The notes beneath the pieces are model-generated. The model was not told the origin of the DNA, ran no database searches, and worked only from the letters and a program-made list of their open reading frames with translations. This document shows, piece by piece, positions 1 to 35,714 of a stretch of 35,714 nucleotides of DNA. Positions within the stretch are counted from its first letter, which is position 1, and every line of letters begins with the position of its first letter. Location: IMG/VR virus record IMGVR_UViG_3300038309_000159, positions 1 through 35,714 of that record; one strand, given 5' to 3'. The translations under genes were made by a program, and so were the position numbers. The stretch comes from a virus.

Positions 1-126
1 GGAACGCTCACCGCTCCGACTATCAACCTAATTGGCAACGTCGTGGCTCAGGGTGACCAGGTGAACGCCACCGCCGTCACGAGTGGAACGCTCACCGCTC
101 CGACTATCAACCTAATTGGGAACGTC
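1..126 (+). repeat. 84-bp tandem repeat in the spike gene
   Basis: Bases 1-42 recur at 85-126 with one difference (C36 against G120). The period is 84 bp, or 28 residues, and each copy encodes GTLTAPTINLIGNV. More copies probably lie before the window. The repeat adds whole turns to the beta-helical needle and is a likely site of length change by recombination. Confidence 0.85.
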
Positions 127-291
127 AACGTCACCGGTAATCTGACCATCAACGGTGGGTTCTCTCAAACAGGAGGTACGAGCCTGGCGCAGTTTGCAGG
201 TGATATCGTCATCAACGGTCGTCAGTTCATGACCCATGAGCATTACAACGGCAGCGGATCAGGTGGTGGCACCACGGCGGGGGTCGTATGA
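1..291 (+). CDS. Baseplate spike (gpV / Mu gp45-like), 3' part
   Basis: The frame is open from base 1, so the gene begins before the window and only its last 96 codons are seen. The visible part is rich in Gly, Thr, Asn and Val, with short alternating segments typical of the triple-stranded beta-helix of membrane-piercing tail spikes. It ends in THEHYNGSGSGGGTTAGVV. A His-x-His near the C-terminus followed by a Gly-rich tail is the tip signature of P2 gpV-like spikes, where the histidines of three chains bind an iron ion. Its place directly before the baseplate wedge and gpJ genes fits. It overlaps the next gene by ATGA (288-291). An internal GTG at 43 could be mistaken for the start, but the frame clearly continues upstream. 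Confidence 0.85.
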   Translation, partial: GTLTAPTINLIGNVVAQGDQVNATAVTSGTLTAPTINLIGNVNVTGNLTINGGFSQTGGTSLAQFAGDIVINGRQFMTHEHYNGSGSGGGTTAGVV

Positions 292-641
292 AGTATCGTC
301 GTCTAGATGAGAATGGTGACTACGTTTTTGGTAAGGGCGATCTTAATTTTTACACCGATGTCCCGGAGGCACCGGCTCAAGCGGTGCTCACCCGGCTTAA
401 ACTGATTCAAGGTGAATGGTTCATTGACACGTCGGCCGGTACTCCCTACCAGAGCCAGATTCTTGGTATGGGTCGATTAGCCACCTACAACTTTGCGATT
501 CAACAACGAATCGTTAACACACTAGGCGTGACTGAGTTGGTTGACTACGCCAGCAGTTTCAACGCCGCTACCCGAAAGGTAATGGTGGTGGCGTCCATTG
601 AGACGGCTTACGGAACCGCTACGGTCACCACGACACTGTGA
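288..641 (+). CDS. Baseplate wedge protein (Mu gp46 / GPW_gp25-like)
   Basis: 117 residues. The N-terminus reads YRRLDENGDYVFGKG, followed by PEAPAQAVLTRLKLIQGEWF and a TSAGTPY motif. This pattern is familiar from phage proteins at the Mu gp46 position, which belong to the gp25-like baseplate wedge group. The small protein would join the inner baseplate around the spike hub. The start overlaps the spike stop as ATGA, so it is probably translationally coupled. The next gene, baseplate J, begins 8 nt downstream, the usual order. I recognise the family from sequence pattern and gene order. Confidence 0.8.
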   Translation: MKYRRLDENGDYVFGKGDLNFYTDVPEAPAQAVLTRLKLIQGEWFIDTSAGTPYQSQILGMGRLATYNFAIQQRIVNTLGVTELVDYASSFNAATRKVMVVASIETAYGTATVTTTL

Positions 642-649
642 GATAAGTT

Positions 650-1846
650 ATGCCGACTACCGTGACAACTTACCCTCTTGCCACCCTCTCGGCCACGATT
701 TCGTCTGAGGGCGTGAGCGTACCGTCGTACAACGGAATTAACCAGAGCCTCAAAGCACTTTTTCAGCAGATCTACGGCTCAGATATCTACGTTGAATCTG
801 ACTCACAGGACGGCCAACTAATCGGTATCATCGCGCAAGCGGTCGACGATACCAACATGGCTATCGTGGATACCTACAACAGCCTGTCACCCTCAACGGC
901 TCAGGGCGCGGCGCTTTCATCCCGCGTGAAGATCAACGGAATCATGCGAGATATCTCGTCATTCAGCGTCGTAGAGTTGACGATCGTAGGCCAGGCCAAT
1001 ACACCGATCAACAACGGAATTGCTACTGACGGCACCTATAAATGGGATTTACCGGCCACGGTCACCATCCCTACCGGTGGATCGGTAACCGTCCAGGCAA
1101 CGTGCGAAACTGCCGGGGCCATCAACGCATTGCCCAATACCATTACGAAGATCCTCACCCCGACACGCGGTTGGCAAACGGTTAATAACGCTGCGGCTGC
1201 CATCCCCGGTAACGCGGTTGAAACTGATGCCGCGCTTCGGGCACGACAGGCGATCTCAACCGGCCTTCCTTCCCAAACGGTCATGGAAGCTATCGTGGCT
1301 TCGGTAGCTGCGGTGAAGGGCGTCATACGTTATGAGGGTTTCGAGAATGATACCGGCACGACTGATGTCAACGGAATCCCCGCTCATTCCATCAGCATCG
1401 TGGTAGAAGGCGGTACCGACGCCGACATCGCAACCGCCATCGCTGATAAGAAGACACCAGGTACCGGTACCTATGGAACCACGAGTTACCAGGTGATCGA
1501 CTCGGTTGGAATCCCCAACACGATCAACTTCTATCGGCCGACCACGCGTACCATTCAGGTGACGGTGAACGCTACCGCCCTAACCGGTTACGTCTCGTCA
1601 ACCGGTACTGCGTTGATTCAGGCGGTCTCTGACTACATCAACTCACTAGCAATCGGTGAGGACGTCTACCTCAGTAAGATCTACGTTCCGGCCAACTTGA
1701 ACGGAAGCAGCCTGGAAACGACGTATAACGTGACCTCTATCACAATCGGCGTGGACGGTGGTACCCAGTCATCGGCTGATATTCCGATCGCGTTCAATGA
1801 GGTGGCGTCGTCGGTAATTGCTGATATCACGCTGGTGGTGACCTAA
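650..1846 (+). CDS. Baseplate J-like protein (Mu gp47 / P2 gpJ / T4 gp6)
   Basis: 398 residues, a normal length for the family. N-terminal residues about 20-110 contain the LFQQIYGSDIYVESDSQDGQ stretch and a hydrophobic helix typical of gpJ proteins. The middle (about 110-200) is a beta-rich region with alternating Thr/Val. An NAVETDAALRARQ segment at about 190 is the well-known E-D-x-x-x-R-x-R motif of Baseplate_J. Residues 220-398 form the C-terminal domain. The protein builds the wedge ring that links the tail hub to the fibres. It lies between the gp46-like and gp48-like genes, as in Mu. Confidence 0.92.
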   Translation: MPTTVTTYPLATLSATISSEGVSVPSYNGINQSLKALFQQIYGSDIYVESDSQDGQLIGIIAQAVDDTNMAIVDTYNSLSPSTAQGAALSSRVKINGIMRDISSFSVVELTIVGQANTPINNGIATDGTYKWDLPATVTIPTGGSVTVQATCETAGAINALPNTITKILTPTRGWQTVNNAAAAIPGNAVETDAALRARQAISTGLPSQTVMEAIVASVAAVKGVIRYEGFENDTGTTDVNGIPAHSISIVVEGGTDADIATAIADKKTPGTGTYGTTSYQVIDSVGIPNTINFYRPTTRTIQVTVNATALTGYVSSTGTALIQAVSDYINSLAIGEDVYLSKIYVPANLNGSSLETTYNVTSITIGVDGGTQSSADIPIAFNEVASSVIADITLVVT

Positions 1847-1847
1847 G

Positions 1848-2783
1848 ATGGGAATTATCACGGTAACTAATGGCTCAGTAGGAATCAGTGATGGTTTCTC
1901 CACCGACTATATGCTGTCAAATAATGACGGCGTTCTGGTCTTTCCCACCCAGCAGGCGTCGATCTACGAGCTGCTGGTGGACGGGGTTGTCTTACCGCCA
2001 GGTGATTACCGCCTGACCGGTTCGACAGTTCAGCTAAACGCGGCTCAGACCAAGGGAGCGGTGTTGACTTGGACGGGTTCGTACTCAGCGTTGAGTGATA
2101 TCTACGGGGACGATACCTTCTACACGAACTTGATCACTAGCTCGTTTGCCGATAAACCAAACTTTAAGCTGATGATCAACGCGTTGACATCGATCTTCAC
2201 CGATCAGCAAACGGTCCTGGCGGCGTTGAAGTTGATGTTCGATATCGATAGCGCCGTAGGTGAGCAGCTGGACATCATCGGTGAGTGGGTAGGGATCAGC
2301 CGAAACGTCGAGGTACCTATCACCGGCGTCTACTTTGCGTGGGGTGATACCGCCAACCCCACTAAAACCGGTTGGGGTTACGGGGTCTGGCAAGGCCCCT
2401 ATGACCCGGATACCGGTATCATCTCACTGCCAGATGATGCCTACCGAACGATTCTCAAAGCCAAGATCGCCGCCAACCACTGGGATGGAACGGTACCAGG
2501 AGCTTATAAGATCTGGGATACAGCTTTCGCCGGAAATGGTTCAGTACTCTTCATCCAAGATAATCAGGACATGACGATGAGCGTCGGGGTCGCTGGACCA
2601 CCGCTCTCAGGTCTTGATAAAGCGCTTTTGACCGGGGGTTACTTCCAGATCAAACCGTCTGGGGTAACCATCCGGAGCTATGATTTCTCAGTGACATCAG
2701 GCCCCATCTTCGCTTGGGGTGTTTCAAATTCCACGTTAGGCGGCTGGAGTGTAGCAGGCTGGCCTGAGCGGGTAGTCGTTTAA
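1848..2783 (+). CDS. Baseplate/tail protein, DUF2612 (Mu gp48 / P2 gpI-like)
   Basis: 311 residues, starting one base after the gpJ stop. Residues about 1-90 are a beta-rich N-terminal extension. Residues about 95-250 carry the DUF2612 pattern: LDIIGEWVGISRNV, then FAWGD with WGYGVWQGPYDPDTG, then DDAYRTILKAKIAANHWDGT. A second FAWGVSNSTLGGW motif lies near the C-terminus and repeats the first WG-rich element. Proteins at this position connect the wedge periphery to the tail fibres. The downstream fibre gene starts after a 17-nt gap with its own RBS. Confidence 0.87.
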   Translation: MGIITVTNGSVGISDGFSTDYMLSNNDGVLVFPTQQASIYELLVDGVVLPPGDYRLTGSTVQLNAAQTKGAVLTWTGSYSALSDIYGDDTFYTNLITSSFADKPNFKLMINALTSIFTDQQTVLAALKLMFDIDSAVGEQLDIIGEWVGISRNVEVPITGVYFAWGDTANPTKTGWGYGVWQGPYDPDTGIISLPDDAYRTILKAKIAANHWDGTVPGAYKIWDTAFAGNGSVLFIQDNQDMTMSVGVAGPPLSGLDKALLTGGYFQIKPSGVTIRSYDFSVTSGPIFAWGVSNSTLGGWSVAGWPERVVV

Positions 2784-2800
2784 TCTAAGGAGACATGACG

Positions 2801-3508
2801 ATGGCTGTTAACTACATCTACCCGTTTGGCCAAGACGCCAGCGGTGGCAACACCATGACCGACACCGCCTACAACAGCGATGCGCAGCGGTTGATCGGAA
2901 ACCAACCGGGTACCGCCCGGCAAGAGCTGGTGAACAAGGTACTGCAACAGTGCTCGGTTATCGCAGCCGGTCTGGCGCAGTTCATGGTGAATAATCAGAG
3001 CTTTGACATCAACGACTCCCTGACCCCGGCGAACGTTGCTACCTATCTGGGAGCCGCCTTCAGCGCTTACACCGGGATCTCGAGCGGCACCTCAATGCTC
3101 TTTTACGAGGCGACAGCCCCCACCGGTTGGACGCAGGATACCACCGTCAACGACAAAGTGATTCGGGTCGTAAACGGTACCGGGGCGGGAACGGGAGGTT
3201 CGTGGACGATCTCGGGTGTGACGGTTGACGGTCACGCACTTACTACCACGGAGATGCCGTCGCACAGTCACTCAGTCTCTGACCCTGGCCACGCCCACAC
3301 CGTTCCGATGTCACTTCAAATTACTCAACCTAACGCGAATACCAATGCCAACACCATTCTCTCAGGTGGAACAACTTCTACCTCAACCGCTACAACTGGT
3401 ATTACGATCGCCGCTAACGGAGGCGGCGCGGCCCACACCCACGGTTTGACGGCTGATGGCACCTGGCGACCGGCGTACATCGATACCATCGTCTGCACGA
3501 AGGATTAA
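2801..3508 (+). CDS. Tail fibre protein with collar-type C-terminus
   Basis: 235 residues from ATG 2801. That start has AAGGAG (2787-2792) at an 8-nt spacing, while the in-frame ATG at 2795 would leave only 2 nt. The N-terminal half (about 1-95) probably attaches to the baseplate. From about residue 100 the text LFYEATAPTGWTQ starts a collar-like domain with His-x-His pairs (SHSHS, GHAHT, AHTHG), the metal-binding histidines of short-tail-fibre tips. It ends with WRPAYIDTIVCTKD, common at the end of such fibres. The Asn/Thr-rich insertion between the histidine pairs is probably a receptor-facing variable loop. No tail-fibre assembly chaperone is seen next to it. Confidence 0.85.
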   Translation: MAVNYIYPFGQDASGGNTMTDTAYNSDAQRLIGNQPGTARQELVNKVLQQCSVIAAGLAQFMVNNQSFDINDSLTPANVATYLGAAFSAYTGISSGTSMLFYEATAPTGWTQDTTVNDKVIRVVNGTGAGTGGSWTISGVTVDGHALTTTEMPSHSHSVSDPGHAHTVPMSLQITQPNANTNANTILSGGTTSTSTATTGITIAANGGGAAHTHGLTADGTWRPAYIDTIVCTKD

Positions 3509-3512
3509 GAAG

Positions 3513-3839
3513 ATGAACTACAAGAACGCATTCAACTGTAAGAAGTGCCCGGAGTGCAATACCGAAGCCGGTTGCCCCATGTGGTGGGAGTTCATGCAAA
3601 CCAACGATCACGGACAAGAGCGTCTCCAGAAGATGTGCGGTTACCAGGCACTCCCGATGTTCATGGTAGAAGTGATTAAGGCGTCGAACCGTCCGGCGGC
3701 GGCCATTGAAAAAACCCGCAACGACTTGGTGGCGGGTCTGGGAAACATCAGCCACGTGATCAGGGAGTCGATTGTTCCAGATCTTCTAATGAATGAACAA
3801 GAGCGAATTCCACTACTCAATGTAAACACAGACGAGTAA
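3513..3839 (+). CDS. Conserved phage protein with N-terminal Cys cluster
   Basis: 108 residues from ATG 3513, preceded by AAGGA (3500-3504) at 8 nt. A longer frame opens at 3456 but would overlap the fibre gene. The N-terminus has Cys at residues 8, 11, 14 and 20 (FNCKKCPECNTEAGCP), which looks like a small zinc-binding knuckle. The rest is helical with two Trp and a conserved-looking RLQKMCGYQALP. I do not recognise a function. It lies between tail fibre and lysis genes. Confidence 0.75.
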   Translation: MNYKNAFNCKKCPECNTEAGCPMWWEFMQTNDHGQERLQKMCGYQALPMFMVEVIKASNRPAAAIEKTRNDLVAGLGNISHVIRESIVPDLLMNEQERIPLLNVNTDE

Positions 3840-3867
3840 TTATCAAAACAGGGCGGAGAAAAGAAAA

Positions 3868-4239
3868 ATGGATGAGGAACTTCGTTCAGAATTCAAAAGA
3901 CGTGATGACCGGCACGAGGATCTGGTACGTCGAGTCGAGGGCATCGAAAATGTCCAAGGTGAACTTCGTGAGGATATTGCCGAGATGAAAGAGGAGGGTG
4001 CGAAACGCGACTTGACAATTCAACACAATTACATGGACCTGAAGATGAGCGTCTCAGAAGTTCTTCCCAAGGCCATTGACGCCGCTCCCCAATGGATGAT
4101 GGAACGTGAAAAGATCAGTCGTGAAAAAACTGTTACCCGGTATACGGTCGTAGCTGCCGTCGCCGCTGTTATAGGAGTCATCTGCGGTCTACTGACTCCT
4201 ATCGTAATCGAACTCTTGAAGAGCAGCGGACATGGCTAG
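3868..4239 (+). CDS. Coiled-coil protein with C-terminal membrane anchor
   Basis: 123 residues. Residues 1-50 are charged heptads of a coiled coil. Residues about 90-116 (YTVVAAVAAVIGVICGLLTP and onward) form one strong transmembrane helix close to the C-terminus. The build resembles XhlA-type lysis accessory proteins, and its place just before DUF1003 and the endolysin suggests a role in lysis. That role is inferred from layout only. The RBS is GGCGGAG at about 3850. The gene overlaps the next one by 8 nt. Confidence 0.75.
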   Translation: MDEELRSEFKRRDDRHEDLVRRVEGIENVQGELREDIAEMKEEGAKRDLTIQHNYMDLKMSVSEVLPKAIDAAPQWMMEREKISREKTVTRYTVVAAVAAVIGVICGLLTPIVIELLKSSGHG

Positions 4240-4675
4240 CAAGTTAACGCTGGGTCAGCAATCAGCCGATATTCTCAAGGGGGTCATGTCAACGTGGCCG
4301 TTCTTCATTGGAACTTTTCTCTTCTGCGTTGTTTGGAGTTTTTGGAATACGGTGGCGTGCTACTGGTTCAGCATGCCGCCATTTGACACACCGGGTCTTC
4401 AGCGGTTGAATCTGATCTTAAGTTGCTGGGCGGCGCTTCAAGGATCAATTCTCTTGATCGCGGCAAAGCGGCAAGATCAGATCACCTCCCAGATCTTGAG
4501 TCAACTTGAGATGAATCAGACCCGCATGCTTCACATGGCTGAGGCGCAAATACTCATTCTCGAGGAGCACCGTCGTCACCTGGTAGCCGTGAACCAGGTG
4601 GGTGATGAGATCTCAGAGGACCTCGAGGAACTACTGCGGCAATTCGCCGCCAGGATCAGGACCAATGGACAGTAA
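4232..4675 (+). CDS. DUF1003-like membrane protein
   Basis: 147 residues with two transmembrane helices. The first is in TWPFFIGTFLFCVVWSFWN and the second in LNLILSCWAALQGSILLIAA, with PPFDTPGLQRL between them. The W-x-F...W-x-x-W-N and F-D-x-x-x-x-x-x-L-N-L pattern is that of DUF1003 proteins. After the helices comes a long amphipathic coiled coil to the C-terminus. DUF1003 has no settled biochemical role. Here it sits between two lysis-cassette genes and overlaps the endolysin start by 11 nt, so a holin or lysis-control role is possible but unproven. Confidence 0.8.
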   Translation: MASKLTLGQQSADILKGVMSTWPFFIGTFLFCVVWSFWNTVACYWFSMPPFDTPGLQRLNLILSCWAALQGSILLIAAKRQDQITSQILSQLEMNQTRMLHMAEAQILILEEHRRHLVAVNQVGDEISEDLEELLRQFAARIRTNGQ

Positions 4676-5126
4676 TCTACAAGCATTTTTGACAACTATC
4701 GCGGTGAGCGAAGGTACGTACAACCAAGGCCGACGGAACGGGTACGATATCTTGGTAGGCAGCACACCGAGTCGAGTTCGCCGCTTCAATGACTTTGACC
4801 GCCATCCTAACTGCACCATGCAGGTAACCGATGAGATCTGGTCGTCGGCTGCTGGCCGGTATCAGATCATCTACCCCACGTGGGTAGGACTGCAAAAGCG
4901 GCTCAACCTACCCGACTTCTCACCCGCTTCACAAGATCGGGCGGCGATCGAACTTATTACCGACGCAGCTGCTCTCGAGCTAGTTCAAAAAGGTGATCTG
5001 AGGACGGCTATTGAGAAGTGCGCTAAGATCTGGGCCAGCTTTCCCGGTGCTGGGTACGGCCAGCGTGAGAACACCCCCGCGTACCTCATCGCCGCTTACC
5101 GCAAGGCCGGGGGCAAGCTGCTATGA
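4665..5126 (+). CDS. Endolysin, lambda R-type lytic transglycosylase
   Basis: 153 residues from ATG 4665; the frame opens earlier at 4602 but that part overlaps DUF1003. The sequence follows lambda gpR closely: SEGT with catalytic Glu16, NGYDILVG at 25-32, SAAGRYQ at 61-67, DFSPASQD at 84-91 and IWASFPGAGYGQ at 122-133. The enzyme would cut the MurNAc-GlcNAc bond of peptidoglycan and leave 1,6-anhydro-MurNAc. There is no signal peptide, so release needs a holin, and a holin-like gene lies 560 bp downstream. It overlaps the next gene by ATGA. Confidence 0.93.
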   Translation: MDSNLQAFLTTIAVSEGTYNQGRRNGYDILVGSTPSRVRRFNDFDRHPNCTMQVTDEIWSSAAGRYQIIYPTWVGLQKRLNLPDFSPASQDRAAIELITDAAALELVQKGDLRTAIEKCAKIWASFPGAGYGQRENTPAYLIAAYRKAGGKLL

Positions 5127-5617
5127 CCAAGGCCCACGAGGAGAAGAAGACGCTGTCAGTTGACGTACTGATCCACGAGCATGCTGACCGGACAGAAACG
5201 CCGTTGTACCGACGTACCCGGGATGAACTTCTGCTCACTCTTTCGCCACCCGTTTTCCAAATTGTTGGCGAACCAAGTCGGTGCTATATCTGCCTGAAGA
5301 CCGAGGAGGAGTTAGGCGAACCGCTTGAGTCACATCATCTGGGTGTTGAGCGGTGTTATGCCGAAGCCGATCTCGATTGGGATCTGATAAAGCGAGATTT
5401 TCCAAATTTCAATTGGTCCACTTTCAACTCGAGTAAGCCGTATAACTTCGTCGACGATATGACGGCACAGGGTCTTCTACTCTGCAAGAAGCATCATACC
5501 GGCAAGGACGAGGGAATTCATAACTTACCATTCAGTCTTTGGTTGATGCAGCGTTACCTGAAAAACGGCAGCGCGTTCTCGCCCAAAGAAGTTATTGATA
5601 AAGATGAGGATAACTGA
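5123..5617 (+). CDS. HNH-like zinc-binding protein in the lysis cassette
   Basis: 164 residues, coupled to the endolysin by ATGA. A CYIC pair (Cys54, Cys57), SHH (His71-His72) and LLCKKHH (Cys121, His124, His125) give the Cys2-His-His-Cys-His spacing of HNH/treble-clef nucleases. The centre between these motifs is unusually long, and the C-terminal NLPFSLWLMQRYLKNG is a conserved-looking helix. It could be a nuclease or only a zinc-structured protein. The coupling to the endolysin is odd for a homing enzyme and suggests a phage-integrated role. Confidence 0.7.
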   Translation: MTKAHEEKKTLSVDVLIHEHADRTETPLYRRTRDELLLTLSPPVFQIVGEPSRCYICLKTEEELGEPLESHHLGVERCYAEADLDWDLIKRDFPNFNWSTFNSSKPYNFVDDMTAQGLLLCKKHHTGKDEGIHNLPFSLWLMQRYLKNGSAFSPKEVIDKDEDN

Positions 5618-5685
5618 TCGATGGATACCAGGCCATCGGTTGGTCTAACTGCACCTGGTAAACACAGTGAAATTGGGGGTTTAAG

Positions 5686-5970
5686 ATGGAAAGCAAAGAT
5701 CTGTTACTGAGTAAGTCATTCTGGGGTGCGATGGTCATGGGGTTGGGAATGATCTTGGCCAAGTACGGTATCGACATCAACGTCAGTGAGACGGCCTCGG
5801 CCATCGTTACCTTGATCGGTTTGGTGATGAACGTGGCGGGGATTCGGTACCGTAAAGGTCCGATCCACAGCGTCCTGGGCGTCAAGATCAAACCGGCTGC
5901 GACAGTTAACGACGTTGCGCCGCCCGTTGCCGCACCCGCCGACAAATCAACTGCCGGAGGTACCCAATGA
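5686..5970 (+). CDS. Holin-like membrane protein
   Basis: 94 residues with a short charged N-terminus, a first helix from FWGAMVMGLGMILAKYG (about 12-28), a short polar turn, and a second helix at about 37-53 (ASAIVTLIGLVMNVAGI). An Arg/Lys-bearing tail and a Pro/Ala-rich C-terminus follow. This is the usual form of small two-helix phage holins that open the inner membrane for the endolysin. The RBS is GGGGG at about 5672. It is coupled to the next gene by ATGA. The family call rests on topology and context. Confidence 0.75.
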   Translation: MESKDLLLSKSFWGAMVMGLGMILAKYGIDINVSETASAIVTLIGLVMNVAGIRYRKGPIHSVLGVKIKPAATVNDVAPPVAAPADKSTAGGTQ

Positions 5971-6383
5971 GATACGCATCCAAGTTCGCTGCACTTTGGC
6001 TCATGCTCATGCTAGCCGGGTGCGGCCAGTTTCTGAAAAGTGCCTCTACCGCTCCGGTTCCCCAGACTCCGCGCCAGGGAATCGCCTACGGGACGGAGCT
6101 GGTGAAGACCCTGGCTCAAGGCGTAGCAATTGCCAAGACCAACGGCGAGATCACACCGGCAAAGCGTGACGAGCTGGTTAAGAAACTTCAAGATGCTCAA
6201 GACAAGCTCAAGTCGGCCGATAGTCTTCTGGTGTTGTACGACGCCGCCAAGAAGACCGGTACCGCCAGCGAGAACCAGAGCGCCGCTGTCCAGTCAGCGT
6301 TAAGCGCCGCTTTGTCACTGCTCTACTCAGTGCAGAGTGACTTGGCAAAAGTCCAACCCGCAACGAAGTCAGGAGGTGGTTAA
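5967..6383 (+). CDS. Phage lipoprotein, possible outer-membrane spanin
   Basis: 138 residues. The first 19 form a lipoprotein signal: positive residues 2 and 6, a hydrophobic stretch, and the lipobox LAGC with Cys19 as the lipidation site. The mature part is helical and rich in Ala, Lys and Ser, with no further Cys. Its position after endolysin and holin suggests an o-spanin-like role in disrupting the outer membrane. No typical i-spanin (N-terminal anchor plus periplasmic coiled coil) is seen, so the role is inferred. Confidence 0.75.
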   Translation: MRYASKFAALWLMLMLAGCGQFLKSASTAPVPQTPRQGIAYGTELVKTLAQGVAIAKTNGEITPAKRDELVKKLQDAQDKLKSADSLLVLYDAAKKTGTASENQSAAVQSALSAALSLLYSVQSDLAKVQPATKSGGG

Positions 6384-6384
6384 G

Positions 6385-6585
6385 ATGGGTGCCGCAGAAG
6401 CAATCAAGATCATTCAGGTCCTGGTGTCACTTCTTCAGCTTGCTCAAGTAGCTGGGGTGAACATCCAGCAAGTCACCGAGATGGTGAAACAAGCTCAAGC
6501 GCAGGGTCGTGATCTGACTGAGGCCGAGATGCAGCAGCTTTTCGACGCCGCTCAGAACGCTATCGACCAGGCTCGCAACGCTTAA
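6385..6585 (+). CDS. Small helical protein at end of late operon
   Basis: 66 residues from ATG 6385, with a perfect AGGAGG (6371-6376) at 8 nt; the frame opens at 6337 but the RBS picks 6385. The protein has a hydrophobic helix (IKIIQVLVSLLQLAQVAG) followed by Gln/Ala-rich amphipathic helices. There is no recognised family. It is the last rightward gene and its stop is 7 nt from the terminator hairpin. Confidence 0.75.
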   Translation: MGAAEAIKIIQVLVSLLQLAQVAGVNIQQVTEMVKQAQAQGRDLTEAEMQQLFDAAQNAIDQARNA

Positions 6586-6592
6586 AGAAAAA

Positions 6593-6611
6593 GGGCGGTA
6601 GTAAGCCGCCC
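6593..6611. terminator. Bidirectional intrinsic terminator between convergent operons
   Basis: GGGCGG (6593-6598) pairs with CCGCCC (6606-6611) around a 7-nt loop. On the - strand the hairpin is followed by TTTTTCTTT, a strong U-tract. On the + strand it is followed by the weaker TCCTTCTCT. It lies between the last rightward gene (ends 6585) and the last leftward gene (ends 6619). Confidence 0.85.
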
Positions 6612-6618
6612 TCCTTCT

Positions 6619-6855
6619 CTACAACCGCTCCACAATCTTCTCAAGCCGGTCTATACGTTTCATAATCCTCTTGTTCAGTCGGGCAAGCCTCCTGGCTACG
6701 CCCACCCAGAAGTTAAACTCCTCTTGGTTCAGTGAATTCACCTTCCGTCGGTGGGCGTACCTCAGTAGCCACATCGTAATGTCGGTGAAACGATCCCAGA
6801 TCCAGAGTTCAACTATGACCACCAATCCGCGAAGCGCTATCATGATAAGCTTCAT
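6619..6855 (-). CDS. Small membrane protein with basic helical tail
   Basis: 78 residues from ATG 6855, with GGAG seven bases upstream. Residues 3-20 are a hydrophobic helix (IMIALRGLVVIVELWIW). The rest is Arg/Lys-rich and probably a cytoplasmic coiled coil. It overlaps the 3' end of the deaminase gene by 47 nt, long for this phage; starting at Met5 (6843) would still overlap. It is the last gene of the leftward transcript, next to the terminator. No family is recognised. Confidence 0.6.
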   Translation of the reverse strand: MKLIMIALRGLVVIVELWIWDRFTDITMWLLRYAHRRKVNSLNQEEFNFWVGVARRLARLNKRIMKRIDRLEKIVERL

Positions 6856-7384
6856 GGCGCATCTCCAACTGCTCCCAGCTGCGATTTTTATTACTACCTA
6901 ACCACAAGTTCTCAGAGTTGTCATGAGAATATGGTTCGGCAAAGACGATGCGTTGGCATCCGGTGTTCATCAGAAGCTTTACGCATGCGATGCACGGGCT
7001 GACGGTGACGTAGCAAGTGCGAATTTCATAGACGTCTCGGCATTGTAGCAGCGCGTTCGCCTCCGCGTGGATGGCCTGGCAACCCTCGAGGTTAGTGCCG
7101 CTGGGGGCTTTCGCACCGCTACAAGCAAAGGGGTACGTATTGATGAACCGGGTGGGTTTGCTAATCAGCGGATCAACGGTTGACTGAACGAAGTCCACGC
7201 CCTCAAGTACCACCTCGTTGCAGTGCCTTACCCCGCTTGCCACCCCGTTGTACCCGGTTCCGATAACGTGCCCTCTGGAGTTGAGGAGGACGCAACCTAC
7301 ACGACGTCGCAGGCAGGTACTTCGAAGAGCGGTGTCAAGAGCCAGTTGCATGGCCCACTCATCAAGGGAGGGGCGGTTGTTCAT
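6809..7384 (-). CDS. Deoxycytidylate (dCMP) deaminase
   Basis: 191 residues from ATG 7384, which has GGGAGG at 7 nt and overlaps the upstream stop as ATGA; the TTG at 7402 is not needed. His106-Ala-Glu108 and Cys131-x-x-Cys134 (SPCIAC) form the zinc site of the cytidine/dCMP deaminase family. YNGVASG at about 45-51 and the internal extra Cys/His residues match ComE/phage dCMP deaminases. The enzyme converts dCMP to dUMP and so feeds dTMP synthesis. It lies directly after a TS-family gene that appears to use dCMP, so both would compete for one substrate, as cd and gp42 do in T4. Confidence 0.92.
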   Translation of the reverse strand: MNNRPSLDEWAMQLALDTALRSTCLRRRVGCVLLNSRGHVIGTGYNGVASGVRHCNEVVLEGVDFVQSTVDPLISKPTRFINTYPFACSGAKAPSGTNLEGCQAIHAEANALLQCRDVYEIRTCYVTVSPCIACVKLLMNTGCQRIVFAEPYSHDNSENLWLGSNKNRSWEQLEMRHEAYHDSASRIGGHS

Positions 7385-8199
7385 GACGCCACCTCCCACC
7401 AACGAAGTGGATCGCCCGGTTTCGAATCACGAAGTTTCTCCAGAACGGTTAGAAGAAAGGCTTCAGAGTCGTAAAGCGTCGTAGGTGTTTCATGTGGTAT
7501 CGGTACGTTCTCCCCATGCCGTAAACAGTCCTCAGCCGACGCGTGATTACGTTCATACAGGTGGCTTGAGGCAGCAGTCAGGTAGAGATTACCGGGTGAA
7601 ATTGGTCTCCGCTTGAACCGACTTGCCACGTTCCCGTCGTCACGGTAACGGGCGCAGACCAGGTGGGCCAACATGGAGAAGTTGAAGACGTCGTAGGGAA
7701 TACCCAACCACACGTCAGAGCTACGCATGAAGACGTGGCAGTTGAGATGCCGATCGCGGATCTGAAACCAGATGGCGATGGTGCACGGTACGTCCTTGGT
7801 AGTTGGCGGGTTCTCACGCCAGAGGGTGAGACCGGCTTGGCGCGTTACCTCGTCATCTCGCAGCTTATCCACCACGTAAGTCAACTGAGAAATGATCTTC
7901 GGCCCGTAAGCACCAAAGAAGGTCACCCCATCGTCACTGAACTGGCTAATGTGCGAGTTATAGGGTGCGATGGTCTCCACCCGATTGTCACCCGTCAAGA
8001 TCCAGAACGCCTCCGCGGCCATAAATCTATAATTGAGAAGACGTTGCGGCAAGGTCAGCACCGGTGACCTCATGTTGACAACGATCGTCTTCTGAGGTAG
8101 TTCAAGCGTTGCCTGACCACGTGGTGAAACCGGGTCACCACCCTCAAGAATATCGTTAAGCAAATTAAGCCAAACGCGGTTCATCGTAGGAGCTTTCAT
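7381..8199 (-). CDS. Thymidylate-synthase-family enzyme with dCMP-type Asp
   Basis: 272 residues, full length for the family. Catalytic Cys139 is in DVPC; the phosphate-binding R-S-S-D is at 159-162; LGIPYD at 165-170 corresponds to LGxPFN of thymidylate synthase; His213-x-Tyr215 matches the family H-x-Y; Glu63 lies in the AEAFWILTG helix. Asp170 stands where Asn (E. coli Asn177) binds the uracil ring of dUMP. Asp at this position is known from T4 dCMP hydroxymethylase and from engineered dCMP-specific synthase. I therefore infer a dCMP hydroxymethylase or dCMP methylase using methylene-tetrahydrofolate, but dUMP activity cannot be excluded. RBS AGGTG precedes ATG 8199. Confidence 0.85.
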   Translation of the reverse strand: MKAPTMNRVWLNLLNDILEGGDPVSPRGQATLELPQKTIVVNMRSPVLTLPQRLLNYRFMAAEAFWILTGDNRVETIAPYNSHISQFSDDGVTFFGAYGPKIISQLTYVVDKLRDDEVTRQAGLTLWRENPPTTKDVPCTIAIWFQIRDRHLNCHVFMRSSDVWLGIPYDVFNFSMLAHLVCARYRDDGNVASRFKRRPISPGNLYLTAASSHLYERNHASAEDCLRHGENVPIPHETPTTLYDSEAFLLTVLEKLRDSKPGDPLRWWEVAS

Positions 8200-8218
8200 C
8201 TTAACACCTCGATTCTAG

Positions 8219-9163
8219 TCAAACATTGTGAGTTCGGCACGCCAACGCCAACGGATATTCAGCAGCGGAGCTGAACCGCTTCCAGTACTGCGGATGCGGT
8301 ATGGTAGTGTGAGCGATACCGTGAGAGGTCAAGGCGGCGTTTGCCACCTCGCCCAGCGCGATCACGACATCCAGGGCGGCGGTCCGATGATCAAGGACCT
8401 CAGTTATCGGCATGTCCGCATTCAACCAGAGCAAATCCGTCTCAAGTAACCCAATTTGTGACAGCTGCTTCGTCAGCCACTGACTGCAACCGCTTCGGCT
8501 GAAGGACGCAAAAGGCCATTGATACATCGGGTCAGTTGACTTAACCGACCCGAAGGTGTCTCCCACCAAGATGACTGAGCCATTCAGGTTCCCGGCGCTG
8601 TTGGCGACCAACGGGTGAGCATCGGTTCGGATGCCGTTGAGGTACTGGCTGAACTTTGTGAAGTCGATGGCAGGACCGCACCGGGTGTAGTCGTGGTTGA
8701 TATAGCGTAAGCCAGTGTACCAGCTACGATCATAGAGATCGTAAACGCTCTTCAACGCGTTGGTGCTCGTAAGCATCTCACCGCCTTTCCGGGCCAGGTA
8801 GTTACCCTCTACCGTAGGCCACGGAGGCAAGCAACGAACGACTGCGGCACCGCAACGAAGCGCCAGACGTTCAAGCATCCGCACGTCTTGCTCAAGGAAC
8901 CTTGACGACCCTTCACGATGAACGCAGCCGTAGTACAGCTCACTGATCCAGCACCGATCCAAGACGACGTCCTGATAACCCAATATTGCCGGCATCATCG
9001 CCTCCGCGTAGATCCGGGCCAGGTGCCACGTCTTCACGCCAGGGTAAGGTCCGCAGTGGACGTACCTGGCACCGGTGGCCTCCGCGTAATCCCGCGCCAG
9101 TGTGGTCTTCCCACTTCCGTCAGGCCCCTCGAAGATCGTCACGTGCTTTGAGACATTAGTCAT
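8219..9163 (-). CDS. P-loop dNMP-kinase-like protein fused to UDG-superfamily-like domain
   Basis: 314 residues from ATG 9163 (GGAGGTG just upstream); it overlaps the upstream gene by 8 nt. Residues 1-180 look like a thymidylate/deoxynucleotide kinase: P-loop GPDGSGKT at 13-20, Asp69-Arg70 (DRCWISELYYG), and a basic lid-like RKGGE at about 125. Residues about 195-310 have another pattern: ILVGDTFG, then PFASFSRSG, an ALDVVIALGEVANAAL helix, and IPHPQYWKRF, the order of motifs in family 4-like uracil-DNA glycosylases. The usual acidic catalytic residue of GEAPG is replaced, so it may bind a base rather than excise it. The first half could phosphorylate a modified dNMP. The fusion is unusual to me and its function is inferred. 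Confidence 0.75.
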   Translation of the reverse strand: MTNVSKHVTIFEGPDGSGKTTLARDYAEATGARYVHCGPYPGVKTWHLARIYAEAMMPAILGYQDVVLDRCWISELYYGCVHREGSSRFLEQDVRMLERLALRCGAAVVRCLPPWPTVEGNYLARKGGEMLTSTNALKSVYDLYDRSWYTGLRYINHDYTRCGPAIDFTKFSQYLNGIRTDAHPLVANSAGNLNGSVILVGDTFGSVKSTDPMYQWPFASFSRSGCSQWLTKQLSQIGLLETDLLWLNADMPITEVLDHRTAALDVVIALGEVANAALTSHGIAHTTIPHPQYWKRFSSAAEYPLALACRTHNV

Positions 9164-9593
9164 GTTGCACCTCCACGACGTCACCGTCGTCGATCCGTTG
9201 ATGGTTTACACCCCACTTGGCTCGAAGCGCCTGCGTCAACTCATCCGGCGTGAGGCCCATGGCCAGCGCCGCGTTGGCCCAGAACTGCAATACATCGGTC
9301 AACTCGGTAGCCAGCTTAACCCGATCAACCTCAACCCGAGAGATCTTCCACGGTTTGAAGTTGATCTCACGAAGCACCTCGGTCAGCTCCACGATCGCAT
9401 GCAGCACGTTCTCCTTAAGACCCGCTTCACCGGTACCCGTGGGGTTACCCATTCGAGCCTGCAGCGCTCGTTGGGTCTCAAGCAGCTCCACCAGGTCCAG
9501 CACCAACGTTCGCTCCACAGTCATCTTTGACGTACTACCTGCTTTCATGTCGTCGTTATAACCAGTTGGAGTACCGATGTCATTGAAATTCAT
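9156..9593 (-). CDS. All-alpha NTP pyrophosphohydrolase (dimeric dUTPase / dCTPase-like)
   Basis: 145 residues. Glu69-x-x-Glu72 (VELTEVL), then FKPWK at 79-83, then Glu97-x-x-Asp100 (ELTDVLQF), and KWGVNHQR near the C-terminus give the metal-binding motifs of the MazG/dUTPase-2 superfamily. T4 gp56 dCTPase/dUTPase has the same order (WKPWK, ELIDQFHF, KN-x-x-N-x-x-RQ). Such enzymes turn dUTP or dCTP into the monophosphate. That keeps unmodified nucleotides out of DNA and supplies dCMP or dUMP to the TS-like enzyme in this operon. Substrate choice cannot be read from sequence. The start overlaps the methyltransferase stop as ATGA. Confidence 0.8.
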   Translation of the reverse strand: MNFNDIGTPTGYNDDMKAGSTSKMTVERTLVLDLVELLETQRALQARMGNPTGTGEAGLKENVLHAIVELTEVLREINFKPWKISRVEVDRVKLATELTDVLQFWANAALAMGLTPDELTQALRAKWGVNHQRIDDGDVVEVQHD

Positions 9594-10909
9594 TTCTCAC
9601 CTCGTAGTTGTCTCAATTTAGCGCGGTTCCACGAAACATCAGAGGCGGTCGCCTTCGACGTAGGGAACTCCTCGTGGATGGTGGTCAAGATGTCTTGGGT
9701 TGATAACCCCTGGCTGATTAGCTCCCGCATCCGCACGCCGATCCCCTGACCACGAGGTGCGCCTGAACCCGTACGTGGAGCACGGATAGGACGTTCCTTC
9801 TCCGGCGGTGCGATGTACTCCCACCGAGGAGGCGGTGGAATCCGCATAGGCTTCTGGGCGGTCAGGGTCTCGTAAACCGGGTCGTCTGGCTTACGAAGGT
9901 CGACCAGGGTCGCCACCACGCGATCGGTAGGAAGCGGTTTCTTACGTAACCCGTCACGTACCGCCGTCGCCAGCCACTCACCGACAGCGGGCATGACGGC
10001 GCGTGAAAGTTCCAGACTCGCCGGTTCCAGGGAGCCGTGAGCCGTCTTCCAGTCCAGCGGTAACCCGGCCATCGCGAGGCACTCATACCAGTTGAGGGTG
10101 CGCGGTGAGCGAGGATGGAGCCGCTTCGAAGCCCCGATGAAGGTAAGCGGTACCTCGTCCAACTTCAACCGACGGACCGTCATCGCCGGGCGCGGTCGCA
10201 GCTTCTCCTGCTCCTTGGCGGTTTTGAGGATCAGCGTTCGACGTAGGGTGTGACCTGTAGCGGGGCACTCCGCCCAGAGCTTCTGAAGCGATTCCGCTAA
10301 CGGTGGTTCCTTCACCGGTGGTTTACCGAGCTTCTTCGGAATGCTCTTGAGCAGCTCACCTACGGTCAGCGGGTCGACGAAGGACGGCCAAACCAACGGG
10401 TACTTGTGGGCGATGAGAAACATCCGTGGGCGATTCTGGTTCGCACCCAGATACATGTTGTTCTGCAGCAACACGGTGACGTGGTAGCCGTAGCTCAACC
10501 ACCGCTCTACCTCACCCATTACGAACTCGCGCCCTTTACGCCAGGCACCTACCACGCTTTCCCAGCACCAGACATCGGGTTGTACGATGAGACCGGCTGT
10601 CGTCAGATCACGTACGATCTGCAACCGCTCCTCATGCTCCTGCCATGGTTTGCTAAGTTGCATTGCGCTCCACGCGGCGCAAGGCGGGTTGGTGTACATG
10701 AAGTTCACCCGTCCGGTAAACTCCTCGGGTCGCCACGTGTGCACCCCGTTCCTGATTTCCAGGTCAGGGTAGTTCAGGCGACACGTAGGCGTGCCGTACG
10801 TCGTATGTTCCAGGTGGCCCAGGATCTCAAAACCCGCACGTCGCACACCATACGTAAAAAGCCCGGCGAAGATATCTCCGCCGAGTGCAGTCAATTTCTT
10901 TTTAGCCAT
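9590..10909 (-). CDS. DNA (cytosine-5) methyltransferase with extra C-terminal module
   Basis: 439 residues from ATG 10909 (GGAGG upstream, TGATG overlap with the previous gene; a GTG lies at 10912). Motif I is DIFAGLFTYG (12-21), motif IV is NPPCAAWS with nucleophile Cys77, motif VI is WESV (116-119) in place of ENV, and motif VIII is QNRPR (158-162). The target-recognition region follows. The last ~47 residues (MRELISQGLSTQD to the end) match the C-termini of the two basic proteins encoded at 11747-12442 and 12695-13495. The enzyme would place 5-methylcytosine in phage DNA, probably to evade restriction. No cognate restriction enzyme is present. Confidence 0.88.
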   Translation of the reverse strand: MAKKKLTALGGDIFAGLFTYGVRRAGFEILGHLEHTTYGTPTCRLNYPDLEIRNGVHTWRPEEFTGRVNFMYTNPPCAAWSAMQLSKPWQEHEERLQIVRDLTTAGLIVQPDVWCWESVVGAWRKGREFVMGEVERWLSYGYHVTVLLQNNMYLGANQNRPRMFLIAHKYPLVWPSFVDPLTVGELLKSIPKKLGKPPVKEPPLAESLQKLWAECPATGHTLRRTLILKTAKEQEKLRPRPAMTVRRLKLDEVPLTFIGASKRLHPRSPRTLNWYECLAMAGLPLDWKTAHGSLEPASLELSRAVMPAVGEWLATAVRDGLRKKPLPTDRVVATLVDLRKPDDPVYETLTAQKPMRIPPPPRWEYIAPPEKERPIRAPRTGSGAPRGQGIGVRMRELISQGLSTQDILTTIHEEFPTSKATASDVSWNRAKLRQLRGEK

Positions 10910-11712
10910 CACGCACCTCCTGGTTTCCGACAGACCCAGAGGTTATTCCGGGCATGGTCTGGAAAGAGCGGTGCGAAGAAGCAGCTCAACGCATCGCGGT
11001 CGTAGTAACCGTGAAGTAGATCGTGGACCACCTGCACGGCAGCAGCTACCTCGGAATCATCATAGGGCGTGTCGGCCGGTAGGTGATCGAAGTTCTTTAC
11101 CTTCGTAATATGACGTACATCCATGAAGGTACCGAACCGACGTTCTACGGTGAACCCAGCTTTTATCACCGCCTTCTGCAGCTCCTCCACGGTATACTCA
11201 TGGATATGATTTGCAGCGTGACGATGGCCATCGTAACAAGGGGTGCTCATAAGCATCACGCCGCCTGGCTTCAACAGCTCAAAGCACCCTTTAAGCAACG
11301 CCCGACCATGAGGTACCGCCATGTGCTCGATGACCTCCAGATGCAATACTACGTCGAAACCGTCGTCCTGCGTCCGCTTAAGCTTCTTCCAGTCTTTAAT
11401 GAAGTTGAACTCGCCGTGGAAGATATAACGCCTTCCGTACCCATTTTCAGTCAGCGGGTTTAGGTCTACCCCTACGTACTCATTCACTTGCTGCAATGCA
11501 TTCCTACTGAGAATATGGGCGAGGGGTTTCTCTACCCCGCACCCAATCTCCAGCACGTTAGAGGTCTTGTTGATAAACCGACGGGCAAAGTTCCACCGGA
11601 AGAAATGTGCGGTGTAGTCACGATGCAGATTACGACCGTGCATCTTCTCATGAAGAGACGTCGTGTCAAATTCACGATCGTCTCGTTTCTTTTCTTTTGA
11701 TCTTGTCACCAT
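10909..11712 (-). CDS. Class I SAM-dependent methyltransferase
   Basis: 267 residues. LEIGCG at about 55-60 is the SAM-binding motif I, VGVDLNP ends strand 2, FDVVLHLEVIEHM is the typical motif around strand 4, and LLKPGGVMLMSTP follows. The pattern is that of small-molecule or RNA-cap-type Methyltransf_11/23 enzymes, not of DNA adenine methylases (no DPPY/NPPF). A C-terminal part of about 80 residues has Phe/His/Asp-rich segments of unknown role. It is overlapped by the C5-methyltransferase gene, so the two are co-translated. Substrate is unknown; modification of a base side group is a possibility. Confidence 0.8.
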   Translation of the reverse strand: MVTRSKEKKRDDREFDTTSLHEKMHGRNLHRDYTAHFFRWNFARRFINKTSNVLEIGCGVEKPLAHILSRNALQQVNEYVGVDLNPLTENGYGRRYIFHGEFNFIKDWKKLKRTQDDGFDVVLHLEVIEHMAVPHGRALLKGCFELLKPGGVMLMSTPCYDGHRHAANHIHEYTVEELQKAVIKAGFTVERRFGTFMDVRHITKVKNFDHLPADTPYDDSEVAAAVQVVHDLLHGYYDRDALSCFFAPLFPDHARNNLWVCRKPGGA

Positions 11713-11746
11713 GAAAGTATCCTCAGGCCATCGCCATGTTGAAGTC

Positions 11747-12442
11747 TTATTTACCGTCAGGAACCTTCACGCCTTTCTTCCTGAGGTTATTCCGGTACCA
11801 AGCCACGTAACTGCGCTTGCTATCATCAAGACCAAACTGCGCTTTGACTTGCTCAAAGATCTTGTCGTCGGTCAACTCACCGCTGATGATCAGCTCCTTA
11901 AACATCTGAGCCGCTGATGTGTAGGTACCGTCACCCTTAACAGCTTTGGCCTTCGCCGGGGTAGCCTTCGCCGGGGTAGCCTTCGCCGGGGTAGCCTTAG
12001 CTGCCTTCGCCGGGGTAGCCTTCGCCGGGGTAGCCTTAGCTGCCTTCGCCGGGGTAGCCTTAGCTGCCTTCGCCGGGGTAGTCTTCACGGTAGTTGTCGC
12101 TTCTTTACGTTTTGAATTTGCCATCTCGTAATCCTTCTCTACAATTTTTGTAAACTTGCCAAGGTAGTCCAAGGCTTCTTTTGACGCCCCGATGTCACGA
12201 CCGTACTCAGCGTAGAGCTGGGCAGCTCGTTCAACAGGATAATCGTCCATCGGCTTATACCGTCGGTCGAAGTAATCAACCGATACCTGCATCACATTCA
12301 GACCGTTTGTGACATCAAGTGGTATATACCAAACGAACTCTTCACTACGGTCAACTTGGATACAAGTGCGACCTTCAAAATCCCTCGCCACAAGAGCTTT
12401 TGACGACGTCTTAGCGTTTACCACTTTCTTTTTTGCCGCCAT
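11747..12442 (-). CDS. Basic protein with histone-H1-like AKATP linker
   Basis: 231 residues from ATG 12442, which has GGAG at 8 nt; the frame opens at 12472. The N-terminal part (residues about 1-120) is a small mixed domain with WYIPLDVTNG. Residues about 123-175 are a Lys/Ala/Thr/Pro repeat (AKATP units) resembling histone H1 tails, likely to bind DNA non-specifically. The last ~55 residues (from AAQMFKELI, ending near YVAWYRNNLRKKG) match the C-terminal module of the cytosine methyltransferase and of the next upstream protein. This suggests a DNA-associated role. The start overlaps the upstream gene by 32 nt. Confidence 0.8.
   Translation of the reverse strand: MAAKKKVVNAKTSSKALVARDFEGRTCIQVDRSEEFVWYIPLDVTNGLNVMQVSVDYFDRRYKPMDDYPVERAAQLYAEYGRDIGASKEALDYLGKFTKIVEKDYEMANSKRKEATTTVKTTPAKAAKATPAKAAKATPAKATPAKAAKATPAKATPAKATPAKAKAVKGDGTYTSAAQMFKELIISGELTDDKIFEQVKAQFGLDDSKRSYVAWYRNNLRKKGVKVPDGK
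11949..12080 (-). repeat. Tandem repeat encoding AKATP units
   Basis: Seven copies of a 15-bp unit (gccttcgccggggta on +) and three copies of a 9-bp unit (gccttagct) fill 132 bp. All keep the reading frame, giving (AKATP)n with AKA inserts. The near-perfect DNA identity suggests recent expansion and length variability. Confidence 0.95.
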
Positions 12443-12683
12443 TTTCAATTCTCCAAAGAAGCTCATCAGCAATCAATGAAAGTTCGAGCAAACCGGCTAA
12501 AAGCGCTTTAGCTTCTGGCCAGACCTGTGGCCCGTAGACCTCCCAATGGAACTGGGGTAAGCGCCCAGTTCCACGGTTGTTCAGCGTAAGGAGAGCACGG
12601 CGCTGCCCGTCGACGTACAGCTGAAACCGTTGTTCAGCGTCAGTGCTCTCATCACGAATTTCAATGGGGTGTTTATCCGTCAT
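12411..12683 (-). CDS. Hypothetical protein
   Basis: 90 residues. N-terminal strands (RFQLYVDGQRRALLTLNN) are followed by a helix rich in Leu (EAKALLAGLLELSLIADELL) and a basic end. No family is recognised. It sits between two basic proteins that share a C-terminal module, and the downstream one starts inside its last codons, so all three are probably made together. Confidence 0.7.
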   Translation of the reverse strand: MTDKHPIEIRDESTDAEQRFQLYVDGQRRALLTLNNRGTGRLPQFHWEVYGPQVWPEAKALLAGLLELSLIADELLWRIENGGKKESGKR

Positions 12684-12694
12684 CGTAGATCACC

Positions 12695-13495
12695 CTATGA
12701 GATCTTGCCGTCGAGACGAAGCTTCCGACGGTACCACGCGGGATAACCACGCTTCTTGTCATCGAGATTGAACGACTTCTTCAGCTGGTCCCACACCTCA
12801 GCGTTCGTCTTACCCTCAAGAATCAACCGGCAAGCCATCGCGGTGCAGTTCTCCTTCAACTCCTTCGGCTTCGGTTTTTCTGACGATGACTTCTTAACCG
12901 TAGAGGTTTTACCGCCCTTGGGCTTCTCACGGGTAACAGTTTCGCCCTTCGCTTCAGCGGTGACAACGGTCTTGACGATGACAGGTGCGGTGCCAAGACG
13001 TGCAGCGGTGAGATTGAGATCGTACTTCCCGTCGTCACGCTTCGTCATGAAATTATCATAGAGAGATGGGTCGACCTTGAGCTTGCGCAGGACGTTCGTG
13101 GCGCTCGTACGGCTCCCATAGGTCTTGATCTCGTCAGGTTTCTCATCTTCACCTAACCCGTCGAGGTGCGCTTCGGCCTTCGCAATTTGACATGCGAACA
13201 TCCCACTTGGCATCTCATCAATGAAGAAGCTGTAGTCACGCTCAGAAATTCCAAGACGGCGCAGCACCTCCTCGGCGTCATAACGATCTTGATAGAACTT
13301 CACGTTCTTCGTGTTGACGACCCGGTTCAAACCCAGCTCGTCAGCAGCGGCCAACATCAGCTTCTTGAACTGGGGAACCGTTATGATCGTAGGATCGTAA
13401 TCGGCATCGGCAGCCACTACGTGGGCTTGGACCTGATGAGCTTCCTGAAAGGACAGGCCAAGATAATCCATCAGAATTTTTGAGTACTTATCCAT
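12695..13495 (-). CDS. Basic protein sharing C-terminal module with the methyltransferase
   Basis: 266 residues from ATG 13495, the first gene after promoter 13534-13562, with SD TGAGG at 8 nt. Residues 1-165 are an acidic/mixed region with two similar-looking helical segments (AEEVLRRLGISERDYSFFID and the later VLRKLKVDPSLYDNFM), perhaps a duplicated unit. Residues about 180-215 are a Lys/Ser/Pro-rich linker. The last ~50 residues (ACRLILEG ... YPAWYRRKLRLDG) are the shared module. Function is unknown. As leader gene of the modification operon it could be a DNA-binding or packaging factor. Confidence 0.75.
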   Translation of the reverse strand: MDKYSKILMDYLGLSFQEAHQVQAHVVAADADYDPTIITVPQFKKLMLAAADELGLNRVVNTKNVKFYQDRYDAEEVLRRLGISERDYSFFIDEMPSGMFACQIAKAEAHLDGLGEDEKPDEIKTYGSRTSATNVLRKLKVDPSLYDNFMTKRDDGKYDLNLTAARLGTAPVIVKTVVTAEAKGETVTREKPKGGKTSTVKKSSSEKPKPKELKENCTAMACRLILEGKTNAEVWDQLKKSFNLDDKKRGYPAWYRRKLRLDGKIS

Positions 13496-13533
13496 TTTTC
13501 TACCCTCAGCAAGTTTGTTTTGACCGTGAGTTC

Positions 13534-13562
13534 ATAGTACATCAACAGTGATGACTTGTAAA
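13534..13562 (-). promoter_or_regulatory. Sigma70-type early promoter with CTTGCTGAGG leader
   Basis: On the - strand: -35 TTTACA (13557-13562), 17-nt spacer, -10 TACTAT (13534-13539). CTTGCTGAGG at 13504-13513 supplies the Shine-Dalgarno for ATG 13495. It lies in the 70-nt gap after the helicase gene and should drive the leftward module that ends at 6593. The same architecture is found at 34912-34940. Confidence 0.85.
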
Positions 13563-13565
13563 TAC

Positions 13566-15056
13566 TTATTTTCGTCCCCTTGCCAACTTTTTTAAGGCGG
13601 CGAAGAAGGCGTTCTGTCCGTGCCGTTTACTTTTCAACGCCTCGTACATCTGCTCATCAACCGTTCCACGGGCCATGATGTGGTGGACAAAAACCCGCGC
13701 TGACTTGTTTCCCTGGCGACGTAATCTGCGTATTAGCTGATCATAGTGGTCGTAGTCAAAGGTCATCGCAAACAGGCAGACGTGCGATCCCACGTATTGC
13801 AGGCCATCGAGACCATGCGCTGCCGACTGGGGGTGGACAAATAACAGCGGCATCTTACCGGTGTTCCACTGCTCAATGATCTTATCAGTCTTCTTGGCTG
13901 CGACCCCACTTCCGATGACCGGGGTGTCTTTACCAAAGTGCTCGAGCAGCCTTGCCAACTCATGCTTAAAGTGGTACGCGACGATCAGTGGGCTTCCCTG
14001 CAGCTCCTCGATCAGTGACTCGAGTACATAAATCTTCTCATCGTGGAGCGTTACCCATTCGCGCTTCTTAGACACCTTGACGAGCTGCCCGATCTCAGGA
14101 TCGAGGAAGATCGAACCGCCAGCCACCTGGCGGCACTTGATACTTGCCACGCCGGAGTTCGCCGCCACCACCGTCTTATCGGCGATCTGGGCAATCAGCT
14201 CGTCCTCCAACTCACTGTAAACCGCATACGCCTCCGGCGGTAGGTCGACGTAGATGTTGTTTTCAACTACCTTGGGCATCTTCAGGTAATCATCGGCGTC
14301 CATACGCAGCGCCAAAGGTGCCAGGCGCTTGTAGATCTTGTCATCCGCCCCCTCTTTCAGCACCCAGCTGTAACCGTCGTAGCTAGGGTTGAAGTAGTTG
14401 CGACGGTAGTGGGTGACGTACTGCCCCAGTGCGTTGCCTTCATCCAGAATGTAGCATTGACCAAAGAGATCAAGAAGACCGTTAGCAGCCGGTGAACCGG
14501 TCAAGCCCCAGCGTCGTCTAAACGTACGAAGCACCAGCTTCAGTGACTTGAATCGGTTGCTAGACTGGTGCTTAAACTTCGAAAGCTCATCAATGACCAG
14601 GGTGTCGAAACCCAGCTTCTTCCAGCGGCGCATATCAACCCGTACCTGAGTTTTCACGCGACCCGTCTTCGTGGTGATCTTGATCTTCTCCACTCCCAGT
14701 AACCAATCCAGTCCCTCGGGGTTGATGATGTAGATGTCAGCCTCCTCCTGCAGCAGCTCGTCCTTCTTCGGCCCATGGAGGATAACGTACTTGAGACCGT
14801 TGAAGTCGGTCCACTTGTTGATCTCCTTCGGCCACACGTTGTAGCAGACCCTGACGGGCGCGATCAGTAGAACCTTGTCGATGATCTTTTTCTGCTTTAG
14901 GAGCTTAATACACGCAAGAAGGATCGATGTCTTCCCCAAGCCGGGATCGAGAAACAGCGCTCCGGCGGCGTGCTTTAGCAGGAACCGGATCGCCTTTTTT
15001 TGGTACTCGTGCGGCTTCCAGGGCTCCGGCAATGGCTTCAATGGCTTCAGTAACAT
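13566..15056 (-). CDS. SNF2-like SF2 DNA helicase
   Basis: 496 residues from ATG 15056; ATG 15077 is also possible and neither has a clear SD. WKPHEYQ (Q-motif region) is followed by Walker A DPGLGKTS, motif Ia LLIAPVRVCYNVWPKE, a DELS variant of DEAH/DExH (IDELSKFKHQSS), motif III LTGSPAANG, and C-terminal motifs including LIVAYHF, SAAHGLDGLQ and QLIRRLRRQG (motif VI). The layout is that of phage SNF2-type helicases, which remodel or unwind replication intermediates. It is encoded next to a VRR-NUC nuclease, a frequent pairing. Its first ~50 codons overlap that gene in another frame. Confidence 0.9.
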   Translation of the reverse strand: MLLKPLKPLPEPWKPHEYQKKAIRFLLKHAAGALFLDPGLGKTSILLACIKLLKQKKIIDKVLLIAPVRVCYNVWPKEINKWTDFNGLKYVILHGPKKDELLQEEADIYIINPEGLDWLLGVEKIKITTKTGRVKTQVRVDMRRWKKLGFDTLVIDELSKFKHQSSNRFKSLKLVLRTFRRRWGLTGSPAANGLLDLFGQCYILDEGNALGQYVTHYRRNYFNPSYDGYSWVLKEGADDKIYKRLAPLALRMDADDYLKMPKVVENNIYVDLPPEAYAVYSELEDELIAQIADKTVVAANSGVASIKCRQVAGGSIFLDPEIGQLVKVSKKREWVTLHDEKIYVLESLIEELQGSPLIVAYHFKHELARLLEHFGKDTPVIGSGVAAKKTDKIIEQWNTGKMPLLFVHPQSAAHGLDGLQYVGSHVCLFAMTFDYDHYDQLIRRLRRQGNKSARVFVHHIMARGTVDEQMYEALKSKRHGQNAFFAALKKLARGRK

Positions 15057-15315
15057 GATCGCATACCACCACGTCATAATTGAGATTAGACAGCACCTGG
15101 TGCATATAAATCTGCTTCTTCCTGGGTTTCAGGTCGTAGCGTTTAAACTCGATGAAAAGCGGTCGGCCACCTGGTATCAAGAAAAGACGATCTGGCCACC
15201 CCGTTTCACCTTTCACGTTGAGCTTTATGCTACGGACACCCATGTCGAGCGCCCGCTTTACCGTATTACGTTCGATACTGGATTCTAGTGGATCAGCTCG
15301 GGCGTAGATGGGCAT
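14905..15315 (-). CDS. VRR-NUC domain nuclease
   Basis: 136 residues from ATG 15315 (GAGG at 7 nt). The core is GWPDRLFLIPGGRPLFIEFK at about 39-58, with the PD and the E-x-K catalytic pair of the PD-(D/E)XK fold, followed by Gln68 in KKQIYMHQVL. That defines the VRR-NUC family, structure-specific nucleases of phages and of FAN1. Typical phage members end near residue 95; here about 50 extra basic residues overlap the helicase gene for 152 nt. The tail may be the result of a lost stop codon. It partners with the helicase downstream. Confidence 0.88.
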   Translation of the reverse strand: MPIYARADPLESSIERNTVKRALDMGVRSIKLNVKGETGWPDRLFLIPGGRPLFIEFKRYDLKPRKKQIYMHQVLSNLNYDVVVCDHVTEAIEAIAGALEAARVPKKGDPVPAKARRRSAVSRSRLGEDIDPSCVY

Positions 15316-15853
15316 AATGGGTCCTCAACAACTGGATCGCGTGAAGAGCTTGGGTCTTCGCATCATCTAATGCGTTGTGGTAAACACCTACACGATCTGG
15401 CAACAAAACGTCTCGGTAAAGACCTTTCAGAGTTCGGTAGCACCTGGCGTTGTAAAATTTCCACGGGGCTTCAACTCCGGTTGCGAGATAAGCAGCCTCC
15501 AAGATTGGTTGGTCGAACGCCGCTCCATTCCCCCAAACAGAAACTTTCCCCAAATCAAATTGACTGAGCCACTGCGTAAAGCTGCCTAGAGCATGGGGAA
15601 GCGGCGTAGCTTTTCCATCCGCGCCAGTACGTGAAAGAATATCACGAGCTTCTGGTGATTGGTTGCTCCACCAAGTTACCGTATCATCATCCACAACCAA
15701 GTTTGCCGCGAGACAACTTTCACGACTGATTTCGATATAAAACTCGGAACCGAGTTCATCATCGTCCTTACTAAAAGCAACCGCCCCAATCGAAAGAACT
15801 ACGCATCCAGCATGCGTTCCTAATGTTTCTAGATCAATCATTACATCATTCAT
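15293..15853 (-). CDS. DnaQ-fold 3'-5' exonuclease (Rv2179c-like)
   Basis: 186 residues. Asp7 and Glu9 in MIDLETLGT form the first metal site; VVLSIGAVAF follows; TVTWWSNQSPEAR is the W-W-x-x-Q element of the Rv2179c/DexA-like group; GNGAAFDQPIL supplies the second acidic site; and HNALDDAKTQA near the C-terminus is the H-x-x-x-x-D motif. These are DEDDh exonucleases acting on DNA or RNA 3' ends. It overlaps the VRR-NUC gene by 23 nt and the upstream small gene by 8 nt. Confidence 0.9.
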   Translation of the reverse strand: MNDVMIDLETLGTHAGCVVLSIGAVAFSKDDDELGSEFYIEISRESCLAANLVVDDDTVTWWSNQSPEARDILSRTGADGKATPLPHALGSFTQWLSQFDLGKVSVWGNGAAFDQPILEAAYLATGVEAPWKFYNARCYRTLKGLYRDVLLPDRVGVYHNALDDAKTQALHAIQLLRTHYAHLRPS

Positions 15854-16061
15854 CTTCTTTCCTCTTTAAGGTACAAGTACTTGAAATAATTTCACAGTTA
15901 ATACGCCGTCGCGCGCACCACCAGAGAAGATGGGAGGCGGGATAGCCGACGAGCCATGCAAAGTGGTGGTCGGCTTCTACGACCTGGCCGTCTCGTGATG
16001 CCACCCGTCCACGAACGATGTCACCGTGCACGTTGGTTATATATGAAAGTCGGTACACCAT
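15846..16061 (-). CDS. Small hypothetical protein
   Basis: 71 residues from ATG 16061, with GAGGTG upstream; the frame opens at 16115 but the RBS picks 16061. It reads as beta strands (YRLSYITNVHGDIVRGRVAS) with a Trp/His-rich centre and a Lys-rich end. There is no recognised family. It lies between two nuclease genes of the replication cluster. Confidence 0.65.
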   Translation of the reverse strand: MVYRLSYITNVHGDIVRGRVASRDGQVVEADHHFAWLVGYPASHLLWWCARRRINCEIISSTCTLKRKEDE

Positions 16062-16071
16062 TAGAAGCACC

Positions 16072-16821
16072 TCAGAACTTACATTGACCGCCGCCGCCAG
16101 CTTTATTTGAAGCACGATAGAAGCACCACCGGCACTTGTTATTCGGGCGCGGTGGGAACCGTGTGTCGTTCATCATAGGCCGCACACGCTTGTTCCACAG
16201 TTTCTTCAAGCGCGGGATGTCAGCTCGCGTGTAGACCAGCTCCTCATCATGCGACGGGAAGATGAGATCCTGATCCAAATAGCAGAGACGTGGCTTCACC
16301 GCCTCAAGATGCGGATGCAGGAGCAACGCGGCCAGGGCGTACAGCTCAAGCTGCTCAAGGTAATCGTCATGCAGGTCTTGATGGAACTTACCCGTCTTCC
16401 AGTCCGTGACGATCATAACGTCATCAGACTCGTGGTGCGCGCAGTCCAGCTTGATCCTGACCCAACAGCCTACCCAGTTATCCCACCTGGTTTCGTCCCA
16501 CTCCTTTGTAAAGGCCCAACTGTCCTCCACCACCATACCGCTGATGGCTTTTTTGTACTGCTTCCGAAGCATCTTGAATTCGTCGGTAAAACCCTTCAAC
16601 TCAGCTGGCAACCGTGACGACGCTCCTTTGATGTAGTGCTCGGCCAGTTCATGGATATGCGAACCACGTTCCATCGCCTCGTTCTTCGGTTCAGCGATCT
16701 TATCCAGGTATTTCAACTTCGCCTTGAAGGGACAAAGCCGGTAATCGATATATCGGCTAAATGACCAGCTGGTGAACTTGGTCGGCTTCTTAAACGTTCC
16801 ACGTGGTTTGGGTGCTGCCAT
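16072..16821 (-). CDS. PD-(D/E)XK nuclease, Cas4/RecB-like with Cys cluster
   Basis: 249 residues from ATG 16821 (AGGTG at 6 nt; GTG 16830 and ATG 16824 also in frame). SWSFSRYIDYRLCPFKAKLKYL at the N-terminus carries the first Cys; MERGSHIHELAEHY provides the family His/Glu helix; VTDWKTGK is the catalytic D-x-K; CRWCFYRASN and a final Cys (QCKF) give three more cysteines. One N-terminal plus three C-terminal Cys is the [4Fe-4S] arrangement of Cas4 and AddB-like nucleases. It probably acts as an exonuclease in phage recombination or replication. There are no cas genes here. Confidence 0.88.
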   Translation of the reverse strand: MAAPKPRGTFKKPTKFTSWSFSRYIDYRLCPFKAKLKYLDKIAEPKNEAMERGSHIHELAEHYIKGASSRLPAELKGFTDEFKMLRKQYKKAISGMVVEDSWAFTKEWDETRWDNWVGCWVRIKLDCAHHESDDVMIVTDWKTGKFHQDLHDDYLEQLELYALAALLLHPHLEAVKPRLCYLDQDLIFPSHDEELVYTRADIPRLKKLWNKRVRPMMNDTRFPPRPNNKCRWCFYRASNKAGGGGQCKF

Positions 16822-16874
16822 CATAATCACCTATTTTGGTTATGTGAGCGATCTTGTCTGCTGCCTGGTTGAAA

Positions 16875-17186
16875 CTACGGCACCTTCTTACGCCGTCTGA
16901 ATTTTCGTATTGAGTTCACCTTGGGGCTGACCGGTTCAAGGTGGGCGGGGTTACAACATGCCCGAACTTCGCAGAGGTGGTCAAGCTGCCAGCGTCGGAT
17001 ATCGCGTCCAGTAAGAAGCTCGAAGACGAGCCGGTGAGCCATGAACCGAAGACCTTTCCACCTGATTCGCATGTAGCCGTTGGGCGTGGGGTCGGCGTCT
17101 ACGATCCAGCAGCCACGTTCGGTAACCTGAATTCGGCTGGTAATGCGCTCTGGCAACTTCGCATAGAGGTCTTCGATATCTGTCAT
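16875..17186 (-). CDS. HNH homing-type endonuclease
   Basis: 103 residues. GCWIVDADPTPNGYMRIRWK is the usual N-terminal part, followed by MAHRLVFELLTG and the catalytic DHLCEVRACCNPAHLEPVS (H-N-H core with paired cysteines). A basic C-terminus follows. This is a free-standing HNH enzyme of the kind that spreads between phages. Its start overlaps the DNA polymerase stop by ATGA, so it is translated with the polymerase. It lies outside any intron or intein that I can see. Confidence 0.9.
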   Translation of the reverse strand: MTDIEDLYAKLPERITSRIQVTERGCWIVDADPTPNGYMRIRWKGLRFMAHRLVFELLTGRDIRRWQLDHLCEVRACCNPAHLEPVSPKVNSIRKFRRRKKVP

Positions 17187-19111
17187 GCCACCAGTCTCCC
17201 CTTCTTATCGTAGTCCTCCAGCTCGGCCCAGTTGACGTCGCTGACCTTTCCTTCCGACAAGATCGGTACATCGAACTCAACGCTTTCCATGGCCTCGCGC
17301 AACTTCTCCATCTCGGTGCGGTAGAGCTTCTTGGGTACGCTGACAGTGATCTGGTCGTGTACGTTGAGGATGATCCGCGCTGATGGGTGCTTCACCGCGT
17401 GATAGCGAATAATTGCCTCCTTGGTGCAGTCAGCTGCCGAACCCTGAATGAGCACGTTGACCAGCTTGTAGTCGTATTGACGAATTCGACCGTCAACCAG
17501 GCGCGGTGGTTCACAGTAGTACTCACGACCACCCCACGTCCGAATCGGCTCGTCAAGTTTTGCCCTGGTCTTCATGTCCTTGTACATCTCCTTCAAACCG
17601 GGGTAAAGCTGCAGAACGGCGTTCTTCAACCCGCGTGCCTCACCTACTTCCATGTCATTCTTCAACGCCAGCTTACCCACTCCCATCCCGTAGATCAGAC
17701 CAAAGTTGGTGTTCTTCACCGGCTTCCGATCGTATACTCTTCCTACCTTCGCCAGCTCCTCCTGGGTTGAATCATGGAAATCGATCCAGGGATTTTCAGC
17801 ATAACGCTCTAAGAGGTAACCACCGTCGAAGTGAGCCAGGATACGAAGCTCCTGCTGACTGAAATCGCGATCGATGAGAATCTCATCCGGGAAGGGGACG
17901 ATGTACCCACGGACGCACGGCAGCGGGGGAAGATCTGGGAAGGGACTACGCGGTAGGTCGCGCGCTTTCTTCTTATCCGGTTCATCATGCTTAAAGATGG
18001 CCTCGAAGACCTTGGGAATGTTCTGGAAGTTAGGCGTACTAGAGAGCCGTCCAGTTCGGGTGCCTACGTTGTCGCCACCCTTCGGACCGCGTACCTGGTT
18101 CCAGGTGGTGTAGATCAAACCACCCGACCGCTCCGCCACCGCCAGCCACGGCTTCATGAAGGTACCCAGACACGTACTCAGCTGCGCCCGGTACTTCAGA
18201 ACGCCTAGTAGTACCTTGTCGGTAACGCCCAGCAGGAGCGCCTCCTTGTTGGTCTGGTACTTCCCAGTAGGCGTCAATGGCATCAAACCGGGGTCAGCCT
18301 TCTTAACCTCGATCAGCGCCTTGATCAGCTGCTCACCGGAGTCCAGGTTGAGATCAGGACCGGCGCGTAGCTGACGACGTAACCAGGTATCAAGCTTCTC
18401 CTTCACCTCCTCATACATAGCCACGTCGTGACGTAACCGGTTCAGGTCGACCGGCAGCCCCTGGCGTTCCATCTCAAGCAAGATAGGCAGCAGACGCCGC
18501 TCGCGGTCATAGGCGTCTTGCATCTTACGATCTTTCGTCCGTTTGTGAAGCAGCTTGTACAGGGCGTACGTCCGGTCGACGTCACCGATCGCGTACGGAC
18601 CTAAGAGCTTAACCGGGGCGTAAGCCAGGTAGCGTCCGTAGTAATGCGCGGAGTTCTGTGATTTGCTGATCTTCACGCCGTGGATCGGCTGGTGCTTAAG
18701 AAGCCACTCGCCCACCTCGTCACGCTCTTCTGGCGCTATTCCCAACAACCGTTCAGATGATTCCTTCAGGCCCAGCTTGCGTTGATGGGGGTCATCCAGG
18801 AAGAGCAGGAAGAGGGTATCGTGGATCTGGTTCCACCTTGGTAGTGGTAGTCCGAAGTGGACCTCAGCCACATCTAAGTCAAACTTGGCATTTTGAAAGA
18901 GAATACCGCCAGGGTGGTTCCACGCCTTCTTTAATTCGGTGTACGCCTCTCCCCAGCTGTGGGTGTTCCCTACGGCGTGGCCCCATGCCAGGTAAACAGC
19001 TTTCTTGTTGGGCCACTTGATGGCGACCCCCACCGGACTGGGTGGGTAGTCGGGACGACCTTCGATGCCAAGGCCCTCGAAGTCGACGGTGACAGGCGGT
19101 GGTAAGCGCAT
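17183..19111 (-). CDS. DNA polymerase I family (family A) with 3'-5' exonuclease
   Basis: 642 residues, the size of phage replicative pol A without a 5' nuclease domain. The exonuclease has Asp10 and Glu12 (VDFEGLG), NAKFD (Asp78) and Tyr173-x-x-x-Asp177. Polymerase motif A is DFSQQELR (Asp416), the O-helix is Arg462...Lys466...Phe470 (NFGLIYG), and motif C is VHDQ (His585, Asp586, Gln587), where most pol A enzymes have HDE. Phe470 rather than Tyr predicts discrimination against ddNTPs. It is the phage's replicative polymerase. The RBS is GAGGG before ATG 19111. Confidence 0.95.
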   Translation of the reverse strand: MRLPPPVTVDFEGLGIEGRPDYPPSPVGVAIKWPNKKAVYLAWGHAVGNTHSWGEAYTELKKAWNHPGGILFQNAKFDLDVAEVHFGLPLPRWNQIHDTLFLLFLDDPHQRKLGLKESSERLLGIAPEERDEVGEWLLKHQPIHGVKISKSQNSAHYYGRYLAYAPVKLLGPYAIGDVDRTYALYKLLHKRTKDRKMQDAYDRERRLLPILLEMERQGLPVDLNRLRHDVAMYEEVKEKLDTWLRRQLRAGPDLNLDSGEQLIKALIEVKKADPGLMPLTPTGKYQTNKEALLLGVTDKVLLGVLKYRAQLSTCLGTFMKPWLAVAERSGGLIYTTWNQVRGPKGGDNVGTRTGRLSSTPNFQNIPKVFEAIFKHDEPDKKKARDLPRSPFPDLPPLPCVRGYIVPFPDEILIDRDFSQQELRILAHFDGGYLLERYAENPWIDFHDSTQEELAKVGRVYDRKPVKNTNFGLIYGMGVGKLALKNDMEVGEARGLKNAVLQLYPGLKEMYKDMKTRAKLDEPIRTWGGREYYCEPPRLVDGRIRQYDYKLVNVLIQGSAADCTKEAIIRYHAVKHPSARIILNVHDQITVSVPKKLYRTEMEKLREAMESVEFDVPILSEGKVSDVNWAELEDYDKKGRLVA

Positions 19112-19147
19112 AAAACCCTCGAACAGCTGACACGATGGGTATGGGTA

Positions 19148-19342
19148 CTACTTGATAGTTGACTCCGGTGCGAACTTTAAGCCGCAATTTTCGCACACCA
19201 CCTCACGAAAAAACTGGGTAAAGCTGAATAGATGTGGAATACGATCCCACTCGTAAAGTGGATGGAAACTGGTCTCATCATGTCCGTCGACCCGTATCAC
19301 CTTCTCACCTCCGCACACGGGACATTGATTACTTAGGTTCAT
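19148..19342 (-). CDS. Small zinc-ribbon protein
   Basis: 64 residues from ATG 19342. CPVCGG near the N-terminus and CENCG near the C-terminus form a four-Cys zinc ribbon, with a Phe/Tyr-rich segment between. Function is unknown. It is encoded just upstream of DNA polymerase and may act with DNA or the replisome. The start overlaps the upstream gene by 14 nt. AGGAG lies 13 nt from the ATG, a loose spacing, so the start is less certain. Confidence 0.65.
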   Translation of the reverse strand: MNLSNQCPVCGGEKVIRVDGHDETSFHPLYEWDRIPHLFSFTQFFREVVCENCGLKFAPESTIK

Positions 19343-19550
19343 TTGGTACACCCAGCTCCTGACGCTCACGAGCTGCCCGAACCCGGTTTAACCGGCTATA
19401 GATCCGGCGAATGAACATGGTGCGGCAACGCCCCTTCTGCTCCGCCTCGAGGAGTTCTCGGCATCTGGCTTCATCGGCGGTTCGGAGGTCGTCATTCAAC
19501 GAAACCCAGGATGTTAAAGCTGGCAGGCCCACTGGTTTCTTACGGCTCAT
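19329..19550 (-). CDS. Small basic hypothetical protein
   Basis: 73 residues from ATG 19550, with GGGAG at 6 nt. It is an Arg-rich, mainly helical protein with two cysteines (ARCRELL, GRCRTMF). No known family is seen. It is the first gene after the terminator hairpin at 19566-19602 and no promoter of the TTTACA type is visible before it, so the polymerase cluster may depend on read-through. Confidence 0.65.
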   Translation of the reverse strand: MSRKKPVGLPALTSWVSLNDDLRTADEARCRELLEAEQKGRCRTMFIRRIYSRLNRVRAARERQELGVPNEPK

Positions 19551-19565
19551 AAACAACTCCCAAAA

Positions 19566-19602
19566 TTAAAAAGACCCGGTGGTAAAGGCGGCCACCACCG
19601 GG
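19566..19602 (-). terminator. Intrinsic terminator after the SSB-like gene
   Basis: CCCGGTGGT (19575-19583) pairs perfectly with ACCACCGGG (19594-19602), a 9-bp stem with a 10-nt loop. On the - strand it is followed by TCTTTTTAATTTT. It begins 15 nt after the stop of the gene at 19618-20451. Confidence 0.9.
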
Positions 19603-19617
19603 CGTAGGACGGGAACC

Positions 19618-20451
19618 TCAGTACTTACGGGGCGAGCGCTTGGCCGGTCGGCGAGAGGCCGGGGCGACTTTCGCCTTTCCACGGGCACCGCGTTTGGGGG
19701 CAGCCTCCTCGGTATCCAGCTGGTAGGGGAACTCAATAACGCTCTTCGCCTCCTGGTTCCGAGCGATGATAGCGCCCATCAGGTCGTCAGGCACGTTGGT
19801 CATCGGTTCGAAGAGAATCGCAAACTGGTTCTTGGGATCGGGTACCACCTTCACCTTGGTAATGATACCGTACGGAGGGCGTCGAAGGGTCTGGGCCACC
19901 TGCTTGACAAAGTTAGCGTACCCCTTCACGCTCGTCACCGACAGCTTCATGTAGGCCAGAGGCGTGCTCTCGAAGTGCTCAATCTGATCGAACAGGTCGA
20001 GTTTCCCGTCCGCGGTCAAGGTACCGGCTGGAATCATCGCCAGACGCCGGGTGTTCCGGCATGCCTTCCCACGGCCCTTATCCGCGGTTCCCCACTCGTT
20101 CATCTCGCAGGTGGCGCACAGGTCAGAAACCGCCTGGCCTGCCTCCTTCACGATGAGATGGGGTTCCATCGTCTTCTCGTCACGACCGAACGCGAAGCAG
20201 GTGGGCGGAGCCGGGTTGTCGGGATCGTACTCCTCCTCATAATAGATGTTCTCCATGATCCCGTCGACGATGATAACAGCCATCTCGTTGTTGGGAAGGG
20301 GCGCATCGTTCCAAGTCAGGATCCCGCCGCGAACGCTGAAGAACTGACCTCCTCCAACGTTCGCCTCCATTGCCGCAGCGGCTTCGGCCTCCTTGGCAAG
20401 TTGCTCGTCCCAATTTGCTACTGCTTTTGATGTGGTTTTACGTGCAGCCAT
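19618..20451 (-). CDS. Conserved phage replication protein, probable ssDNA-binding role
   Basis: 277 residues from ATG 20451 with TGGAG at 7 nt; the frame opens at 20499. The N-terminus is Lys/Ala-rich, then GGGQFFSVRGGILTWND, a beta-rich body, and a CATC...CRNTRR cluster (about residues 112-135) that can bind zinc. A strongly basic C-terminus (KRGARGKAKV ... KRSPRKY) follows. Proteins of this pattern are common in phages next to replication genes and are often taken as SSB-like, but the acidic SSB tail is absent. The function is inferred from context. It ends directly before a strong terminator, consistent with high expression. Confidence 0.7.
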   Translation of the reverse strand: MAARKTTSKAVANWDEQLAKEAEAAAAMEANVGGGQFFSVRGGILTWNDAPLPNNEMAVIIVDGIMENIYYEEEYDPDNPAPPTCFAFGRDEKTMEPHLIVKEAGQAVSDLCATCEMNEWGTADKGRGKACRNTRRLAMIPAGTLTADGKLDLFDQIEHFESTPLAYMKLSVTSVKGYANFVKQVAQTLRRPPYGIITKVKVVPDPKNQFAILFEPMTNVPDDLMGAIIARNQEAKSVIEFPYQLDTEEAAPKRGARGKAKVAPASRRPAKRSPRKY

Positions 20452-20495
20452 TGAAGTACTCCACTGCCTTATGATACGCGAAAAGGTCGCGCGCC

Positions 20496-20942
20496 TCAAT
20501 TCAACTTCGAAGGGTCAATCTTCTGAAGCGGAATTTCCACCTTTTTCACCACCTGGTTCAAGTCGTTCAGCTCCTCATCATTCAACCCACCTACTACCTC
20601 CGCCACCTCCGGGAGAACCGATTCAATGCAGGTTGCCATCTGCTCACGTACCGGGACGAAGATAGCAGCCAGCGCAGGTTTAGACCCCATTGCGAAGTTG
20701 TTCGTGGAGATGGTCGAGCGCGTGTTGCCTGACTCATGCAAGACCGCGCTGTTGAAGGTCAACGCGACCACGCGCTCTGGAGAACGCTCAAGGCAGTCCG
20801 CCAACGACCGAAGATCAGATACGAGCTTCGTGAGCACGTGGGGCGGCAGCTCACTAAAGCAGCCCGCGTGCTCATTACGTGCCAGCTGCCATAACAGGTT
20901 CTCAAGTTGTTCAGAGGTGAGCTTTATCTCGCGTATGTCCAT
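20496..20942 (-). CDS. Hypothetical protein of the SSB-like cluster
   Basis: 148 residues. The N-terminal half is a helix-rich domain (LTSEQLENLLWQLARNEHAG), followed by a Ser/Thr-rich central segment and an acidic helix (EVAEVVGGLNDEELNDLNQV). No family is recognised. It starts 3 nt after the stop of the upstream gene and precedes the SSB-like gene, so it probably shares that transcript. Confidence 0.7.
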   Translation of the reverse strand: MDIREIKLTSEQLENLLWQLARNEHAGCFSELPPHVLTKLVSDLRSLADCLERSPERVVALTFNSAVLHESGNTRSTISTNNFAMGSKPALAAIFVPVREQMATCIESVLPEVAEVVGGLNDEELNDLNQVVKKVEIPLQKIDPSKLN

Positions 20943-20945
20943 GAT

Positions 20946-21374
20946 CTATACCTTCGTGCATGAGATGTCAATGACGTTGTAGTGCGTCACACCCGGAACC
21001 TCTTTCCCGCTCTCCCACATTTCCTGGATCGCGGAGTCACTTAGGCGACGTTGGAGCAGATCGAACCGGCCCGTCCGTTTGATGTACTTGAACGTTTTGT
21101 CCCAGTCCTCCGGTTTGGGGACCGCCCGCTTCGTGATCTTCACGTTCGCGATCTTACCCGCCACCCCTGACGCCTCAGACTTCGGCAGGGTGTCGATGAG
21201 ATGGTTCTTCAGCGCCTGGTACTCTGCCTCGACCACCGCCAGCTCGGCCTTCATCTCCTTTCGGCGTTCACGGATCTCATAGTACCGGTCGGCGCACGTG
21301 CCAAGGTTCTTAGGGAACTTGTAAGTCTTCGGCTTGGCAGATGCCTTAGGAGCCGGTTTTGACGTTGTAGCCAT
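20946..21374 (-). CDS. Conserved phage coiled-coil protein of the SSB cluster
   Basis: 142 residues with AGGAGG before ATG 21374. A Lys/Pro/Ala-rich N-terminus is followed by a coiled coil (YYEIRERRKEMKAELAVVEA), HLIDTLPKSEASGVAGKIAN, and RTGRFDLLQRRLSDSAIQEM with GKEVPGVTHYNV near the end. I recall this order from proteins encoded beside SSB-like genes in many phages; their function is not known. It may act as a replisome or recombination accessory factor. Confidence 0.75.
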   Translation of the reverse strand: MATTSKPAPKASAKPKTYKFPKNLGTCADRYYEIRERRKEMKAELAVVEAEYQALKNHLIDTLPKSEASGVAGKIANVKITKRAVPKPEDWDKTFKYIKRTGRFDLLQRRLSDSAIQEMWESGKEVPGVTHYNVIDISCTKV

Positions 21375-21383
21375 GTAAACCTC

Positions 21384-21893
21384 CTAGAAAGAAGACGGTG
21401 GGAGCAGAAGCGTGATCTCATGCCGACCCAGTAAGCTCCGTGCTTTCATGAGTTGACGCGGTGCGTTCTGTGATGCATGAGTACGGAACCACACCTGAGT
21501 CTTCTCGAGGGCAACGTGTAGTAGATCAAGGTCGGTTGGACTTAATGAATTCAGGTAGTAGATCACTAACCCGTACCTCGTGAAGTCAACCTCTTCGCGA
21601 TGACGGCGTAGGAAAGCGGGTGTCATCGTCGTCTGGGACGCGAACCACGCTTGTTGCTGGGGGTTAAGCCATTTCAGCGCATCGGCTTGGAGAGCGCGCC
21701 ATAACGGCTTGGGTAGGATGAACAACGTCTCAACGCCAAGTAACGACGCTGCCAGAAGCTGCATCGTTGTGAACCCGAAGCCGGACCGGTTAGAAATCAG
21801 TACATGACGCGATTGCGCGGCCAGCAGAGCTGCCCTGGCCCATAGCGGAGAGCTATGGGCTGAGGTGACAGAAGGAAGATGTAAGACCTTCAT
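21384..21893 (-). CDS. Possible degenerate SF2 helicase-like domain
   Basis: 169 residues with AGGAG before ATG 21893. RSGFGFTTMQLLAASLL (about 36-52) resembles a Walker A helix in which the essential Lys is replaced (GFGFTT for GxGKT). ETLFILPKPLW follows where motif Ia would be, and YGLVIYYLNSL is at the place of motif II without the DExH acids. The order matches the N-terminal lobe of the helicase at 13566-15056. I infer an ATPase-dead relative, with an unrecognised family as the alternative. The C-terminus (LLGRHEITLLLPPS) would be a closing strand. Confidence 0.6.
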   Translation of the reverse strand: MKVLHLPSVTSAHSSPLWARAALLAAQSRHVLISNRSGFGFTTMQLLAASLLGVETLFILPKPLWRALQADALKWLNPQQQAWFASQTTMTPAFLRRHREEVDFTRYGLVIYYLNSLSPTDLDLLHVALEKTQVWFRTHASQNAPRQLMKARSLLGRHEITLLLPPSSF

Positions 21894-21902
21894 GGCCAGC
21901 TC

Positions 21903-22880
21903 CTACAGTGCCAGCGCACGAGCCAACGCTTCGCTCTTCAGGGCGTCACCCTTTCCGAACCAAGCGTTGGTGAGACGATGACTGTCAGAGGTAGCTCGTG
22001 CGTGGTGGTCGACGTACTCGGTAACCGCGTTCACCAAACCCCACGCGCTGCCGTCACTGCCGTCCAGCAAGCTGCCACGCCCCGCACCGCGATAAAGGTT
22101 CATGATCTCCTTAAAGGGGCGTGAAGCGGCAACGTCCTTCTTGAAGACGGTTTTGGTATCACTCAGCAGCTCACCCACGAAACTACGTGCGGTGATCTCA
22201 TCAAGAGGTTTCGCAGCCAGCTGGCGGGCGTCTCGCATGAAGGACGCAAACGCTCCACGGGCCAGACCTAAATCATCTTTCACGCGGTCGGCGTTGAACC
22301 GTGAGGTATGGCGAATGATCACCTCACGACGACGGTCCTTGAGCGCCATGCTGAGGGTGTTGTTGCAAACTACCCGCACGGTCGTAAAGCGCGCTGTGGT
22401 GGCAAGGGTACCGTCGCAGGAGGTACTCAGAAGCAGGTAGCCACCGACCTTGTCGTCTCCCACGACCACGGCTTCCTCACCGATCGCGGCCAACGCCCAA
22501 AACCGCCGACCGTCAAAGAGGGTACCGGCAGTCGTCAGCTGGAAACCGTTGGCCTCAGTGAGATCACGGAAGAACTCCAACACCTCACCCGGTTGAACGA
22601 TCTTATATTTCTTCGAGACGATGCCCAGCGGCTGGCGGTTGTCAGACCGGAAGAGGACGTGTTGCTCAGGAAGGGTTTGGAGCTGTAAATCATCTGGGTT
22701 ACGACTGGTGGCGTAGCGCACCACCCCACGCAGCACCGTCCAGTCCATCCCGGCTGCCTGCTTCCAGGTTTCAATATTCGCTCCCGGGCGGAGCGCCTGG
22801 CCCAGTCCGTGCCAGGGCTTTTCGCCTACGTAAGCGTGCTCGGCAAAACCAGTTTCACGTATCGTCACGGCGGCAGTCAT
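21903..22880 (-). CDS. DUF932 / phage-plasmid-like protein
   Basis: 325 residues. WHGLGQAL near the N-terminus, GIVSKKYKIVQPGEVLEFF, a GGYLLLSTSCDGTLATTARFTTVRVVCNNTL-type core (around residues 145-175) and a C-terminal NAVTEYVDHHARATSDSHRLTNAWFG region are the features of DUF932 (TIGR03299) proteins. These are widespread in phages and plasmids, and no firm function is known. It is the first gene after promoter 22916-22944 and has GAGGAG 8 nt from its ATG. It probably leads the transcript that ends at 19566. Confidence 0.92.
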   Translation of the reverse strand: MTAAVTIRETGFAEHAYVGEKPWHGLGQALRPGANIETWKQAAGMDWTVLRGVVRYATSRNPDDLQLQTLPEQHVLFRSDNRQPLGIVSKKYKIVQPGEVLEFFRDLTEANGFQLTTAGTLFDGRRFWALAAIGEEAVVVGDDKVGGYLLLSTSCDGTLATTARFTTVRVVCNNTLSMALKDRRREVIIRHTSRFNADRVKDDLGLARGAFASFMRDARQLAAKPLDEITARSFVGELLSDTKTVFKKDVAASRPFKEIMNLYRGAGRGSLLDGSDGSAWGLVNAVTEYVDHHARATSDSHRLTNAWFGKGDALKSEALARALAL

Positions 22881-22915
22881 CGTTGAATCTCCTCAGCAAG
22901 TTGGTGTACCAGAGT

Positions 22916-22944
22916 ACTATAACCCGCTTGTCAGAAGATGTAAA
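22916..22944 (-). promoter_or_regulatory. Sigma70-type early promoter with CTTGCTGAGG leader
   Basis: -35 TTTACA (22939-22944), 17-nt spacer, -10 TATAGT (22916-22921), read leftward. CTTGCTGAGG lies at 22891-22900, 10 nt before ATG 22880. It is in the 89-nt gap after the small gene 22970-23149. Confidence 0.82.
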
Positions 22945-22969
22945 CAAATAGTTTTATGGACTGTTTTAC

Positions 22970-23149
22970 CTAACTTTTCATTGAGTTAGCGAGAGCTTCA
23001 AGGTTCTTTATCTTCGCCAGCTCCCACATCGCCTCCATCAGCGCCGCCTCAAGCTCCTTCCGTGAAAGCGGGTAGCTCATCTCCTTGGTACCGTATTCAG
23101 TTCCTTCGATCTGGGCCGCACCCGAGGGAAGTTGGTAGCGAATCGTCAT
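22970..23149 (-). CDS. Small hypothetical protein (59 aa)
   Basis: 59 residues from ATG 23149 to TAG at 22970-22972, with GAGG 5 nt before the start. The N-terminal half reads as strands (TIRYQLPSGAAQIEGTEYG), the C-terminal half as an amphipathic helix (KELEAALMEAMWELAKIKNL). It begins 12 nt after the stop of the upstream zinc-binding gene, so it fits the operon. Function is unknown. Confidence 0.75.
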   Translation of the reverse strand: MTIRYQLPSGAAQIEGTEYGTKEMSYPLSRKELEAALMEAMWELAKIKNLEALANSMKS

Positions 23150-23161
23150 ACGTACCTCGCG

Positions 23162-23392
23162 TTACGGGCAGCAAAATTGATCTTTGCCGCAGTAATGATA
23201 GTTGGGATCGAACTCAGTTGGATCGCACATGATAGGGCTACTCACACCACAACGACAGCACGGATAGCGCCAACCACCCTCGGCCGTAGGGTCCTCGATA
23301 CCCTCCTCCAGCAGCTCATGAGGTATCTCAGGTGAGGTGTCGGTTGCTACTGCCTGGCGAATCTCATCAGTCCACCGATCGAAGTCAGTCAT
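23162..23392 (-). CDS. Small Cys-rich, zinc-binding-like protein
   Basis: 76 residues from ATG 23392, overlapping the upstream stop as TGATG; a GTG lies at 23395. The C-terminal half has PCCRCG, MCDP, YCGKDQFCCP: seven cysteines, enough for one or two zinc sites. The N-terminus is acidic. No family is recognised. Coupling to the XRE regulator upstream suggests the same regulatory cluster. Confidence 0.7.
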   Translation of the reverse strand: MTDFDRWTDEIRQAVATDTSPEIPHELLEEGIEDPTAEGGWRYPCCRCGVSSPIMCDPTEFDPNYHYCGKDQFCCP

Positions 23393-23598
23393 CACGCCAA
23401 CTCCGCCGCTTTCAGCAGATCAACCTCCAGAACCTGGCAGAGCCGGTAAGCTTTCCGCAAGCTCAGGTGGACCACGCCGGTCTCAATGTGTGAGATCATT
23501 TTTGAGTGGATACCGGTACGTCTTGCCAACTCGTCTTGCGACCACCCTTTCCGCAGCCGGGCGTCACGAAAGAAGTTGCTAATAGGAGAACGTTTCAT
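23392..23598 (-). CDS. XRE-family helix-turn-helix regulator
   Basis: 68 residues, nearly all one Cro/C1-type HTH: FFRDARLRKGWSQDELARRT (helices 1-2), GIHSKMISHIETG (recognition helix and turn), then LSLRKAYRLCQVLEVDLLKA. It has no dimerisation or protease domain, so it resembles Cro-like or anti-repressor-controlled small regulators. It probably controls one or more of the TTTACA promoters. Dyads at 25609-25627 and 25636-25648 near the promoter of its own operon are candidate sites. GGAGG lies 9 nt before the ATG. Confidence 0.92.
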   Translation of the reverse strand: MKRSPISNFFRDARLRKGWSQDELARRTGIHSKMISHIETGVVHLSLRKAYRLCQVLEVDLLKAAELA

Positions 23599-23604
23599 CT
23601 TGGC

Positions 23605-24144
23605 CTACCTCCTCTCAAGATCTTGGTCACCCCACTGACAGGCGGCTTTTGATTCATCCAGGTTCCACATGGTACTTTCATCTTCACCGGCCTGGATGAT
23701 ACCAGTTGAAGCCGTCCGTCCAAACGCTTCAGTGCTTTCAATGAACCGGTGCGCTCGAATCAGGTGATGGCGCAATTTCTCCACCTCAGCCTCAAGCTCG
23801 GTTAGCCGTGTCCGAACCGGTTCAGCTCCGTGCCAGTCACCTGGCTCACCAGTTCCACCGGTTACCGCCTGGTAGCACTCCCACACAGTAGTACGTTGAG
23901 TTCTAGCTTCCTGGGCTTGGCACTGAACTTCTTGCATAAGGCAGTCGCACTTATCTTGAAGCCGACGTAGTTCCATGAGCCACCCGCGTGCGTCGCCCAA
24001 CTCGATCTTTAACAAACAGCCGGGAAGCGCGTCAGGGGTTGCGCCAAAATGATCCCGAGCACCTCCAACGGTGGTAAACACCTCTCCGCAGTGGAAGCAT
24101 TGCCAGCCTTCAAACTTGCAGCCGTGAAGCTGTGCGTTGGTCAT
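23605..24144 (-). CDS. C2H2-like zinc finger plus coiled-coil protein
   Basis: 179 residues from ATG 24144 (GGGAG at 8 nt). WQCFHCGEVF with a following ARDHFG and PGCLLK near residues 15-45 forms a single Cys2-His-Cys/His knuckle. From about residue 52 a long helical region (WLMELRRLQDKCDCLMQEVQ and VRTRLTELEAEVEKLRHHLI) is predicted to be a coiled coil. Similar short proteins are common in phages of beta- and gammaproteobacteria, without known role. Confidence 0.75.
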   Translation of the reverse strand: MTNAQLHGCKFEGWQCFHCGEVFTTVGGARDHFGATPDALPGCLLKIELGDARGWLMELRRLQDKCDCLMQEVQCQAQEARTQRTTVWECYQAVTGGTGEPGDWHGAEPVRTRLTELEAEVEKLRHHLIRAHRFIESTEAFGRTASTGIIQAGEDESTMWNLDESKAACQWGDQDLERR

Positions 24145-24146
24145 AA

Positions 24147-25304
24147 TCACTTCTCCCGCTCACCAGTCTCTGGATGAGTTAGCTTATAGGCGTAGTCGCA
24201 ACATTTTTGGTAATTTTCCAGCGCTTCTTCCACAGACGAAATACCTTCTTGAATATTTTTCAACCATTGAAGCCCAGCATACGAAACATCGGCCCACTCA
24301 TTAGCAATATGCCGCCATTCTTTAGCAGTTCTATCTCCCGGCAGAGGATCCGCTGCACTTTGTGCGGGCTGCGTGTGCTGCGGATGTGCCCCGAACAATT
24401 CATCTGCGCAGAAAGCGCCGAGATCAAGCTCAACAGCACCATCAACGTCGTCAAACGGTTGAGCCTGCATTGCACTCTGCGCTGGATGCGGGGCGGATTG
24501 GAGCATTGCATGCCAGTGCATAGAGATGCTTCCGCCTTCATATTCCATGAAGGATTCGAAAGAGCCATGATCGCAGTCTACTTCTTGAACCGCTCGATAC
24601 ATTGCTGGTGTAGGCTCTATCGGCACAAGCTTCCACCCACCCGGCACTTGCGCTGCACTCTGCGCGGGCTTCTCAAGCCACGTAACGCGCCCTAGATCCT
24701 CGCATGCAGCTATCTTGCCGTCTGGCGTGCGCACTACTACGCCAACGGTTTCGCCGAGCATGGAAGCCTTTTTCTGGCCAATGCTCCGCGCGGGCTGTGG
24801 AGGAATGTCATCCGCGATGTACCTACCGCATACCTCGTGCTGTTCATTGAATGTCACTTCAGATGAATCAACGCCGCGCTGGCAGTGGGCGCAGTACCAA
24901 CCTTTGAATTGCGTTGGAGCGGGCTGCGTGGCGGATTGGAGCAAAGCTTCAACTTGAGCGCGGGTATAGAGTTCAACCGTCTTTTCGCCAGGGCGACCCA
25001 TGTCCACCGAATAGGCTGGGGCGCTAATTTCTTGATGAGCAAAGCGTGAAATGTCAGACGGGAACATATAGGCCGCAGGTTCTATATTGCCCAGATCCGA
25101 CACCTGCACCGCGCTGGCTTGCGAGTCGCGCCATTGGCAGGCGGCTTGCCAAACTACCCACCTTTCCTGTCGAGCCTCTGCAAGTTCCAGCCAAACCCTA
25201 TCTGCCTCAGCAGCATAGAATCTTTCGTCATCTTCATCCCAATAGACAGCTTTGAACTCATCAGGAAATGCTTCCTCAAACGCCTTGCGCATATCGTCAG
25301 TCAT
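24147..25304 (-). CDS. Mosaic prophage-type protein with PAQSA linkers
   Basis: 385 residues built of short modules joined by PAQSA-type linkers (KPAQSAAQ, HPAQSAMQ, QPAQSAAD). The modules include an N-terminal helix (MRKAFEEAFPDEF), an ELYTRAQVEALLQSA unit, a zinc-ribbon-like GWYCAHCQRG, a GWKLVPIEPTPAMYRAV unit, and a C-terminal helix with two Cys. The GWKLVPIEPT module is a familiar building block of hypothetical proteins in prophages of Burkholderia, Pseudomonas and enterics. Base use looks different from its neighbours (few of the GGTACC/GTACC words seen elsewhere). Likely a recent acquisition; function unknown. Confidence 0.75.
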   Translation of the reverse strand: MTDDMRKAFEEAFPDEFKAVYWDEDDERFYAAEADRVWLELAEARQERWVVWQAACQWRDSQASAVQVSDLGNIEPAAYMFPSDISRFAHQEISAPAYSVDMGRPGEKTVELYTRAQVEALLQSATQPAPTQFKGWYCAHCQRGVDSSEVTFNEQHEVCGRYIADDIPPQPARSIGQKKASMLGETVGVVVRTPDGKIAACEDLGRVTWLEKPAQSAAQVPGGWKLVPIEPTPAMYRAVQEVDCDHGSFESFMEYEGGSISMHWHAMLQSAPHPAQSAMQAQPFDDVDGAVELDLGAFCADELFGAHPQHTQPAQSAADPLPGDRTAKEWRHIANEWADVSYAGLQWLKNIQEGISSVEEALENYQKCCDYAYKLTHPETGEREK

Positions 25305-25340
25305 TTTCCCATCACCTCTATAACTTTCTCAAAAGCTGGA

Positions 25341-25607
25341 TCAGGTAATATCTCGTTGCGAAGCATTGGATAGAAGTGCTGTTTCACCCAGGATGTCGAC
25401 CAAAGAGAGTTCGTTTTTGCAGGCGTACCACCCGCTCCATACCCAACTACCAGATCGGTCAAAAACCAGAAAATCACACGCCTTACAGGCTTCCCATTTA
25501 CCAAGACGCACATCCTGCTCCGGATTCGTCGCCAAGATTCGCTTATGCGTCGGCTCGTCCGGGATGTTCACCCGACGGATAAAGTCGCCTTCAGTTGGAA
25601 CGTACAT
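25341..25607 (-). CDS. Small protein with Cys pair, first gene of regulatory operon
   Basis: 88 residues from ATG 25607, with AGGTG inside a hairpin loop just upstream. RLGKWEACKACDFLVFDRSG carries a C-x-x-C, and WVWSGWYACKNELSLVDILG follows. The Trp/Cys-rich text looks like true coding sequence. A second frame (25301-25513) overlaps it and ends in ATGA with the next gene; this may be chance or a frameshifted C-terminus. No family is recognised. Confidence 0.65.
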   Translation of the reverse strand: MYVPTEGDFIRRVNIPDEPTHKRILATNPEQDVRLGKWEACKACDFLVFDRSGSWVWSGWYACKNELSLVDILGETALLSNASQRDIT

Positions 25608-25608
25608 G

Positions 25609-25627
25609 ATTATCACCTCTTGATAAT
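25609..25627 (-). promoter_or_regulatory. Hairpin with Shine-Dalgarno in its loop
   Basis: On the - strand ATTATCA-AGAGG-TGATAAT: a perfect 7-bp inverted repeat whose 5-nt loop is the Shine-Dalgarno for ATG 25607. It could be a protein-binding operator (HTH dyad size) or a translational control hairpin. Confidence 0.6.
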
Positions 25628-25635
25628 AGTCAGCT

Positions 25636-25648
25636 GGTCGAGTCGACC
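25636..25648. promoter_or_regulatory. GGTCGA-G-TCGACC palindrome downstream of promoter
   Basis: A perfect 6-bp dyad with one central base, located about 12 nt downstream of the -10 at 25661-25666. That is near +6 to +18 of the transcript. The position fits an operator for a small HTH repressor such as the one at 23392-23598. Confidence 0.4.
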
Positions 25649-25660
25649 TTCATGATTCTT

Positions 25661-25689
25661 ATCTTAGGCTGGTGAGATGATTTTGTAAA
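25661..25689 (-). promoter_or_regulatory. Sigma70-type early promoter
   Basis: -35 TTTACA (25684-25689), 17-nt spacer, -10 TAAGAT (25661-25666), read leftward. It should drive the regulatory cluster 25607 to 22970. The leader lacks CTTGCTGAGG and instead contains the two dyads at 25609-25648. Confidence 0.78.
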
Positions 25690-25701
25690 TAGATATTTGA
25701 A

Positions 25702-25728
25702 GTTCCCCACCTCATTGAGATGGGGAAC
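25702..25728 (-). terminator. Hairpin after the AAA+ ATPase gene
   Basis: GTTCCCCA (25702-25709) pairs with TGGGGAAC (25721-25728), with a further CTC/GAG pair inside. It starts 26 nt after the ATPase stop and directly before the next promoter. The U-tract is weak (TTCAAAT), so termination may be partial. Confidence 0.55.
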
Positions 25729-25754
25729 CGGGTTCAACTTGCTACCGGTACGGC

Positions 25755-27179
25755 TTAACCGAGTTTCACCGTGATCCCTGAGCTGCTGTTCTCCTCAACG
25801 GACTTATCCAGCATCTCACGGAGGAGGGAGTCGATCGTGGGCTTCTCGGCACCCTTCTCACTCTGGGCTTTCAACAGCGCCATCTGTGAGGTCATCGACC
25901 GGGCAGCTTCCAAAAGCGCCTCCTCGGAGATCATCCGGACGGCTTCACCTGGTGCCTGCAACCGCAGCTGCGCCAGCTTCGACCGCTTCGTTACCTCCGC
26001 GATCACCGCCGGAATGTTCCCGGCCAGCGCCTCACCCACCTCACTGAGATCCGTGTCGGGAGCCAGGGCGTCACCCATATAGAGACGCAGCAGCTTCTCA
26101 ACCGCCTCAGCATCGGGCGGCGTCACATCGATTACCGCGTCCAGGCGACCGGGGCGCAACATGGCGGCGTTGATGGCCGTCAGGTCGTTGGTTGTCAGCA
26201 CCACGATCACGTTCGTCGACTTGGTGTCCACGCCGTCGATGATGTTCAGGATGTCGTCCATCTCCACGCTGCGCTCGCCGTCCATCACCCGGTCAATGTC
26301 CTCGCAGAAGATCACGCAGGCTGGTGACTGGTACTGCTTGGCGAATTCCAGGGCGTCAGCCAGCTCATCCGCTCGCGGCACGTAGAGGTAGGTGATACCG
26401 GCCTCCACCGCCAGCTTCGAAGCCACCTTCGCCGCCATGGTCTTCCCGGTGCCGTAAGTTCCACCCAACAGCACACCCCGCTTGACCTCGATGCCGTTCT
26501 TCAGGCAGTCCGTGACGCGCTGGATGGGGGTGAAAAGGTTGGTCTCCACCGCCGCTTGCACGTCCCGCGAGTAAACCAGCATGGACGGGTCGATATCAGT
26601 TGTGTTGATGAACTTCGGTTCAGGCATCTCCAGCAGATCACCGTCGTCATCACGGAACCGCATCTTGATGGCCTGGCCACGGTAGATGCTGTTGGTTTTC
26701 AGCTCCTGGCGAATTTCGTTGAAGAGCGCTCGGACTGTTGCCTCGTCCTGGCGCAGGACGTCAGCGCTGATGGCAAACGTCACACGGCCATCTTTCCGTG
26801 ACGCGCCCGTTGAGACCGACCCCGTGATATTAGGCAGCGAGAACTTACCCCACGGCACGGACTTATGGACCCCGGGACGAACCTCCACGCCGATCATCTG
26901 CGGTTTGATCTTCCCAAAGAAGGTCTCCACGCCCTCAGCCGGTGACCACCCGTAACGACGGGTGAGCACGGTGTCCAGCGCGACAGCGCCGTCATACGGG
27001 AAGGCGTCGAAGACCTCTTGAAAGGAGACCTCCTCCTGCAAGAACGTCTTACGACGGTTCATCAGGTTAATGGCCGTATCCAGGTCCATTCCTTCCGGCA
27101 CGATCAGCTTCTCACCGTAGTGGACGACCTCGGCTACACCGATCGACTTGTTTTCAACTTCGCTCAATGATTTTGACAT
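25755..27179 (-). CDS. AAA+ ATPase (FtsH/CDC48-like ATPase module)
   Basis: 474 residues. The ATPase core spans about 200-390: Walker A GGTYGTGKT (239-247), Walker B VIFCEDID (289-296), sensor-1 Asn331 in LTTND, and the LRPGRLD second-region-of-homology with Arg342/Arg345. This is the classic AAA subgroup. The N-terminal 200 residues form a separate domain with no match I can name, and the C-terminus has the small helical lid plus an acidic tail. No protease domain is present, so it is a remodelling ATPase. It may act on replication or host proteins. GAGG lies 8 nt before the ATG. Confidence 0.9.
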   Translation of the reverse strand: MSKSLSEVENKSIGVAEVVHYGEKLIVPEGMDLDTAINLMNRRKTFLQEEVSFQEVFDAFPYDGAVALDTVLTRRYGWSPAEGVETFFGKIKPQMIGVEVRPGVHKSVPWGKFSLPNITGSVSTGASRKDGRVTFAISADVLRQDEATVRALFNEIRQELKTNSIYRGQAIKMRFRDDDGDLLEMPEPKFINTTDIDPSMLVYSRDVQAAVETNLFTPIQRVTDCLKNGIEVKRGVLLGGTYGTGKTMAAKVASKLAVEAGITYLYVPRADELADALEFAKQYQSPACVIFCEDIDRVMDGERSVEMDDILNIIDGVDTKSTNVIVVLTTNDLTAINAAMLRPGRLDAVIDVTPPDAEAVEKLLRLYMGDALAPDTDLSEVGEALAGNIPAVIAEVTKRSKLAQLRLQAPGEAVRMISEEALLEAARSMTSQMALLKAQSEKGAEKPTIDSLLREMLDKSVEENSSSGITVKLG

Positions 27180-27213
27180 GATTTTAACCTCAGTGGTTTA
27201 TGTAGTAGATCCT

Positions 27214-27233
27214 GATCGGTGGTCCCGCCGATC
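27214..27233. other. Compact hairpin upstream of the AAA+ gene
   Basis: GATCGGTGG (27214-27222) pairs with CCGCCGATC (27225-27233), 9 bp with one G-U pair. It has no U-tract. It lies in the 84-nt gap before the ATPase gene and could be an attenuating RNA hairpin or a protein site. Confidence 0.5.
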
Positions 27234-27263
27234 ACCGGGTAAGACTTCGTTCAACCGTAGATC

Positions 27264-27557
27264 TCAGTCAGCAGGTGGTGCGGTAGCCACCCAACGACCG
27301 CCCATCAGGTGCGCGCAGCCGCCAAAGCGAATCAACGTCTCAGTCCCGATATTGTTCTTCACGGCTCCACACTGTGAATCAAGGTAACTATAAGTCCTCA
27401 CTAGCTCGTCCTGGCACTCACTAAAGTGCAACAGCCGGTATGCCTTCCCGGTGGTTAAGTAACCTGCATTTACAGCAGAAACCGGTTCCTGCGGAGTTAC
27501 CCATCCCGTCGACGTCACTTCCCTCAGCTCCTGCTCAGTCAACTTATCACCCAACAT
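27264..27557 (-). CDS. Hypothetical protein
   Basis: 97 residues from ATG 27557, with a perfect AGGAGG at 6 nt; the frame opens at 27611. An acidic helix (KLTEQELREVTSTG) precedes beta-rich text with YLTTGKAYRLLHFSE and three cysteines. YLT-x-G-x-x-YRLL also occurs near the N-terminus of the protein at 33745-34584 (YLTNGRRYRLL), so the two may share a small fold. Function is unknown. It overlaps the upstream gene by 11 nt. Confidence 0.75.
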   Translation of the reverse strand: MLGDKLTEQELREVTSTGWVTPQEPVSAVNAGYLTTGKAYRLLHFSECQDELVRTYSYLDSQCGAVKNNIGTETLIRFGGCAHLMGGRWVATAPPAD

Positions 27558-28011
27558 GGTAAACCTCCTCTTTCGATAGTAAGCGGTACCCCACGATGTC
27601 GTCGGGTTCACCTGTCACTGACCAACTCCACGTCGGCGCGTCGGCGTCTTCGTAGGTCTGACCGTTTCGTAACAGCACCTGGTGGTCAACCCATTTCGGA
27701 ATCGGGCACGTGCCGCCGTACCACACCGTCCAACCCAGTCGAGGCAGGTGGCGTCGGTAAGCCCGCGTCTGCCACCAAAGTTCACGGGTCACGGTGGCGG
27801 TCGCCCAGTCCGACGCCGTTTTACCGGGGCAGAACGTATCCAACAAGCCTTGCGCCAACCACCGGTCAGGTAGTAACCGGCTCCGCTGACAGGGGCAGCT
27901 GCCGTCCTTCAAGGTAACGATCCCATCACGGTCCTGGTGGGCGTGGGTAGCGTACGGCGACCACACCCGCAACGACACCATAAGACCCAATAGGGTGATC
28001 TCAGCCGCCAC
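27547..28011 (-). CDS. Trp-rich hypothetical protein with N-terminal hydrophobic segment
   Basis: 154 residues if begun at GTG 28011, which has GGAG at 8 nt; TTG 28029 and ATG 27981 are other options. The first 15 residues are hydrophobic (AEITLLGLMVSL) and may anchor it in the membrane. DGSCPCQRSRLLPDRW and a C-terminal WSWSVTGEPDDIVGYRLLSK follow, with many Trp. No family is recognised. It lies in the early gene row before the AAA+ ATPase. Confidence 0.65.
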   Translation of the reverse strand: MAAEITLLGLMVSLRVWSPYATHAHQDRDGIVTLKDGSCPCQRSRLLPDRWLAQGLLDTFCPGKTASDWATATVTRELWWQTRAYRRHLPRLGWTVWYGGTCPIPKWVDHQVLLRNGQTYEDADAPTWSWSVTGEPDDIVGYRLLSKEEVYHVG

Positions 28012-28038
28012 GTCCAAAGCTCCGATCAAAGGTCCGCA

Positions 28039-28227
28039 TCAGGCCAACCCCGCTTGCCGTACCCAACCCGCTGCCGTCAGTGACCACGCTACCGTGGGCG
28101 CGGTCGCCACCACCCGTGACGCGTAGCCACTAGCTACCTGGCGCATACCAGGCGGAGGTGGATTCAAACTCCACTCCTGGATGCGGTGGAGCGCCCGATG
28201 CCATTCGGCAAGTGAGACCGGCTTCAT
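28039..28227 (-). CDS. Small protein sharing a domain with the 34972-35250 product
   Basis: 62 residues from ATG 28227, overlapping the upstream stop as ATGA. EWHRALHRIQEWSLNP, then VASGYASRVVATAPTVAW and WVRQAGLA align with the C-terminal 55 residues of the protein at 34972-35250 (AWREGLNRLRNW, VARGYAKRVIESAPSAYW, VAREAGL). The domain is helical with conserved Trp, Gly-Tyr-Ala and Ala-Pro. It is a duplicated early-gene module of unknown role. Confidence 0.7.
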   Translation of the reverse strand: MKPVSLAEWHRALHRIQEWSLNPPPPGMRQVASGYASRVVATAPTVAWSLTAAGWVRQAGLA

Positions 28228-29054
28228 GACCACTTCCCCTTGCTAGAACGTTTCCAACCACGGGCTACCAGGTACTCAGCCACATCACGAACCGGGATCG
28301 AAATACCCGGCGCATCGGACCTCAACAGGTCGTCACAAAGCAGCCGAACCAGCTCGCCATGATGTTGTGAGGTCGGGACAAACCGGTACGTGGCCACCGT
28401 CTCGGCGGGCATCCAGTTCACCTTGGTTTGCGGTGGGTTGGAGTACGCCAACCCGGCCTCTGACACCGCCTGCACGATAATCACCCGCTTCCGGCCACGA
28501 CCTTTTAACTCGGTTAATTCAACGTACTGACCCACGCAAGGACGTAAGAGCGTCAACCAGGGTGACTCCATCAACTCAGGTTCAACCGGACGAGAAGCCG
28601 CCTCAACGAGCTTCGGCAGGTAACCCACGATGAGCGGTTGACCGCCGTCGTCAGTGTCCAAATCCCACGTTGCAGCCTCCGGTACCTCATCATAGAAGAC
28701 CAACTTCCCGGAGACGAAGGCGGCGAACTTCTGTACCTCAGATGACGGCGGGAACTTCGTGACGTTCGGCCCCCACCACATCTTCCAACCCGTTGACTCG
28801 TCGGTGAAGAGGGTTGAGCGGTGGAAGGCAAGCCGCAGACGCGAGAAGGAGCGCTCCGTCACCTGAGCTGTGGTGTGGTCCTCGGCCAGCTCACGCAACG
28901 GTCCGCTGCTGCTCTGGGTCCAGAGAACCCGTGTCAGCTTCCCCTCATTGTCTGCGGCCAACCCCTGCAGCACGCCGTCCACCGGTTGGGTGATAACCTC
29001 CACCCCGATCGGCCACTTCGGCAGGTGCCGCACCAGCATCTCAATCAATTTCAT
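28224..29054 (-). CDS. Hypothetical early protein
   Basis: 276 residues from ATG 29054 (AGGAG at 6 nt, TGATG overlap with the small membrane gene before it). The N-terminus has LVRHLPKWPIGVEVITQPVD, with a Trp-rich segment (GWKMWWGPNVTKFPP) at about 90. A central acidic part follows, then a basic C-terminus ending YLVARGWKRSSKGKWS. Short LPKWP openings are common in phage proteins of unknown function. No catalytic motif is seen. Confidence 0.75.
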   Translation of the reverse strand: MKLIEMLVRHLPKWPIGVEVITQPVDGVLQGLAADNEGKLTRVLWTQSSSGPLRELAEDHTTAQVTERSFSRLRLAFHRSTLFTDESTGWKMWWGPNVTKFPPSSEVQKFAAFVSGKLVFYDEVPEAATWDLDTDDGGQPLIVGYLPKLVEAASRPVEPELMESPWLTLLRPCVGQYVELTELKGRGRKRVIIVQAVSEAGLAYSNPPQTKVNWMPAETVATYRFVPTSQHHGELVRLLCDDLLRSDAPGISIPVRDVAEYLVARGWKRSSKGKWS

Positions 29055-29197
29055 CACAAGCTCCTTACTATCAAAATAATCACGCAGATTACTATCAGGA
29101 CGTCACCACCCCGAAGACGGTAGTTAGCGCGTAATCGGCCAAGTGAAAGAAGATAAAGCGTCGCCAAAAGCACCATCACCAGCAGCTGCCCTGTCAT
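29054..29197 (-). CDS. Small two-helix membrane protein (47 aa)
   Basis: 47 residues from ATG 29197 to TGA 29054-29056, with GGAGG about 8 nt upstream and TGATG coupling to the next gene. Two hydrophobic helices (LLVMVLLATLYLLSL and VLIVICVIILIV) flank a short Arg-rich loop (GRLRANYRLRGG). The loop charge suggests both termini face the periplasm. Function is unknown. Confidence 0.8.
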   Translation of the reverse strand: MTGQLLVMVLLATLYLLSLGRLRANYRLRGGDVLIVICVIILIVRSL

Positions 29198-29200
29198 GAC

Positions 29201-29707
29201 TCAACCCTCCAATGCCTCAGCTCGTTTTGCCAACCACGCCTCACGATCAGCTTGGATGGCGGTCAACTGGTCCAAGACCTCCGTCAACGACGAACCCTCA
29301 CCCAACGCGCCGCAGATCGACAGCTTGGCGATAACCAGCATGTCCACCACGTGGCTGAGAGGGTAGGTGGGAGCCTCATGCCGCCACCGCTGCAGGTACT
29401 CCTCTACCCCTAGCATGATGTTGTTCACCGCCTCCTCACGCTTCACCGGGTAGACGAAGCCGTTCGGAAAGGGGTGGCCGCTGAACCGCTGCCACCGATA
29501 AGCGATGTCCTCAGGGCGGAACCCCATTAACAGGAGCCGGTCGAACGACGCGGTGGTGATAGACGTCCAAAACCGTTCCTCAGACTGAGGAAAGGTAAGC
29601 AGGTGCTTAATCCGTGAAAGCACGTGATAAGGATCAGGATCCCTGAACGTCTCACGTAACCACGCGTCCTGACGTCTCAACTGCAGCACGAGCCAAAAGT
29701 CGTTCAC
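29201..29707 (-). CDS. Hypothetical early protein
   Basis: 168 residues if begun at GTG 29707, which has AGGTG at a good spacing; GTG 29716 is also in frame, with a poor RBS. It is a mainly helical protein with several Trp/Phe (FWTSITTASFDRLLLMGF, PTYPLSHVVDMLVIAKLSIC). No motif is recognised. It begins just after the stop of the coiled-coil protein gene at 29720. Confidence 0.7.
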   Translation of the reverse strand: MNDFWLVLQLRRQDAWLRETFRDPDPYHVLSRIKHLLTFPQSEERFWTSITTASFDRLLLMGFRPEDIAYRWQRFSGHPFPNGFVYPVKREEAVNNIMLGVEEYLQRWRHEAPTYPLSHVVDMLVIAKLSICGALGEGSSLTEVLDQLTAIQADREAWLAKRAEALEG

Positions 29708-29719
29708 CGGCTTCACCTA

Positions 29720-30184
29720 CTAGTTCTGACTCAGAAGTCGAAGTAAGTCGGTGAGGTTTCCTGGCGTATTTCCATCGCCTATCATCTCACCGTGCTCGTC
29801 AAAGGTTCGGCTGCCGAACGTCATCACGTACATCGGAATGGCTTTTCCGCACATCTTAATGATCGCCGACATCGATACCCCATGAGAGGTGTCCAGCAGC
29901 TTACCCACTTCCTGAAAGGAGGTCGCCTCGACCACCTGTTGGAGAAACTCGTCGGGGTAGCGCATCGTTACCGGGGTGGTCTCGTTCACCCGAAGATCTG
30001 CGTTAATAATGCTCTCCATGAACTTCTTCAGGTGGTAAAGCAGGTAATGCTGACGACCGGCGTGATCCTGGTCGGCGAGCTGGGTTTGCAGTGCGTCGCG
30101 CTCGGCCTCCAACTTCGCAAAGTTCTTTTTAAGCTCTTGGAGTTCAGTGAGTACGCTGTCAAGAAGTTCTTTTTCGTTGTCCAT
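29720..30184 (-). CDS. Coiled-coil hypothetical protein, first gene after promoter
   Basis: 154 residues. Residues 1-42 are a leucine-heptad coiled coil (LLDSVLTELQELKKNFAKLE). The rest is a compact domain with FLQQVVEATSFQEVGKLLD and a MYVMTFGSRTFDEHGEMIGD element. It is the leader gene behind promoter 30222-30250, with SD TGAGG 9 nt from its ATG. Function is unknown. Confidence 0.78.
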   Translation of the reverse strand: MDNEKELLDSVLTELQELKKNFAKLEAERDALQTQLADQDHAGRQHYLLYHLKKFMESIINADLRVNETTPVTMRYPDEFLQQVVEATSFQEVGKLLDTSHGVSMSAIIKMCGKAIPMYVMTFGSRTFDEHGEMIGDGNTPGNLTDLLRLLSQN

Positions 30185-30221
30185 CTTAGATCACCTCAGC
30201 AAGTTAATTGACTTCAGGCTA

Positions 30222-30250
30222 ACTTTATCTCTTTGCCCGTCGTTTGTAAA
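30222..30250 (-). promoter_or_regulatory. Sigma70-type early promoter with CTTGCTGAGG leader
   Basis: -35 TTTACA (30245-30250), 17-nt spacer, -10 TAAAGT (30222-30227). The -10 uses the TAA stop codon of the upstream gene, and the -35 lies inside its coding end. CTTGCTGAGG is at 30194-30203 before ATG 30184. Confidence 0.8.
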
Positions 30251-30482
30251 TATTTATTTTTATTCTTCTCACTTCACGCCTCAGCGCCTGCTTGGCCTGG
30301 CGCAGCTCGGCCAACTTCGTCGCCCGCTCCTTCTTACCGTATGACCAGTTTCGAAGAGCGTAGCGAAGACGCTTTTGCCGGTACGTGGTACGAAGCACTT
30401 GCAACGTCTCCAGCCACGGGGCTGAGACCTTGGTGATGAGCGGATGGCATGCGACCTGGAAGATGTTCGGTGGTCTACTCAT
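30225..30482 (-). CDS. Small basic protein
   Basis: 85 residues from ATG 30482 with AGGAGG at 5 nt; the frame opens at 30524. It is highly basic, with a C-terminal half of Arg/Lys-rich helix (QKRLRYALRNWSYGKKERA, then KQALRREVRRIKINIYKRR), suggesting nucleic-acid binding. The N-terminus contains a Cys and an APWLETLQVL helix. It overlaps the upstream gene by 8 nt. Confidence 0.7.
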   Translation of the reverse strand: MSRPPNIFQVACHPLITKVSAPWLETLQVLRTTYRQKRLRYALRNWSYGKKERATKLAELRQAKQALRREVRRIKINIYKRRAKR

Positions 30483-30831
30483 GAGGTCCTCCTCCCAGCT
30501 GGCGAGCGCGCTGCAGACGAGCACGTCGACGACTCAACTTACGTGAGCCGGGCAGGATATCACGCGGCGTCTCCTCAGGATAACGGTTGTCAATGATCCT
30601 GGTTCGCTCATCACGCTCTGGGGTGCCGTAGTAGTAAGCCGTCCCGTCCTCATCGTCAAGCCGGACGACGGCATGTACTCTGACCAGGTGCCACAGCGCG
30701 GCGTTCACCTGGTTTGGCTTCCGACCGGTGTGGTCACAGATCTCGCCCTCACTGAGGAGGACGGTGCCATCGCCCAGTGTCTCCTTGACCAACGTGGTGG
30801 TGGTCGGAGGTGGTAGAGGTTTCGTGCTCAT
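30475..30831 (-). CDS. Winged-helix-like DNA-binding protein
   Basis: 118 residues. LSEGEICDHTGRKPNQVNAA is a likely helix-turn-helix and ALWHLVRVHAVVRLDDEDGT a following helix and wing. A basic C-terminus (RKLSRRRARLQRARQL) could hold DNA. The order resembles MarR/replication-initiator type winged helices, but no specific family can be named. It is an early gene and a candidate regulator of phage or host transcription. GAGG precedes ATG 30831. Confidence 0.7.
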   Translation of the reverse strand: MSTKPLPPPTTTTLVKETLGDGTVLLSEGEICDHTGRKPNQVNAALWHLVRVHAVVRLDDEDGTAYYYGTPERDERTRIIDNRYPEETPRDILPGSRKLSRRRARLQRARQLGGGPHE

Positions 30832-30845
30832 CGGGTAGTCCTCGG

Positions 30846-31133
30846 TTATCTTGACAGACGTTCTCCTGCTGCCTTCCGGTCATACGTGAAACGACGTTTC
30901 CACTGCTCTTGCCTGAGCTGCTTCACGCAGTGCTGAACCGATAACCCCTCGTAGAAGTCATCGGCAATCAAATCGAAGTTGATACGAGTCACGTCGCCGC
31001 CCTCACGTTGAAGCCGGTCCAGTACCTCGGTCTCAAAGGTGCGGTAGCGGGTCACCACCGTGATGTCGGTGTGATCCAGGTCGGTCAGCGTGTAAGCGCT
31101 GATAAGGGTCGCGTCGGGGGCCAGGCAGTTCAT
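30846..31133 (-). CDS. Hypothetical early protein
   Basis: 95 residues with AGGAG before ATG 31133. The C-terminal half has IADDFYEGLSVQHCVKQLRQ, which looks like a small HTH, and a basic end. The N-terminal half is acidic and Thr-rich. No family is recognised. It is encoded next to the winged-helix protein. Confidence 0.68.
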   Translation of the reverse strand: MNCLAPDATLISAYTLTDLDHTDITVVTRYRTFETEVLDRLQREGGDVTRINFDLIADDFYEGLSVQHCVKQLRQEQWKRRFTYDRKAAGERLSR

Positions 31134-31169
31134 CTAAATCTCCTAGTTTAGCAATAAGTTCCAAGCCAC

Positions 31170-31361
31170 TCAGAAGAGGCAGTGGAGAAGCCGGTTGAAG
31201 ATGGCAACTGACAGGCTGGTCATACCCACCGCAAACACCAACCGCCAGAAGGAACTCGCGCTGATGACCCGGTAAATAGAAGGCGGGATGAGAAAAAGCG
31301 AGACCGTAAACCAGACCATGTAGAACAACACCAGCCACCTGATCTGCTCGTGATAAGGCAT
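31170..31361 (-). CDS. Small membrane protein
   Basis: 63 residues with GGAG at 7 nt before ATG 31361. Two hydrophobic helices (WLVLFYMVWFTVSLFLIPP and FWRLVFAVGMTSLSVAIF) are separated by a short polar turn. The protein is short and aromatic-rich. A role at the host inner membrane, such as superinfection exclusion, is possible but not shown. Confidence 0.7.
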   Translation of the reverse strand: MPYHEQIRWLVLFYMVWFTVSLFLIPPSIYRVISASSFWRLVFAVGMTSLSVAIFNRLLHCLF

Positions 31362-31371
31362 CTCATCTCTC

Positions 31372-31662
31372 CTAGACCCGACCGGTTCCCCGGCAGGCGT
31401 CGCAGGTCATAGTCAGCGTCGCGAACCCTCGAACGATCCTTACCCGGCGCGTCCCCTTGCACTTAGGGCAGACGGCTAACCTCGCCTGGATCTTCTCATA
31501 CTCGATCAGCGCCTGGTTCTTCGCCTTGGTAAGCTGGTCGAAGATAGCGGCGTCACCGCCCTCACGATCTGGGTGGTAGCGCATCGCAAGCTGCCGGTAC
31601 CGCTTTCTGATGTGCAACGGATCCGCGCCAACCGGTAACGCCAGGACCTCCCATGGGTTCAT
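31372..31662 (-). CDS. Mini DnaJ-like protein (J-domain plus one zinc ribbon)
   Basis: 96 residues from ATG 31662 with GGAGG at 5 nt; the frame opens at 31743. NPWEVLALP starts the J-domain, IRKRYRQLAMRYHPDREGG carries the His-Pro-Asp triad (residues 30-32), and FDQLTKAKNQALIEYE is helix III. C-P-K-C-K-G (Cys65, Cys68) and C-D-A-C-R-G-T-G (Cys87, Cys90) form a single zinc site like half of the DnaJ cysteine-rich region. It would call host DnaK to a phage process. It overlaps the small membrane gene upstream by ATGA. Confidence 0.9.
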   Translation of the reverse strand: MNPWEVLALPVGADPLHIRKRYRQLAMRYHPDREGGDAAIFDQLTKAKNQALIEYEKIQARLAVCPKCKGTRRVRIVRGFATLTMTCDACRGTGRV

Positions 31663-31787
31663 GCCAACCTCCAAATCCAGTAAAGCGCCAGCAGCGTCGA
31701 CGCCAAGAAAAGTAACCCGGTGGCCATGAAGATCAAGGTCCACCCCAACTTGATGAAAGCTTTGATCCTACGCCACCAGTTAGTCAT
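31659..31787 (-). CDS. Small single-helix membrane protein (42 aa)
   Basis: 42 residues from ATG 31787 to TGA 31659-31661. A basic N-terminus (TNWWRRIKAFIK) precedes one long hydrophobic helix (WTLIFMATGLLFLASTLLAL), then a short tail. The stop overlaps the J-protein start as ATGA, and the start overlaps the upstream gene by 8 nt, which supports a real gene despite a weak RBS. Confidence 0.7.
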   Translation of the reverse strand: MTNWWRRIKAFIKLGWTLIFMATGLLFLASTLLALYWIWRLA

Positions 31788-31992
31788 CGACCGAGTGCCC
31801 CGTGATCGTCTTGGTGGCTTCGTAATAGCCTTGAAGCCATGCTGCCTCAGAAACCAGCCGAAGGACGTTCAAGATCCGCTCATCTGTCTCAGGTGGGAGC
31901 TTCGCGGCCATCACGTCCTCCCACCACTCAAGGTAGCTCGCGTGGAGACCTTCCTCCATGATGGTCTTGAGGTCAAGCGGCAGCTTAGTCAT
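31780..31992 (-). CDS. Hypothetical early protein
   Basis: 70 residues. It is an acidic helical protein with SYLEWWEDVMAAKLP and VSEAAWLQGYYEATKTITG. No family is recognised. It overlaps both neighbours by 8 nt, and its RBS is weak (GTGGTGG), so translation is probably coupled to the upstream gene. Confidence 0.68.
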   Translation of the reverse strand: MTKLPLDLKTIMEEGLHASYLEWWEDVMAAKLPPETDERILNVLRLVSEAAWLQGYYEATKTITGHSVDD

Positions 31993-32377
31993 CGTCCACC
32001 ACGCGACACGTCTCGCGCTCCTTCAAGATTGCCATCCCGGCGTAGACGATAGCCCCCAGGACCTCCGTCTCGAACAGCTGACCGGTACGTTGGTGAGCGG
32101 CTTCCTCCAACTTCTTCGCCGCCTGGCCGGTGAGGAAGCCCCGCCCGTGCATCCGATGATAATGCGCCCACGGCTGCTCCAAGAAAGGTGTTTCACCACC
32201 CCCGTGCCGTACGCCCTTCCCTACCAACGTCTGCTGAATGGCCTCAAGCAACACCGGGAAAAGCGGGTGCGCCACGATCTCCTCGGCCAGCTGGCCCTCA
32301 GCGGTCGACGGCGAAGTAGGAGTTCGCGAGGGGTTTTGCGAGACGGACGTCCTAACAGGTTTCTTCGACTGAGCCAT
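31985..32377 (-). CDS. Conserved phage protein (RHGGG ... HGRGFLTGQA)
   Basis: 130 residues from ATG 32377 with GGAG at 6 nt; the frame opens at 32389. A Ser/Thr/Pro-rich N-terminus is followed by RHGGGETPFLEQPWAHYHRM and HGRGFLTGQAAKKLEEA, then a helix LFETEVLGAIVYAGMAILKE. The E-x-L...helical end resembles all-alpha NTP-pyrophosphohydrolase-like phage proteins, but I am not sure. It is the first gene after terminator 32402-32450. I see no good promoter in the gap. Confidence 0.75.
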   Translation of the reverse strand: MAQSKKPVRTSVSQNPSRTPTSPSTAEGQLAEEIVAHPLFPVLLEAIQQTLVGKGVRHGGGETPFLEQPWAHYHRMHGRGFLTGQAAKKLEEAAHQRTGQLFETEVLGAIVYAGMAILKERETCRVVDDD

Positions 32378-32401
32378 ATAACTCTCCAATTACAAGGTCG
32401 T

Positions 32402-32450
32402 GAAAAAAGAGGCCCACGGGCATGGTGTGAAGGGGGAACCGCGTGGGCCT
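32402..32450 (-). terminator. Intrinsic terminator
   Basis: AGGCCCACG (32410-32418) pairs with CGTGGGCCT (32442-32450), a 9-bp stem closing a 23-nt loop. On the - strand it is followed by CTTTTTTC (six U at 32403-32408). It ends the transcript of the genes at 33400-32492. Confidence 0.88.
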
Positions 32451-32491
32451 AAACTCACCACTGAGGTGAACACGTCTCTTCTCTGCGGAGT

Positions 32492-32950
32492 TTACGGGGT
32501 CCGCGCCCGTGGGAATCGACTTTCGCTGCCCGCTGCCTGGTGCGGTTCCAACGGCTGACCCTTGGCATCCGTCAGCACGAACCGGTAGCGGGAGGGACCT
32601 CGGCCGGTCGGCGCACCGAACTGGCCCTTGGCGACCCGTGTTTGACGACGGGCTTCAGCACGTTCAGCGCGACCCGCTGCCACGGCTTCACGACGATCGT
32701 CTGCGGTCGTGGCAACGATGACCGGATAGGGCACGCGCCCGGTTAGCTTCACAGGTTGGGGTCGTGCGCGTACCAGTCGTCCCTGACCGTCGTAACGACT
32801 CAGTGAACCGCTGTGACGCGCTACGCGCTTGGCAGCTGCCTTGAGCGCACGGTGTTGGTCTTCAAAAGGAAGGTGGCGAACGGTCTGCCGAACGAAGTCA
32901 AGATAGTTATTTCGCAAGTTGATCAACGGGCAAACAGGAGTAGAACGCAT
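32492..32950 (-). CDS. Basic hypothetical protein
   Basis: 152 residues from ATG 32950, where CTTGCTGAGG places TGAGG at 8 nt; the frame opens at 32998. It has LINLRNNYLDFVRQTVRHLP at the N-terminus, then Arg/Ala-rich helices (REAVAAGRAERAEARRQTRV), and a YRFVLTDAKGQPLEP strand pair near the end. It is strongly basic and may bind nucleic acid. It is expressed between the structured element at 33021-33125 and a terminator. Confidence 0.72.
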   Translation of the reverse strand: MRSTPVCPLINLRNNYLDFVRQTVRHLPFEDQHRALKAAAKRVARHSGSLSRYDGQGRLVRARPQPVKLTGRVPYPVIVATTADDRREAVAAGRAERAEARRQTRVAKGQFGAPTGRGPSRYRFVLTDAKGQPLEPHQAAGSESRFPRARTP

Positions 32951-32958
32951 GGCATGAA

Positions 32959-32968
32959 CCTCAGCAAG
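32959..32968 (-). promoter_or_regulatory. CTTGCTGAGG leader motif without promoter
   Basis: One of six identical 10-mers. Here it lies inside an operon, 8 nt before ATG 32950, so the motif travels with start sites and not only with promoters. Confidence 0.75.
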
Positions 32969-33020
32969 TTTAAGGGCGGAAGCCACCGTATAAAACAACT
33001 TCCAGGAAAACCATGTTCAC

Positions 33021-33125
33021 TATCAGGCAGATCTCTGGGTTTAGACTTGCGTCGGACCCTCCGGCGGGCTGCCCCTCCGAACCTGCATGGGCAGACAGGC
33101 TCCGCACCCAGAGATCTCCCTGATA
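33021..33125 (-). ncRNA. Candidate structured RNA / element with 20-nt inverted ends
   Basis: Bases 33021-33040 and 33106-33125 are inverted copies with 19 of 20 pairs (one C-C mismatch). They enclose 65 nt that contain a further CTGCCC/GGGCAG pairing (33069-33074 with 33089-33094) and a CGGAGGGTCCG mini-hairpin. No open frame fills it. It is transcribed leftward between two early genes. It could be a stable RNA, a processing site, or a small inverted-repeat (MITE-like) insertion. No known riboswitch or tRNA pattern is recognised. Confidence 0.55.
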
Positions 33126-33153
33126 GCCTCTGACCTCAATGAAGCCAGAGGCT
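33125..33153. other. Second hairpin abutting the structured element
   Basis: AGCCTCTG (33125-33132) pairs with CAGAGGCT (33146-33153), 8 bp with a 13-nt loop. No U-tract follows on either strand. It separates the coiled-coil gene (stop at 33179) from the long inverted repeat. Confidence 0.6.
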
Positions 33154-33178
33154 TGGTTGAACTAACCGGCAGCTCGCC

Positions 33179-33400
33179 TCACGCGTTCGCCAGCTCGTCA
33201 AGCGCCGTCTTCAGCTCGTTGCCCAGTTCCTTGAGAAGGTTCGCGGCGTGCGTCTTCACCGCCTTCTCCTCAATTTCCTTAACTTCTTCCTTGGCTTCCT
33301 TGATCACGCGAGCTACCTCGGCTTTCGCGGCGCGACGGGCTTTGGCCACCTCACGCTCTACCAGGGTCGCAACCTTCGGATCTTCCAGCAGCTTACTCAT
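33179..33400 (-). CDS. Small charged coiled-coil protein
   Basis: 73 residues, almost entirely one charged helix (VEREVAKARRAAKAEVARV, EAKEEVKEIEEKAVKTHAAN) with heptad spacing. It is the first gene after promoter 33470-33498. A GAGG RBS precedes ATG 33400. A single long coiled coil suggests an oligomeric or partner-binding protein. Function is unknown. Confidence 0.75.
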   Translation of the reverse strand: MSKLLEDPKVATLVEREVAKARRAAKAEVARVIKEAKEEVKEIEEKAVKTHAANLLKELGNELKTALDELANA

Positions 33401-33469
33401 AGCCTTTCCTCGTTTCAGTTAATTGAATCAACTCATCGTTGGTTTTCGCGGAGTACCCCGCAGATTTTT

Positions 33470-33498
33470 ACTCTAATACACGAACGACGCTATGTAAA
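33470..33498 (-). promoter_or_regulatory. Sigma70-type early promoter
   Basis: -35 TTTACA (33493-33498), 17-nt spacer, -10 TAGAGT (33470-33475), leftward. The 70-nt leader has a variant AACTGAAACGAGG in place of the usual leader motif. It drives 33400 to the terminator at 32402. Confidence 0.8.
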
Positions 33499-33514
33499 CA
33501 ACTAATTATATCTC

Positions 33515-33748
33515 TCAGTAAGTTTTTTCCCCCTCCCGTACCCGTACGATGACGAACTCGGCTTCGCCGCTCCACGTTACGGCTCGCAGCAGCTCAGAGG
33601 TGTCGTTGTCCACCGTAATTACCCACCGCTCCGTGGTGGGAGTCAACCCCATGGAGCGCTGCACCGCCTCCACGCTGTCATAGAGCTGGGCGTGTACCTC
33701 CACCACCTGGTGCCGACGTACGTACCCCACGTACCGTGAAGTGCTCAT
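33515..33748 (-). CDS. Small hypothetical protein
   Basis: 77 residues from ATG 33748, overlapping the upstream stop as ATGA and preceded by GGAGGG at 8 nt; the frame opens at 33853. It is beta-rich (YVGYVRRHQVVEVHAQLYDS, then ERWVITVDND and EAEFVIVRVREG). No family is recognised. Confidence 0.72.
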   Translation of the reverse strand: MSTSRYVGYVRRHQVVEVHAQLYDSVEAVQRSMGLTPTTERWVITVDNDTSELLRAVTWSGEAEFVIVRVREGEKTY

Positions 33749-34584
33749 GACCTCCACCCTCCCATGTGAACCCGGTAAAGCTCGAAGTCGTAAACCCGGA
33801 ATGAGATGTCCGCCTTTACCACCATCCCGTCTACCTCCTCGACGTTTTCCCACAAGACCGTATCACCAAGGGCAAAGCGGTCATCGGGGTAGAGTTCGAT
33901 CAGCCGGGCCATGATCACTCTCTCCGCCTCTGCTACCGTGCGGTACATGGGGTGCGCGTACGTGTCACCGTTGCCATCTTCCTCGATCACGACATAACCG
34001 TACTCACCCTCTTCCGGCTTCGCGGGTAGACCTTCCCATGGTAACGCTGAGGGGGCGTTCCGGTAAGCGTAGGGCAGAGGCCGGTCGAAGATGAGAAAAA
34101 TCTGATCGCCGTCGTCGTCCTCGATCACCCCGCAGCGAGCCGTACCAGCGTCTCCGGTCGCCATAATTTTCACCGACTCATTGAGTTTTTGCCATGGCAG
34201 CAGGTGGTAGTGGCAATGAGGGTGCAAGAAGGTGAAATTAAGCAGCGGAGAACCTTCTGGGATGGTCCTATAGTAGACGGTTGTACCGCTAGTGAAGCCG
34301 GGCGGTTGGCGAAGCTTCTCACGAGGCTCGTCGTCACCTTCTTCATATACCCAGACGCTGTCCTCATCGAAATGAATTGCTGAGATAATGTGGAAGTCAT
34401 CGGATCGAATAACCCCTACCCGATCAAAAGAAGAGGCTTCGATCTCCTTAAAAAGATCTTCTGGAATTTCAAGACGTGACAGCAGTCGATAGCGCCGACC
34501 GTTGGTAAGGTACCGTGGTGTGAAATTCTTCTTACTGTCAGGAGGGCTTAACCGGGCGTACCCGGTCGTTAAGATCTGTGCCAT
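33745..34584 (-). CDS. Hypothetical early protein
   Basis: 279 residues with CTTGCTGAGG before ATG 34584. It is beta-rich and acidic. RYLTNGRRYRLLSRLEIPED near residue 25 recalls YLTTGKAYRLL of the 27264-27557 product, and HPHCHYHLLPW at about 120 is a striking His cluster that could bind metal. The end (FRVYDFELYRVHMGGWRS) is aromatic. No known domain is seen. It is translationally coupled to the next gene. Confidence 0.75.
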   Translation of the reverse strand: MAQILTTGYARLSPPDSKKNFTPRYLTNGRRYRLLSRLEIPEDLFKEIEASSFDRVGVIRSDDFHIISAIHFDEDSVWVYEEGDDEPREKLRQPPGFTSGTTVYYRTIPEGSPLLNFTFLHPHCHYHLLPWQKLNESVKIMATGDAGTARCGVIEDDDGDQIFLIFDRPLPYAYRNAPSALPWEGLPAKPEEGEYGYVVIEEDGNGDTYAHPMYRTVAEAERVIMARLIELYPDDRFALGDTVLWENVEEVDGMVVKADISFRVYDFELYRVHMGGWRS

Positions 34585-34592
34585 GAGAGGTT

Positions 34593-34602
34593 CCTCAGCA
34601 AG
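34593..34602 (-). promoter_or_regulatory. CTTGCTGAGG leader motif without promoter
   Basis: An identical 10-mer in the 27-nt gap between two early genes, 8 nt before ATG 34584. There is no room for a promoter here. Confidence 0.75.
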
Positions 34603-34611
34603 ATTTTGGTA

Positions 34612-34872
34612 TTAAGCGGGCGTGACCCGCTGGACGGTGAAGCGAATGTCATCGGTGAGGTAAGCTTCGGCGGAAACCACCTCATCAGCCTCATCAGCGT
34701 TGACGGTCCAACAGTAGGCTGGAAGAAGGTCAACGCCGATCTCAGTTAGGGACTCATTGATCGCCGCGATCGCCACTTCGTGGTTGGAGTAGTAGGTAGG
34801 CCAAACCGTGGCTTGATCTTTATCCTCGAAATTTTCTTCGACGACAATGTAGAAAGCAGCGGGGGTAGTCAT
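34612..34872 (-). CDS. Small acidic hypothetical protein
   Basis: 86 residues from ATG 34872, where CTTGCTGAGG gives TGAGG at 9 nt; an in-frame ATG at 34905 lies upstream of that SD. It is acidic with Glu/Asp-rich segments (VVEENFEDKDQA, NADEADEVVSAEAY). Small acidic early proteins often bind and inhibit host proteins, but nothing specific is visible. It is the first gene of its transcript. Confidence 0.72.
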   Translation of the reverse strand: MTTPAAFYIVVEENFEDKDQATVWPTYYSNHEVAIAAINESLTEIGVDLLPAYCWTVNADEADEVVSAEAYLTDDIRFTVQRVTPA

Positions 34873-34911
34873 GATCGGTGTCCTCAGCAAGTTTGTTTTG
34901 ATCATGGTTTT

Positions 34912-34940
34912 ATAGTACGACCTTTCTCATCTTTTGTAAA
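34912..34940 (-). promoter_or_regulatory. Sigma70-type early promoter with CTTGCTGAGG leader
   Basis: -35 TTTACA (34935-34940), 17-nt spacer, -10 TACTAT (34912-34917). CTTGCTGAGG lies at 34882-34891. From TACTAT to the leader it is nearly a copy of the promoter at 13534-13562, including AAAACAAACTTGCTGAGG. Confidence 0.87.
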
Positions 34941-34971
34941 TAATTATTTTAAGTTGACCCTTCAACGCCTC

Positions 34972-35250
34972 TTAGTGCAACCCTGCTTCACGCGCAACCT
35001 CAATGGCGACGTTCTTCCAGTAAGCCGACGGCGCGGACTCAATGACCCGTTTCGCATAACCCCGTGCGACGCCCATGTGCCCTACCAGCGGCCGCTTAAC
35101 CGTCCAATTCCGTAAGCGGTTCAGACCCTCACGCCAAGCAGAAGAAGGCTTAGTCGACCGAGTCGACGAGATACCACGCAGCGCCTCGCGTAGGTTATGT
35201 AGACCGACCAGATAAAACACAATGAGAACGGCCCATACAATCCAAGTCAT
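34972..35250 (-). CDS. Membrane-anchored protein with duplicated early-gene domain
   Basis: 92 residues from ATG 35250. The start is set by ATGA overlap with the readthrough frame of the gene before it; a longer frame opens at 35346. The N-terminus is a hydrophobic helix (WIVWAVLIVFYLVGL). The C-terminal 55 residues match the protein at 28039-28227 (W-x-x-x-L-x-R, G-Y-A-x-R-V, A-P-x-x-x-W, R-x-A-G-L). The domain may act near the membrane here and in the cytoplasm in the other copy. Function is unknown. Confidence 0.72.
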   Translation of the reverse strand: MTWIVWAVLIVFYLVGLHNLREALRGISSTRSTKPSSAWREGLNRLRNWTVKRPLVGHMGVARGYAKRVIESAPSAYWKNVAIEVAREAGLH

Positions 35251-35537
35251 TCTACGTTCTCCTTCAGCCTGTTCAGTTCCAAGTAACCTTTTTCGGTAAG
35301 ATGAAAATCTCCTCGGCATCCGCAGGTACACCCATCTACAAGTCATCGCCTAATAAGCCGATCCATTTTTGCCCGCATGAGATTAAATGGAGTTTGCGGT
35401 GGAAAGGCCAAATCGATTACTGGCGCTCTGATGCTAGTACCCTGCCAAGCGGCATATAACTCGGAGTTCCGAACCCGGTAAAGGAAAGCCAGTATCTGCT
35501 GATCCGGGACATCTTTACACTGCATATGACGGTTCAT
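35247..35537 (-). pseudogene. Winged-helix-like small gene interrupted by in-frame TGA
   Basis: From ATG 35537 (GGGAGAGGGGA just upstream) the frame runs 64 codons to RLIRR and a TGA at 35343-35345. It then continues in the same frame for 31 codons (LVDGCTCGCRGDFHLTEKGY onward) to a TGA at 35247-35249. The second stop overlaps the next ATG as ATGA, the coupling used all over this genome. The joined text RLIRR-x-LVDGCTCGCRGDF matches a phage protein pattern I recall as RLIxRGLVxGCxCGCRGDF, in which the x is Gly (GGA). A GGA to TGA change would explain it. Either the gene is broken, or the TGA (followed by C, a leaky context) is read through. The frame also extends upstream to 35636 without an ATG. 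I see no gene in 35538-35714. Confidence 0.65.
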
Positions 35538-35714
35538 TCCCCTCTCCCTTCCTTCCAGTGCGATCAGATTGCTAGCGGCTAAACGAACATCAAGGCATTC
35601 AGGACGACCAACCCACTTCAACTCGTACCCACGTTCTTACAACAAAATGAAAGCTTTACTTTTATGTTGAAACAGGTTTAATAGAATCACTATCATCAAC
35701 CAACGGAGCGAAAA

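Follow-up and report, generated by a model that had tools for sequence, protein, structure and literature searches.

A conserved phage gene module predicted to build DNA containing 5-hydroxymethylcytosine includes two linked methyltransferases

In the T4 enzyme, dCMP hydroxymethylation is marked by an acidic residue (Asp or Glu) at the third position ahead of the catalytic Cys (Asp145 in T4, involved in water activation), together with Ser/Thr94 and Tyr96 (PMC6400193). In the MetaGPA study, positions 177 (Asp) and 147 of thymidylate synthase (TS) homologues separated cytosine-modified from unmodified contigs (PMC8670742). DNA of Stenotrophomonas phage AXL3 was cut by two of 37 restriction enzymes, both with A/T-only sites, and every G/C-containing enzyme tested was blocked (PMC7504290). 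A core of TS homologue, deaminase and NTP pyrophosphatase (NTPPase) is known for modified cytosine; the new element of the locus described here is a pair of methyltransferases linked to that core.

The window analysed in this study, 35,714 bases of a 36,899-base IMG/VR virus record, comes from a virus of bacteria. All six leftward open reading frames that a sequence-only reading had grouped into one set were confirmed at positions 6809-11712 of the minus strand, and each has a homology-based identity matching that reading (Table 1). The spacings between neighboring genes are -22, +19, -8, -4 and -4 bp, so that the six-gene set reads as one operon. The most likely start codon of the kinase gene is the ATG at 9163, with a GTG at 9184 as the alternative. 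The flanking genes encode baseplate J and DUF2612 proteins in the rightward direction, followed by a leftward helicase, exonuclease, PD-(D/E)XK nuclease and DNA polymerase A, an arrangement consistent with a tailed phage.

Table 1. Genes of the module, with positions in the window and principal homology matches
Gene product	Position	Strand	Match
dCMP deaminase	6809..7402	-	PF00383 6.6e-20, phrog_174 9.6e-36
TS homologue (predicted dCMP 5-hydroxymethylase, thymidylate synthase fold)	7381..8199	-	PF00303 4.9e-20, MilA 1.7e-16
P-loop deoxynucleotide kinase + UDG-superfamily-like domain	8219..9163	-	phrog_761 thymidylate kinase 7.8e-12
All-alpha NTP pyrophosphatase, inferred dCTPase/dUTPase	9156..9593	-	dUTPase_2 PF08761 4.9e-10, phrog_173 2.2e-14
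C5M, divergent C5-cytosine-methyltransferase fold	9590..10912	-	PF00145 3.8e-11
MT2, class-I SAM methyltransferase	10909..11712	-	Methyltransf_23 3.6e-17

The nearest annotated phages by DNA (~70%) are AXL3, Pseudoxanthomonas phage PW916 and ctUtU524, all of which carry the deaminase, TS homologue, kinase-UDG, pyrophosphatase and MT2 genes in the order of the window and all of which lack C5M. A scan of IMG/VR with the TS homologue as query recovered 80 loci, many of them with the gene order MT2 - (C5M) - NTPPase - kinase/UDG - TS - deaminase; the deaminase gene adjoins the TS homologue in most relatives, and in most the pyrophosphatase slot holds an NTPPase-type gene. The recurrence of this order in the three phages and in dozens of IMG/VR contigs indicates that the grouping did not arise by chance, and the possibility that the genes do not co-occur in related phages, raised at the outset as a reason to abandon the module, is clearly ruled out. 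C5M is an optional member of the set. The compared contigs are mostly fragments and are related by descent, so that the linkage counts given below are not independent of one another.

Analysis of the kinase-UDG protein revealed a kinase in residues 1 to about 180 and a UDG-like domain from about 185 to 314. The N-terminal half of its AF2 model (pLDDT 91) matched YorR and thymidylate kinases, and no UDG chains were among the matches listed for the whole-model structural search, a list occupied by the kinase half. The fusion of a UDG-like domain to the kinase, as first proposed, appears real but remote in its homology: PF03167 was matched by seven of 23 homologous domains (best 4.4e-5), type-4/UdgX chains matched weakly by profile (mostly E 0.001-0.015), and H106 P107, a candidate HP motif, are invariant in the family. 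The window domain alone gave no significant match, and a single-sequence scan of viral contigs with the kinase-UDG protein confirmed no relative. The search detected no fusion in 13 relatives, where the gene preceding TS encodes a protein of 131 aa (phrog_18404, hydrolase).

The residues of the TS homologue point to hydroxymethylation. D170 of the window enzyme occupies E. coli TS position 177 (Asn177 in that enzyme) and is Asp in 74/74 relatives; in 71 of these, the residue after the catalytic Cys is Thr. The window sequence D136-V-P-C139, followed by T140, has Asp at position -3 from the catalytic Cys; Asp or Glu is found at this position in 55/55 C5M-linked TS homologues matched by pattern and in 70/72 of those in MT2 loci. 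When T4 gp42 was aligned with the window protein, the two had in common D-x-x-C-T (D-F-M-C in T4), a Tyr and T4 Asp179; the Tyr corresponding to T4 Tyr96 is kept (Y98), and the position of T4 Ser94 is Gly96. Since only half of the Ser94/Tyr96 feature is present, we describe the enzyme as one that works like a dCMP hydroxymethylase and not as a strict member of the T4 type. Its best match in the PDB is MilA, a CMP 5-hydroxymethylase.

The folate economy of these phages agrees with the residues. A Pfam search for DHFR (PF00186), in which both positive controls, AXL1 and T4, scored, was negative for the record containing the window and for 45 further IMG/VR contigs, as well as for AXL3 and ctUtU524; these records may be fragments. 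A tblastn search with a single DHFR protein gave one weak match (E 0.008), antisense to MT2, which was rejected as spurious. The absence of DHFR favors hydroxymethylation over methylation, because hydroxymethylation returns THF and methylation consumes it. Taken together, the residues, the MilA match, the absence of DHFR and the restriction resistance of AXL3 DNA make 5-hydroxymethyl-dCMP the likely product of the TS homologue, and we predict with good confidence that the module builds phage DNA with 5hmC in place of cytosine. The residues, the absence of DHFR and the AXL3 resistance, with the kept gene neighborhood, support the T4-like logic first suggested for the locus, namely dCMP hydroxymethylation, dCTP removal and a dNMP kinase.

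MT2 is a regular partner of the hydroxymethylase, which was present in 61 of the 66 loci that were recovered with an MT2 profile and had 4.5 kb of downstream sequence. A profile of 38 MT2 homologues showed invariant E126, E129, H130, S156-T157-P158, N168, H169 and E172; these include the E, E and H of an ExxEH metal-binding motif, E126-V-I-E129-H130. Searched against the PDB, the profile matched bacterial Hen1 (5e-9), UbiG (8e-8), plant HEN1 (4.5e-7) and a small-RNA 2'-O-methyltransferase, and it aligned ExxEH with Hen1 and UbiG, which are metal-dependent O-methyltransferases. The invariant H169 is a candidate for the additional metal-binding His seen in Hen1. The best structural match of the AF2 model (pLDDT 90) was CmoM (8joz, Z 20.4, rmsd 4.3, 215 aligned; 4htf, Z 19.4), which methylates the 5-substituent of wobble uridine; the next structural family follows at Z 18.9, about 1.5 Z below, so that the lead of CmoM is modest. 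Class-I methyltransferase folds are promiscuous and ExxEH is not exclusive to nucleic-acid methylases, an observation that counts against assigning MT2 to 5hmC.

PLP-dependent enzyme genes were found only in MT2-less contigs, of which three passed the search threshold and clustering identified five; at the search threshold they occurred in 3/12 contigs without MT2 versus 0/38 with it, an exclusion that is suggestive only because the contigs are related. Another MT2-less contig (L050) carries a weak glycosyltransferase-like gene. MT2 appears to fill the capping slot held elsewhere by glucosyl- or carbamoyl-transferases, and we tentatively predict, at somewhat less than an even chance, that it O-methylates the 5-hydroxymethyl group of 5hmC, on the nucleotide or on DNA. 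A literature search for methoxymethylcytosine in phage gave nothing relevant.

No relatives of C5M were found in 50,697 phage records; in IMG/VR, 80 loci contained it. In 45 of the 49 C5M loci that have at least 5.5 kb of downstream sequence, a hydroxymethylase is encoded on the C5M strand no more than 5.5 kb away, and the puzzle noted for the window, a C5-methyltransferase in a phage expected to contain 5hmC, therefore extends to the whole C5M family. C5M was found with MT2 in five contigs and without it in three, indicating that the two enzymes need not act in sequence; a second C5M clade, lacking MT2, has the order C5M - NTPPase - uncharacterized 346-aa protein - kinase - TS - deaminase.

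The C5M protein has a C-terminal HTH-like extension, and its profile matches HaeIII (1.2e-23) in a local alignment that opens within motif I and leaves the deletion unplaced. P75 P76 C77, E117, R160 and R162 (alignment A3 numbering) are invariant among eight sequences and near-universal in the larger family, and the canonical SAM motif I FxGxGG occurs in 0/73 family members. Motif I is FAGxF in nearly all, two residues shorter than in HhaI and in Dcm, the database sequence of the latter being enough for this conclusion. Motif VI reads ESV in most members and not ENV, with PPC and RxR kept, and motif X is of the [SA]R[AG]V type in place of GNSV. That no member tested has a canonical motif I suggests that C5M may act on 5hmC and not methylate cytosine. 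The motif II Glu, which contacts the SAM ribose in HhaI, is kept, however, so that C5M may still bind SAM.

In vitro, M.HhaI and engineered M.SssI catalyze formaldehyde addition to cytosine and thiol coupling to 5hmC (PMC7176277). Such test-tube reactions of C5-methyltransferases make a 5hmC-directed role of C5M chemically reasonable. To our knowledge, no natural enzyme performs reactions of this type. We predict, with low confidence, that C5M acts on cytosines already 5-hydroxymethylated. A fuller version, in which MT2 gives 5-methoxymethylcytosine and C5M, without canonical SAM methylation, uses its Cys/Glu center on 5hmC to remove the hydroxymethyl group or replace it by another nucleophile, is more doubtful still. 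The initial view of both methyltransferases as ordinary add-ons is not supported as it stood, since MT2 is a core partner that groups with O-methyltransferases and motif I of C5M is non-canonical.

Several other outcomes were weighed against a capped 5hmC. The TS homologue could reductively methylate dCMP to 5-methyl-dCMP, as in phage XP12, giving phage DNA with 5mC; the deaminase-TS-NTPPase core is present in XP12 and AXL1, AXL1 DNA is resistant to a comparable set of restriction enzymes (PMC9206674), and N177D mutants of true TS make 5-methyl-dCMP according to work cited in PMC8670742. However, the TS of AXL1, a relative of XP12 (MT664984) and our stand-in for it, combines Asp177 with an Asn three residues before the Cys and a Pro after it, where the window enzyme has the Asp and Thr of T4; XP12-type phages carry the DHFR expected from the consumption of THF, which is absent here; and a methylated 5-position would leave MT2 without a hydroxyl. 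We regard this route as quite improbable. A pathway that supplies thymidylate (dCMP to dUMP to dTMP) and leaves the bases unmodified would agree with the literature annotation of the homologous genes in AXL3 and PW916, but every relative has Asp for Asn at the dUMP-recognition position, and AXL3, whose DNA behaves as modified, encodes a separate thymidylate-synthase-complementing gene of its own, which leaves this explanation scarcely credible.

An outcome closer to our own is that the final base is plain 5hmC, with MT2 acting on a small molecule, an RNA end or a protein and C5M methylating host DNA or leftover unmodified cytosines. The PPC, Glu, RxR and motif II Glu kept in C5M make SAM use possible, and MT2 matches many small-molecule methylases as well as Hen1, which methylates RNA 3' ends. 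The tight linkage of both genes to the hydroxymethylase would be needless for such general functions, and the canonical motif I is missing from all C5M members tested; we consider plain 5hmC unlikely, although less so than 5mC.

On the basis of the gene identities, conserved residues and linkage described above, we infer a pathway in which cytosine is replaced by 5hmC before replication and then capped, a scheme that as a whole has about an even chance of being correct. The NTP pyrophosphatase would remove dCTP, and the deaminase would convert surplus dCMP to dUMP, which would supply dTMP synthesis while depleting dCMP that is still unmodified. The TS homologue would convert dCMP to 5hm-dCMP, which the kinase half would phosphorylate to 5hm-dCDP, and the polymerase would incorporate 5hm-dCTP. 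Our guess for the UDG-like domain fused to the kinase is that it would police deaminated pyrimidines. MT2 would then O-methylate the 5-hydroxymethyl group to give 5-methoxymethylcytosine, with C5M as an accessory that would most likely work on cytosines bearing a 5-hydroxymethyl group.

The final base in the DNA may not have been described before. The capping gene is neither a recognized glycosyltransferase nor a carbamoyltransferase. If MT2 does O-methylate 5hmC, these phages shield their DNA with a small ether cap, which might affect glucosyltransferase-based labeling, 5hmC-specific nucleases and sequencing chemistries. The systematic linkage of C5M to a hydroxymethylase and the conserved change in its SAM loop make it a testable question why a phage with 5hmC should encode a C5-methyltransferase.

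Among known systems, T4 uses gp42, dCTPase, deaminase and kinase alongside glucosyltransferases; like T4, the module would combine the removal of dCTP with the hydroxymethylation of dCMP and a dNMP kinase. Unlike T4, the window has MT2 in the capping slot, a kinase fused to a UDG-like domain, C5M, and Gly in place of Ser94; Pfam recognized no glucosyltransferase among the window open reading frames scanned. A C5-MTase-type gene in a cytosine-hypermodifying cluster has reportedly been described by Burke et al. in 2021 for phage TET/5mC hypermodification clusters, from which the window differs in that 5hmC is predicted to arise at the nucleotide level. A TET/JBP search gave no match here, with control genomes silent as well, so that it had no positive control. 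The MetaGPA contigs with 5-carbamoyloxymethylcytosine share the TS / dCMP deaminase / NTP pyrophosphohydrolase context and Asp177 (PMC8670742), but their carbamoyltransferase had no match in the window or in 84 loci; the window has MT2 instead.

The 5-methylcytosine phages XP12 and AXL1 share the three-gene core and, in AXL1, Asp177; they differ in DHFR and the Asn at -3, and the AXL1 neighborhood has no annotated methyltransferase or kinase. AXL3 and PW916, for which we found no published report of base chemistry, share their gene order with the window and have TS and MT2 proteins 57-58% identical to those of the window, and differ from it in lacking C5M and in having their genes annotated as a thymidylate pathway. 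These two cultured phages, which carry the core module without C5M, make the chemistry directly accessible.

The divergent C5-cytosine-methyltransferase-fold protein (C5M) and two neighbouring window proteins have the same C-terminal HTH-like domain (phrog_17205 / 34102), which suggests a common module for binding DNA or a partner. In the neighbour encoded at 11747-12472, this domain follows TPAKAAKA-type repeats of Lys/Ala/Pro that look like a histone H1-like tail.

Proteins encoded in the window and in a related C5M locus
Protein	Coordinates	Strand	Feature
C5M	9590-10912	-	C-terminal HTH-like domain
C5M neighbour	11747-12472	-	C-terminal HTH-like domain
C5M neighbour	12695-13495	-	C-terminal HTH-like domain
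346-aa protein, example	L122:9409-10446		C5M locus without MT2

A 131-aa protein (phrog_18404 hydrolase) takes the place of the kinase-UDG fusion, directly before the predicted dCMP hydroxymethylase (TS), in 13 related loci, including L006, L013, L015, L016 and L017. Three contigs (L248, L249 and L250) with MT2 (the class-I SAM methyltransferase), kinase-UDG, TS and deaminase lie in bacterial MAGs; they are probably phage contigs binned together with their hosts, and the bins (Chromatiales, Lentisphaera and Betaproteobacteria) provide a possible hint to those hosts.

Between NTPPase and kinase, C5M loci lacking MT2 (the L106-L166 group) encode a conserved protein of 346 aa with no assigned function (phrog_14998), which is a candidate for the capping enzyme. 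In L151, L157 and L163, two further genes directly precede C5M, kinase and TS: one has a match to Amino acid:DNA transferase (PF18724; 5e-9 in L151), and the other is a second P-loop kinase-like gene. In other MT2-less loci (L041, L045, L047, L051 and L052), a PLP-dependent enzyme adjoins the dCMP hydroxymethylase, accompanied in all except L041 by an SGNH-like protein and a 380-aa protein of unknown function. These PLP-enzyme loci may specify an amino-acid-type hypermodification on cytosine, not thymine.
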